A stretch of DNA of 49,705 bases from NCBI GenBank assembly GCA_001781335.1, contig MFLL01000001.1, forward strand, positions 89,626 to 139,330. Direction: 5' to 3'. The position numbers and the translations under genes were made by a program. The notes under the pieces are model-generated. The model was not told the DNA's origin. It did no database searches and saw only the letters and a list, made by a program, of their open reading frames with translations. The stretch comes from Candidatus Kaiserbacteria bacterium RIFCSPHIGHO2_02_FULL_55_25. GTDB lineage: Bacteria > Patescibacteriota > Minisyncoccia > Phycocordibacterales > UBA2100. This document shows, piece by piece, positions 1 to 49,705 of this stretch; positions within the stretch are counted from its first letter, which is position 1; each line of letters starts with the position of its first letter.

Positions 1-19
1 TGAAAACCGTGAGGCAGCC

Positions 20-217
20 ATGACCGCAAACCTGTTAAGCGTGCCCTGTGCCAACTGCGGTGCAGATCGCGCATCGCACGACCCTGCGTTCAAGGACTCG
101 ATGGAGGACTCCAACATCCCCTATGCGGGGTTTGCCGTAACGTTGATGGAATGCACCGGCTACGTCGCTGGGTTTCCTCTCGAATCGCGGCATCCGTCTG
201 TCGAGCAGACCATTTGA
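20..217 (+). CDS. small hypothetical protein (65 aa)
   Basis: ORF with GAGG Shine-Dalgarno (gtgaggcagccATG), followed by a terminator-like hairpin at 239-260. Confidence 0.45.
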   Translation: MTANLLSVPCANCGADRASHDPAFKDSMEDSNIPYAGFAVTLMECTGYVAGFPLESRHPSVEQTI

Positions 218-238
218 ATCCGGAAGGACACAACGAAT

Positions 239-260
239 AGGCCGCCCGGTGGGCGGCCTT
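239..260 (+). terminator. hairpin GGCCGCCC-ggt-GGGCGGCC followed by TTTTG
   Basis: perfect inverted repeat plus short T-run after the 20-217 ORF. Confidence 0.65.
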
Positions 261-266
261 TTGATA

Positions 267-587
267 TTACGGAAGCGTAGTGATACGTACGGTGGCGTAC
301 GGCTGGCGGTGACCCTTTTTCTTGAAATAGCGGCTCTTCTGGCGGTAGCGGATGACGGTCACTTTGTCGGCGCGGCCGTTTTCCACAAGCTCGGCGGCGA
401 CTTCGGCACCCTTGATGTACGGCGCTCCGACGACCGTCTTCGCTCCGTCGTCGGTGAGAAGCACCTTGTCGAATGTAATCTTTGCGCCAGCCTTGTCGGC
501 ACCTTTCAATTTTTCAATATCCAAAACGCTGTCCTGTGTGACGACGTACTGTTTTCCACCAGTCTCGATTATCGCAATCTTTGCCAT
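267..587 (-). CDS. rplU: 50S ribosomal protein L21
   Basis: MAKIAIIETGGKQYVV...VIRYRQKSRYFKKKGHRQPYATVRI matches the L21 family. Confidence 0.95.
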   Translation of the reverse strand: MAKIAIIETGGKQYVVTQDSVLDIEKLKGADKAGAKITFDKVLLTDDGAKTVVGAPYIKGAEVAAELVENGRADKVTVIRYRQKSRYFKKKGHRQPYATVRITTLP

Positions 588-610
588 AGTGAGGCGCCAC
601 TATAACCTGC

Positions 611-1687
611 TTATTCATCCGCCGCAAGAGCCGGTTTCTCCAATAGAGGCGACTCCAGCTCCGCTGATTCGCCCGTAATGCGCAGTACGTCTTTATCTAT
701 TTTGCCGAGTTCTTTGGAGCCGGCATTGAAATGATTTACCGTAGTAGAAAGTGAATTGCCGAGCTTTTTGTAGTAGTCCTGATACGCGTTGAGATGGCGA
801 CCGAGCGCCTCGACATTCTTGGCAATATCTTTGGCCGTTTCCTCAATCTTAAACGCCTTGAATCCGTAGAGTACGGATTGCAGGTACGCGGCGAATGTTG
901 TCGGGCTCACGATGATGACCTTTTTTTCGTTGTACGCATAGTCGATGAGGTTGCGCGTGTTTACCTTGACCGAACCGACCTCGTTGATGAGCAAATCGTA
1001 GTAAATAGCTTCCGCGGGGATGTACATGAACGCGAACGGGAGCGTCCCGTCCCTGGGACGCACATATTTTGAGGTCTCGTCGATGCGCGTCTTGAGGTCG
1101 TTCTTGAATTGCTTTTCGAGCTCGGCCCGCTGTGTGTCGTCTATCGCGTTTACCAGCCGCTGATAGTTGTCGAGCGAGAATTTCGCGTCGATGGGTATCA
1201 CGCCTTCTTTCGTTTCGATAACGGCGTCCACGGTCTCGCCACCCGGAAATTCGTACTGCATTTTGTATGTCCCCGGCGGCAGAATATTGGAGAGAATGAG
1301 CTCAAGCGATGCCTCGCCGAGATTCCCCCGCTGTTTCTGATGCTTGAGCACCTTTTCGAGGTTGGCCAATTGCTCGGCAATCACCATGAAGCGGGTCGTT
1401 GATTCGTTGGTCTTGGTCTGCTCGACGCGCACTTCGGTAAGCTGCTTCGCCACAAGATCGCGGATGTCGCTTGCGAGCCGCTGTGATTCGCCGAACTGCG
1501 CTTTCATGGACTCAAACATCCGCGTCGTCCCCTCGCCGAGCTTGGAATCCATGCTCCGCTCAAGCTCCTGAATCCGCTGTTGCAAAAGCACCATTCCCTG
1601 ACCTTCTTGCGGCTGGCGGGGTGCCCACAGGAGATACACGAGTGTGCCGAGAATTGCGATGAGAAGTCCGACTACAAGCCATTCCAT
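611..1687 (-). CDS. rmuC: RmuC-family DNA recombination protein
   Basis: N-terminal TM helix, coiled coil, and GNLGEASLELILSNILPPGTYKMQYEFPGGETVDAVIETKEGVIPIDAKF RmuC core; start at 1687 preferred (TAAAAT 8 nt upstream). Confidence 0.9.
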   Translation of the reverse strand: MEWLVVGLLIAILGTLVYLLWAPRQPQEGQGMVLLQQRIQELERSMDSKLGEGTTRMFESMKAQFGESQRLASDIRDLVAKQLTEVRVEQTKTNESTTRFMVIAEQLANLEKVLKHQKQRGNLGEASLELILSNILPPGTYKMQYEFPGGETVDAVIETKEGVIPIDAKFSLDNYQRLVNAIDDTQRAELEKQFKNDLKTRIDETSKYVRPRDGTLPFAFMYIPAEAIYYDLLINEVGSVKVNTRNLIDYAYNEKKVIIVSPTTFAAYLQSVLYGFKAFKIEETAKDIAKNVEALGRHLNAYQDYYKKLGNSLSTTVNHFNAGSKELGKIDKDVLRITGESAELESPLLEKPALAADE

Positions 1688-1761
1688 AGAAAGGCATTTT
1701 ACCATTGTTTGACGCTCTATCCATTCGGACGTAGTCTTGAGACTGGCGGGAGGACTCTGAA

Positions 1762-2022
1762 ATGTTCATTCTAAAACTGACGCTTCTCCTAACGGTGATG
1801 CACGGCGGCACGACATTCGAGGGCGGCCACCATGTTGCGATATTCCTCACTGCACAAGAATGCATGGAGGCCATTCCGAGCGAAATCGATAAGTTGATGG
1901 CAGTGGCGAACGGCACAATGCTGAAGTTGAACAAGCCCATCCGCGCCGTCGTTATCGGCGGGTGCAGGGCTCCAATATTCCTCCGCTCAGTGAGACGGCC
2001 GCCGGTATCCTCCGGCGGCTGA
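1762..2022 (+). CDS. hypothetical protein (86 aa)
   Basis: strong SD (gggaggactctgaaATG); stop codon lies inside the following terminator hairpin. Confidence 0.5.
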   Translation: MFILKLTLLLTVMHGGTTFEGGHHVAIFLTAQECMEAIPSEIDKLMAVANGTMLKLNKPIRAVVIGGCRAPIFLRSVRRPPVSSGG

Positions 2023-2029
2023 TTTTTTT
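1998..2029 (+). terminator. GCCGCCGG...CCGGCGGC hairpin plus T7
   Basis: 8-bp GC stem followed by tgatttttttg. Confidence 0.75.
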
Positions 2030-2045
2030 GATATAATCTGCGGAT

Positions 2046-2498
2046 ATGCTCACCCAACAAATCAAGACCGACATGACAGCGGCGATGAAAGCCCGAGACA
2101 CGCTCAAGGTCAATACGCTTCGCGGAGCCATGACCGCATTTACCAATGAGCTCGTAGCAAAAGGGCGTAAGCCCACCGAGGAGCTTGCGGACAACGACGC
2201 CATCACGGTGCTCAAGCGACTTGCGAAACAGCGGCAGGATTCTATTGAACAATTCACCAAGGGCAACCGGCCGGAACTTGCGGAAAAAGAGTCGAAAGAG
2301 CTCGAAGTATTGAAAGCATACCTGCCGCAAATGGCGAGCCGTGAGGAGATTGAAAAAGTCGCACTCTCAAAGAAAACCGAGCTTGGTATCACCGACGTCT
2401 CCGGCGCGGGCAAACTCATGGGTGCAGTGATAAAAGAATTCGCCGGCCACGCCGATGGTGCCGATGTGAAAGCCGTAATTCAGGGCTTGTTTTCTTGA
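2046..2498 (+). CDS. yqeY: GatB/YqeY domain protein
   Basis: full-length YqeY family: MKARDTLKVNTLRGAMTAFTNELV...LPQMASREEIEKV...GKLMGAVIKEFAGHADGADVKAVIQ. Confidence 0.93.
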   Translation: MLTQQIKTDMTAAMKARDTLKVNTLRGAMTAFTNELVAKGRKPTEELADNDAITVLKRLAKQRQDSIEQFTKGNRPELAEKESKELEVLKAYLPQMASREEIEKVALSKKTELGITDVSGAGKLMGAVIKEFAGHADGADVKAVIQGLFS

Positions 2499-2512
2499 CC
2501 TCCTCTTGACAC

Positions 2513-2540
2513 TAGACAAATCTCGTTGTCGTGATATAAT
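2513..2540 (+). promoter_or_regulatory. promoter TAGACA-16-TATAAT
   Basis: -35 at 2513-2518 and -10 at 2535-2540, upstream of the 2606 gene. Confidence 0.6.
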
Positions 2541-2605
2541 TAAAGGTAGTATAAATTGTTGTGTTTGTTGCGTTGCGTCCCCGTTTTTCACTACACGAGG
2601 ACCCA

Positions 2606-2812
2606 ATGGCTGACATAAAAGAACTCGCTAGAAATGCTGTGAAGAAGCTTGCCGAAGGCAACGCGGTCAACGAGGCCGATGCCATAAGCAAAGCGATTCG
2701 CGGAGCTGGTATCACCCATCGAGGTGACCATCAGCGTCTCATGCGCGAAGTTGGTACACAGTTTGTCCGTAACAAGCGGGATGAAGAACGTGCCAACCGA
2801 AGAAGCGCCTGA
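2606..2812 (+). CDS. small hypothetical protein (68 aa)
   Basis: promoter plus SD (cgaggacccaATG); in frame within the 2561-2812 ORF; stop overlaps next start. Confidence 0.6.
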   Translation: MADIKELARNAVKKLAEGNAVNEADAISKAIRGAGITHRGDHQRLMREVGTQFVRNKRDEERANRRSA

Positions 2813-3159
2813 TGAAAAACTTCGACAAAGGCCAACCGAAGGTTGCCCGGGTCATTCCACCGAACGAGTGCGTCATCTTCTGCAAAGGATGGAGCATTGC
2901 GTTCGTATGGGATTATCCGCTCGAAACCGAAATGTTGTGGGAGAAACTCCACGGCAATGCCATCGATGACCGCCCAACGCCGCAGCCGCCAAACCTCGAC
3001 CCGCTCAGGCCTCTTAAGGAATTGACCAGGTGGGACAGGATAGCAGCGAAGAAATTGGCGTTCGGCACCATCAAGGGCAATCGTGAGCGAGCTCTCAAGC
3101 AAGCCGAAAAAGATGCAGCAAAAGCACAAAGGGCTCTCGAAGAGCCACTATTGTTATGA
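2812..3159 (+). CDS. hypothetical protein (115 aa)
   Basis: start overlaps the preceding stop (tgATGa), followed by a strong terminator. Confidence 0.6.
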   Translation: MKNFDKGQPKVARVIPPNECVIFCKGWSIAFVWDYPLETEMLWEKLHGNAIDDRPTPQPPNLDPLRPLKELTRWDRIAAKKLAFGTIKGNRERALKQAEKDAAKAQRALEEPLLL

Positions 3160-3198
3160 CCGCGGGGACTAGTATCGTCCGTACCCCGCGGTTTTTGT
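3159..3198 (+). terminator. ACCGCGGGG...CCCCGCGGT hairpin plus T-run
   Basis: 9-bp stem followed by ttttgttttttta. Confidence 0.85.
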
Positions 3199-3207
3199 TT
3201 TTTTATT

Positions 3208-4365
3208 TTAAAGCGCGCGGCCGAGGTAGATGGAGTACGCGGCGGCCGCTGCGGCACAGAGAAACGCAATCATGAAAGTGAGCGGCACCGAGGCGACGGC
3301 AATCAGCATGACTACCAGCAAACACACAAGCAATCTGCCGAGCGCGATTCCCATCTCTTTGAGCGCCGTGTGCTCGTCGACAAACGTGGTGTTGTCGGCC
3401 GACTGCTCGTACGTGCCCACATCAATCCCCCGCCGCTGCGGACGCGAGCCGATATAAAAATACGTGTCCACCAATATCACGCCGACGGCGCCGCCCACGG
3501 TGAGCCGCATAATCCACGCCGAAGCCGCGAGGAGCGCGAGGGTCGACGAGCTCGCGCGTGAAAGCGGACTATGGAATAAGCTCCGGATGAAGAGCCCCAA
3601 AAGGTACGTCACCGAAAGTACGATGCCGAGCATCGGGTACGACCAGTTGAGAAGTATGAAAACGACGAGCGGCCACAAGAGGATGAGCGCCGCGCCTTCG
3701 ATGCCGTGCATGACCGCTTCCAGCGTCATACGGCGCCGCGAGTGCGAAAAGAGTTCATGGAACGTCTGACGATAATTCCAGATGAAGCCCTCGTGCACAT
3801 CCCTCATTCCGGAGAGCGGCAAAATAGTAACGACCGAAAGAACCGCCGCGACCGATAAGAGCACTATCGGCGAGACCGGACCATAGGTAAGGAGGAGTCC
3901 TGCAACGGCGGGCATGAAGGCGACAAGAATTTCGGCGGCATAACGGGTCCGCGAAGGCATTATTTCGCGCGCCTGCTCCACGAGCGCCACTTCATACGGC
4001 ACCCAATAGAATGCTCTGTACGCACCCATGAGCACGGCAAACAATCCTACACCCCACCCGAATCCGCCGATATATCCGGCAAATGACGCGGAAAGCACGG
4101 TGAATGCGGAGGCGAGGAATAGCACGGCATACACCATGAGCCGTCTGAAACCGTGACGGAGCAAGCGTGCGGTCCACGGCGTGAGCAATATGGTGACGAC
4201 TTGCGTGAGCGCATACGTGAGGACGACAGACGCAATGCCTTCGGCAATGCTTCCGTACCGGACGTAGAAAAACTGAAAAATAAATACCCACGCATACACC
4301 TGCGCAGCCGAAAGCGTTACCCGCAGGAGCACCCGATGGAGAGCGCGGGCGCGAGGGAGCGGCAT
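3208..4365 (-). CDS. MFS-type multi-pass transporter
   Basis: about 10-12 hydrophobic segments; MFS-like layout. Confidence 0.7.
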   Translation of the reverse strand: MPLPRARALHRVLLRVTLSAAQVYAWVFIFQFFYVRYGSIAEGIASVVLTYALTQVVTILLTPWTARLLRHGFRRLMVYAVLFLASAFTVLSASFAGYIGGFGWGVGLFAVLMGAYRAFYWVPYEVALVEQAREIMPSRTRYAAEILVAFMPAVAGLLLTYGPVSPIVLLSVAAVLSVVTILPLSGMRDVHEGFIWNYRQTFHELFSHSRRRMTLEAVMHGIEGAALILLWPLVVFILLNWSYPMLGIVLSVTYLLGLFIRSLFHSPLSRASSSTLALLAASAWIMRLTVGGAVGVILVDTYFYIGSRPQRRGIDVGTYEQSADNTTFVDEHTALKEMGIALGRLLVCLLVVMLIAVASVPLTFMIAFLCAAAAAAYSIYLGRAL

Positions 4366-4366
4366 A

Positions 4367-4732
4367 CTATTCGGTGTCGACGTGAACCCGGCGTTTTGTC
4401 AGCGGCGCGAGGAGCGGTACGCCTGCGACGAGCGCATACCCGACCCACACATTCCAATCCGCATAGAGCTGCCACCCTGAATACGGGACCGAGAAAACCA
4501 TGTCGAGAAGTATCACGATTATCGCCCACCCGATGGAATGCGGAAGAATATCTTTCCAAGATGAAAACTTGAGCGAATGTGCGGCGATGGTCGCCGTGAC
4601 GATGAGGATAATGATGGCGAGCATCCGAGGCAAGAACCCTGCGGTGAATCCGTAGAGAACGAGTCCCGACCATGCGAGATACATGACCGCGTAAATCACG
4701 ATACCCCACCCGAGCATGGAGGCGTATTTCAT
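4367..4732 (-). CDS. integral membrane protein (121 aa)
   Basis: four hydrophobic segments; CATAAT -10 6 nt before ATG. Confidence 0.7.
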   Translation of the reverse strand: MKYASMLGWGIVIYAVMYLAWSGLVLYGFTAGFLPRMLAIIILIVTATIAAHSLKFSSWKDILPHSIGWAIIVILLDMVFSVPYSGWQLYADWNVWVGYALVAGVPLLAPLTKRRVHVDTE

Positions 4733-4800
4733 AGCCTCATTATGCGCTACATTACGCTCCCTGCATTGCTTTGAAGCGCTCTCATGTGGATAGCCAATAC

Positions 4801-4826
4801 AAAAGCTCCGCCGAAGCGGAGCTTTT
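4801..4826. terminator. bidirectional terminator AAAAGCTCCG-ccgaag-CGGAGCTTTT
   Basis: 10-bp stem with flanking A and T tracts. Confidence 0.85.
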
Positions 4827-4852
4827 GTCGGGACGGTCAGTGCCGCTGGAAA

Positions 4853-5206
4853 TTACCAACGTCCACCGCCGCCTCCGTTTCCACCGCGACCACCGCCGCC
4901 GCCGCCATATCCACCGCGGTCGTTGCCGCCGCTGCGGAAATTGTTGCGAGGGCGCTCTTCCATCGGACGGGCCTCGTTGACCGTAAGAGTACGACCACCG
5001 AAATCCTTTCCGTTCCAGAGCTCGATCGCCTTCTGGGCGTCTTCGTCAGACGTCATCTCCACGAAACCGAATCCCTTGGAGCGACCACTCATGCGATCCA
5101 TGATGATAGTCGCCGACTCAACGGCTCCGGCTTGAGAGAAGGCCTCGCGAAGTTCGTCTTCCGACGTAGAGTACGGAAGACCACCCACATAAAGCTTCTT
5201 TGCCAT
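4853..5206 (-). CDS. RRM-domain RNA-binding protein with Gly/Arg-rich tail
   Basis: KLYVGGLPYSTSEDELREAF...RSKGFGFVEM (RNP2/RNP1), GGNDRGGYGGGGGGRGGNGGGGG tail. Confidence 0.95.
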   Translation of the reverse strand: MAKKLYVGGLPYSTSEDELREAFSQAGAVESATIIMDRMSGRSKGFGFVEMTSDEDAQKAIELWNGKDFGGRTLTVNEARPMEERPRNNFRSGGNDRGGYGGGGGGRGGNGGGGGRW

Positions 5207-5393
5207 GTTGTTCTTGCTTCTTCTTTTCCTTTAAAAATGTAAACCGACTTTTTCCCTGCTTGGCATGGAAATACTTACATTCGACGACACTTTAGCACCC
5301 CACGTCAAATTGGCAAGGCTAGGTGGGGATTACCTGTGGGTACGTCTTGTGGGTTACAAGTCCATGCTCGCCGTCGCTCGCAAATTTCCGGAC

Positions 5394-5420
5394 AACCCAG
5401 TAGGTCTGACCTACTGGGTT
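5394..5420. repeat. perfect hairpin AACCCAGTAGGT-CTG-ACCTACTGGGTT
   Basis: 12-bp perfect arms, 3-nt loop, intergenic. Confidence 0.85.
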
Positions 5421-5450
5421 TGCCGTTCAAAATACAAGCGATTGATCCCT

Positions 5451-6269
5451 CTACCGGACGGAAATACTGAAGCTTTGCACATCAACCTTACCTGCCAAAC
5501 TTTTTGTAAAGAATTGCACGTAGTATGTACCGGATTTCGAGAATGTATGAGTAAAGCTCGGGCTTGCCGTAAATTCAGCATCGTTTGGAATACCTGAGCC
5601 TTCACTCACGCTAACTGGAGAACCATCGGCCCAAATGACCGCGAAGCGCGTTGCCCCGGGCACTGATATCTCCCACATGCCGGCTTGGCCAACCGAAAGT
5701 GATGTTGGACCGGATACAGCAGTTACGGCAGTAGAGGAGCATAAAGATACCTGCTCATTGGAAATTATGAAAGCAGGACTTTCTGCGACGACTGCGCCGG
5801 TTGTTTTGTCTACTAAGAGCAACCTGTACCAATTTTGAGAGTTATCGAAGTTGCACGGCACGTTCCAAACTATTTGATTTCTTTCGCCAGAACTAGTGAC
5901 ATTGTCAGTTACAACAGAAGATATTTTGCTTCCCACTGGAGTTGAAACAACATTGAGCGTTAATTTTCCAGAGTAATCACCGGCCCAAATTACAACGTGA
6001 GAACTTCCACGAGTAAGAGATTCACTTGCAACTGGTGAGATGAATTCAATAGACTGCCCGGCTTGCGAATTGACTGACGGATTTGAAACAGTATTTTCTG
6101 TCGGCAAAGTCCTATTCGGCCCAAAAAGAGTGTTTTGCGGATTTTCAAAAGTGGTCTGCGAAGGTGCTTGCCGTTGAACGACGTAATACGCGCCGCCGCT
6201 GACCACAATCAAGCCAAGCACTATCGCTATCAAAACACTGATACCTAAAAATCCTCGTTCAGTTTGCAT
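5451..6269 (-). CDS. membrane-anchored secreted protein with Ig-like repeats (272 aa)
   Basis: N-terminal TM (GFLGISVLIAIVLGLIVVSGGAYYVV) then beta-rich extracytoplasmic region. Confidence 0.7.
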   Translation of the reverse strand: MQTERGFLGISVLIAIVLGLIVVSGGAYYVVQRQAPSQTTFENPQNTLFGPNRTLPTENTVSNPSVNSQAGQSIEFISPVASESLTRGSSHVVIWAGDYSGKLTLNVVSTPVGSKISSVVTDNVTSSGERNQIVWNVPCNFDNSQNWYRLLLVDKTTGAVVAESPAFIISNEQVSLCSSTAVTAVSGPTSLSVGQAGMWEISVPGATRFAVIWADGSPVSVSEGSGIPNDAEFTASPSFTHTFSKSGTYYVQFFTKSLAGKVDVQSFSISVR

Positions 6270-6339
6270 AAATAAAAAGTGGGGAAAATTTAATAATTAC
6301 ACCCACACAATACCACGTTCTTCGTCAAATTCGGATTAG

Positions 6340-6411
6340 TGGACCAGCGGGGAATCGGACCCCGGACCTCCTCATTGCAAATGAGGCATTCTACCACTGA
6401 ACTACTGGCCC
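6340..6411 (-). tRNA. tRNA-Ala (anticodon TGC)
   Basis: GGGCCAG acceptor, D arm, CTCAT-TTGCAAT-GAG arm, GGTCCGATTCC T-arm, CTGGTCCA; CCA not encoded. Confidence 0.95.
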
Positions 6412-6434
6412 TATTTCATTATCCTCGCAACCTC

Positions 6435-7400
6435 TCACCTACCCATCGCAAGATGTATAGCATGTTCCAGGAATTCCGTCACCGATGAACCCACCGCTTC
6501 AAGCATCGAAGGGAACGTCGCGCCCGGATACAGCCCCGGTATCGCATTGACCTCAAGAAGGTACACGGCGGTCGGGGTCACGATGAGGTCGGAGCGCGAA
6601 AAGTGCGACATACCGAGCGCGCGATGCGCTCTGCGCGCGGTATCGGCGAGCGTGAGCTTTTGCGTATACGAAAACGGACTCGGTACAGAGTGACGCATCG
6701 TCCCGCTTTCATGCGGTTCCCTGCCGAGAAACATTCCCTCCCGCTCCACGTGCGCGGGCGGCAGCACATACAGCTCTTCATTCCGGAAGTTATCTATCAC
6801 ACCGACCGAGGCTTCCTTGCCGCGCACATATTCCTCGACAAGCGCGGAACCGAACGCATCAAGCACGTCCCCTATCGCATCGGGTAAATCGACAACGGTC
6901 GCCGCGACCCGTATCCCGCTTCCGGCGCCTTCCAAGGCCGGCTTCACGATATACGGCGGCCCGAATTGCGAGAAAGTGAGGCCGGCCATATCCGCGGTAT
7001 TCAGCTCATTGCGTGGCGTAAAGGATACCCCGCGCGGGACACGAATACCCGCTTGAGCGAGAATTTCACGTGCGCGGTTTTTGTTGAGCGACAATCCTGC
7101 GGCAACCGGTCGCGCGCCCGCATACGGAACACCGATTTGCTCTATCACGCGCTGCACCGTCCCGTCCTCACCCACTCCACCGTGCAGTGCGTTCAAGACA
7201 ACGTCCACCTGCGCAAGCGCGCGGGCCGGCGTCGCCGGTGACCCCCGCAAATGCCACAGACCCGTCTTGTCAACAAGAATATCCCGCACGTCATATTTCT
7301 CCTCCGGCAATGCATTCAACATTGCCGCACCTGTTTTGAGCGAAAGATTGTATTCGCCGGAAGTCCCGCCACGTAGAACACCGACTATCATCCGTGCCAT
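6435..7400 (-). CDS. ddl: D-alanine--D-alanine ligase
   Basis: ATP-grasp: VGVLRGGTSGEYNLSLKTG, LHGGVGEDG, IVKPALEGAGSGI, EVNAIPGL; start 7400 preferred (TATACT 7 nt upstream). Confidence 0.93.
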   Translation of the reverse strand: MARMIVGVLRGGTSGEYNLSLKTGAAMLNALPEEKYDVRDILVDKTGLWHLRGSPATPARALAQVDVVLNALHGGVGEDGTVQRVIEQIGVPYAGARPVAAGLSLNKNRAREILAQAGIRVPRGVSFTPRNELNTADMAGLTFSQFGPPYIVKPALEGAGSGIRVAATVVDLPDAIGDVLDAFGSALVEEYVRGKEASVGVIDNFRNEELYVLPPAHVEREGMFLGREPHESGTMRHSVPSPFSYTQKLTLADTARRAHRALGMSHFSRSDLIVTPTAVYLLEVNAIPGLYPGATFPSMLEAVGSSVTEFLEHAIHLAMGR

Positions 7401-7424
7401 TCCGCAAAGTATATCACTTTGCGG

Positions 7425-7512
7425 AAGTATCAAGTTTCGGGTATCAAGTATAAAATTGTTACTTTCTGTTTTGATACTTGTTTGGTACTTGCTACTTGTT
7501 ACTTGAAACTTA
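7425..7512. repeat. degenerate inverted cluster of AAGTATCAAGT / ACTTGATACTT-type units
   Basis: gaagtatcaagtttcgggtatcaagtata ... ttttgatacttgtttggtacttgctacttgttacttg between ddl and uvrC. Confidence 0.65.
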
Positions 7513-8719
7513 TTCGCTGTCGACGTTTTCTATGCCACTCGACAGCGAATCTATGGGCTTCGCTGTTGGCAAGCAGGATGTCGCGCTCATACGCTTCTGT
7601 CACCCGCCGCTCACCGATGAGCCGCTCCGGCTTATGCCTCTCGTTCTTGACGACACCGACTACCGGTATACCTACACCCGCCTTGCGCAAGACACGCTCA
7701 GCGACACGTACCTGCGCCGTGCCGCCATCCACGACAAGCGCGCGGGGCAAGGGCCACTCCGCATGAGCAAGGCGCCGCTCCAACGCCTCGACGAGAGCCG
7801 CCACGTCGTTGTTGGTCGCGTTTTTAATTTTGAATTTGCGGTACGCCGATTTGTACGCCTCGCCGTTGTCCACAACAGTCATCACGGCAACAGTCTCTGT
7901 GCCGGAAGTGTGCGCTACGTCGAACGCCTCAATGCGGGCCCCACCGCCGGCAGAAACCCGTTCGTGCCTGATGAGCGATACGTCGCGAATGTGTTCGAGC
8001 GCTGATATCTGACGCCGTAGGGTGTGCGCCTTTTCATACTCTTCCGCCTTCGCTACCGCTTTCATTTCTTTTGCCAATTGCCGCTTCAGTCCTTTGAAAT
8101 TACCCGAGAAAAGTTGACGAATATGTCTGATTACGACCCCGTACTCGCCTTTTGAGATTTCTCCCGAACACACCCCCGGACAAAGCCCTATCTGTCTGTT
8201 GAAACAGGGCTTGCCCGTTTGCGGCGTGCACTTGTCTCGAAACGGAAATATTTTGCGGACGATTTTTACGGCCTCTCGCAGTGCGAGGCCCTGTGTGAAC
8301 GGACCAAATACAGCCTGTAGCTTGTAGCTGGTAGCTTGTAGTCCGAACAATTCGCGTCCGCGCACGACGAGTACGCGCGGGAAATCTTCCTTCGTGATAA
8401 CGACGTAATTAAAACTCTTGTTGTCTTTTGCCATCGCGTTGTACGACGGCTGATGACTCTTGATGAGATTGGCTTCGAGGATAAGCGCCTCGAGTACCGA
8501 GTCGGTCTTTGTATGAGCAACTGAGGTCGCTTCATTCACCATCCGCGCCACCGCCTCGCCGCGAGTGGAAACGATGTCGGAAGCGAAATAGCTACGCACG
8601 CGGTCGCGCAGTGACGTAGCCTTCCCTATATAGAGAATCTTTCTTGCTTTTTTGAAGAAATAGACCCCCGGTGAGTCCGGAAGTTTGAATTTTGAGAGTT
8701 TTGTGCGCTCCATAGCCAT
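7499..8719 (-). CDS. uvrC: excinuclease ABC subunit C (short form)
   Basis: GIY-YIG (PGVYFFKKARKILYIGKA), UVR motif region, RNase H-like C domain (ALVVDGGTAQV); ends before a HhH region. Confidence 0.93.
   Translation of the reverse strand: MAMERTKLSKFKLPDSPGVYFFKKARKILYIGKATSLRDRVRSYFASDIVSTRGEAVARMVNEATSVAHTKTDSVLEALILEANLIKSHQPSYNAMAKDNKSFNYVVITKEDFPRVLVVRGRELFGLQATSYKLQAVFGPFTQGLALREAVKIVRKIFPFRDKCTPQTGKPCFNRQIGLCPGVCSGEISKGEYGVVIRHIRQLFSGNFKGLKRQLAKEMKAVAKAEEYEKAHTLRRQISALEHIRDVSLIRHERVSAGGGARIEAFDVAHTSGTETVAVMTVVDNGEAYKSAYRKFKIKNATNNDVAALVEALERRLAHAEWPLPRALVVDGGTAQVRVAERVLRKAGVGIPVVGVVKNERHKPERLIGERRVTEAYERDILLANSEAHRFAVEWHRKRRQRISFK
8317..8341 (-). repeat. in-frame tandem repeat (2x CTACAAGCTAC) in uvrC
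   Basis: gtagcttgtag-ctg-gtagcttgtag encodes LQATSYKLQ. Confidence 0.75.
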
Positions 8720-8769
8720 AGAGTCTGCCGCAGTATGGTGACTGCGGCAAGCTCATGGTGTTCGATACA

Positions 8770-9063
8770 TCACTTGGCCAATGGCCGGGTGAGTATTGCC
8801 GTGTACGTGTCGTACACATAGTCGGGCAACGGCCCACCCTCCAGATACTGCTGTACATCAGCGTGAATCTGATTATCCGACTCCGGATTACTGGCTTCTG
8901 CGGCAGTATGCCGTTCAGCATATGCCCTGCGAAAGACCTCGTGGTCGGTATCGGCATCGTAACGTCTTGCCAGCTCGGCAACCACGGCAATCTTCTCGAG
9001 GAAGAAGCCGTTCTTGCGCTGATATGCAACCCCGTCAGAGGTAGGCATCACCAGATGAAGCAT
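8770..9063 (-). CDS. hypothetical protein (97 aa)
   Basis: ORF with plausible composition; weak SD. Confidence 0.5.
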   Translation of the reverse strand: MLHLVMPTSDGVAYQRKNGFFLEKIAVVAELARRYDADTDHEVFRRAYAERHTAAEASNPESDNQIHADVQQYLEGGPLPDYVYDTYTAILTRPLAK

Positions 9064-9167
9064 GCGGCACCTATGAACTGTTTGGAGCGTCCTAAAAATT
9101 TAGTATCGCACACAAAAAGCCCGGCGTTTTTATAAAAACTGTGGACAAGTCGGATATAGAAATCAAA

Positions 9168-9198
9168 AGAGCCCCGAACTCAACGCGACAGGGGCTCT
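9168..9198 (-). terminator. AGAGCCCC...GGGGCTCT then TTTTGATTT (minus strand)
   Basis: 8-bp stem with U-tract on the minus strand. Confidence 0.8.
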
Positions 9199-9311
9199 CG
9201 TACACAACGGTACGCAAACAGAACAGATACGCCACTCACTCATCCCACGTACGCGGGATTTCATGCCAGCGCGCGATCCCCGCGCACTGGCATATGTAGC
9301 AGGAGTCAGCA
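9168..9311 (-). ncRNA. candidate stand-alone small RNA (~140 nt)
   Basis: consensus promoter (TTGACA-17-TATACA), internal hairpins (TGCCAGTGCGC..GCGCGCTGGCA, ATCCCGCGTACGTGGGAT), rho-independent terminator, no convincing ORF. Confidence 0.5.
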
Positions 9312-9317
9312 ACTGTA

Positions 9318-9346
9318 TGTATAACCCGAGACAACCCCATTGTCAA
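9318..9346 (-). promoter_or_regulatory. promoter TTGACA-17-TATACA on minus strand
   Basis: -35 at 9341-9346, -10 at 9318-9323. Confidence 0.7.
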
Positions 9347-9495
9347 TTTTTACATCCTTGCTGTGAAGCGCGTCCGATGAAAACAGACAAAAATCCCCGC
9401 AAAACTACGAGCAGGATAGCAGTTAGAGGTGCTACCGATACCCATAGCTTCGCGGGGACTTCTGATTCCTCTGCTTGAGGGCGCGAGTGACTCAC
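9343..9495 (-). CDS. candidate 50-aa single-TM protein, GTG start
   Basis: VSHSRPQAEESEVPAKLWVSVAPLTAILLVVLRGFLSVFIGRASQQGCKN*; below the 60-aa cutoff of the ORF track; no clear SD. Confidence 0.35.
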   Translation of the reverse strand: MSHSRPQAEESEVPAKLWVSVAPLTAILLVVLRGFLSVFIGRASQQGCKN

Positions 9496-9602
9496 GTGCC
9501 CAAGAAAGGAGGCGAGTGTAGCAGCGTAAGCCGCACACTCGCCTCAAACCAGTTGGCTGACTTTCGCCAGCAAAGAACTTTTAAGGACCACTTCTTTTCA
9601 GC

Positions 9603-10385
9603 TCAGCGCTCCATAAAGCTCAAGCCGAGCGTCGATGAGTGACACCCGCATTCCTCCGGAACCGAGACCGGGTCCGTATCCGCCGCGCCGTAAGGCCGAC
9701 GGAGCCGAATCCAGTTGTGACACATGTCCGGCTGGTGCATATCCGAGATTTCCCCGGTTCTATCCCGCAGCGGGCCGACCACTACTGGCGGCAGCCCTTC
9801 ACGGACGAAGATGATCTTGGCGCCAGGCGAGCCCTGCACGTAAGTGTTACCGAGACTGACGACCACTCGATGGCCGCAACCGAGGTCAATCGTGCGTGGA
9901 GTGTCGGGGGTCACGACGGTGGGAGTTTCCCATCGCTCCTTCCGCTCCCGTTGCGCGGCCTCCTCACGCCGATAACGGGCGAGGTCGACCGCGTCGCGGA
10001 GAGCAACGAACCTCTCCTCCCACGCTGCGGGCGACAGCACGATCGCGAAGCTATGATTGACGGCCTCGCGAAACTGGACCTGTCGCGGATATACATATCC
10101 GCTCCAGTTGGCCCAGCCGACGACCTCCCCCTCCGGAGTGACGTACCCGGTGATGTTTGCAGGGTCCAAGGGGTAGTTGTCGTAATGCGTCGGAGTGAGC
10201 TTTACCACGAACGCCGTGGAGTCGTACTCTCGTACCTCTTGGTTGAGGCACTTCCAAGAGTGAACATCCGCGCCTAGATAATTCTCCTCGACGATTGTCT
10301 TCGCGGCTTGGCCGTTGCCGGCCATTGTCTTATAGGTCAGCTCCACGCCGTGGAGCCGAAATCCGACTTGCCACATCTTTTCCAT
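9603..10385 (-). CDS. hypothetical protein (260 aa)
   Basis: AGGAGAagtacgATG at 10385; the upstream extension of the track ORF looks non-coding. Confidence 0.75.
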   Translation of the reverse strand: MEKMWQVGFRLHGVELTYKTMAGNGQAAKTIVEENYLGADVHSWKCLNQEVREYDSTAFVVKLTPTHYDNYPLDPANITGYVTPEGEVVGWANWSGYVYPRQVQFREAVNHSFAIVLSPAAWEERFVALRDAVDLARYRREEAAQRERKERWETPTVVTPDTPRTIDLGCGHRVVVSLGNTYVQGSPGAKIIFVREGLPPVVVGPLRDRTGEISDMHQPDMCHNWIRLRRPYGAADTDPVSVPEECGCHSSTLGLSFMER

Positions 10386-10766
10386 CGTACTTCTCCTCTT
10401 GCGCTCCGTCCCGCTCGGGGATCGCGAGCGCCATCGATTTTCGATAGCCGAAGGTTCAGGTCCCTCCGCAAGTTTGGCCTTTTTCTTTACGCAACCTCGC
10501 CCAAGGCGTCTGCATTTGCGCAGCACGAGATTGGATCGTCGATTGCTCGACGATATCTCCACGGGGGAGCAAGGGTGTGAATGCGCCTGATTTACCGCCA
10601 CCCCTTTCAAACACTCAAAACAAATTGAGAGCTTAAAAGGAGCGCGGACTTCACTCCTTCAAAAGTTCGAATCATTCAAACGCTTGAGAGAATGCAAAAG
10701 CCCGTGCGCTTTTGCAGTCGAAGAAAGATCATTCCACTTGCACGGAGGTGGTGGGAAGAAGGTCTT

Positions 10767-11147
10767 CTAGTACGGGCTCAACTCTACGCACCCGGCATAG
10801 AAGCTCTTCCGAATTTCTTGCCCGACATCTACAATCGTCCCTGCCTGGGGGTACACGTCCACCTCCCACCAGTGGTTGTAGATGTCTTTGTACATAGAGT
10901 CTGGCGCCGAGCGCGACCGGACCGCCTTCACCCTGAAGGCTCCTGCAAGCAGTCGCCATCCCTGCCCCGTGTTGGGGCGGATAGAGGAGGACTTCAGCGT
11001 GAAGGCCTCGCCGGGCGCAAGCTTGATTTTTCTCACCTCCTTCCCTTTCAGGTCGGAGGCCTCCGCCTGCTTTTTTGGGGCGACAACCTCCCCTTCATGC
11101 AGGTGCGGGACGTACACTCGACTTTCCAGAAAAGTTACGTGGCTCAT
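10767..11147 (-). CDS. hypothetical protein (126 aa)
   Basis: strong SD (aaaggagagtaagATG). Confidence 0.72.
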   Translation of the reverse strand: MSHVTFLESRVYVPHLHEGEVVAPKKQAEASDLKGKEVRKIKLAPGEAFTLKSSSIRPNTGQGWRLLAGAFRVKAVRSRSAPDSMYKDIYNHWWEVDVYPQAGTIVDVGQEIRKSFYAGCVELSPY

Positions 11148-11515
11148 CTTACTCTCCTTTGCTGAGGCGGGTAGCCTGATTGGCTCCCCACACAGAAGGC
11201 CGCCGGCGGACGGGAATTTAACAACGCCGGATTATTGTCGCACGCCGATTGAACGCGTGCTCCCAGCAACGGAGTCAGGGTATCACATTTCTGCGACCCC
11301 TCTTTCCGGTTCGACTTTGCTCACCGTAAACAGCAAGCTAGTCAGTACGAGCCGGAGAAGAGGAATAACAATGCGAGCGCCGCGATGCGGTCGCGCGCAT
11401 TTTCCTATTCTGCCTATTCGGTTGTCAGAGAACGAACGAGAGCAACCGCGTTGCCGTTTGATGGGGAGTGTTACTGCCTCCTCTAACAAAGGCGTGATGT
11501 TCTATCGTAAAGCGC

Positions 11516-11543
11516 ATTATACATCTTCCAGCGCTCTTGTCAA
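11516..11543 (-). promoter_or_regulatory. promoter TTGACA-16-TATAAT on minus strand
   Basis: exact consensus hexamers; upstream of 11147 with a ~360-nt leader. Confidence 0.75.
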
Positions 11544-11558
11544 TGGTCTGAAAGTGCC

Positions 11559-14306
11559 TTATTTATGGGTCTTTTTGAGAACACGCTTCAGGTAATAGCC
11601 CGTGTGGGAACCGTCGGTTCGCGCGACCTCCTCGGGAGTACCTTTGGCCACGATGTTGCCGCCGCGCTCGCCGCCCTCCGGCCCCATGTCTATGAGATAG
11701 TCCGCACATTTGAGCACGTCAAGGTTGTGCTCGATGACGATGACCGTATTTCCCCGCTCCACGAGCTTCTGCAGGATGTGGTTGAGCTTCGCCACATCGT
11801 CGTAGTGCAGTCCGACCGTCGGTTCGTCGAGCAGATACACGCTCTTGGTAATGTGCGGGCGGTACAGCTCCGAAGCGATTTTGACGCGCTGGGCTTCCCC
11901 GCCGCTAAGCGTCGTCGCGCTCTGCCCGAGCTCCAGATAGCCGAGCCCCACATCGTCGAGCGTCTGCAGACGGTCCGCTATCGCAGGAATGTCCTCAAAA
12001 AACTTCAGCGCCTGCTCGACCGTCATACTCAAAATGTCGTGAATGCTTTTCTTCTGGTATTTCACCTCGAGTGTCTCTTTCATAAACCGCTTGCCGTTGC
12101 ACACATCGCACGTCACATACACCGTCGGCAGGAAGTGCATTTCCACCGCGACAAGGCCGTTGCCCTGACATGCCTCACAACGTCCGCCCTTCACATTGAA
12201 GGAGAATCGTCCGGGCCCCCAGCCGCGCGCTCTCGACTCTTCGCTCATCGCGAATAGATCGCGGATGTGCGTCCACGCACCTGTATAGGTCGCGGGATTG
12301 CTCCGCGGTGTGCGCCCGATGGGCGACTGGTCGATGAGAATCGAGCGACCGAGGTATTCGGTGCCGGAAAATTCCGCGACGTTGTACAGCTTGGCGGTGC
12401 GATAGCGTTTGTCGAAACGCGCCTGCAGGTTGCGGTGCAAAATTTCGTAGAGGAACGTGGATTTGCCGGAGCCGGATACACCCGTCACACAGACAAGCTT
12501 CCCCAGTGGCACGTCAACATTGAGATTCTTTATGTTGAACTTATTCGCACCGCGGATTTTGAGCTTGCCCTTGTCGTTCGTGCGACGGTGCTCCGGTATC
12601 TCGATGCGCGTCTCGTCGCGCAGATATGCGAGCGTGCGCGACTTTGATTTGTTGGTTTTCGCCGCGAGCAGGTCCTCGAGCCATCCTGATGCGACGATAT
12701 TCCCGCCGTGCGTACCCGCGCCCGGCCCGATATCCACTATGTAGTCCGAGGCGAAAATAGTGTCTTCGTCGTGCTCCACTACGAGTACGGTGTTGCCGAG
12801 CTCCCGCAAATGCTTGAGTGTCTGAATCAGCTTGTCGTTGTCGCGCTGGTGCAATCCGATGGTCGGTTCGTCGAGCACGTACAGCGCGCCCACAAGGCCG
12901 CTTCCGAGTTGTGAGGCAAGACGAATGCGCTGTGCTTCCCCGCCCGAAAGAGTATTGGCCTTGCGGTCGAGCGTGAGGTACTCGATGCCCACGTTGAGCA
13001 TGAATTGCAGACGCGACGTTATCTCCTTGATAACGGCTTTCGAAATATCCTGCTCTTTCTTGGTGAGCTTGAGTCCGTTGAAGAACTCCATCGCATTTTC
13101 GATAGAAAGAGATGCGAGTTTTACGATATCCATTCCAGTCACCTTCTTGCCCTCCGTAGCCTTGGCGGAGGAGGGGCCGAGAAATACATTAAGCGACTCG
13201 GGGCGCAGGCGCACGCCATTGCATACATCGCACGGCTCATCGCCGAAGAAATATTTACTGCCCAACCCTTTGCACTCTGGGCACGCGCCGTATGGCGAGT
13301 TGAACGAAAAAAGGCGCGGTTCTATCTCGGGAAACGAAAAGCCGTCATATGCGCACATAAATTTCGCCGAGGCGATATGGGTCTGCCCGTCGTGGTCAGT
13401 GATTTTTACCAGACCGTCACTCTCGTGCAGAGCACGCTCAATGGCCTCGCTCGCACGTTCAAATGCATCTTTGGAATGTTCACTGAATTCCGAGACAAAT
13501 ATCTCGTCAACGACGACGTCGATATCGTGCCGGTCGTTCTTTTCGAGAGTAATGCGCTCGCGCAGTGACTTCTCTTCCCCGTCCACGACCACTTTTTCGT
13601 ATCCCTTGCCGAGCAAGTCGTAGAGCATTTGGTAGTATTCACCCTTCCTTCCAACAACCACTGGGGCAGTTATGCGAATCTTGGCGCCTGAAACTCCTGC
13701 CGTCAGTTTGTTTTTTGAACCCTTCGAAGCCTTCTTGCCCGTCGTAGCTTTAGCGAAGTCGGGGGCGGAGGAGGGCGAACCTTTCTTACTCGCCGCCTCG
13801 ACCATTTCAAGAACCGATTCGAGAATCTCCTCGTTGGAAAGCTTGCGCACCTCGCGGCCGCAGGTCGGACAGTGCGGGTGACCGATACGCGCGTAGAGCA
13901 CGCGCAGGTAGTCGTATATTTCGGTGATGGTCGCCACCGTCGAACGAGGATTGTTGGAACGGCTCTTCTGGTCAATGGAAATCGCAGGCGACAGGCCCGA
14001 TATTTCGTCGACATCGGGCTTCTGCATCTGCCGCAAAAATTGCCGTGCATACGCGGAGAGCGATTCCACGTATTTGCGCTGGCCCTCGGCAAAAATCGTG
14101 TCGAATGCCAAAGACGACTTCCCGCTTCCGGATAGCCCCGTAAACACGACCATTTTATTGCGCGGAATCTCTACTGAAATATTTTTCAGATTATGGGTAC
14201 GCGCACCTTTTATGACTATTTTGCCTGCCCCGAGCGAAGTCGAGGAGTCTTCTTTTTTGTCCATATGAATGAAAAGCCGCCCCCGCTTTGCGCTAGGGGT
14301 TGGCAT
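11559..14306 (-). CDS. uvrA: excinuclease ABC subunit A
   Basis: two ABC ATPase halves, Zn-binding CxxC pairs, LSGGEAQRIRLA, VTGVSGSGKSTFLYEIL; TATAAT 5 nt before the ATG at 14306. Confidence 0.97.
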   Translation of the reverse strand: MPTPSAKRGRLFIHMDKKEDSSTSLGAGKIVIKGARTHNLKNISVEIPRNKMVVFTGLSGSGKSSLAFDTIFAEGQRKYVESLSAYARQFLRQMQKPDVDEISGLSPAISIDQKSRSNNPRSTVATITEIYDYLRVLYARIGHPHCPTCGREVRKLSNEEILESVLEMVEAASKKGSPSSAPDFAKATTGKKASKGSKNKLTAGVSGAKIRITAPVVVGRKGEYYQMLYDLLGKGYEKVVVDGEEKSLRERITLEKNDRHDIDVVVDEIFVSEFSEHSKDAFERASEAIERALHESDGLVKITDHDGQTHIASAKFMCAYDGFSFPEIEPRLFSFNSPYGACPECKGLGSKYFFGDEPCDVCNGVRLRPESLNVFLGPSSAKATEGKKVTGMDIVKLASLSIENAMEFFNGLKLTKKEQDISKAVIKEITSRLQFMLNVGIEYLTLDRKANTLSGGEAQRIRLASQLGSGLVGALYVLDEPTIGLHQRDNDKLIQTLKHLRELGNTVLVVEHDEDTIFASDYIVDIGPGAGTHGGNIVASGWLEDLLAAKTNKSKSRTLAYLRDETRIEIPEHRRTNDKGKLKIRGANKFNIKNLNVDVPLGKLVCVTGVSGSGKSTFLYEILHRNLQARFDKRYRTAKLYNVAEFSGTEYLGRSILIDQSPIGRTPRSNPATYTGAWTHIRDLFAMSEESRARGWGPGRFSFNVKGGRCEACQGNGLVAVEMHFLPTVYVTCDVCNGKRFMKETLEVKYQKKSIHDILSMTVEQALKFFEDIPAIADRLQTLDDVGLGYLELGQSATTLSGGEAQRVKIASELYRPHITKSVYLLDEPTVGLHYDDVAKLNHILQKLVERGNTVIVIEHNLDVLKCADYLIDMGPEGGERGGNIVAKGTPEEVARTDGSHTGYYLKRVLKKTHK
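13149..13178 (-). repeat. in-frame repeat in uvrA (encodes PSSAKATEGKK)
   Basis: minus strand CCTCCTCCGCCAAGGCTACGGAGGGCAAGAAG, inverted-repeat ends. Confidence 0.75.
13738..13774 (-). repeat. second in-frame copy in uvrA (encodes PDFAKATTGKK)
   Basis: CCCCGACTTCGCTAAAGCTACGACGGGCAAGAAG, related to the copy at 13149-13178. Confidence 0.7.
14226..14247 (-). repeat. CTCCTCGACTTCGCTCGGGGCA element at the uvrA 5' end (encodes SSTSLGAG)
   Basis: inverted-repeat element in the N-terminal extension before the conserved UvrA start. Confidence 0.55.
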
Positions 14307-14327
14307 GGAGCATTATATCAGTGAACG

Positions 14328-15620
14328 CTACAGGGAACTAGTCTCTACCCCAGCACCCCATTTCAGATAGAAGGCGAAGAATGGATCGGTGATATGCAAT
14401 ATTCCATCTTCTGAATCCCAATCAATAACAGGTACTGAGGACTCGTCACTAGTTGCAATGGTAGACATTTTGTCCAGAACGCGTGAAATTTCATTGCGTT
14501 GCGGCATGTGTTCTCGTTTTTTTACAAGATCTTGTATAACTCCACGAATACCTTCATACTCAACGCGTTTTAAACCTGGCTGAAGCGCCGCAAGCGCAGC
14601 CAAAACCACACCATATATATCCAATTGTTCACCAGTGATTAATTCGCGTTGAATCCGATCGGTTCTCTGTCTTGGCCCTTTTCTCAATTTCTCATAAACA
14701 ATCCTGCCGGTTTGTTCAGCGACTTCGTTGAACAGTCTTTCGTCAAAGTGGATAATCTCCTTGGTTGGCGTTACGGTTTCAGTAACCCCATTCCGCCGAC
14801 AAACTTGTTTACAAAATTCTTGCATAAGGTGAGGGCTGCCATAAGCCTCTTGCACCATGCGATCATTTACACTGTTTGACGCACGCAGATTCAAAAGCGG
14901 AAAACCTTTTTGCGGTATCTCTCGTAACTCCTTCGCATTCCATTCGGCAACAGTAATCTGTTCAAGCCGTCCCGTCATTTCTCTTTCAACCCTTATGGCG
15001 TCATACCGGCGATGAGGAATAGCAATAGCAATAATAGCTTGGCCACTGAAAATTAATGGCTTTAAAGCACGCAACACGTCTCCTTGGAATGTACGCGGCA
15101 AGTAATGGAAATCATCAATGATCAAGGGAATCTTTGCGACACGTAGTGCCCTTATGGCACGAACACGTTCTGATCCGACATTAGAAACAACCTTTTGGCC
15201 GTCCATTTTCCGTGCAGAACTTTCCACTCCACCGTCTATCTTCGCTTTCACCACAACGGCATTCGCCTCCGATGCCACGCCAGCTCGCGCACCCACAGTG
15301 TCTTCCGCCTCACTATACGTTTCTCTACTCGATGGTTCTGGCAGCTCCGCCAAAACACTCGACCATAGGTCATTTTCTTCTTTGATAGTACCGCCATCTA
15401 TCCAGATACTCTCACCAGTATCACGAGGAAATATTCTATTAACGAGAACGCTTTTCCCCGTTTTTGTCGAGCCGGTTACAGTCACCATTTTTGTGTAGCC
15501 CCGCCGAATGTTGGCCAGCTGCGTCTCAAGATCACCACCTGCCCTGTTAACGTATGTGAGTTCAGGTATTCCGCCTGGTACAAACACGTCATCAACACGA
15601 TAAATGTGTTCCGCTAACAT
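14328..15620 (-). CDS. AAA/STAND-like P-loop ATPase with C-terminal helical/winged-helix region
   Basis: Walker A GSTKTGKSVLVNR, Walker B PLIIDDFHYL, C-terminal ITDPFFAFYLKWG; CATAGT 6 nt before ATG. Confidence 0.82.
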   Translation of the reverse strand: MLAEHIYRVDDVFVPGGIPELTYVNRAGGDLETQLANIRRGYTKMVTVTGSTKTGKSVLVNRIFPRDTGESIWIDGGTIKEENDLWSSVLAELPEPSSRETYSEAEDTVGARAGVASEANAVVVKAKIDGGVESSARKMDGQKVVSNVGSERVRAIRALRVAKIPLIIDDFHYLPRTFQGDVLRALKPLIFSGQAIIAIAIPHRRYDAIRVEREMTGRLEQITVAEWNAKELREIPQKGFPLLNLRASNSVNDRMVQEAYGSPHLMQEFCKQVCRRNGVTETVTPTKEIIHFDERLFNEVAEQTGRIVYEKLRKGPRQRTDRIQRELITGEQLDIYGVVLAALAALQPGLKRVEYEGIRGVIQDLVKKREHMPQRNEISRVLDKMSTIATSDESSVPVIDWDSEDGILHITDPFFAFYLKWGAGVETSSL

Positions 15621-15811
15621 CTGTTTACTATGCGCCTCTAATCTGTGCTGTCAAATAAAGACTGCCTCTTCATGTAGCTCGATATCATCGGATTCCACAC
15701 ACGCAGAATCGCCGCTCACGTCCTGTGAGTAGCTTTCCTCAAGAAGTGCCTACTATTGGAGTTTGTGCTAGATTCTACTTAGCAACTGAACAGCATGGGG
15801 AGGAATTCGCC

Positions 15812-16000
15812 ATGGCAGGCGACGACAATACGGGCGCCGGCGGACAAGGGGTCAGCCCTATTCGCCCGAATCTGCGGTCCGACTTCTACCGCGAGCGCAA
15901 TCCCGACGGCACTTTCCCGCCGCGCACGGAAAGCGAAGAACTTCGTCTAAAAGGCGAAGTCGCCCGATGGGCAGCGCTTGTGGGCCTAAAGCCCGTCTAA
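15812..16000 (+). CDS. small hypothetical protein (62 aa)
   Basis: very strong SD (ggggaggaattcgccATG), followed by a terminator hairpin. Confidence 0.6.
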   Translation: MAGDDNTGAGGQGVSPIRPNLRSDFYRERNPDGTFPPRTESEELRLKGEVARWAALVGLKPV

Positions 16001-16010
16001 CGACAATACA

Positions 16011-16035
16011 GTGGCCGGTCGACATGACCGGCCAC
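16011..16035 (+). terminator. GTGGCCGGTC-gacat-GACCGGCCAC hairpin
   Basis: 10-bp perfect stem after the 15812-16000 ORF. Confidence 0.65.
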
Positions 16036-16056
16036 GCATCATTTATATAAAGACTT

Positions 16057-16080
16057 CGGGCGACGGATATCCGTCGCCCG
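16057..16080. repeat. 24-bp perfect palindrome CGGGCGACGGATATCCGTCGCCCG
   Basis: between convergent small genes; likely terminator stem for the minus-strand gene. Confidence 0.8.
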
Positions 16081-16113
16081 CGTACAGTACTTGCGCTTCA
16101 TGCGTTGATTGCG

Positions 16114-16440
16114 CTAGCCCACCTGGAGAGCGAGGATTCCGACGTTGAACACGCCGCGATTCCAGAACCAGACATCGGCGTTTGTGCGATTTCGCGTGAT
16201 AACACGCCCGACCAAACAAGCCGGAAGCACGCCGTAGTCTGACGAATGCGGGTAGCGTAGCCAGACGGCGCCGGGCCGCCCGTTGAAGTCGCCGACTTGG
16301 TCGAAGCCGTCACGGTACCGGTCCTTGTAGTCCACGTGGCCGGCTCTAGGCATCGAATGGTCGCTGCTCGACCACGAAACAGTGCGTCTGGACGTCCGGC
16401 GAGGGCGTTGGATACCGAATGGGTCATCTGTCGTGCGCAT
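16114..16440 (-). CDS. hypothetical protein (108 aa)
   Basis: SD (cagggagaattgccATG) at 16440. Confidence 0.6.
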   Translation of the reverse strand: MRTTDDPFGIQRPRRTSRRTVSWSSSDHSMPRAGHVDYKDRYRDGFDQVGDFNGRPGAVWLRYPHSSDYGVLPACLVGRVITRNRTNADVWFWNRGVFNVGILALQVG

Positions 16441-16483
16441 GGCAATTCTCCCTGCCGCCTGATGCGGCTTAGTCATAGCCACT

Positions 16484-17404
16484 CTACAACAACGCAGCCT
16501 CCTCCTGCAACTCGACATCAAACTTCTCAAGTACAGCTTTTTTTACTTTCTCCGCGAGTTGGCGAACGTTTTCCGCGGTGGCGGTGCCTTGATTCACGAT
16601 GTAATTCGGGTGCTGGAGTGAAGCGACTGCCCCGCCGACGGTCGCGCCTCTCATACCGGCTTTTTCGATGAGCCATCCGGCGGGGACACGGCCTTCGCGT
16701 GACTTGACTCCTTTCTCTTTCTCGAACGTATCTATGACATTTTGCGGAGCCTGCGGATTCATAAAGTAGCTACCGGCTGCACGGACATTCTGCAGGTGCC
16801 GCTTCTCTCGCTCTGCAATAGTGTCTCCTATTGACTTAGTTATATCTCCATGCCTTCGTTGTGCAAGTTTAACTTTCACAACTGTGATTATCCACTCTGG
16901 ATGGTCTTTGAAAAAACTGTGGCGATACGAGAAATCGCACTCCGCATTCGTGAATTCTCGCGTCTCACCTGTTTCCGTATTGAGCGCGCGCACTTTCTCT
17001 ATAAAATCTTTTATCTCAGAACCGAATGCCCCCGCGTTGCCGCGCACAGCGCCGCCGATACTGCCCGGAATACCGGCAAGCTTCTCCCAGCCGCCGTATC
17101 CCTGTGCTCCCAGTGTCTGTATCAAAAAAAGAAGATCACTCCCCGCCCAAGTATCGAGTGTTCCGTTATCCGCGCTGTAGAGGTTGCCGACTAAGTGTAC
17201 GACAAGCGCATCAAGTCCGTCGTCCGGGACCAGTACATTGCTCCCGCCGCCGAGGACGGTGAACGACACGCCCTTCTCCTTCGCCCACGCTATCGCTTCG
17301 CGTATTTCGCCCTCACTGCGGACGTCGACAAAAAAACAGGCGCTTCCCCCTATCTCAAAAGTCGTGAGCGGCTTCAACGGCACCCGTTCCCGTACTTCTT
17401 GCAT
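16484..17404 (-). CDS. murB: UDP-N-acetylenolpyruvoylglucosamine reductase
   Basis: LTTFEIGGSACFFVDV, VLGGGSNVLVPDDG, GIPGSIGGAVRGNAGAFG, AGWLIEKAGMRG; TATAGT 7 nt before the ATG at 17404. Confidence 0.94.
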   Translation of the reverse strand: MQEVRERVPLKPLTTFEIGGSACFFVDVRSEGEIREAIAWAKEKGVSFTVLGGGSNVLVPDDGLDALVVHLVGNLYSADNGTLDTWAGSDLLFLIQTLGAQGYGGWEKLAGIPGSIGGAVRGNAGAFGSEIKDFIEKVRALNTETGETREFTNAECDFSYRHSFFKDHPEWIITVVKVKLAQRRHGDITKSIGDTIAEREKRHLQNVRAAGSYFMNPQAPQNVIDTFEKEKGVKSREGRVPAGWLIEKAGMRGATVGGAVASLQHPNYIVNQGTATAENVRQLAEKVKKAVLEKFDVELQEEAALL

Positions 17405-17445
17405 ACAGAGCACTATACCGTATGGCCGCATACAAAAACAAAACA

Positions 17446-17464
17446 GGCGGCCGATAGGGCCGCC
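17446..17464 (-). terminator. GGCGGCC-ctatc-GGCCGCC then TGTTTTGTTTTTG (minus strand)
   Basis: stem plus T-rich tract downstream of the 17485-18258 gene. Confidence 0.8.
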
Positions 17465-17484
17465 CGCTGACGATGATGCATTGG

Positions 17485-18258
17485 TCACCACGGATGCCAG
17501 TCGAGACCGGCACCGAGTACCAGCTCGTTTTTGCGTCCGTCGCCATAGTGCGAAAGCGGGACGAAATACCGCGCATACGGAAAGCGCAAATCCAGCTCCG
17601 GCGTCAGTTTCCAAACGGGACTGAAGTCGAAGCGGGCATTGTAACCTTCCGTCATACCATAGACGCCCGCATCGTAAACGATACGTGCGCTGTCCGCAAT
17701 GGTCAGGAAGTCGTTGACCTTCCACCGGTGGCCGACACCAGCGTGAAAATACGCTCCGAACGGCGCGGCGTGCGCGGTTACCCATGACGGCTCCACGCGC
17801 AAATACGGCGTGAACGTGTGCTCATCGAAGGTAAACGCGCGGTTCAACTCGAGCCCGATCTGTACGATATCGCCTCGGAACTCGAACAGTTTCGGCGCCG
17901 ACAGGTCGAAGTAGTTGAGGCTGATGTCAAATCCGAACGACCCCAACTTTCCGGCATAGCCGAGCGCGTAGTCGATCTCGTTCCCGGCGTTGCCTACCGG
18001 TGATTCGGTACCGAGAATCTGCGAGTTCCACACGTTGACATAGAAGCCGCTCTTCCATTGAGCGCGAATATTGTTCTGGCTCACGGGCTTGTCGTAGAGC
18101 AGAATGTTGTTCGGACCGCCGACATACTTGGACAGGATGTCGACAGAGAACGTCCACGACGGCGTCCACGAACCTGCCTCGGCGTGTGCCGGGTTTTGCG
18201 TCACCATGCCCGTTGCTGCGAGTGCGGCAACAACCACGGCCCCCATAAAGCGCTTCAT
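17485..18258 (-). CDS. secreted protein resembling an outer-membrane beta-barrel (257 aa)
   Basis: signal peptide MKRFMGAVVVAALAATGMVTQNPAHA, alternating amphipathic strands, C-terminal ...LVLGAGLDWHPW; SD-led. Confidence 0.72.
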   Translation of the reverse strand: MKRFMGAVVVAALAATGMVTQNPAHAEAGSWTPSWTFSVDILSKYVGGPNNILLYDKPVSQNNIRAQWKSGFYVNVWNSQILGTESPVGNAGNEIDYALGYAGKLGSFGFDISLNYFDLSAPKLFEFRGDIVQIGLELNRAFTFDEHTFTPYLRVEPSWVTAHAAPFGAYFHAGVGHRWKVNDFLTIADSARIVYDAGVYGMTEGYNARFDFSPVWKLTPELDLRFPYARYFVPLSHYGDGRKNELVLGAGLDWHPW

Positions 18259-18351
18259 GGCAATCCTTTCCGCCGGCTATGTGCCGGCTTTTCTCCTGAC
18301 GCACAATACAACCCAATACCTATTGAGTCAACCCGCGGTTGCCGCGCGTAA

Positions 18352-18753
18352 CTACGCGGTCTGCGGTGCGTGTTTTTGCCAAACGTCGCGTACGGCTTGC
18401 ACCACTTCGCTCAATGTGAGAGAGACCTTCACGATGTACTTCTCGGCGCCAAGCTGTGTCCCCTTTTCTATATCGCTCTGCTGACCGAGATTGGAAAGAA
18501 TAATAACGACGATATGTTTCGTCTCCGGATTCTCTTTGACGCGTTTCAGGACCTCGAAACCGTCGATACCCGGCAGCATAATATCCAGAAGCATCAAATC
18601 CGGTCTTTCGCGCTTCACACTCTCGAGCCCCTCTTCGCCTGTGCGTGCCATCCGCAAGTCGAATTTCTCGCCGTGCAATTTCTCGGCGAGAAGCTCGGAG
18701 AGGAGCGGGTCGTCCTCGACGATAAGAATGCGGGGTCCGAACGGATCTGCCAT
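18352..18753 (-). CDS. single-domain response regulator (REC)
   Basis: ILIVEDDPLLSELLAEKL, LMLLDIMLPGIDGFEVL, conserved S/T and K. Confidence 0.94.
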   Translation of the reverse strand: MADPFGPRILIVEDDPLLSELLAEKLHGEKFDLRMARTGEEGLESVKRERPDLMLLDIMLPGIDGFEVLKRVKENPETKHIVVIILSNLGQQSDIEKGTQLGAEKYIVKVSLTLSEVVQAVRDVWQKHAPQTA

Positions 18754-18772
18754 ACGCGATTAGTATACCACT

Positions 18773-20386
18773 CTACGGTGTGGCGGGCGGCTTTGCGGGC
18801 AAGGAGATGGTAAATCTCGCTCCCTTGCCCTCCTCGGTAGAGAACGCAAGCCTGCCGCCATGCCCCTCAACGACTGTTTTTGCAATAAATAGGCCAAGTC
18901 CGCTGCCGTCCGGCGACATATGCACCGCGCGGGAACCTCGGAAAAACTTCTCAAAAACGCGCGATTTCTCGTCGGGCGTGAACCCGATGCCGGTATCCTG
19001 CACCGTGATACGCACCCCCTCGCCGGAACGCTCTGCCGCGACGGTCACCCGGCCGCCGGAGGCCGTGTATTTGACGGCATTGTCGACAAGATTCTGTATC
19101 GCGAGGTTCAGCCTGTTCCCGTCAAAACGTATCGCAGGGAGATCGTCCGCGATGCGGACGTCAAGCGCAACGTTCTTTTGTTTTGCAATATCTTCGAACA
19201 GTCCCGCTTCCGCGCGAATGGTTTCGCCGAGATTCCCCTCGGCGAAGGTGTAGGTAAACCTCCCCTCCGCGATGTGCCCCATGTCGAGCAGGTCGTTGAC
19301 CAGATGCATCATATTGTCGGCGGCGCGATTGCCCTTGTCGACGAGCGCGCGCTGCTTCTCCGAGAGTTGTTCGCGTCCCTCGGAGAGCAGGTTGAACGAC
19401 CAGCGCAAAGCGGCGACAGGCGTCCGGAGCTGATGAGCGGCGATAGTGATAAATTCAGATTTTGTGCGCTCCACCGCGACCGCAGCAAGCTCGCGCTGCG
19501 CTTTTGCTTCCATGACGACGCTCCGCAGGAGGAACACGCCAAGCACGAGCGCCGCGAGGAAAAAGCCTCCGTCCACCAACATCGCCTGCCCCGAGGTATC
19601 GAGCAGGAAGCGGAAGAAGGACAGTGTCCAGAGCGTGAAGATGAAAAGCTGTGCGGCGGCGACTTCGCGATTGAGCAGGTGGTAGCGCTCGATGGAGTAG
19701 AACGTGGCGAACACGAAGAGCGGAAACCCGATGTCGCCGACGAGCGGGTAGAAGTCAAATCCGTACCACGGTGTGAATCGCGTACCGCCGAGCGTAAGCC
19801 CCACCGTCATGCTAATAAAAAGCGCGAGTGCCTGATTCCTGTCCGACGAGTCAACCCCGGCCCGCGCACGCCACGCGAGCAATGTACCGGAGAAAATAGT
19901 ACAAACCACATAGTAGCCGATGAGGACGCCGAGGAGCGGTCCGGCCATAGGCGCGAGAGCGACATCCGCCGGAAGCAACAGGTCGCCGACTATCAGCCTT
20001 GTACCGAACAGGTCCGCGACGAGGAGCGCCGTCAAAAAGGCACCAAAAGAATAGACGGCCAATTGCATTCTCTGTACCAACTTGCCGTACTGCACACGCT
20101 CTCCCAGATAGACGCCGGCAAAATACAGTTGCGACATCGCTAGCCACACGATACCCGTGACGGAGACGACGCGCATGTCACGCGCAAGCTCAAGACCCGG
20201 AACAAGGTGGTACAAAAACCCGAACCACGCCCAAACAGATGCGACGGCGAGCGTAATCCACATCGGCCGGCCGAGGCGTTCGTGGCGCGCACTGATAAAA
20301 ATAAAGACAGCAAGCACGGTCGCCAGAAATGCGGCGAGACCGATACCTATAGATTGAATATCCGCAGGATTGAAATGAAGTCCCAC
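18773..20386 (-). CDS. sensor histidine kinase with multi-TM sensor region
   Basis: 7-8 TM N-terminus, H-box FITIAAHQLRTPVAAL, HATPase NLVDNAVKYTASGG / DTGIGF / GSGLGLFIAK. Confidence 0.94.
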   Translation of the reverse strand: MGLHFNPADIQSIGIGLAAFLATVLAVFIFISARHERLGRPMWITLAVASVWAWFGFLYHLVPGLELARDMRVVSVTGIVWLAMSQLYFAGVYLGERVQYGKLVQRMQLAVYSFGAFLTALLVADLFGTRLIVGDLLLPADVALAPMAGPLLGVLIGYYVVCTIFSGTLLAWRARAGVDSSDRNQALALFISMTVGLTLGGTRFTPWYGFDFYPLVGDIGFPLFVFATFYSIERYHLLNREVAAAQLFIFTLWTLSFFRFLLDTSGQAMLVDGGFFLAALVLGVFLLRSVVMEAKAQRELAAVAVERTKSEFITIAAHQLRTPVAALRWSFNLLSEGREQLSEKQRALVDKGNRAADNMMHLVNDLLDMGHIAEGRFTYTFAEGNLGETIRAEAGLFEDIAKQKNVALDVRIADDLPAIRFDGNRLNLAIQNLVDNAVKYTASGGRVTVAAERSGEGVRITVQDTGIGFTPDEKSRVFEKFFRGSRAVHMSPDGSGLGLFIAKTVVEGHGGRLAFSTEEGKGARFTISLPAKPPATP

Positions 20387-20512
20387 GGCTCCAGATTACC
20401 ACACGCGAATACCTTGGAATGGACCAAATCCCCTGCTCGCATAGACAATCGCTCAATATAGTAAGTACATTATAACAGGCCGACCGGCTTGTTATAATGT
20501 ACCGGTAGAAAG

Positions 20513-22546
20513 TCACTTTTTTGGTTGCTTGGTGCGCTTGAGTTCTTTCTCAAGCTCGTGTATCTCGTCGCGAAGGAGCGCGGCTGTTTCGAAGTCCAAT
20601 TCGTCGGCGGCGGCATGCATTTGTCGGCGCTTTTCGGCGATTGCTTTCTTCGGATCACCCCCAAACGCAGAGATGTCTTCCGTCGCAAGTTGAACCACTG
20701 CCCGTCTCCGGTTTTTCTCAATATCGCCCATGATGTCGCTGATGCGTTTTTGAATCGTCTTCGGCGTGATTTTGTGCTTTTTGTTGTAGGCGAGCTGTAT
20801 CGCGCGGCGCCTGTTGGTCTCTCCTATCGCCCGCTCCATCGAGCCGGTCATATTGTCGGCATACAGAATGACACGTCCGTGCACGTTGCGGGCGGCGCGG
20901 CCTATCGTCTGGATGAGAGAAGTTTCGGAGCGCAGGAATCCCTCTTTGTCCGCGTCCATAATTGCAACCATCTCCACCTCCGGCAGGTCCAATCCTTCGC
21001 GTAACAGGTTAACGCCGACCAACACGTCGAACGTTCCACGGCGAAACTCGGTAAGTGTCTCGATACGCTCGATAGTTTTCACGTCGCTGTGCACGTAACG
21101 TGCTTTTATTTTCTTCTCGTCGAGGAATGTCGTGAGATCTTCCGCCATTTTCTTGGTGAGCACGGTGACCATCGAGCGTCCGCCATGCTTGGTGACTGCC
21201 TCCACCTCGGCAATGAAATCGCGCACTTGCCCTTCGAATCCGGTCGAGCCTGCCTGCGCAGGCAGGCTCACGATAGGACGCACGATAATCTCGGGGTCAA
21301 TGAGTCCCGTCGGACGAATTACCATTTCCACCGGCTTTCCGCTGTGTTCTGCCTCGTATTTCCCCGGCGTAGCCGATGTGTAGATTTTCTGGCCTACCCG
21401 GGCTTCGAATTCGGCAAATGTCAGCGGCCGGTTATCAACCGCGCTCGGCAAACGGAAACCGTGCTCGACGAGGGTGTCTTTGCGCGAACGGTCGCCTGCG
21501 TACATGCCGCCGATTTGCGGTATGGTGACGTGCGACTCGTCAATGACCGTAAGAAAATCTTTCGGGAAGTAGCTCAAGAGCGTGTACGGCGGCTCGCCCG
21601 GCTTACGTCTGTCGAAATGCCGCGAATAATTTTCAATGCCGTTGCAGTAGCCGAATTCCCGTATCATAGTGATGTCCTGCCGCGTGCGGCGTTTGAGCCG
21701 CTCCGCTTCGAGAATTTTCCCCGAGTCGTTGAGTTGCTTGAGCCGGTCTTTGAGCTCTTTCTCCATGTCAGCGAGAGCGGCATCCACTACGTCCTTGGGC
21801 GTCACGTACTGCCGCGCTGGGAAGATAAATACCGCGTCATGCTTGTGACCGAGTTCGCGCGTCATCGCGTCTATCTCCTCGATTTTCGCGATTTTCCCGC
21901 CAGTGAGATCAACACGATAAATGACGCGCTCGCTCGCGGGCATGATTTCGATAGTTGAACCGAGTGCGCGGAATGTCCCCGGCGACAAATCGCCGGTTGT
22001 CCTCTCGAAATAAATCGCGATGAGTTTGCGGGTGAGCGTGGCGCGCGTCATGGGCTCGTCCGCCGTGAGCTTGAGATTGACCTTCTGATACTCCACCGGA
22101 GAGCCCAATCCGTAGATGCAGGAAACCGATGCGACAACGATGACGTCCTTGCGCGTGAGGAGCGCCTGCGTCGCGGCGTGCCGCAAGCGTTCGATGTCTT
22201 CATTCACCATCGCCTCCTTCTCGATATAGGTATCCGTTACCGGCACATATGCCTCCGGCTGATAGTAGTCGTAGTATGAGACGAAGTAATGCACGGCCGC
22301 ATCGGGGAAGAATTCGCGGTACTCGCTCGCGAGCTGAGCCGCGAGCGTCTTGTTGTGCGCGATGACGAGCGTCGGGCGCTGGACTCGCTCGATAACGTTG
22401 GCGACGGCAAACGTCTTGCCCGAACCCGTGACACCAAGGAGCGTCTGGTCGCGCTTCCCCTCCTTTAGGCCTTCTACGAGCGTCTCAATCGCCCTCGGCT
22501 GGTCGCCATCAGGCTTATAGGATGACACAAGCTTAAAGGTATTCAC
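20513..22546 (-). CDS. uvrB: excinuclease ABC subunit B
   Basis: [15 protein letters not shown], beta-hairpin [22 protein letters not shown]-terminal UVR motif. Confidence 0.97.
21246..21269 (-). repeat. 24-bp perfect palindrome GAGCCTGCCTGCGCAGGCAGGCTC in frame in uvrB
   Basis: self-complementary; encodes SLPAQAGS; 20-bp core identical to the intergenic copy at 40912-40931. Confidence 0.9.
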
Positions 22547-22588
22547 TGCGACACTGTATCAAGAATTGGCTGACTTGAATAATTTCGC

Positions 22589-23893
22589 TTATTTTTGATA
22601 CCTCGCGAGAAACTCATTTCTGTACTCTTCGAAATTGCCGTCGAGGATTGACTGCCGGATGTTCTCCGTAAGGCGCGTGAGAAAACGCATGTTATGCGCG
22701 CTCGCGAGCACGCCCGCGAGCATCTCGCCGGATTTGAATAAATGCCTGATATAACTGCGCGAGTACTGCTTGCATACGAAGCAATCGCAATCGGGGTCTA
22801 TCGGTCTTAGGTCTTCACTGAATTCCGCAAGTTCAATGCTTGTTTTGCCCGAAAATGTGTATACCGTCCCGTTGCGCCCGTTCCTCGTCGGCAGTACGCA
22901 ATCAAACGTGTCGATACCTGCCGCTACTCCGATGAACAAATCTTCGGGCTCGCCGATGCCGAGCAAATGCCGCGGTTTCTCTTCCGGCAATTCGCGGTTC
23001 ACCTTTTCGAGGATACCGAGGATGTCTTCTTTGCTGAAAGAGCCGCCGATGCCGTAGCCGTCGAAATCCATTTCCGCAAGAGTGCGCGCCGACTCGAGAC
23101 GCAAGTCTTCAAATCGCCCGCCCTGCACGATGCCGTATATGCCCCTCCTTCGTCCCTGCGGGACTTCGAAGGGCAAGCTTGCCTTGAGGTTCTCGTACTC
23201 AATACGCCTATGAGCTTCCAGTGAACGTTTGGCCCAACTGTGGGTTCTTTCCATCGCCTCTTTTTGGTACACATGATCGGCCGCCGGCGACGTGCACTCG
23301 TCAAAGGCAAAAATAATATCGGCACCGAGCGCATGCTGGATTTCCATCGAGCGCTCCGGTGTGAACCGGTGGAGCGAGCCATTGGCATGCGAAGTAAACG
23401 TCACACCTTCGTCGTCCACAACGGCGAGCTTGCCGTGAGAGGTGGCGATGTCGTCGTCCCACACCGCTATGGCCGGCTCTCGCGGCTCTTCAGTTATCAG
23501 CACTTTCGAGACTTTCTTTCCGAAACCCTCACCGAGTGAGAAGACCTGAAAACCGCCGGAGTCCGTCATGGTGGGACCGTCCCATGACATGAATTTCCCC
23601 ACCCCGCCTGCATGCTCGACGATTTTCTCCCCCGGCATGAGATAGAGATGGTACGCATTCGCAATTACGGCCTGCACTCCCATTTGCGGGTACATAAAAG
23701 AGCCGAGGCCTTTGGTCGTCGCTTTGGTTGCGACGGCGATAAACGCGGGTGTTTGTATGTCGCCGTGCGGCGTCTTCAGCACCCCCGCCCGTGCGAGTGA
23801 ATCCGGCAACTTCTTCTCTATTTCAAACGAAACCGGTCGCACATTCGCGCTGCTGCGCTCAGCACTTCCTCGCTCTTCGCTCGGTCGCTTCAT
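22589..23893 (-). CDS. tgt: tRNA-guanine transglycosylase
   Basis: TDSGGFQVFSLG, GIVQGG, YGIGGSF, CDCFVCKQYSRSYIRHL zinc site; TATAGT 6 nt before the ATG at 23893. Confidence 0.95.
   Translation of the reverse strand: MKRPSEERGSAERSSANVRPVSFEIEKKLPDSLARAGVLKTPHGDIQTPAFIAVATKATTKGLGSFMYPQMGVQAVIANAYHLYLMPGEKIVEHAGGVGKFMSWDGPTMTDSGGFQVFSLGEGFGKKVSKVLITEEPREPAIAVWDDDIATSHGKLAVVDDEGVTFTSHANGSLHRFTPERSMEIQHALGADIIFAFDECTSPAADHVYQKEAMERTHSWAKRSLEAHRRIEYENLKASLPFEVPQGRRRGIYGIVQGGRFEDLRLESARTLAEMDFDGYGIGGSFSKEDILGILEKVNRELPEEKPRHLLGIGEPEDLFIGVAAGIDTFDCVLPTRNGRNGTVYTFSGKTSIELAEFSEDLRPIDPDCDCFVCKQYSRSYIRHLFKSGEMLAGVLASAHNMRFLTRLTENIRQSILDGNFEEYRNEFLARYQK
23147..23172 (-). repeat. palindromic element CCTTCGTCCCTGCGGGACTTCGAAGG in frame in tgt
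   Basis: encodes LPFEVPQGRR immediately before the IVQGG motif. Confidence 0.8.
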
Positions 23894-23911
23894 GCGGCCA
23901 CTATACACGGT

Positions 23912-24052
23912 CTATTTGCTTCGCGGGATAGCGCGACGCGATTTGCCGAACTGCCCTTTGCGGGACGGCATACGTATCGGCGTCGACTGACGCGACTGCG
24001 GCTTGTCGTAGTGAGGTTTGTTGTTGTCTTTGTTAAATCCTCCGCTTTTCAT
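23912..24052 (-). CDS. small basic protein (46 aa), not in the ORF track
   Basis: MKSGGFNKDNNKPHYDKPQSRQSTPIRMPSRKGQFGKSRRAIPRSK*, fills the tgt-tyrS gap. Confidence 0.5.
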   Translation of the reverse strand: MKSGGFNKDNNKPHYDKPQSRQSTPIRMPSRKGQFGKSRRAIPRSK

Positions 24053-24103
24053 ATCAATATTGTACCCGTCTTCGCTCGATATAGCGAGCTTCGACGTGGC
24101 ACG

Positions 24104-25354
24104 TCACGAGAGCGTGAGCACGCAGACGTTGCGCTTTCCGCGCTTCAAAAGTGCGACATTGTGTGTGAAATCGGATTTTTCGAGCGCGCGCTTTTCGTCG
24201 GTTACCGCTTCACCGTTGAGCGTGACAGCGCCATCAGTGATGAATTGGCGCGCCTCGCGCTTCGACGTCGCCAATTTCGCATCGACGAGAACATCGACAA
24301 GCTCGGCCTCTCCCGAAACTGCACATGACGGGGCGGATGCCGCCAGTCCTTTCGCCGCCGCCACTGAAATATCTTTGACGCCGCCGTCACCGAAAAGCAC
24401 TTGTGAAATTTGTTCCGCCGTCGCGACAGCTTCCGCGCCGTGCACAAGCACAGTCACTTCGCGAGCAAGGATTTCCTGCCCATGACGCGCGGCCGGATTG
24501 CGCTTGTGCATTTCCATCGCCGCATCAATCTCCGCGCCCGTGAGCATCGTCAACTTCAGCAGAAGCTCTTCCACTGCGTCATCCTCGATATTGAGGAAAA
24601 ATTGATACATTTTGAACGGTGACGTTTTCTCCGCGTCCAGCCAAATCGCTCCCTCTTCGCTCTTGCCGAATTTCTTGCCGGTCGATTTGTTGACGACGAG
24701 CGGCCACGTGAGCGCAAAGACTTCCTTCCCCGCTTTTCTGCGGATAAACTCAACGCCCGCGAGAATGTTGCTCCACTGGTCGGAGCCGCCCACCTGCACG
24801 TCACAGGCATACTGCTCGTTGAGATACAGGAAGTCGTACCCCTGCAGGAGCGAATAACTGAATTCGGTAAACGAAAGCGGGGCTTCCTTGTCGAGCCGGT
24901 CTTTCACCACATCTTTCTTTATCATCGCGTTCACCGTGAAGTGTTTGCCGACATCGCGTAGAAATTCAAGCAGATTGAGCTTGGTGAGCCACTTCGCGTT
25001 GTTCTCCTCGGTGAAATCACCCTTGCCGAACACCCGCCGTATTTGCGCAGAAACGGCCTTGGAATTCTTGGCGATGGTTTCCTCATCGAGCAAATTGCGC
25101 TCCTGCGCTTTGCCACCCGGATCGCCTATCATTCCCGTCCCGCCGCCGGTGAGAATGATGACCTTGTGCCCGTCTTCAAGAAACCGGCGCAAGACGAGGA
25201 GTCCGACGAGGTTGCCCACGTGGAGCGAATCCGCCGAGGGGTCGATACCGAGGTAGACGGTGCGTTTCGGTCCGTCCGTAATAGTTTCAAGCTTTTCAGC
25301 GGAAAACTGGTATGCGTAACCCCTCTCTCGCAGTGTTTCCGACAATTTTGCCAT
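24104..25354 (-). CDS. tyrS: tyrosyl-tRNA synthetase
   Basis: YLGIDPSADSLHVGN, GGSDQWSNILAG, KKFGKSEEGAIWLD, C-terminal S4-like domain; TATAAA 6 nt before ATG. Confidence 0.97.
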   Translation of the reverse strand: MAKLSETLRERGYAYQFSAEKLETITDGPKRTVYLGIDPSADSLHVGNLVGLLVLRRFLEDGHKVIILTGGGTGMIGDPGGKAQERNLLDEETIAKNSKAVSAQIRRVFGKGDFTEENNAKWLTKLNLLEFLRDVGKHFTVNAMIKKDVVKDRLDKEAPLSFTEFSYSLLQGYDFLYLNEQYACDVQVGGSDQWSNILAGVEFIRRKAGKEVFALTWPLVVNKSTGKKFGKSEEGAIWLDAEKTSPFKMYQFFLNIEDDAVEELLLKLTMLTGAEIDAAMEMHKRNPAARHGQEILAREVTVLVHGAEAVATAEQISQVLFGDGGVKDISVAAAKGLAASAPSCAVSGEAELVDVLVDAKLATSKREARQFITDGAVTLNGEAVTDEKRALEKSDFTHNVALLKRGKRNVCVLTLS

Positions 25355-25372
25355 GCCGTATTTATACCACGG

Positions 25373-25486
25373 GTGGGAGCAAAAAAGAGAGGGTTATTGG
25401 AGGCTCTGCCGCGTGACGACGCGGCAGCCGAAAGATTTTTCAGCTGAAAAATCTTGTACTCTAAGAACCCTCCCTTTTTTGCTCCC
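25373..25486 (-). repeat. composite nested inverted repeat in the tyrS leader
   Basis: outer arms gggagcaaaaaagagagggtt / aaccctcccttttttgctccc (one mismatch), internal GCCGCGtgacgaCGCGGC, 24-bp palindrome AAGATTTTTCAGCTGAAAAATCTT at 25432-25455. Confidence 0.85.
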
Positions 25487-25922
25487 TCTCTCTCACCTCC
25501 CCCTCATCCATGCCGAAGTGGTGCGCGAATTCATGCCAGATCGTTTCGGCAACAACCTTTGCTACCATCTCCTTATAACGACTTACGATGTCGTTATGGT
25601 CACTAACGACATTCGATGTCGTTAGTTCTTCTTCCGCCTCCTCCTCGATAGGAATCTGATAGAGCGTAATGGTGTCGGGCAAAGTCATACCGACCCCGTA
25701 TTCCTCACCCCGCGCCGAGAGCGGAATTCCCTTGTACAAACCGAGAAGCGTCTCGTCGTCACCGAGCCCTTCCGCTTCCCTGTCTTCCTTCGACGGCTCG
25801 TCCTCCACAAGCACCGCGACATTCTTAATTTTCTCCCGCACCCACTGCGGCAGCTGTTCGTATCCTTCTTCAATCAGTTTCTCAAATTCTTCCCGTGGCA
25901 TGATAGCTTCATCGTTATGCAA
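25461..25922 (-). CDS. zincin-like metallopeptidase family protein
   Basis: ETIWHEFAHHFGMDE (HExxH), ITLYQIPIEEEA; 3' end overlaps the outer inverted repeat. Confidence 0.85.
   Translation of the reverse strand: MHNDEAIMPREEFEKLIEEGYEQLPQWVREKIKNVAVLVEDEPSKEDREAEGLGDDETLLGLYKGIPLSARGEEYGVGMTLPDTITLYQIPIEEEAEEELTTSNVVSDHNDIVSRYKEMVAKVVAETIWHEFAHHFGMDEGEVREREQKREGS
25575..25626 (-). repeat. paired hairpins ATAACGAC..GTCGTTAT and ACTAACGACAT-tcg-ATGTCGTTAGT in frame in the peptidase gene
   Basis: 8-bp and 11-bp perfect arms; encodes LTTSNVVSDHNDIVSRYK just before the HExxH helix. Confidence 0.85.
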
Positions 25923-26628
25923 ACAAGGTCACCGCGTAGAGAGCGGCGACACCGAGAACAGAAGACAGCGTCGTCCAATAGACCGGATGCGAATGGTGGC
26001 TTTCGGGCAACAAATCGGATGCGCCGATGTACAAAAAGAAGCCCGCGAACAGCGCGAGCAAGTAACCGAGGGTCGTCTGACTGACGGTAAAAAAAAGAGT
26101 GGCGAGCACGCCCACGGCGGGCGCAAGTGCGTCTACCAGAAGCCAGCGAAATGCCTGCGCTCTCTCTTCCGTGTTTTTGAGTATCATATTCACCGTATTA
26201 ATGCCGTCGGAAAAGTCGTGAGCTAGGACCGCGAGCGCGACAACCAATCCGACAGCCGGCGAGACTTGGAACGCGAGACCGAGACCGATGCCGTCGAGAA
26301 AACTGTGGAACGAAAGCGTGCCGGCCCCGACAATCCCCCGCCGCTGATGCGCGTGATGGTCGTCATCGGTATGACTGTGCAGTGCGACGAAGCGGTCCAA
26401 TATGAGATATGCGACAAATCCGAGCGCGATAAGCGTCGTTACTGTGCGTACGTCGCCCGTCTGCGCAGTCAACTCAAACGCCTCCGGAATGAGTTCGAAA
26501 AACGCGACACCGATAACGGCTCCGGCGCTGAGCCCCAAAATCAGGTGCAACCGGTCCTTGAGACGCAGAGCAAAAAGCCCGCCTAGCAGGGTCGCACAAA
26601 AGGCCCCGATGACGAATATGAGCACCAT
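25915..26628 (-). CDS. ZIP-family metal transporter
   Basis: LIPEAFELT, His-rich loop HSHTDDDHHAHQRR, FHSFLDGIGLG, AHDFSDGINTVN. Confidence 0.9.
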   Translation of the reverse strand: MVLIFVIGAFCATLLGGLFALRLKDRLHLILGLSAGAVIGVAFFELIPEAFELTAQTGDVRTVTTLIALGFVAYLILDRFVALHSHTDDDHHAHQRRGIVGAGTLSFHSFLDGIGLGLAFQVSPAVGLVVALAVLAHDFSDGINTVNMILKNTEERAQAFRWLLVDALAPAVGVLATLFFTVSQTTLGYLLALFAGFFLYIGASDLLPESHHSHPVYWTTLSSVLGVAALYAVTLFA

Positions 26629-26694
26629 AAATGGAGATTATACACGGGCAGAGCATATGCAAAACCACACGATATAGGAGGCGGTATACTGAGC

Positions 26695-27276
26695 ATGTCC
26701 CACCCTTTTGCATTTATGATGAACGCACTCGCCTCTCTCGACCTCAACATCGTCTATGCGCTCTCCTCCATCCGGACGCCTGTCGGCGTCAGTATGTTTT
26801 CACTTATCACGGACCTCGGTGGAGCGGTCGTCGTGATTCCCGTCGCTCTTTTTGTCTGCGCAATGCTCTGGTACAGGAAAGAACTTCCATACGCAATCGG
26901 GCTCATCGCGGCCGTGCTCGGAGGCGAAGTCGTCAAAGACAGTATCAAAGAGCTCGTCATGCGAGCGAGACCTCCCGTCGAACTGCATGCGATTGTAGAA
27001 GACGGGTGGTCGTTCCCAAGCGGCCACGCAACTGCCGCGCTCGCACTCTATGGCTTCCTCATCTACGCCACATGGAAATTCTCACCCGCATCGTGGCGCA
27101 TGCCGCTCACGATTCTTTTTTCTGCAATTATTCTATTTGTCGGTTTCAGCCGCCTGTACCTCGGCGTGCACTACACGAGTGATGTTGTCGCCGGCTTTGC
27201 CCTCGGCGCACTATTCCTGTGGTTCGGTGTTCTAATTGGAAAGCGTTTGAGCGGGAGCGGCGGCGCGCGCGGGTGA
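26695..27276 (+). CDS. PAP2-family phosphatase
   Basis: KELVMRARPP, FPSGHATAA, SRLYLGVHYTSDVVAG. Confidence 0.93.
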   Translation: MSHPFAFMMNALASLDLNIVYALSSIRTPVGVSMFSLITDLGGAVVVIPVALFVCAMLWYRKELPYAIGLIAAVLGGEVVKDSIKELVMRARPPVELHAIVEDGWSFPSGHATAALALYGFLIYATWKFSPASWRMPLTILFSAIILFVGFSRLYLGVHYTSDVVAGFALGALFLWFGVLIGKRLSGSGGARG

Positions 27277-27759
27277 CTCACTCATTGCAAACCAGCGGTA
27301 GAGCGCAGGACTCACGAGCGCGGCGAATACGACCGCGCCGAGTAGGTGCAAAACGGTAAAGGGCACTTGCCCTGCGAGCGCGGCGGAAAACGACTGGCCG
27401 TTGAACAACGGGCCTATGGTGAGACCGGTGACTGCGTCATAAAAAAGAACGCCGACAATGCTAAAGCGGACGAAGTTGCCGCGTGATGCACTACGGTTCT
27501 TGAAATAGAAGTACGAAGCGGCGCCGAGCGCGCCGTATGCGAGCGCAGTGACCCACGTCCATGTACCCCAGCCTGATGTGACGGCGTCGTAGAGCACGAT
27601 GCTTAGCACTCCGAACAGAATGCCCGGCAATGCGCCAAAACGCTTCGAGAGCGGCATCACCGAGGCGAGAATCGGCTCCACATTGGGCGCGCGGAATGGC
27701 AAAAGTCTAAAGGCAAAAACGGCGACAAACGTGAGTATGTATTTCAGCCAAGCAGACAT
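27232..27759 (-). CDS. multi-pass membrane protein resembling an ECF-transporter S component
   Basis: five to six TM segments; convergent 45-bp overlap with PAP2 gene. Confidence 0.65.
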   Translation of the reverse strand: MSAWLKYILTFVAVFAFRLLPFRAPNVEPILASVMPLSKRFGALPGILFGVLSIVLYDAVTSGWGTWTWVTALAYGALGAASYFYFKNRSASRGNFVRFSIVGVLFYDAVTGLTIGPLFNGQSFSAALAGQVPFTVLHLLGAVVFAALVSPALYRWFAMSESPARAAAPAQTLSN

Positions 27760-27807
27760 GGGATTTAGAGTATACCACTCGGCTCCGTTAGCGCCTGTGA
27801 ATAGCCA

Positions 27808-28155
27808 TTAACGGCTACGTACAACAGTGACGCCGGGTGTGCAGTCCTTATACATCTCCGTTTTGCGCACGGTGACAACGACGCGGCCGATGCGGGTGTC
27901 TTCAAGAATCTTCGTGGCGACAACATCCGCAAGCTTTTCAAGAAGCTTGAACGAAGGACCCTCGACAACCTCTTTTGCGACTTTTCGGAAAATCGCGTAG
28001 TTCGCCGTATCATTGATATCGTCACTCACCGCGGCTTTGTGAGTATCGAAATCAACCGCGATATCGAGCACGAATTCCTGTTCACGCGTCCGCTCCTCGT
28101 CATACACGCCATGCTTTCCACGCAGTAACAAATCTTGAATAAATATTGTATCCAT
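27808..28155 (-). CDS. folB: dihydroneopterin aldolase family
   Basis: IFIQDLLLRGKHGVYDEERTREQEFVLDIAVDFD...VVVTVRKTEM. Confidence 0.87.
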   Translation of the reverse strand: MDTIFIQDLLLRGKHGVYDEERTREQEFVLDIAVDFDTHKAAVSDDINDTANYAIFRKVAKEVVEGPSFKLLEKLADVVATKILEDTRIGRVVVTVRKTEMYKDCTPGVTVVRSR

Positions 28156-28185
28156 GTTCTTGTTGTGCAGGTTTAACTTCCTCAA

Positions 28186-29424
28186 CTACAACACGAAGCG
28201 GCCGTCTTTGTAGATGATCTTCGTCGTGCCGTTTTTCAGATGTGCGGTCACGGTGCGCCGCGTCGTCGAAATGATGTCGGTGTGTATTGAAGAGTCGTTG
28301 TAGCCCAACGCTTTTGCCTGCTTAGTTGTAAGCTTCGAGACATCACCCGAGTAACAATCCCGATACGACATACCGAGTGCAAGGTGGGTGTTGCCGTAAG
28401 GCCCGCCCACATTTTCGTCGTACAACGTCTCTGCCATGAATTTCGTGATGCGCGAGTGACGGCTGTCGGTGAGCGAGTATTCGCCGATTCTGTTCGCACC
28501 CTTTGTCGCTATCATCTCTTTCAGAAGTTTCTCATTCGTCTTCGCCTTGGATTTAACAACAAGACCATTCTTAAATTCCAACTCAATACCCGTAATCTTG
28601 GACCCGTAGCGATACAGCGGCTGGTTAAATTTGATCCAGCCCTCGGTACCGCGCCAATCCGGGCTGGTGAATATTTCAAAGCTCGGAATATTCGCACCTG
28701 AACCGGAGCGCCATGCACGCTTTTCACCAAGTTTAATCCAGAGATCCATGTCAGGGCCGACGGCGTGCAATCGGTCCACCTTGGGCGTAATTGCATTAAG
28801 CTTACGACGATATTTCTCGATTTCAATATATACCCGCTTCCATTTTGCTATCGGATTCTTCTCATCCAAAAAGCAGGCTTTGATAATCTGATTCCAGTAC
28901 TCCTTCTCCGAAAGCCCGGCTTCCTTCGCCATCGCGGGCGTGCCATACATCGCGATGGACCATGAAAGTTTGCCTTTCCATTCCTTTTGATGCCGCCAGT
29001 CCATAAACGGCTTCATTGCGGCACCTCTCGCCATCATTCTTTTCGGGTCTATCCCGTCCATAAGATGCATGTCTCTGTCGGCAAGTATAAAAAGTGAGTG
29101 GTCCATCTCGTCCACGACCCCGCGCAGATATTTTGCCGGAAAGAATTTTATCTGCTCGTCCGAGGCATTCTCATAAAAATGTCGGCTCGTGCTGTCGTTG
29201 CGGCGCATGTCGCCCTTCTCTTCATCGGGTGCATAGTGCGGAAGCACATGCCCGCCGGCGTCGATAATCGCGTTGAAGATTGCAACATACAGGGGCTTCG
29301 CGCTCTCATTCGCGGAGAGCCGCACGACGTCGCCTTTCTTAATTCCCTTCCCCCCGCCGAGTGCAAAATTCACCATCACATCGGCGTATTTCTTTAAAAT
29401 TGTATCGCTGGGCGTGTATGACAT
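28186..29424 (-). CDS. M29-family aminopeptidase
   Basis: GDVVRLSANESAKPLY, NIPSFEIFTSPDWRGTEG, GGPYGNTHLALGMSY. Confidence 0.92.
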   Translation of the reverse strand: MSYTPSDTILKKYADVMVNFALGGGKGIKKGDVVRLSANESAKPLYVAIFNAIIDAGGHVLPHYAPDEEKGDMRRNDSTSRHFYENASDEQIKFFPAKYLRGVVDEMDHSLFILADRDMHLMDGIDPKRMMARGAAMKPFMDWRHQKEWKGKLSWSIAMYGTPAMAKEAGLSEKEYWNQIIKACFLDEKNPIAKWKRVYIEIEKYRRKLNAITPKVDRLHAVGPDMDLWIKLGEKRAWRSGSGANIPSFEIFTSPDWRGTEGWIKFNQPLYRYGSKITGIELEFKNGLVVKSKAKTNEKLLKEMIATKGANRIGEYSLTDSRHSRITKFMAETLYDENVGGPYGNTHLALGMSYRDCYSGDVSKLTTKQAKALGYNDSSIHTDIISTTRRTVTAHLKNGTTKIIYKDGRFVL

Positions 29425-29466
29425 CGTCCCAGACTACTCGGATAAAACCAATTTGTCTAGAAAAAA

Positions 29467-29486
29467 CCGCGGGGCGTGCCCCGCGG
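29467..29486 (-). terminator. CCGCGGGGC-ac-GCCCCGCGG followed by T6 (minus strand)
   Basis: 9-bp perfect stem and T-run. Confidence 0.88.
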
Positions 29487-29506
29487 CTTTCACGACTGGA
29501 CCAAAG

Positions 29507-29920
29507 TCAGGCCGCTAGAGGCTTGCCGCGCGTCAGGCTGAACTTCTTCTTTTTGTTGGGATTTTCTCCCTGACGTGGCAGCGGATCTTTGAACTGAATT
29601 TCGACAGAGGCATCCCGCCAAATCAACTTGTCTTTGGCGTCGCGGGTATTTGCCTCGGCCACGTGCGTTGCTCGGACATCAAACTCGTACCACCGGTCGC
29701 CGATTCCGAACATTCCCAAGCGACCTTTCAGTACGCTGGTACGCGTCCCGGTGCGCTTTGTTGTGCGCTCCTTCGCATTGACACGCCACCGCACCCACTT
29801 TAGGTGTGCGCCGCCGGGGTAATACATGCCTTGAAAGTGCAGGCCCAGAATGTCCATGACACCTTGGTAGACCTGGTCGGTGATATCGATCGTACGTTCG
29901 GTAGCTATTGTCTCGCTCAT
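29507..29920 (-). CDS. hypothetical protein (137 aa)
   Basis: SD (gggagcgcaatATG) and strong downstream terminator. Confidence 0.65.
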   Translation of the reverse strand: MSETIATERTIDITDQVYQGVMDILGLHFQGMYYPGGAHLKWVRWRVNAKERTTKRTGTRTSVLKGRLGMFGIGDRWYEFDVRATHVAEANTRDAKDKLIWRDASVEIQFKDPLPRQGENPNKKKKFSLTRGKPLAA

Positions 29921-30059
29921 ATTGCGCTCCCATCGGAGTGCGCCGACGGACAATTCCGCCGGCTACTGTCCATCGACAGCAGAACACCCACTCGAGTGGA
30001 GATTCTGCTGGCGACGACGTCTAGGCGAGACTATACGATTTGATGGAACAGTCTGTCAA

Positions 30060-31571
30060 TTAAACCTTTCTCACTTCTTTTGCGCGCTCTTTGATATCTA
30101 TCGGGTAGACGCCCGTGAAGCACGAGGTGCAGAATTGCGATTCGGGAAGCCCTGTCGCGCGTATCATGCCTTCGTACGAGAGGAAGCGGAGTGAGGTCGC
30201 GCCGAGATACTCGCGCATTTCTTCGACGGACTTCGTCGAGGCCATGAGCTTTTCCTGCTTGGGTGTGTCGATGCCGTAAAAGTCGGGGTACTTCACCGGC
30301 GGCGAACACGAAAGGAAGTGCACCTCTTTAGCGCCCGCGTCGAAAAGCATTTTCACGATTTGCCGCGAGGTGGTGCCGCGGACGATTGAGTCGTCAACGA
30401 CGACAAGACGCTTGCCTGCGATAACCTCGGGAATCGGCGTGAGTTTCGATTTCACACCCTGCTCGCGAATATGCTGTTCCGGCTGAATAAACGTGCGGTG
30501 AATGTAGCGGTTCTTGGCGAGTCCCAATTCCATGGGAATCCCGCTGTGTCGAGCATACCCGACCGCGGCCGGAATCGCGGTCTCGGGCACGGGAATGACG
30601 ACGTCGGCTTCGATTTTGTTTTCTTTTGCGAGCTCCACACCGCAGTTCTTGCGCATCTCGTACACCGATTTACCGAGGAGATGACTGTCGGGACGCGCAA
30701 AATATACGAACTCGAAAATATCGAGTTTCTGATTCCCCTCTGCGAGTTGCTCACTACGCAAACCGTCCGCATCCACTATCGCCATCTCGCCCGGCTGTAC
30801 GTCGCGAAGGAATTCCGCACCTATCGGCGGAAATGCGCATGTTTCCGACGCGAAGACGAATCCCCCGTTGAGCTTCGCAAGCGAAAGCGGACGGATGCCG
30901 CAGGCGTCGCGGATGGCGATAATCGAATCGGCCGACATGACGAGAACTGAAAACGCTCCGGTAAGGAGCGGGTATACTTCTTTGATTGCATCTTCGAGCT
31001 TGGCGCCCTTGCGCATCGCGGCACCGATAGATTCTACAATCATGCGCGAGTCGGAAAAATCCTCCGAGGCGACACTGTGTGCCGCGATATATTGCTCGAG
31101 CGCGGTGGTGCTCGGGAGATTGCCGTTGTGCACGAGCGCGATAGCGCCGTCGTCGGGGCCGGAGCAGAGCGAGATTGAATCGAGCAAGCTGGGGCTCATG
31201 TCGCCGTAATCGATTTTTTCGAGCGCGCTGTTCCCCGCCGCGAGCATCGGCTGTGCGTGTTTTACCTTGGAATTGCGCGAAGTCGAATAACGATTATGGG
31301 CCACTGCGACGTGGCCCTTGAGTGATTCCATGATGTCTTCGGTGAAGACCTGCGAGACAAGGCCCATGCCTTTGTGCAGGCAAACCTGCTCTCCGTCGCC
31401 CGCGGCGATGCCTGCGCTTTCCTGCCCGCGATGCTGGAGTGCGTAGAGACCGAAGAAGGACAGGCGAGCGACATCGAGCCCTTTGCCGTAGACACCGAAG
31501 ACCGCACATTTCTCCCCAAGCTCCCCCGAACCGATTTCTCTGTCTGTGGTCGGTTGAGGGATGTGTGCCAT
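30060..31571 (-). CDS. purF: amidophosphoribosyltransferase
   Basis: KCAVFGVYG, ALQHRGQESAGIA, VVVDDSIVRGTTSRQIV. Confidence 0.96.
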   Translation of the reverse strand: MAHIPQPTTDREIGSGELGEKCAVFGVYGKGLDVARLSFFGLYALQHRGQESAGIAAGDGEQVCLHKGMGLVSQVFTEDIMESLKGHVAVAHNRYSTSRNSKVKHAQPMLAAGNSALEKIDYGDMSPSLLDSISLCSGPDDGAIALVHNGNLPSTTALEQYIAAHSVASEDFSDSRMIVESIGAAMRKGAKLEDAIKEVYPLLTGAFSVLVMSADSIIAIRDACGIRPLSLAKLNGGFVFASETCAFPPIGAEFLRDVQPGEMAIVDADGLRSEQLAEGNQKLDIFEFVYFARPDSHLLGKSVYEMRKNCGVELAKENKIEADVVIPVPETAIPAAVGYARHSGIPMELGLAKNRYIHRTFIQPEQHIREQGVKSKLTPIPEVIAGKRLVVVDDSIVRGTTSRQIVKMLFDAGAKEVHFLSCSPPVKYPDFYGIDTPKQEKLMASTKSVEEMREYLGATSLRFLSYEGMIRATGLPESQFCTSCFTGVYPIDIKERAKEVRKV

Positions 31572-31607
31572 AGAAAAAATCATTGTACCAAATATTTCCC
31601 AAAGCGA

Positions 31608-31627
31608 GAGGCGCCCGAAGGCGCCTC
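31608..31627 (-). terminator. GAGGCGCC-ttcg-GGCGCCTC hairpin
   Basis: 8-bp perfect stem with UUCG-type loop after the 31650-32201 gene. Confidence 0.6.
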
Positions 31628-31649
31628 GTATTGTTTGTGCACTGTCGCG

Positions 31650-32201
31650 TCATCCACCCAATGCGAGTGAAAAATCGCTCGCACCACGGAGGCTCTTTGC
31701 CGACGTCAGAGTCCCGGCGTAGATGCTCCGGTATCCGCGGTGAATCTCGATGACAGACGGGTCTTCCCACGACGGGTACGGAATGAGCGTCCCATCGAGG
31801 AAAAAGTGCGGATGTAAATGACCCGACTTTGCCACGAGATCGTCGAGGATCTCGGCTCGACCGTCGCAATAGTCGAAGAAGGCGGCATCGAGCGGAATAA
31901 ACGTATCCGCTCCGAAGACCGGGCACATCCGACACAGCACCAGTTTGTGGACCCAGCGTTTTAGAAGATGGGACCGCGCATCGCTAAATTCAGCGTAGCG
32001 GTGCACCATGTCAATCCCGCGAACCAATCGCCCGCGTCTGTCGCGGCACGGGACAAGCTGGACCTTCGACAACTCCACTATAGTGATATGGCGCGAGCAG
32101 GGATTGGTCTCCGGAATCACTTTCCTGCTCAAGCCGAACGAGTCATACAGACCGTTCCATGTGGAGTGTCTGTTTATCGTTACCCTTTCTCGCCTGCTCA
32201 C
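31650..32201 (-). CDS. hypothetical protein (183 aa), probable GTG start
   Basis: SD (tagggagaggcatGTG) at 32201. Confidence 0.6.
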   Translation of the reverse strand: MSRRERVTINRHSTWNGLYDSFGLSRKVIPETNPCSRHITIVELSKVQLVPCRDRRGRLVRGIDMVHRYAEFSDARSHLLKRWVHKLVLCRMCPVFGADTFIPLDAAFFDYCDGRAEILDDLVAKSGHLHPHFFLDGTLIPYPSWEDPSVIEIHRGYRSIYAGTLTSAKSLRGASDFSLALGG

Positions 32202-32282
32202 ATGCCTCTCCCTAGAGGCGATACTAATTACAAATTCGCCAGCCGCGATTATGCCACGGACTGCACGGCACGGCAAGTGCGG

Positions 32283-32687
32283 TTAATGTGCCTGTTTATC
32301 GAGCGTGAGCCAGTCTGCCCCGCCGAGCGAGAGCGCGAGTGTCGTGAGCGCGAGTGTGAAATCGCGCACGCCTATGTCGTTGTAGCCGATTCCGAATGCG
32401 ATGACGAAAAGGTGAAGTGCGAGCAGGAGCGCGACCCAACGGGTCAGGAGTCCGACGGCGAGCATCGCGCCGAGAATGACTTCAAACCAGCCGTTGAACA
32501 GCACGATGCCAGCCGGAGAAATCCACGTGAGATTAGCCGCCCACGCCGGAAGCCACGACAGCCAGCCGAACGGGTCCATCACCTGTGAAAATCCGAACCA
32601 CAGAAACAGCGCCGCAAGAGCGAGTCGCAAGACGACGGGGGCAAAGGCGCGCGCATCACGGTCGGTCATACTATTGAACGATTGCAT
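32283..32687 (-). CDS. DoxX-family membrane protein
   Basis: four TM; RLALAALFLWFGFSQVMDP, GWFEVILGAMLAVGLLTRW. Confidence 0.83.
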   Translation of the reverse strand: MQSFNSMTDRDARAFAPVVLRLALAALFLWFGFSQVMDPFGWLSWLPAWAANLTWISPAGIVLFNGWFEVILGAMLAVGLLTRWVALLLALHLFVIAFGIGYNDIGVRDFTLALTTLALSLGGADWLTLDKQAH

Positions 32688-32877
32688 CTACCTGCACGAC
32701 CGGAGGTGTCGTGGTCGCTGTCGAATCTGCCGGAAGAGTCGTGTCCTCTTGTGCATCGGTGGGTACCATCTGCGGATTTGTAGGAAGCGGATGCGGGTTG
32801 CGTGTCTGCATATAGACGAGCCCGCCGACGGCTACGACGAGAATCAATCCGATGGCAAGCGGTGTTGATGCATTCAT
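32671..32877 (-). CDS. small single-TM protein with Pro/Thr-rich tail
   Basis: MNASTPLAIGLILVVAVGGLVYMQTRNPHPLPTNP... Confidence 0.55.
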   Translation of the reverse strand: MNASTPLAIGLILVVAVGGLVYMQTRNPHPLPTNPQMVPTDAQEDTTLPADSTATTTPPVVQVDAIVQ

Positions 32878-32907
32878 GGCGTGATGCGACGATTCTATCA
32901 CGATGTG

Positions 32908-34131
32908 CTACTCCGATGCGAGCCTCTCGATTGCGACGACATAGGCGGCGTCGCGTAGCGTCACTCCGCGCTCGCGCGCCGTCCGGAACACCGCGTCGGA
33001 GGCCGCGCGCATTTTCTTTTCCAGTTTCTTGAACACCTCGGCTTTCGTCCAGCGCTCATCGCGTCTATTTTGGAACCACTCGAAATACGAAACCGCGACG
33101 CCGCCGGAATTCGCGAGAATATCGGGAATGACCGTGACGTTGTTCGCCCGCAATATTTCCTCGGCTTCGGGAGTCGTCGGACCGTTCGCCATCTCGAGCA
33201 CGACGCTCGCCTTCACGCCTTTCGCGATATCGGCCGTAAGAGCATTTTCGAGCGCCGCCGGCACGACGATGTCCACGGGCAGCGTCAGAATCTCATCATT
33301 TCTTATCGCTTTCGCGGCGGGATATCCCGCAAACGACCCGTGCTCCTTTTTGAATACCTCAAGAGCATCAATGTCATTGAATCCCTTGCCCGAGAAAATC
33401 GCACTTTTGGAATCGGAAAGCGCGACCACTTTGTATCCGGACTTTTGGAGGTAGCGGGCAAGATAGCTTCCGACATTGCCGAATCCCTGTATCGCAACTG
33501 TTTTGCCTTTTCCGCTCACGCCGCGCAAGCGAAGTATCTCGTCGAGCGCGAAACTACCGCCGAGGCCGGTCGCTTCCGTACGCCCTTCGGAACCGCCTGC
33601 GCCCAGTGGCTTACCCGTCACCACGGAGAGCGCCGGATGACCGACCGTTTTCTCATACTCATCGCGTATCCAATCCATAATCTTGCCGTTGGTGTTTACA
33701 TCGGGTGCGGGCACATCGAGCTCGGGCCCGATGACGGGAGCGAGCCTGCGCGTAAACTCGCGCGTGAGGCGTTCGAGTTCACCTTCCGACAATTCTTTCG
33801 GATTCACGGCAATGCCGCCCTTACCTCCGCCAAAAGGCACGTCGACGAGCGCGTTTTTCATCGTCATCCAGAATGAAAGCGCCTTTACCTCGTCCATGTC
33901 AACATCGGGGTGATATCGCGTGCCGCCTTTGTACGGACCGCGGATGTTGTTGTGTTGGACGCGAAAACCGCTGAAGACGCGGACACTACCGTCGTCCATT
34001 TTTAAGGGTAACGATACTTCAACGATGCGATCCGGCTGGGAGAGCCGCGCGAGCAGTAGCGGGTCGAGCGAGAGCGCCTGTGCCGCCTTTTGCAATTGCG
34101 TCTGTGCCGTTTCCCATGGATTCGCGCGCAT
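32908..34131 (-). CDS. gdhA: Glu/Leu/Phe/Val dehydrogenase
   Basis: FRVQHNNIRGPYKGGTRYHPDVDMDEVKALSFWMTMKNALVDVPFGGGKGGI, QGFGNVGSYLARYL. Confidence 0.95.
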   Translation of the reverse strand: MRANPWETAQTQLQKAAQALSLDPLLLARLSQPDRIVEVSLPLKMDDGSVRVFSGFRVQHNNIRGPYKGGTRYHPDVDMDEVKALSFWMTMKNALVDVPFGGGKGGIAVNPKELSEGELERLTREFTRRLAPVIGPELDVPAPDVNTNGKIMDWIRDEYEKTVGHPALSVVTGKPLGAGGSEGRTEATGLGGSFALDEILRLRGVSGKGKTVAIQGFGNVGSYLARYLQKSGYKVVALSDSKSAIFSGKGFNDIDALEVFKKEHGSFAGYPAAKAIRNDEILTLPVDIVVPAALENALTADIAKGVKASVVLEMANGPTTPEAEEILRANNVTVIPDILANSGGVAVSYFEWFQNRRDERWTKAEVFKKLEKKMRAASDAVFRTARERGVTLRDAAYVVAIERLASE

Positions 34132-34132
34132 A

Positions 34133-35254
34133 TTACTGATACTGAATGTAGATAGGGCGCGGCTTGAGTCTGAGAATTTCCTGCGGGGAGAGCATTCCTG
34201 CCGAGGGCGGTTTGGTGTCGTTCTTATAGAAGAGTTTGAAGCCGGTGAATTGTATCGGCTCTGACGCGACGACCGTATTGTATGTATTGATTTTCTTCGC
34301 GGGGAAACCCCACCCGTCCATGTCCACCACTATTTGCACTTCGGGAAGCGGCGTGATGCGCTTGTACCCCGTCAGCATGTCATCCGTAAAGCGATGTATG
34401 ACGAGTATTTTCGGCGGCAAATTGTTGTCGCGCACCAAACCCGCGAGATACTGCCCCACCCAATTGATATCATCCGCATTGAACGTGCCGATGACAGTGC
34501 CCGGCTTCTCCCCGCCTTTCATAGAGAACTCCGGGTCAACGCCGACGTGCACATTCGGCAGTTTGAGATACTCCTCGTACACCGGCAATTCTTTTTGCAA
34601 AGTGGAAAGCCCAACCTGAAAATCAATAAAGACGACACCGCTAACCTTCTTCGCCATATCAAGTGCGATGTCTATCTGACTATCCGGCATTCGTGCGCGG
34701 TACATGCTGTCCTTGCCCGCCGCTTCCTGCGCTGTGACGAGAATATAATGAATGGCAGGAATGACCGGCGTCGTCGGGTCTGCGGCTTCCCAATTGGCGA
34801 CCTCTGCACGGAGCTTCGCGAGCATGACATCTTCCGGATACTCGCCGAGCACCCCCATGCCTTTGGAATAAAAGTTGCCGTAGTACGCGATGATGCGATT
34901 GAACGGCAAAAGCGCGCCTGCATTCGGGTACACGGTCTTCGCGGGCCAGAGCGGCACTTTCTTGGGGGTAGTCGTCGCGGTACTCGTCGAAACGGGCTCG
35001 GGGGCCGGCAACGTAGTTGTCGCAAGCGCGAGTACAAGCATGCGGCGGTCATAGTCCGCGGTATCAATCTTCGGTAACACAGGGACCGGCTTCCCTTCCG
35101 TCACCTCCGCGAGCGCGGAGTAATACGAGACGCCGAACATGTCGGAAACTACCGCGTACAGAAGGAACACACACCCGACGCCTACTGCGACCCCGAACAC
35201 CGCCGGCACCATGCGCGAACGCCCCAACCGCGACACTTTGTTTGCGCGCGCCAT
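34133..35254 (-). CDS. membrane-anchored extracytoplasmic protein (373 aa), function unknown
   Basis: N-terminal TM, large soluble domain; ends just before gdhA (probable operon). Confidence 0.75.
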   Translation of the reverse strand: MARANKVSRLGRSRMVPAVFGVAVGVGCVFLLYAVVSDMFGVSYYSALAEVTEGKPVPVLPKIDTADYDRRMLVLALATTTLPAPEPVSTSTATTTPKKVPLWPAKTVYPNAGALLPFNRIIAYYGNFYSKGMGVLGEYPEDVMLAKLRAEVANWEAADPTTPVIPAIHYILVTAQEAAGKDSMYRARMPDSQIDIALDMAKKVSGVVFIDFQVGLSTLQKELPVYEEYLKLPNVHVGVDPEFSMKGGEKPGTVIGTFNADDINWVGQYLAGLVRDNNLPPKILVIHRFTDDMLTGYKRITPLPEVQIVVDMDGWGFPAKKINTYNTVVASEPIQFTGFKLFYKNDTKPPSAGMLSPQEILRLKPRPIYIQYQ

Positions 35255-35293
35255 GATTACGCTATTCTACCTTACGGACGACGTAGAGCGAGT

Positions 35294-35322
35294 GAAGAAC
35301 GCGAGCCATGCTCGCGTTCTTC
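35294..35322. repeat. perfect hairpin GAAGAACGCGAG-ccatg-CTCGCGTTCTTC
   Basis: 12-bp arms, 5-nt loop, intergenic; second hairpin AAACCGGcaaCCGGTTT follows. Confidence 0.85.
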
Positions 35323-35354
35323 CGAGCCGAGGAGTTCGAAAACCGGCAACCGGT

Positions 35355-35576
35355 TTATGCGGCGACGGAAAGTATTTTCGACGGATGGTGATGACCCTTC
35401 ACGATGCGAACTCTCTTGACCGGCACCTTCAGGTAAAGCGCGACAAGCTCAACGACGCGCTCGTTCGCCATATTTGCTTCCGGTTTCTCGCGTACCGCTA
35501 TTTCGAACTTGCCTTCAGAAACCTCGCGAATGCTCTCGTTCTTGGCTCCCGTCTTGACGCGTACTTTAACGTGCAT
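35355..35576 (-). CDS. DUF167 family protein
   Basis: VRVKTGAKNESIREVSEGKFEIAVREKPEANMANERVVELVALYLKVPVKRVRIVKGHHHPSK. Confidence 0.9.
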   Translation of the reverse strand: MHVKVRVKTGAKNESIREVSEGKFEIAVREKPEANMANERVVELVALYLKVPVKRVRIVKGHHHPSKILSVAA

Positions 35577-35659
35577 ACGTGGCAGAGTCAGACATTGCCA
35601 TAGTAGCGGCTAAAAAGAGAAAAGCCTACTCCCGAGAATCGGTTTCGGCTCATAAGTTT

Positions 35660-36049
35660 TCACGGATAGAAAGTCACTTCTTTCTCAAACATCCTGTAAA
35701 TGCGCTTCAGGGCCGGATACCACCTGTTATTGCTGATGTTGAGGGCGTCGTTCCACGCAACTTGGAGGTCTGGTGACGCTGCGATTTCATCCAATTGTGC
35801 AACCGCGACGCTTCTTCCTTCGTCCGTGCTCTGCATATAGGCATTCTGTAAAAGCAGGTAGAGCCCTCGCGCGGAGGTGGTCGCCTCTTCTTCGTTCATC
35901 ACCATTTTCCCGTGAAGCACGCGGGCACCCGGCGTAGTTATGAGTAACCTCGTTCTTTCGGTAAAGATGATTGTCACCCCGTTAATCAGGAGTCTCTCTG
36001 CGGGCGCCAATTCAAGTGAAAGACCCTTTCGACCGCTTTCTGTGGCCAT
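35660..36049 (-). CDS. hypothetical protein (129 aa)
   Basis: strong SD (taaggagttgtaacgATG). Confidence 0.6.
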   Translation of the reverse strand: MATESGRKGLSLELAPAERLLINGVTIIFTERTRLLITTPGARVLHGKMVMNEEEATTSARGLYLLLQNAYMQSTDEGRSVAVAQLDEIAASPDLQVAWNDALNISNNRWYPALKRIYRMFEKEVTFYP

Positions 36050-36144
36050 CGTTACAACTCCTTAAAAAGAGGTTGACCGGGGTTTCGCCGCAGAAAACTA
36101 TACACCGCTAATGTAGACTTGTCAGCCCGCGGCCGCGAGCTTGG

Positions 36145-36288
36145 TTACCTCACCTTCTGCAGGCAGCGCAGGCACTCGAGCTGGCCTTCGCGGGTCTTGA
36201 TGTATTTGTTGCCGCATTTGCACTTCACGACTGCCGGCGCGTTCGGATTGTCTATCCACTTCCCGTCTTTCATGAAATTTTTTGACAT
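36145..36288 (-). CDS. small zinc-ribbon-like protein (47 aa), not in the ORF track
   Basis: MSKNFMKDGKWIDNPNAPAVVKCKCGNKYIKTREGQLECLRCLQKVR*, paired CxC / CxxC. Confidence 0.55.
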   Translation of the reverse strand: MSKNFMKDGKWIDNPNAPAVVKCKCGNKYIKTREGQLECLRCLQKVR

Positions 36289-36316
36289 ATGATTATTTAT
36301 GGTGAGCGTAGTCGAA

Positions 36317-37600
<1,284 letters not shown>

Positions 37601-37745
37601 GTTGTATATGAGCCCATTGAAGGGCTTTGGCCTAAAAGGCCGTTAAATGTGTCGAACTATCTCGGGACAGGTTCACGCTGGAGAGCTCTACGCGCGGCCT
37701 TGGTAATCCCAAGACAAAACCAATGAGAGAGAGTCTGACTGGAAG

Positions 37746-37774
37746 AGTGTATCAGATACTTCCCCGCTTGTCAA
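37746..37774 (-). promoter_or_regulatory. promoter TTGACA-17-TACACT upstream of the DEAD-box helicase
   Basis: -35 at 37769-37774, -10 at 37746-37751; implies a ~140-nt leader. Confidence 0.65.
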
Positions 37775-37789
37775 CAGCGGGAGAAACGC

Positions 37790-37927
37790 CTACTTTCCGC
37801 GGCCGTGGACCTGCTTGCGGCGGGGTTTGCGCGCGGCGAGCATCGCCTGCTTTGCGGCGAGGCGCTTCGCGGTTTTACGCGAGCGGGTCTTCTTTCTGCG
37901 TATATCTACGTCAGGTCTTTTTGCCAT
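37790..37927 (-). CDS. small highly basic protein (45 aa), not in the ORF track
   Basis: MAKRPDVDIRRKKTRSRKTAKRLAAKQAMLAARKPRRKQVHGRGK*. Confidence 0.5.
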   Translation of the reverse strand: MAKRPDVDIRRKKTRSRKTAKRLAAKQAMLAARKPRRKQVHGRGK

Positions 37928-37955
37928 GCGCGCGATTATAGCACATACTCCCGTG

Positions 37956-38654
37956 ATGACGAGCGACGGCTACCCTGTCCGTATCAACAAATACATTGCC
38001 TCACGCGGGATTGCTACTCGCAAGGACGCCGACACCCTTATCGAGAAAGGGCTCGTGACGATAAACGGCCGCAAGGCGGTTCTGGGCGACAAAGTGCAGG
38101 AGGCCGACAAAGTCGAGGTAAAAGGCGCTCGCACCAAGTACCGCTATTTTGCGTACAACAAACCATCCGGAGTCATTACCCATTCCCCGGAAAAAGGCGA
38201 GACCGATATTATGCGAAGCATTCCGCTTCGCTCCGTCTTCCCCGTCGGACGGCTCGATAAGCGCTCATCGGGCTTGATTATCCTTACCGATGATGCGCGC
38301 GTGACGGATAGACTCCTCAATCCCGAATACACTCACGACAAGGAGTACCGCGTAACGACCCACGAACCGTTGCCGAATAATTTCAAAAAGGTTTTGGAGC
38401 GCGGTGTGGACATCGGCGGATACGTCACCAAGCCCTGCGAAGTGGAAATCCGTTCCGACAACAAATTTTCGATAACGCTCACCGAGGGCAAGAAGCACCA
38501 GATACGCAGGATGTGCGACGTGATGAAAACGAGCGTCGCTGAGCTACAGCGGGTGCGCGTGATGAACATAAAGCTGGGCACGCTCAAGCCCAACGAATAC
38601 CGCGAGCTCAAAGGGCAGGAGCTTGATCAGTTTCTGAAGGCAATCGGTCTTTGA
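37956..38654 (+). CDS. RluF/RsuA-type pseudouridine synthase
   Basis: S4 domain RINKYIASRGIATRKDADTLIEKG, VFPVGRLDKRSSGLIILTDD, KKHQIRRM. Confidence 0.94.
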   Translation: MTSDGYPVRINKYIASRGIATRKDADTLIEKGLVTINGRKAVLGDKVQEADKVEVKGARTKYRYFAYNKPSGVITHSPEKGETDIMRSIPLRSVFPVGRLDKRSSGLIILTDDARVTDRLLNPEYTHDKEYRVTTHEPLPNNFKKVLERGVDIGGYVTKPCEVEIRSDNKFSITLTEGKKHQIRRMCDVMKTSVAELQRVRVMNIKLGTLKPNEYRELKGQELDQFLKAIGL

Positions 38655-39600
38655 TGGTGTTGAGGGTCTTCTTTACCTGCCCGATGCTCTCGGGTTCGAG
38701 CAGTGATATCGGAGTGGCTGTGACGCCCGCCTTTTTCAGAGCGGCAAGTTTTTCTGCGACAACCTCCGGCGACACCATGTCCGTCTTCGTGAGAAAGACG
38801 TGTTCTTCTTTTTTCAGGAGTTCAGGATTGTACTCGCCCAGTTCGGTACGCACGAGATTGTAGTCGCGCACGATGTCCTCGCTTTCGGAAGAGACGAGGT
38901 GAAAAAGCGTCTTGGTGCGCTCCACATGCTTGAGGAATTTCACGCCGAGCCCTTTGCCCTGCGACGCACCTTCGATAAGTCCGGGGATGTCGGCGAGGAT
39001 GATTTCGTAGTACGCGCCGAGGTGCGGCTCGAGCGTCGTGAAGGCGTAATTGGCCACGCGACTGCGCGCGGCCGTCAGCTCATTGAGCAGACTCGATTTG
39101 CCGGCGTTCGGCAAGCCGATGAGTCCGATGTCGGCCACGAGACGCAGTTCGAGTTTGTAGTTTGCGATATCGCCGGTGGTTCCCTCTTCGGACTCTTTCG
39201 GCGTCGTATTCGTCGACGAACGGAATTTGAAATTCCCCCGCCCGCCCTTGCCTCCGCCCGCCACGAGCAAGCGCTCACCGGGCTCGATGATTTCCTTCAC
39301 AAAACCGGTGTCGAGATTGGTGATGCGCGTCCCCGCCGGCACCCTGAGCACGAGGTCCACACCTGCGCGACCGTCGATGAACTGGCCGCGGCCGTCTTTG
39401 CCGTCCTCGGCATGTATCTCTTTTTTGTTGGCATAAAACGACAGCGCGTTGATATCCGTGCATCCCTCAAAATATATGTTGGCTCCACGCCCGCCGTCGG
39501 CACCCGTAGGACCCTGCGCCAAGCGCACCTTTTGGAAGGCGACCGCACCCTTGCCGCCGTTGCCCGCACAGAGCCGGATTGTGACCTCATCTATCAACAT
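38608..39600 (-). CDS. obg: GTPase Obg/CgtA
   Basis: Obg fold VTIRLCAGNGGKGAVAF; GLIGLPNAGKSSLLNEL; DIPGLIEGA. Confidence 0.96.
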   Translation of the reverse strand: MLIDEVTIRLCAGNGGKGAVAFQKVRLAQGPTGADGGRGANIYFEGCTDINALSFYANKKEIHAEDGKDGRGQFIDGRAGVDLVLRVPAGTRITNLDTGFVKEIIEPGERLLVAGGGKGGRGNFKFRSSTNTTPKESEEGTTGDIANYKLELRLVADIGLIGLPNAGKSSLLNELTAARSRVANYAFTTLEPHLGAYYEIILADIPGLIEGASQGKGLGVKFLKHVERTKTLFHLVSSESEDIVRDYNLVRTELGEYNPELLKKEEHVFLTKTDMVSPEVVAEKLAALKKAGVTATPISLLEPESIGQVKKTLNTIKDRLPSETDQAPAL

Positions 39601-39609
39601 GGCAGCATG

Positions 39610-39852
39610 CTACCACAGACGGACCAATTTCAATTTTTTCCCCCTACTCAACTTTTTTATCGCCGCTTCTCGCTTCTGGGCCGCGCTGCGATCGCGGGAT
39701 TGTTCCGAATACACTATCCGTTTCGCGCCGTGCGCTCGTGTGTAGTTGCCGCCCGTGCCCTTCTTGTGCTCCAAAAGCCGCCGCTTCAAATCAGTAGTCA
39801 CCCCCGTATAGAGCGTCCCGTCGCCGCATTGCAATAGGTAGACGAAATACAT
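39610..39852 (-). CDS. GIY-YIG endonuclease-domain protein (80 aa)
   Basis: MYFVYLLQCGDGTLYTGVTTDLKRRLLEHKKGTGGNYTRAH. Confidence 0.93.
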   Translation of the reverse strand: MYFVYLLQCGDGTLYTGVTTDLKRRLLEHKKGTGGNYTRAHGAKRIVYSEQSRDRSAAQKREAAIKKLSRGKKLKLVRLW

Positions 39853-39854
39853 TG

Positions 39855-40226
39855 CTAGCCGAGGAAAAAGACGAGATAGACGCCCACTGCGGCGACCGTG
39901 ACGCCCATAAGCGCGAGCGTTGAGCGGCTCCAAGGCCTGACCATCGCGTGCAATCGCTCCGGTGCCAGAATGTAGAGCGCACCCTTGATGAGGATTGCCC
40001 ACCCTATCACCTTCACAAACGTTCCGAGCCAATCACTGCCGGCATCGCTGAAGACGATGAGCGCGCCGCCCAACACGAGAAGTGCTCCGACGACAAAAGT
40101 CATTGCACGGTTCTTGAATAAATCTTTCAGAATCATCCCGAGCGTCTTCTGGTGCGTTACGACGAATACACCGCTGACGATAAAGTACGCCCCGAGCACT
40201 TTTGCTATCAATATTGCTGTTTCCAT
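39855..40226 (-). CDS. small multi-pass membrane protein
   Basis: four hydrophobic segments. Confidence 0.7.
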   Translation of the reverse strand: METAILIAKVLGAYFIVSGVFVVTHQKTLGMILKDLFKNRAMTFVVGALLVLGGALIVFSDAGSDWLGTFVKVIGWAILIKGALYILAPERLHAMVRPWSRSTLALMGVTVAAVGVYLVFFLG

Positions 40227-40382
40227 AGGTACAGATTCGTAATGAATTGCTAATGAATAATGCAAACTACCACCCAATTATACAGGGATTTTCCGGCGTA
40301 CAGACGAGATGCTGGGTATGACGAATTTCTCTAGTGTTCCAGCGAATGAAATATAGCGAACGGGCGTCTGGTACGACGCTCT

Positions 40383-40871
40383 CTAACGCCGGACACTTTG
40401 GTATCTGAGCCTGTCTCTTATAACGAGCACTCTGAGGTCTCCATCCATCATTTCGTTGATTTGCAGGTGCCTCGGAAGAATAAACATATCTTCGTTGTCC
40501 GGCTCGTTTCTTCCCGCCGGCACGATGTAGACGTTGCCGCTTTCGGGATTCTTTCCGAGCATGACTCGTATCCCCTCGCCTCGGCATCTGTCCAGAAGAG
40601 TATCCACGGGAGTGGTATAGCCCGGGAATTCGCGGTCGGTAGCAATCATTTTTGTGTGCACTTCGAGTTCTATACCGGGAAAAGGAAAACTTTCGCGGCT
40701 TTCGCTCATTTCCGCGGCGGAGGACATGAATCTCGCTGCATTTTCGTTCAGCATGTCCCGATATGAGAAGCCCTCGATTGCTTTTTGCATGCGCCTTGCT
40801 TCCTCCTTCTCATCTCTGTGGTCGTTTAGACCCTCGTTCACCGCACGCCTATTCTCGGGATTCTGTCTCAT
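40383..40871 (-). CDS. hypothetical protein (162 aa)
   Basis: ORF trimmed to MRQNPENRR...; TACACT 7 nt before ATG. Confidence 0.65.
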   Translation of the reverse strand: MRQNPENRRAVNEGLNDHRDEKEEARRMQKAIEGFSYRDMLNENAARFMSSAAEMSESRESFPFPGIELEVHTKMIATDREFPGYTTPVDTLLDRCRGEGIRVMLGKNPESGNVYIVPAGRNEPDNEDMFILPRHLQINEMMDGDLRVLVIRDRLRYQSVRR

Positions 40872-40911
40872 GTGTGTCAGTGTAGCCCAAAAATCACTAG
40901 CCGAGTGTTTG

Positions 40912-40931
40912 GCCTGCCTGCGCAGGCAGGC
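40912..40931. repeat. 20-bp perfect palindrome GCCTGCCTGCGCAGGCAGGC (intergenic copy)
   Basis: identical to the core of the uvrB palindrome at 21246-21269. Confidence 0.9.
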
Positions 40932-40953
40932 GACGTTGGAACTACCGTCGCCT

Positions 40954-41253
40954 TCAGATAGTAAAGGCGGTGAGGACGACGATACCGGTGATGACGGCGA
41001 AGGCTCCGAGTGTCTTTGTGAAAAACTCCACCGCCTCGCGCTTCTGCCCATCCAAGTACATGAGAACGGGCTGGAAGAAGAAGATATAGCCCATGAAGGC
41101 GACCGAACAGACGAGCAGACTCAGCATTGCCATTGGTGCGAGTATAGTGTCCGGCTTGTCTCTGACGAGGGCGGGGCCGTAGCTAATGAGGAGAACGATG
41201 AAGACGATGTAGAGGCCTGCAACCAGCGCATTGAAATACGGATTCCTAGTCAT
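40954..41253 (-). CDS. small membrane protein (99 aa)
   Basis: three TM segments; TATAGT 6 nt before ATG. Confidence 0.7.
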   Translation of the reverse strand: MTRNPYFNALVAGLYIVFIVLLISYGPALVRDKPDTILAPMAMLSLLVCSVAFMGYIFFFQPVLMYLDGQKREAVEFFTKTLGAFAVITGIVVLTAFTI

Positions 41254-41312
41254 ACTTTGACTATACCAAACCCAACCGTCTGAGGTATTCGAAAAGTGGT
41301 ACTCTATGTTGT

Positions 41313-42110
41313 ATGACTGGCAGTGGCGAACGGCCCCAACCTCCGAATATCGATGAGATACTCAAAAGGGCGGCAATGGACGACGGTTGGCTAGAGTCGA
41401 TTGTTGCGCCGAAAGAGAAAATTATTACTCCATCGGAAGTTGAGGATGCGTTTCGGTACACTCCCTTGCAACAAGGCGCGGTACTTGCGGCAGAAGGCAC
41501 TGTAATTTCCGATGCTACCGGCCGCGCCGCATTGACGCTGCCAAATCACGAGTTGGTCGCAGCGCTCCGCGCCGCTGATTCTCGGATAAGTGCGTTCGAC
41601 GAGCGTTTACTCAGGCGAGACACGCACGGTAGACTCGTCACGCAAGGAAGGAGCACTGATGTTACGTACAATATAAATGTTTCGATGCCGCTTGCCGCCC
41701 AAGTGCTGCAAGATTTTCCCAGCCAAGAGTCACTGCTCGGCCGCGGCATTGCAGCTTCTATCAACGGACCTGTCTACGATGGAAAGAACCTCCTGGTGAG
41801 GGACATCCGACATATATTGCGTTTGGGTGATGAGAAAGGTGAGAAAGGCACGCTGCTCGCGTGGGTTGGTCGCGATAGCGAGAACGTGCCTGGCCTACAT
41901 GATCGCATCAATCAGTTCCTGATAAGCGGTCAGCAGGGTTTGAGAACACAAATTAGTCCTGAAGTAGCGCGAACAATATTTCCGGTGCTCTTAATTTACA
42001 ATAAGTCAAAAGTAAAAGCAGCGGGTGGTTATTTCTATGTTTTACCTAGTGATCCGGCAGAGCGCGAGAAATGCATACTAAAAGCGTACATTGCGCCCCG
42101 CCCCGAATGA
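41313..42110 (+). CDS. hypothetical protein (265 aa)
   Basis: long ORF with plausible composition; lone plus-strand gene of the block. Confidence 0.65.
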   Translation: MTGSGERPQPPNIDEILKRAAMDDGWLESIVAPKEKIITPSEVEDAFRYTPLQQGAVLAAEGTVISDATGRAALTLPNHELVAALRAADSRISAFDERLLRRDTHGRLVTQGRSTDVTYNINVSMPLAAQVLQDFPSQESLLGRGIAASINGPVYDGKNLLVRDIRHILRLGDEKGEKGTLLAWVGRDSENVPGLHDRINQFLISGQQGLRTQISPEVARTIFPVLLIYNKSKVKAAGGYFYVLPSDPAEREKCILKAYIAPRPE

Positions 42111-42137
42111 GATTGAAAAACATCAGAGGCAGCGGTT

Positions 42138-42389
42138 TTAACGATGAATACACCCAGCCCAGCAACATGGCCGGCGCATGCCGCCTTTGAGTTTCGAGAG
42201 TCCTTTCTTGACACGGATATCCCTCGTCTCCGCTTTCTTGCCCGACGTAACCCAGCAAATCCACTCGTTGCGTGCGAGCGGGGTGATGTCTTCCCATAGT
42301 GCCCGCGCCGCAGGCACCGAGGTAAGGGCCTTCCGCAAATCCTCCGGCATTTTGTGTACGGTCCCACCGCCGATACTTTTTTCGATCAT
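42138..42389 (-). CDS. YdeI/OmpD-associated family protein
   Basis: MPEDLRKALTSVPAARALWEDITPLARNEWICWVTSGKKAETRDIRV...GGMRRPCCW. Confidence 0.8.
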   Translation of the reverse strand: MIEKSIGGGTVHKMPEDLRKALTSVPAARALWEDITPLARNEWICWVTSGKKAETRDIRVKKGLSKLKGGMRRPCCWAGCIHR

Positions 42390-42447
42390 GCGGTAATTCT
42401 ATCAAATCGGGTCTGGGCGACGTTGGAATCGTTTTGACAAGAGAAAT

Positions 42448-42849
42448 TTACAATATAAGTCCTTTTACTTTCTCAACTATCATATCGCGCGCTCCGACGA
42501 CAGATATTTGTCCGTAACCCGGATCGGGCACGTCCCACGTAACAAGTTTGGGCGAATTCTTGAGATAACCCGGTATGGGACCGCGGGGCAAAGGACCGGT
42601 GAGTATTACTGTATCGGCACCCTCTACCATTTCGGGCGTCAGCTGCGTGATGACGTTGGTCGTGATGTCCAACCCGATATCCTTCATGGCGGCAATCGGT
42701 TCAGCCGAGACGGCAGACAGGAGTTTGCCCGCATCATCTGTATATACGCCTGCCGTAGAGACCTGATCATCCAGGACAAGCGATTTGAATATGGCGCCCG
42801 CCATCTGACTGCGATTTATGTTACCCTGGCACACAAAAAGAATTTTCAT
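42448..42849 (-). CDS. low-molecular-weight phosphatase-like protein
   Basis: N-terminal ILFVCQGNINRSQMAGAIF matches the LMW-PTP loop; C-terminal WDVPDPGY. Confidence 0.85.
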   Translation of the reverse strand: MKILFVCQGNINRSQMAGAIFKSLVLDDQVSTAGVYTDDAGKLLSAVSAEPIAAMKDIGLDITTNVITQLTPEMVEGADTVILTGPLPRGPIPGYLKNSPKLVTWDVPDPGYGQISVVGARDMIVEKVKGLIL

Positions 42850-42861
42850 ACGGACTGGGTG

Positions 42862-42881
42862 TTTGGTACGATGTTGGAACC
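42862..42881 (+). repeat. intergenic motif copy GTTTGGTACGATGTTGGAAC
   Basis: identical 20-mer at 43728-43747; related sequences near 40931, 42419 and 42919. Confidence 0.8.
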
Positions 42882-42930
42882 ATTTTGAGAGAACAGAGCC
42901 AATTTTAATCCGTCATGGACGATGTTAGAA

Positions 42931-43695
42931 CTATTCTGTCTCCACCTCCTTTCTTATGGAATCCCATCGCATTGTCGGGTCGTTTATGTAGCTGCAGATG
43001 AGCTCTAGTTTCCTCTTTGCGTCCTCATCTCCGCGAAAAGGAATAAAAAAACGACTAACCCCCGCTTCTTTTTGTACACGCATCGTCCGGTTGGGATTTT
43101 GATAAGCCATTGAAATGACTGTTGCCCCCCTCTTGAAAAATGCTGACAGCTTCTTGTTCTTGTCATTATCGTATTTAAGAAACGCTGTATCTTCGCTCGG
43201 CTTATGCCCGATGACACCATCGCGCGTCACGATAAAATCAATCTCACTGTCTGACCCCATGCTTGAGTAATGATCCCCGGTCGAGACCATGAACATGCCG
43301 GGTGCCCCTACGGGGTGATTGTGGATCGTAAATCTTGCCTCTTCAGACTGCTCAACCGTTTTCCCTACAGCGTCGTCCCGATACTTTTTATCATACTCGG
43401 AATAATTCGGTACAGTAGCGATTCTCTGACCTGTGGCAAAATGTAAATCTCCTTCAAAATCGTATATCATGTTCTCAAAATTGAGTGTTCCGAGTGATTC
43501 GAGGGCACTTGGCGTTACTGTCCTTTGCAGGATGTACGTCCGAGGATTGCTTCCAATTGCCTCAGCGCCTTTCTCAAAGGCTTCTTTGTGCAAATCCTCA
43601 GCGATTTGAGACAAGTCGCTTTTTACGACTCCCCGTTCAAGAGTACTGGACTTTCTTACCCTGTCTCCTGTATTTCGACCTATCTCCATTTCCAT
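42931..43695 (-). CDS. hypothetical protein with possible JAMM/MPN-like HxH...SxxD motif
   Basis: ARFTIHNHPVGAPGMFMVSTGDHYSSMGSDSEIDFIVTRDGVIG; TATAGT 6 nt before ATG. Confidence 0.6.
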   Translation of the reverse strand: MEMEIGRNTGDRVRKSSTLERGVVKSDLSQIAEDLHKEAFEKGAEAIGSNPRTYILQRTVTPSALESLGTLNFENMIYDFEGDLHFATGQRIATVPNYSEYDKKYRDDAVGKTVEQSEEARFTIHNHPVGAPGMFMVSTGDHYSSMGSDSEIDFIVTRDGVIGHKPSEDTAFLKYDNDKNKKLSAFFKRGATVISMAYQNPNRTMRVQKEAGVSRFFIPFRGDEDAKRKLELICSYINDPTMRWDSIRKEVETE

Positions 43696-43727
43696 ATGAA
43701 AACTATAGCAGACCTTACGGGTTGGGG

Positions 43728-43747
43728 GTTTGGTACGATGTTGGAAC
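43728..43747 (+). repeat. intergenic motif copy GTTTGGTACGATGTTGGAAC
   Basis: identical 20-mer at 42862-42881. Confidence 0.8.
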
Positions 43748-43749
43748 GG

Positions 43750-44283
43750 CTATGAATTTCGGAGGTAGGGAGCAAACCAGTTCCTTAGGCGTTTTTTGAG
43801 TTCTGGACTCTTGTAATCCTCAAAGGTTATTCTCTTGCGGCATTGGGGCGAGCCACATTGGCATTCCAGTATCCAACCGGGTCGAGTCTCAAAGGTTCCA
43901 TAATCACAGGTAACTTCTTCGCCATTGTTTATGTTACGAATCGCGCACCATACCCCATTGGACAACAAACCTGCGTTCGGATTACAGCTATGATTGATAT
44001 ATCCCCCCTGATGATCCTCATGCAATGGCGCATGGAGAATGTATGCGTCCCAGCCAATGCAAAGATTGCATTCATACCCAGTGACAGATTCGATAACTTC
44101 GATGAAGGCGCGATTGATAGTCGGCCCAAGTTCAACTACAACAACCTCTCCCTCGGCAATATCTCGCACTGCCACCAAACCAACTCCTGCAATCTTACTT
44201 TGCCCCAAAGCAACTGCCGGTGAGAAATGAGGCTTCGGGAGTGAAAAAAGATAGTCTCTGATTTTCTTCTCGATCTCATTCAT
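43750..44283 (-). CDS. SET-domain protein with post-SET cysteine cluster
   Basis: GVGLVAVRDIAEGEVV, GGYINHSCNPNAG, NNGEEVTCDYGTFE, CQCGSPQCRKRI; TATAGT 6 nt before ATG. Confidence 0.88.
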   Translation of the reverse strand: MNEIEKKIRDYLFSLPKPHFSPAVALGQSKIAGVGLVAVRDIAEGEVVVVELGPTINRAFIEVIESVTGYECNLCIGWDAYILHAPLHEDHQGGYINHSCNPNAGLLSNGVWCAIRNINNGEEVTCDYGTFETRPGWILECQCGSPQCRKRITFEDYKSPELKKRLRNWFAPYLRNS

Positions 44284-44306
44284 AGTTAAACTATACAGTA
44301 CCGGAC

Positions 44307-44375
44307 TGGGGGACATGGATTCGAACCATGATTCACAGCTCCAAAGGCTGCTGTCCTACCATTAGACGATCCCCC
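44307..44375 (-). tRNA. tRNA-Gln (anticodon TTG)
   Basis: GGGGGAT acceptor, GCAGC-CTTTGGA-GCTGT anticodon arm, CATGGTTCGAATCCATG T-arm, GTCCCCCA. Confidence 0.92.
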
Positions 44376-44430
44376 AAACTCTGTAACTCCATGAGAATAA
44401 CAAATACTGAGCGATATTCCACATCTCTAT

Positions 44431-44454
44431 TTGCTAATTCAATTGAATAAGCAA
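44431..44454. promoter_or_regulatory. operator copy 1 TTGCTAATTCAATTGAATAAGCAA
   Basis: near-perfect palindrome 10 nt before the ArsR-type ATG. Confidence 0.85.
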
Positions 44455-44464
44455 CAATGGTGAC

Positions 44465-44734
44465 ATGGCTGATAGAATAGTCGAGCTTGAGAAAACACTG
44501 AAAGCGCTCGCGAACAAGCGGCGACTTGCCATCGTCCGATATCTGCTCGTACATAAACATGCGTCCGTAACGGAGCTTGCCTCGCACCTGAAGCTCTCCA
44601 TTGCGGCAACGTCAAGACATTTACGACAACTTGCGAACGCCGACCTGGTAGATACCGAACAAGTCAGCACAACGGTCAACTATTCCCTTTCCAAAGATTC
44701 TGGTCTCATTGCGGCACTTCGTCTCATTCATTAG
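44465..44734 (+). CDS. ArsR-type winged-helix regulator
   Basis: LEKTLKALANKRRLAIVRYLLVHKHASVTELASHLKLSIAATSRHLRQLANADLVDTEQ; no cysteines. Confidence 0.9.
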   Translation: MADRIVELEKTLKALANKRRLAIVRYLLVHKHASVTELASHLKLSIAATSRHLRQLANADLVDTEQVSTTVNYSLSKDSGLIAALRLIH

Positions 44735-44752
44735 TGAACCACGGCACCGGCT

Positions 44753-44784
44753 ATACTTGCTAATTCAATTGAATTAGCAAGTAT
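44753..44784. promoter_or_regulatory. operator copy 2, 32-bp perfect palindrome ATACTTGCTAATTCAATTGAATTAGCAAGTAT
   Basis: contains the operator-1 core; upstream of the 44932 membrane gene. Confidence 0.87.
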
Positions 44785-44931
44785 TAACTGTGAGAGAGAC
44801 GCCCGATGCGGGTTACAAAACCCGTTGGCGGTTGTAGCCGAAATGCGTGTCGCAAGGTATGAATCGCGCAGAATTTCAAGCGCCAACGTGCGTGTATCCA
44901 GCATGTACCTAAGAGTGATACTATGGGAGAA

Positions 44932-45177
44932 ATGAACAAGCACGTTAAACGCGCGATGGTGTTCGCCGCCGCCATCATCTTCATTGCGTTGGGAGTGGTC
45001 GGACTTGCGCTTCCATTCTTGCAAGGTTTTCTCTTTCTCGCCATCGGCCTCATTCTGCTTTCTATCGCTTCACCGACTGCGCGCGAATGGATAGAACATC
45101 ACACCCGCAAATTCCCAAAAGTGCACGCGTTCGTGCAGAAAGTGGAGAAACGTATCACCGATATCATCGGCGAGTAG
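44932..45177 (+). CDS. small two-TM protein (PGPGW/DUF454-like)
   Basis: AMVFAAAIIFIALGVVGLALPFLQGFLFLAIGLILLSIASPTAREWIEHH. Confidence 0.72.
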   Translation: MNKHVKRAMVFAAAIIFIALGVVGLALPFLQGFLFLAIGLILLSIASPTAREWIEHHTRKFPKVHAFVQKVEKRITDIIGE

Positions 45178-45190
45178 ATATCCTGTGAAC

Positions 45191-45577
45191 TTAGTCGCCG
45201 AAGTTGAAAGGCGGCGAGTCCTGACTCGGCACGGGCGAGCAGTTGATAGCTGAATCCCCTTCGTTGAGCGTGACTGTCTCACCGCGCGCGGTGAATATCA
45301 CCCCGCCACCCTCGTATCGCACGCCGGACGCCGCATCTTTTTTAACAAGTGTGACCGCAGGCGGATACACGGCGCCCGCGCTATCGGGGGCGATAGCGAT
45401 AGTGCTCATGTCGAGAGCAGGTGTCATGGTAAACGTCACACGCTCGTCGCACTCATATGAGTATGTGCCGAAGTTGTCGGCCGCCGGTGTGCCCGCGCTT
45501 CCCTTTTGGTTATACAAAATCGCTCCGATAAGAAGTGCGAGAACAACGATACCCGCCCACAGATAGATTTTATTCAT
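45191..45577 (-). CDS. membrane-anchored MliC-like (C-type lysozyme inhibitor) domain protein
   Basis: N-terminal TM, then YECDERVTFTM...VTLVKKDAASGVRYEGGGVIFTARGETVTL resembling the MliC SGxRY pattern. Confidence 0.68.
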   Translation of the reverse strand: MNKIYLWAGIVVLALLIGAILYNQKGSAGTPAADNFGTYSYECDERVTFTMTPALDMSTIAIAPDSAGAVYPPAVTLVKKDAASGVRYEGGGVIFTARGETVTLNEGDSAINCSPVPSQDSPPFNFGD

Positions 45578-45619
45578 GCTTTCAGTATTGGCCAAATCCC
45601 CAATCGAGTCAAAGCCCGC

Positions 45620-47908
45620 ATGGGGACACGCATGCACGCTTTATTGCTGACACTACGGACTTCATTGGCTTTTCAGGCAATTCCTCGTTACTATTCACCG
45701 ATGCGGCAAATAGCCATGGTGACGGCCGCCGTAATAGGCGCCGTCAGCCTCATCGCAGCCGGCTTCACGTTTATACAAGCCAATCAGGAGCAGGTGGACT
45801 TGACAGCGCGCCTGCAATCGCGTGCGCAACTCCTCGCCGACAGTCTCGCCGAGAGCATCACGCCGTCGGTACGAAACGCCTCAACGAGCTCGGTACAGCG
45901 CATCGTCGACAAGTTTGCGACGCAAGAGCGTATCGAGGGGCTTGGTGTATTTGATGCAAGCGCTTCTCCGATCGCAATCTCTCGCGACATACCGCAAGCG
46001 GCGGCATCTTCGTCGCTCATCGCACTGGTGATGGACGAGAATGAATCTGCCGGCGCATTCGTACTAGGTGACGGACAGAGCATGTACGTGTTTGCCGAGC
46101 CGCTCACGTCGGATGACCGCGTCATAGGAGCGCTTGTAGTAGTGCAGAACGCGCAGTACATACAAGACCGCCTGTGGATCATCTGGAGGGACAACCTCGT
46201 CCGCTTGCTACTGCAAATAATCATCGTTACGAGCGCCATTTTCGTACTCGTGCGATGGGTATTCTTCCGTCCGCTGACGCGGCTTGTGGACAGTCTCAAG
46301 TCGGTTCGCGCAGGAGTGCGGACAGAGACCGACGGCGCCGTTCACGCCTTTTTGAGACCGCTAACGTCGGAGCTTTCAAAAATGACATCGAGTCTCCGGC
46401 AGGCCCGCACCGCTGCGAGCGAAGAGGCGCGTCTCCGGCTTCAGAAAATAGACAGCCCGTGGACGGCCGAGCGCTTGAGAGAATTTATAAAAGCCTACCT
46501 CAAGGACCGTCCTATTTTCGTTGTATCGAATGCGGAACCGTACGTCCACACCAAGGTCCGCAACAAAATCGAGTGGTCAGTTCCTGCGGGCGGGGTCATT
46601 ACAGCAATAGAACCTGTCATGGAGGCGTGCGGGGGCACGTGGATCGCATGCGGCAGCGGCAATGCGGACAAAGAGACCGCAGATAAGGACGGCAAGATTC
46701 GAGTCCCGCCGGACGAGCCCAAGTACACCCTAAAGCGCGTGTGGATTACACCGAAGGAGCGTAAGGGCTATTACGACGGCCTCTCCAACCAGGCACTCTG
46801 GCCCCTGTGCCATCTTGCGCATGTCCGCCCGCAGTTCCGCAAAGAGGACTGGGCCGAGTACCGCAAGGTCAATGTCCTGTTCGCAAAGTCGTTGCTCGAA
46901 GAGATACGGCATATCGAACGGCCTATTATCTTGGTGCAGGATTACCATCTCGCGTTGGCCCCCGCCCTCATCAAGAAAAGCCGCCCCGATGCACAAGTCG
47001 CCATCTTTTGGCACATTCCGTGGCCATCGGCAGCTCAATTCGCTATCTGTCCGTGGCGCAAGGAAATCCTCGAAGGAATGCTCGGCGCAGACCTCGTCGG
47101 CTTTCACACACAGCAGTACTGCAACAACTTCATGGACACAGTAGCTAGCGAGATTGAAGCGCGCATCGACTACGAGAGATTCTCCGTGTTCCGCGGCGGA
47201 CATCAATCCCGCGTCGAACCATTCCCTATTTCGATTGCATTTCCGGGAAATGCGGAACCTGATTCGCCGGCGGACAGGAGCATGATCGAGAGTCTCGGCA
47301 TCCGCACCGAATATCTCGCGCTCGGCGTAGACCGCCTCGACTACATCAAGGGCATTCCCGAGCGCCTGAGAGGTATTGAGTTCCTGCTCGACTCACATCC
47401 GGAGTACCGCGGAAAGCTTACCTTCCTGCAAATCGCGTCTCCTACCCGCGGGGGCATTGAGCAATTTCAGGAATACGCGCAGCTGGTCATCTCCGAAGCG
47501 GAACGCATCAACACCAAATTTGCGACGCGCGACTGGAAGCCCGTCGTACTAGAACATCGTAGCTATTCGCACAAAGAGCTTAGAGTGCTCTACCAACTTG
47601 CAAACGTCTGTCTCGTGACATCCCTCCACGACGGTATGAACCTCGTCGCCAAGGAGTATGTCGCCGCCCGAACGGAGGAGGGCGGCGTCCTTGTCCTTAG
47701 CCACTTTGCGGGCGCATCCCGCGATCTCCCCACCGCTCTCGTTATCAATCCGTACAGCGCGGAAGAGACCGCCGAGGCGATTCACAAGGCACTCACCATG
47801 CCTGAGAGTGAACAGCACCGCCGCATGAAAAGCATGCGCCAGTCGGTGCGCGAATACAACATATACCGCTGGTCTGCGGAGATTATCAAAACACTTGCGG
47901 GAGTGTAG
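45620..47908 (+). CDS. otsA: membrane sensor/HAMP-like N-terminus fused to trehalose-6-phosphate synthase (GT20); start uncertain (45620 or 45701)
   Basis: TM - extracytoplasmic domain - TM/HAMP-like region, then GT20 motifs QDYHLALAP, FWHIPWPSAAQF, GVDRLDYIKGIPERL, SLHDGMNLVAKEYVA. Confidence 0.9.
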   Translation: MGTRMHALLLTLRTSLAFQAIPRYYSPMRQIAMVTAAVIGAVSLIAAGFTFIQANQEQVDLTARLQSRAQLLADSLAESITPSVRNASTSSVQRIVDKFATQERIEGLGVFDASASPIAISRDIPQAAASSSLIALVMDENESAGAFVLGDGQSMYVFAEPLTSDDRVIGALVVVQNAQYIQDRLWIIWRDNLVRLLLQIIIVTSAIFVLVRWVFFRPLTRLVDSLKSVRAGVRTETDGAVHAFLRPLTSELSKMTSSLRQARTAASEEARLRLQKIDSPWTAERLREFIKAYLKDRPIFVVSNAEPYVHTKVRNKIEWSVPAGGVITAIEPVMEACGGTWIACGSGNADKETADKDGKIRVPPDEPKYTLKRVWITPKERKGYYDGLSNQALWPLCHLAHVRPQFRKEDWAEYRKVNVLFAKSLLEEIRHIERPIILVQDYHLALAPALIKKSRPDAQVAIFWHIPWPSAAQFAICPWRKEILEGMLGADLVGFHTQQYCNNFMDTVASEIEARIDYERFSVFRGGHQSRVEPFPISIAFPGNAEPDSPADRSMIESLGIRTEYLALGVDRLDYIKGIPERLRGIEFLLDSHPEYRGKLTFLQIASPTRGGIEQFQEYAQLVISEAERINTKFATRDWKPVVLEHRSYSHKELRVLYQLANVCLVTSLHDGMNLVAKEYVAARTEEGGVLVLSHFAGASRDLPTALVINPYSAEETAEAIHKALTMPESEQHRRMKSMRQSVREYNIYRWSAEIIKTLAGV

Positions 47909-47913
47909 ACAGT

Positions 47914-48687
47914 ATGTATTCGCAATCACGAGTACTGGATTCAGTCCGTAGCACCCGCGAGATGCTTCTCCCGCACTGGGGCAACGTGCCGGAGCGCATG
48001 AAAAACGGCTCGGCGCATTCGGTCGTAACGGGGCTCGACCTTGCGGTCGAACGCTACCTTGCCGGCGAGCTCAAGAAGATAGACTCCGGCGCGGAGTTTG
48101 CGGGCGAAGAGTACGGCGGGCGACGCGATGCGGACCGTTTTTGGCTCTGTGACCCGATAGACGGCACCGCGCATTTCGTCCGCGGTCTTCCCTTTTGCTC
48201 TGTGATGCTGGCGCTTATTGAGGACGGCCGCGTCAATTTTTCCGCCATTTACGATTTTATAAAAGACGACATGTACCACGCATCCCGCGGACAAGGCGCC
48301 TTCAGAAATTCCGAGCCGATTCATGTCAGCGACCGGCCGCTTGAACATTCCTATATTTCACTCGAGACGCGTATCGACAAGCCGGTCAATTTTGACCTGA
48401 TGCGACGCATGAGGGAATCCTCGGTTCTGTTCAGCTCGATTACCTCCGGATACGAATTTTCACTGGTCGCCTCCGGCAAACTCGAGGCGCGGGTGTGTGT
48501 TGACCCGTGGGCCAAGGACTGGGACGTGGCGCCGGGGTCGCTTCTTGTCGAAGAGGCGGGCGGCATAGTCGCCAATATCGGCTCCGCATCGTATGACTAT
48601 CGCGACCTCAACATGATTGCAGGCAACCCGCTCGTCTATCGCGCCCTCACCGAAGGTCCCAAGGCGATTTTTCCTCTAACCTCGTGA
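47914..48687 (+). CDS. inositol monophosphatase-family phosphatase
   Basis: GEEYGG, WLCDPIDGTAHFVRGLPFCSVMLAL, WDVAPGSLLVEEAGG. Confidence 0.92.
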   Translation: MYSQSRVLDSVRSTREMLLPHWGNVPERMKNGSAHSVVTGLDLAVERYLAGELKKIDSGAEFAGEEYGGRRDADRFWLCDPIDGTAHFVRGLPFCSVMLALIEDGRVNFSAIYDFIKDDMYHASRGQGAFRNSEPIHVSDRPLEHSYISLETRIDKPVNFDLMRRMRESSVLFSSITSGYEFSLVASGKLEARVCVDPWAKDWDVAPGSLLVEEAGGIVANIGSASYDYRDLNMIAGNPLVYRALTEGPKAIFPLTS

Positions 48688-49705
48688 GTTCCTCCCGATC
48701 ATGTCGACGACAAGCGCGCCCCACGTGAAATCGTGTGCGCCGAGTCCCGCGCCGGTATCGGGGTGGTAGTACTCGCGGAAACCGGACTTCTCCAAAAGCT
48801 CCATCGAATTCTCAAGTAACCTGTCCGCAATATTCTGGTAGTCATACCGGAGTAACCCGCGATATACAAACCAATTCGATGCAAACCACACCGGACCGCG
48901 CCAAAAACCCTGCGGATCAAACGTGCGCTCGTTCATCGCAACCGTCGGGAGCATGAAATTCGAGAGGAATTCGGACGGATTCAAAAGATGTTCTTCAACC
49001 AACTTCGCCGCCTCGTCCTCAGAAAGTATTCCTGCGTAGAGCGGCGCAAATATCGCCCACGTCTTCAGCTTCACTTTGAAATAGCTTTCGCTGTACGTCG
49101 GCCAGAAAAGATCGCCGTCAAACATTCGCTCGCGCATTGCGTCTGCCACCCGCCGGGATGCCTCGGTGAATTTCAATGCGTCCTCGTGCTTGCTCAGGTG
49201 TCCGGCAATGCGCCCAAGCACAACAAGATTCTCGACAAGAATTGCGTTGAAGGGAACGTCCTTTACCCAGAAGTATTGCTTCATGAACGGCGCATCGAAA
49301 TGCCCATTCCGTAATTCTTCTACCAATTTCAACCTGCTTTTGAAATTCTCCTGCAATGTCTGCACGGGCGGCAAGCCGAGGACGTCGTCAAACCGCGGCG
49401 AGTTGTCCTCTCCGCTTTCGTCCGGATTGATAATGCCTGCAAGGTGGTTGCCTCGAGGGTCCCTCGCTGTGAGCAAGTACTCGTAGAACGAACTCAGCGC
49501 CGGGTACATCTCCGCGAGAAAAGCGGCATCACCGTCTTTCTCAAAAATGCGCCATACCGCCTCAGCGATAAGCGGCGGTTGTGTGATGGTACTGGTACGC
49601 TTCTTCCCCTCCCGACCCCATTGGATGTCAACGAGCGTCCCCGGCTCCCAGTAGATCATGTGCGGCAACATGCCGTTCTCGAACTGTTGCGAGACCGCCG
49701 AACGA
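48676..49705 (-). CDS. GH63/trehalase-like (alpha/alpha)6 glycoside hydrolase, truncated at window edge
   Basis: reading frame continues upstream to the edge (RSAVSQQFENGMLPHMIYW); FWRGPVWFASNWFVYRGL, GFREYYHPDTGAGLGAHDFTWGALVVDM. Confidence 0.85.
   Translation of the reverse strand, partial: RSAVSQQFENGMLPHMIYWEPGTLVDIQWGREGKKRTSTITQPPLIAEAVWRIFEKDGDAAFLAEMYPALSSFYEYLLTARDPRGNHLAGIINPDESGEDNSPRFDDVLGLPPVQTLQENFKSRLKLVEELRNGHFDAPFMKQYFWVKDVPFNAILVENLVVLGRIAGHLSKHEDALKFTEASRRVADAMRERMFDGDLFWPTYSESYFKVKLKTWAIFAPLYAGILSEDEAAKLVEEHLLNPSEFLSNFMLPTVAMNERTFDPQGFWRGPVWFASNWFVYRGLLRYDYQNIADRLLENSMELLEKSGFREYYHPDTGAGLGAHDFTWGALVVDMIGRNSRG

Follow-up and report, generated by a model that had tools for sequence, protein, structure and literature searches.

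The window, a 49,705-nt stretch of contig MFLL01000001.1 from Candidatus Kaiserbacteria bacterium RIFCSPHIGHO2_02_FULL_55_25 (genome G000; 868-kb assembly, 99% complete), contains the only GT20 gene of that genome, and this gene codes for a chemoreceptor-like transmembrane sensor fused in frame to a trehalose-6-phosphate synthase (T6PS; OtsA fold). This sensor-enzyme fusion is real, and direct sensory control of the enzyme would best explain its anatomy. We propose, with a probability of about 0.6, that the protein acts as a one-component transmembrane receptor with T6PS activity as its output, in which an external cue would set the activity and a downstream phosphatase would give trehalose. 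Sensing and metabolic response would then be united in one molecule whose output is the enzyme for a metabolite precursor, and an extracellular signal may directly set the production of a stress-protecting sugar. Post-translational control of bacterial trehalose synthesis under stress is poorly explained, and the fusion family makes such control testable with one purified protein.

Extent, architecture and distribution of the fusion

The features of the gene and of its neighbors are listed in Table 1. An open frame of 762 aa starting at position 45620 is present in the sequence, and the original prediction placed the start of the gene there. None of the relatives shows homology before position 45701, and they align only from residue 28 of that frame, which is the Met codon at 45701. 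The upstream start was rejected and the gene corrected to this ATG, leaving 45620-45700 outside the gene. From N- to C-terminus, the protein consists of a TM helix, an extracytoplasmic single-Cache (PAS-like) domain, a second TM helix (TM2), a HAMP-like module, a signalling helix, and the GT20 domain. An AlphaFold2 model (mean pLDDT 84.5), whose input alignment was made of the window and related-locus sequences, predicted a helix at 2-58, the sensor beta-sheet at 80-150, a helix at 152-203 followed by a connector, a further helix at 216-249, and the GT20 fold from residue 272. Two TM segments were found by hydropathy in all 30 aligned family members. Together with Foldseek and Pfam searches, these analyses bore out the predicted succession of TM helix, extracytoplasmic region, TM helix and GT20 domain in one frame.

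Table 1. Features of the fusion gene and its downstream neighbors (positions in the window)
Feature	Position	Strand	Description and basis
Cache-HAMP-GT20 fusion CDS	45701..47908	+	735 aa + TAG stop; ATG where homology with all relatives begins
TM helix 1	45701..45769	+	residues 1-23; hydropathy peak 2.27 at 4-22, conserved 30/30; model helix 2-58
Extracytoplasmic single-Cache (PAS-like) sensor	45770..46153	+	residues 24-151; AlphaFold2 strands 80-150, Foldseek, profile
TM helix 2	46178..46261	+	residues 160-187; hydropathy peak 2.57 at 166-184; helix 152-203 runs on into HAMP AS1
HAMP-like module (AS1, connector, AS2)	46262..46411	+	residues 188-237; profile match to AF1503 HAMP; AlphaFold2 helix-connector-helix
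Signalling helix/linker, HAMP to enzyme	46412..46513	+	residues 238-271; most conserved region in genus
GT20 catalytic domain (T6PS/OtsA fold)	46514..47899	+	residues 272-733; PF00982 E 8e-119
Codon GCG (Ala278) at OtsA Arg9 position (glucose-6-phosphate-binding)	46532..46534	+	alignment; Arg9 role from PMC1769515
GGGAG Shine-Dalgarno-like element	47899..47903	+	within the 3' end of the fusion CDS; 10 nt upstream of the IMPase start codon
Inositol-monophosphatase (IMPase)-family gene	47914..48687	+	257 aa; PF00459 E 1e-40; 5 nt after the GT20 stop
Convergent GH63/MGH1-like glycoside hydrolase	48676..49704	-	PF22422 E 4.5e-70; cut by contig end

The reading that an assembly or gene-calling artefact has joined two separate genes can practically be dismissed, since an identical in-frame fusion occurs in 47 sequences from different genomes, and it was rejected on this basis. 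These 47 fused homologues belong to many phyla, small-genome Patescibacteria included, and the architecture extends well beyond this locus. The N-terminal part was thus found to be no separate gene, and it has a WalK-like sensor fold (see below). Within the genus, a match was detected in 20 of the 52 genomes surveyed, all but one corresponding to the fusion or its pieces; the exception (G070) was a weak match to the sensor region. Across 380 Patescibacteria genomes, the full fusion occurred in about 13 and a standalone GT20 protein in about 20. Outside Patescibacteria, the fusion was found in Omnitrophota, WOR-1, Elusimicrobiota, Acidobacteriota, Planctomycetota, Betaproteobacteria, and Geobacter and other deltaproteobacteria. 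The nearest named homologue belongs to a Nomurabacteria genome (L002; 55%).

A tree was calculated from 123 GT20 domains labelled as fused or standalone, using a quick method with no bootstrap and no outgroup root. A single branch (SH-aLRT 92) set all 47 fused sequences apart from the standalone ones. The labels required one change on this tree, a value as low as that being reached in none of 500 shuffles (mean 37.8). This grouping is compatible with a single origin of the fusion, of which it is not proof because the tree lacks an outgroup root.

The sensor half and its coupling to the enzyme

The N-terminal 262 residues matched the full-length WalK model 9a5d over their whole length in Foldseek (E 4.8e-12, TMq 0.72, 264 columns), and WalK Cache crystal structures at E about 3e-8; the Cache matches of this half were WalK/YycG, KinD, CitA and DctB. 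Profile searches placed the WalK/YycG Cache domain at residues 31-148 (E 7e-4) and the AF1503 HAMP domain at residues 188-237 (E 0.05), each in the expected place. According to AlphaFold2 and Foldseek, the sensor is formed by a long N-terminal helix and an antiparallel sheet between the two TM helices and is structurally Cache-like; Pfam matches of this region to Cache/CHASE8 families were weak. The whole N-terminal topology and fold are common to the fusion and to WalK/YycG-type sensor kinases (TM-Cache-TM-HAMP-output), which differ in having a histidine kinase as output where the fusion has a glycosyltransferase.

A HAMP linker had been predicted after TM2, and its fold, position and profile match upheld this. 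Helices corresponding to AS1, connector and AS2 directly follow TM2 (profile, AlphaFold2, Foldseek), and the hydrophobic spacing of AS2 in the window protein, L-x2-L-x3-L-x2-M-x3-L, fits the canonical HAMP pattern. On the other side, the window protein was below threshold for Pfam PF00672, which passed E<0.01 for a single member out of 30 in single-sequence searches, and the HAMP-like module of the fusion lacks the canonical DExG motif. What supports the HAMP assignment is therefore its fold, its position and the profile match, and not a strong family match. Variants of this region also occur: the HAMP/linker is shortened in proteobacterial members, and the TM2/AS1 stretch is apparently missing from an Acidobacteria copy (L004:2973-5102), which is either a real variant or a MAG error.

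Mean pairwise identity within the genus was 44% for the sensor, which is a fast evolving domain, 44% for the HAMP-like module, 69% for GT20 and 78% for the 34-residue signalling helix/linker. Because the input is variable and the transmission element nearly fixed, this pattern favors coupling over passive anchoring. It is accordingly unlikely that the N-terminal half is a mere membrane and dimerisation anchor for the synthase, conveying no signal to the enzyme. Such an anchor would agree with the poor sequence conservation of the sensor half, and no ligand or ligand pocket was identified; however, members from many phyla have retained the Cache fold, both TM helices, the HAMP register and the linker, and simple anchoring would call neither for a Cache domain nor for a linker whose conservation exceeds that of the enzyme.

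Cache domains often bind small molecules. For a receptor that directly controls its synthase, we envisage that the Cache domain would sense an external cue outside the cell and that TM2, the HAMP-like module and the strongly conserved signalling helix would relay the signal to the GT20 domain in the cytoplasm and alter its activity, for example via domain closure or dimer pairing; here we infer both the sensing and the direction of control. The enzyme would then convert UDP-glucose and, most likely, glucose-6-phosphate into trehalose-6-phosphate (T6P), from which trehalose would be formed by the product of the downstream gene, which is otsB in most relatives and codes for an IMPase-family phosphatase in the window's genome. 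Control without a kinase relay, as originally proposed, would follow from the fusion anatomy, since the sensor is directly joined to the enzyme. Fold, conservation, the grouping on one branch and the operon context speak for a receptor whose output is a metabolic enzyme, as had also been proposed. Envelope stress, named in the original prediction as the signal, is a guess, unsupported beyond the usual role of trehalose. A want of kinases was rejected as the explanation of the fusion, since three strong HATPase_c kinase-like matches (histidine-kinase-like proteins) were found in the genome. A HATPase_c (histidine-kinase-like) domain lies in the window itself, at 18791-19123 on the minus strand, in a 540-aa open frame (G000:C1:108416-108748).

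Cache-HAMP receptors drive kinases, cyclases, phosphatases and chemotaxis, and HAMP-coupled one-component receptors with enzyme outputs include adenylate and diguanylate cyclases and PP2C phosphatases. In the latter receptors the sensor and HAMP domains are fused directly to the enzyme, as in the fusion described here, but their outputs act on second messengers or phosphate marks, whereas that of the fusion makes a bulk metabolite precursor. The nearest published parallel is the OtsA protein of Arthrobacter, an osmotic-stress sensor whose self-assembly is promoted by T6P and which acts on cell shape (PMC5685639); it also links a T6PS to osmotic-stress sensing, but no transmembrane receptor half has been described for it and the mechanism is different. 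No paper on a sensor-GT20 architecture was found in the open-access literature, which is weak evidence, and domain databases may list the architecture. Each module is known, and their combination appears to be undescribed.

The GT20 active site

The GT20 domain (C-terminal 462 residues), which has a GT-B fold, matched T6PS of known structure with a phmmer E value of 2.5e-80 and a best Foldseek E value of 1.9e-39, with 5hvl, 5jio and 1gz5 at E 1e-36 or better. The NCBIfam equivalog for OtsA (TIGR02400) gave 429 bits, under its cut-off of 564.85. Fold, UDP-glucose site and catalytic residues are like those of E. coli OtsA and of fungal and mycobacterial T6PS (GT20), and otsB is the partner gene in most fusion relatives; OtsA differs in being soluble and having no sensor half, and the window copy in having no equivalent of Arg9 and Trp40. 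In OtsA, UDP-glucose is bound by Gly22, Asp130, His154, Arg262, Asp361 and Glu369, and glucose-6-phosphate by Arg9, Trp40, Tyr76, Trp85 and Arg300, all substrate-binding residues being kept in enzymes with T6PS activity (PMC1769515). Alignment of the window protein to E. coli OtsA indicated that the claim of intact key motifs held for all the UDP-glucose residues (G22, D130, H154, R262, D361, E369), for K267, and for Y76, W85 and R300 of the glucose-6-phosphate set; it did not hold for R9, replaced by Ala278, nor for the W40 position, occupied by Cys317.

The W40 position is variable among fused family members. At R9, Ala or Gly was found in seven genus members (G000, G004, G007, G010, G064, G067 and G072), six of which were in the tree and formed one clade with a support of 99; the other 41 fused sequences compared, outside this subclade, all have Arg. 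In the six-member set, E445 is changed to Ala or Thr in every sequence and T549 to Ile in five. An assembly error as the origin of the R9A change was rejected, since Ala or Gly is common to seven genus members. The loss of R9 as a consequence of the loss of otsB was also rejected, otsB being retained in six of the seven members lacking R9. G010 and G062 are not pseudogenes, as their gaps correspond to scaffold Ns.

With Ala at R9 and Cys at the W40 position, T6P synthesis by the window copy appears less certain than for the family. The loss of R9 may mean either that the acceptor site has been re-specified or that a salt bridge has been lost, in which case Arg300, Tyr76 and Trp85 would remain to bind the phosphate. 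We regard it as rather improbable that E445A, T549I and the missing Arg9 have jointly given the enzyme of this subclade a different acceptor, so that it no longer makes T6P but some other phosphorylated glucoside, which the IMPase would dephosphorylate. The confinement of Ala/Gly at R9 to a 99%-supported subclade, against Arg in the other 41 fused sequences, the accompanying changes at E445 (6/6) and T549 (5/6), and the retention of all substrate-binding residues in T6PS-active enzymes (PMC1769515) favor such a change. Against it, Arg300, Tyr76 and Trp85 of the glucose-6-phosphate site are retained, the paired loss of Arg and Glu may merely reflect a lost salt bridge, and the subclade members of known context, the window excepted, keep otsB directly downstream. 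Since otsB is kept in these other members, a phosphorylated disaccharide would be the simpler reading of the product.

It is very unlikely that the GT20 domain of this lineage has lost, or is losing, its catalytic function and is used for ligand binding instead. R9A and the Cys at the W40 position would fit a dead enzyme; however, the open frames are full-length, the aligned subclade members retain all the catalytic and UDP-glucose residues that were checked, and the gap in G010 consists of assembly Ns and not of a mutation. A broader proposal also has a low probability, somewhat below that of the acceptor change taken by itself: the fusions might be transmembrane glycosyltransferases gated by a ligand, forming a widespread class of receptors that directly tune compatible-solute synthesis, with the acceptor re-specified, the phosphatase swapped for an IMPase-family enzyme, and the product modified or new in the lineage of the window.

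Phosphatase genes and genomic context

In the genus, 16 genomes have a trehalose-phosphatase gene (otsB; PF02358) adjoining the fusion. Such a gene also adjoins the fusion in L002 and at 9 of another 12 Patescibacteria loci, and lies within about 6 kb of it in all 18 evaluable loci from other phyla. The nine genus genomes lacking the fusion that were checked also lack otsB. These associations link the fusion family to trehalose synthesis. The phosphatase arrangement seems to be flexible, since G215 and G352 have the fusion and neither otsB nor an adjacent IMPase gene, and G276 keeps otsB away from the fusion. In G215 and G352, the next genes (L181:3902-4648 and L182:3636-4877) resemble a TrmB-like regulator and a GT-B glycosyltransferase.

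PF02358 was not found in the window's genome. The slot held by otsB in G007, between the fusion and the convergent GH63 gene, is occupied in the window by the IMPase-family gene, which has its own Shine-Dalgarno-like element (Table 1) and is predicted to be translationally coupled to the fusion gene. The encoded protein retains the IMPase motifs GEE, DPIDGT and WD...EAGG, and among proteins of solved structure it is closest to inositol phosphatases. A gene of this subfamily (56% identity) is also present in G029, a divergent second species on another branch of the genus, where it (L140:8899-9672) starts 1 nt after the GT20 stop and otsB is missing. At an identity of 48% or more, the only other genus members with this subfamily are G022 and G074, both lacking the fusion; none of the 16 genomes that carry otsB has such a gene. 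Both fusion genomes that lack otsB in an intact context (G000 and G029) thus have the subfamily, against none of the 16 with otsB, for which the chance probability is 1/153; with the addition of G020 (no otsB, contig ending after the gene, 81% complete) it becomes 0.018. On the basis of synteny and mutual exclusivity with otsB, we infer that the IMPase-family gene replaces OtsB as a candidate non-orthologous T6P phosphatase. Such a swap would provide a candidate for the missing T6P phosphatase in genomes with T6PS and no otsB.

The convergent GH63/MGH1-like gene is also near the fusion in G007, G004, G071, G062, G010 and G008. Its best curated relatives, below cut-off, are glucosylglycerate hydrolase and alpha-glucosidase, and it possibly codes for a degrading enzyme for the product of the fusion pathway. 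A repeat search around the fusion gene gave nothing relevant. Upstream of the fusion, the divergent gene at 45191-45577 (minus strand) resembles, by sequence only, MliC-type lysozyme-inhibitor lipoproteins. The open frame at 43750-44316 (minus strand) contains a YINHSCNPN motif and is SET-domain-like, which is unusual for a small bacterial genome.
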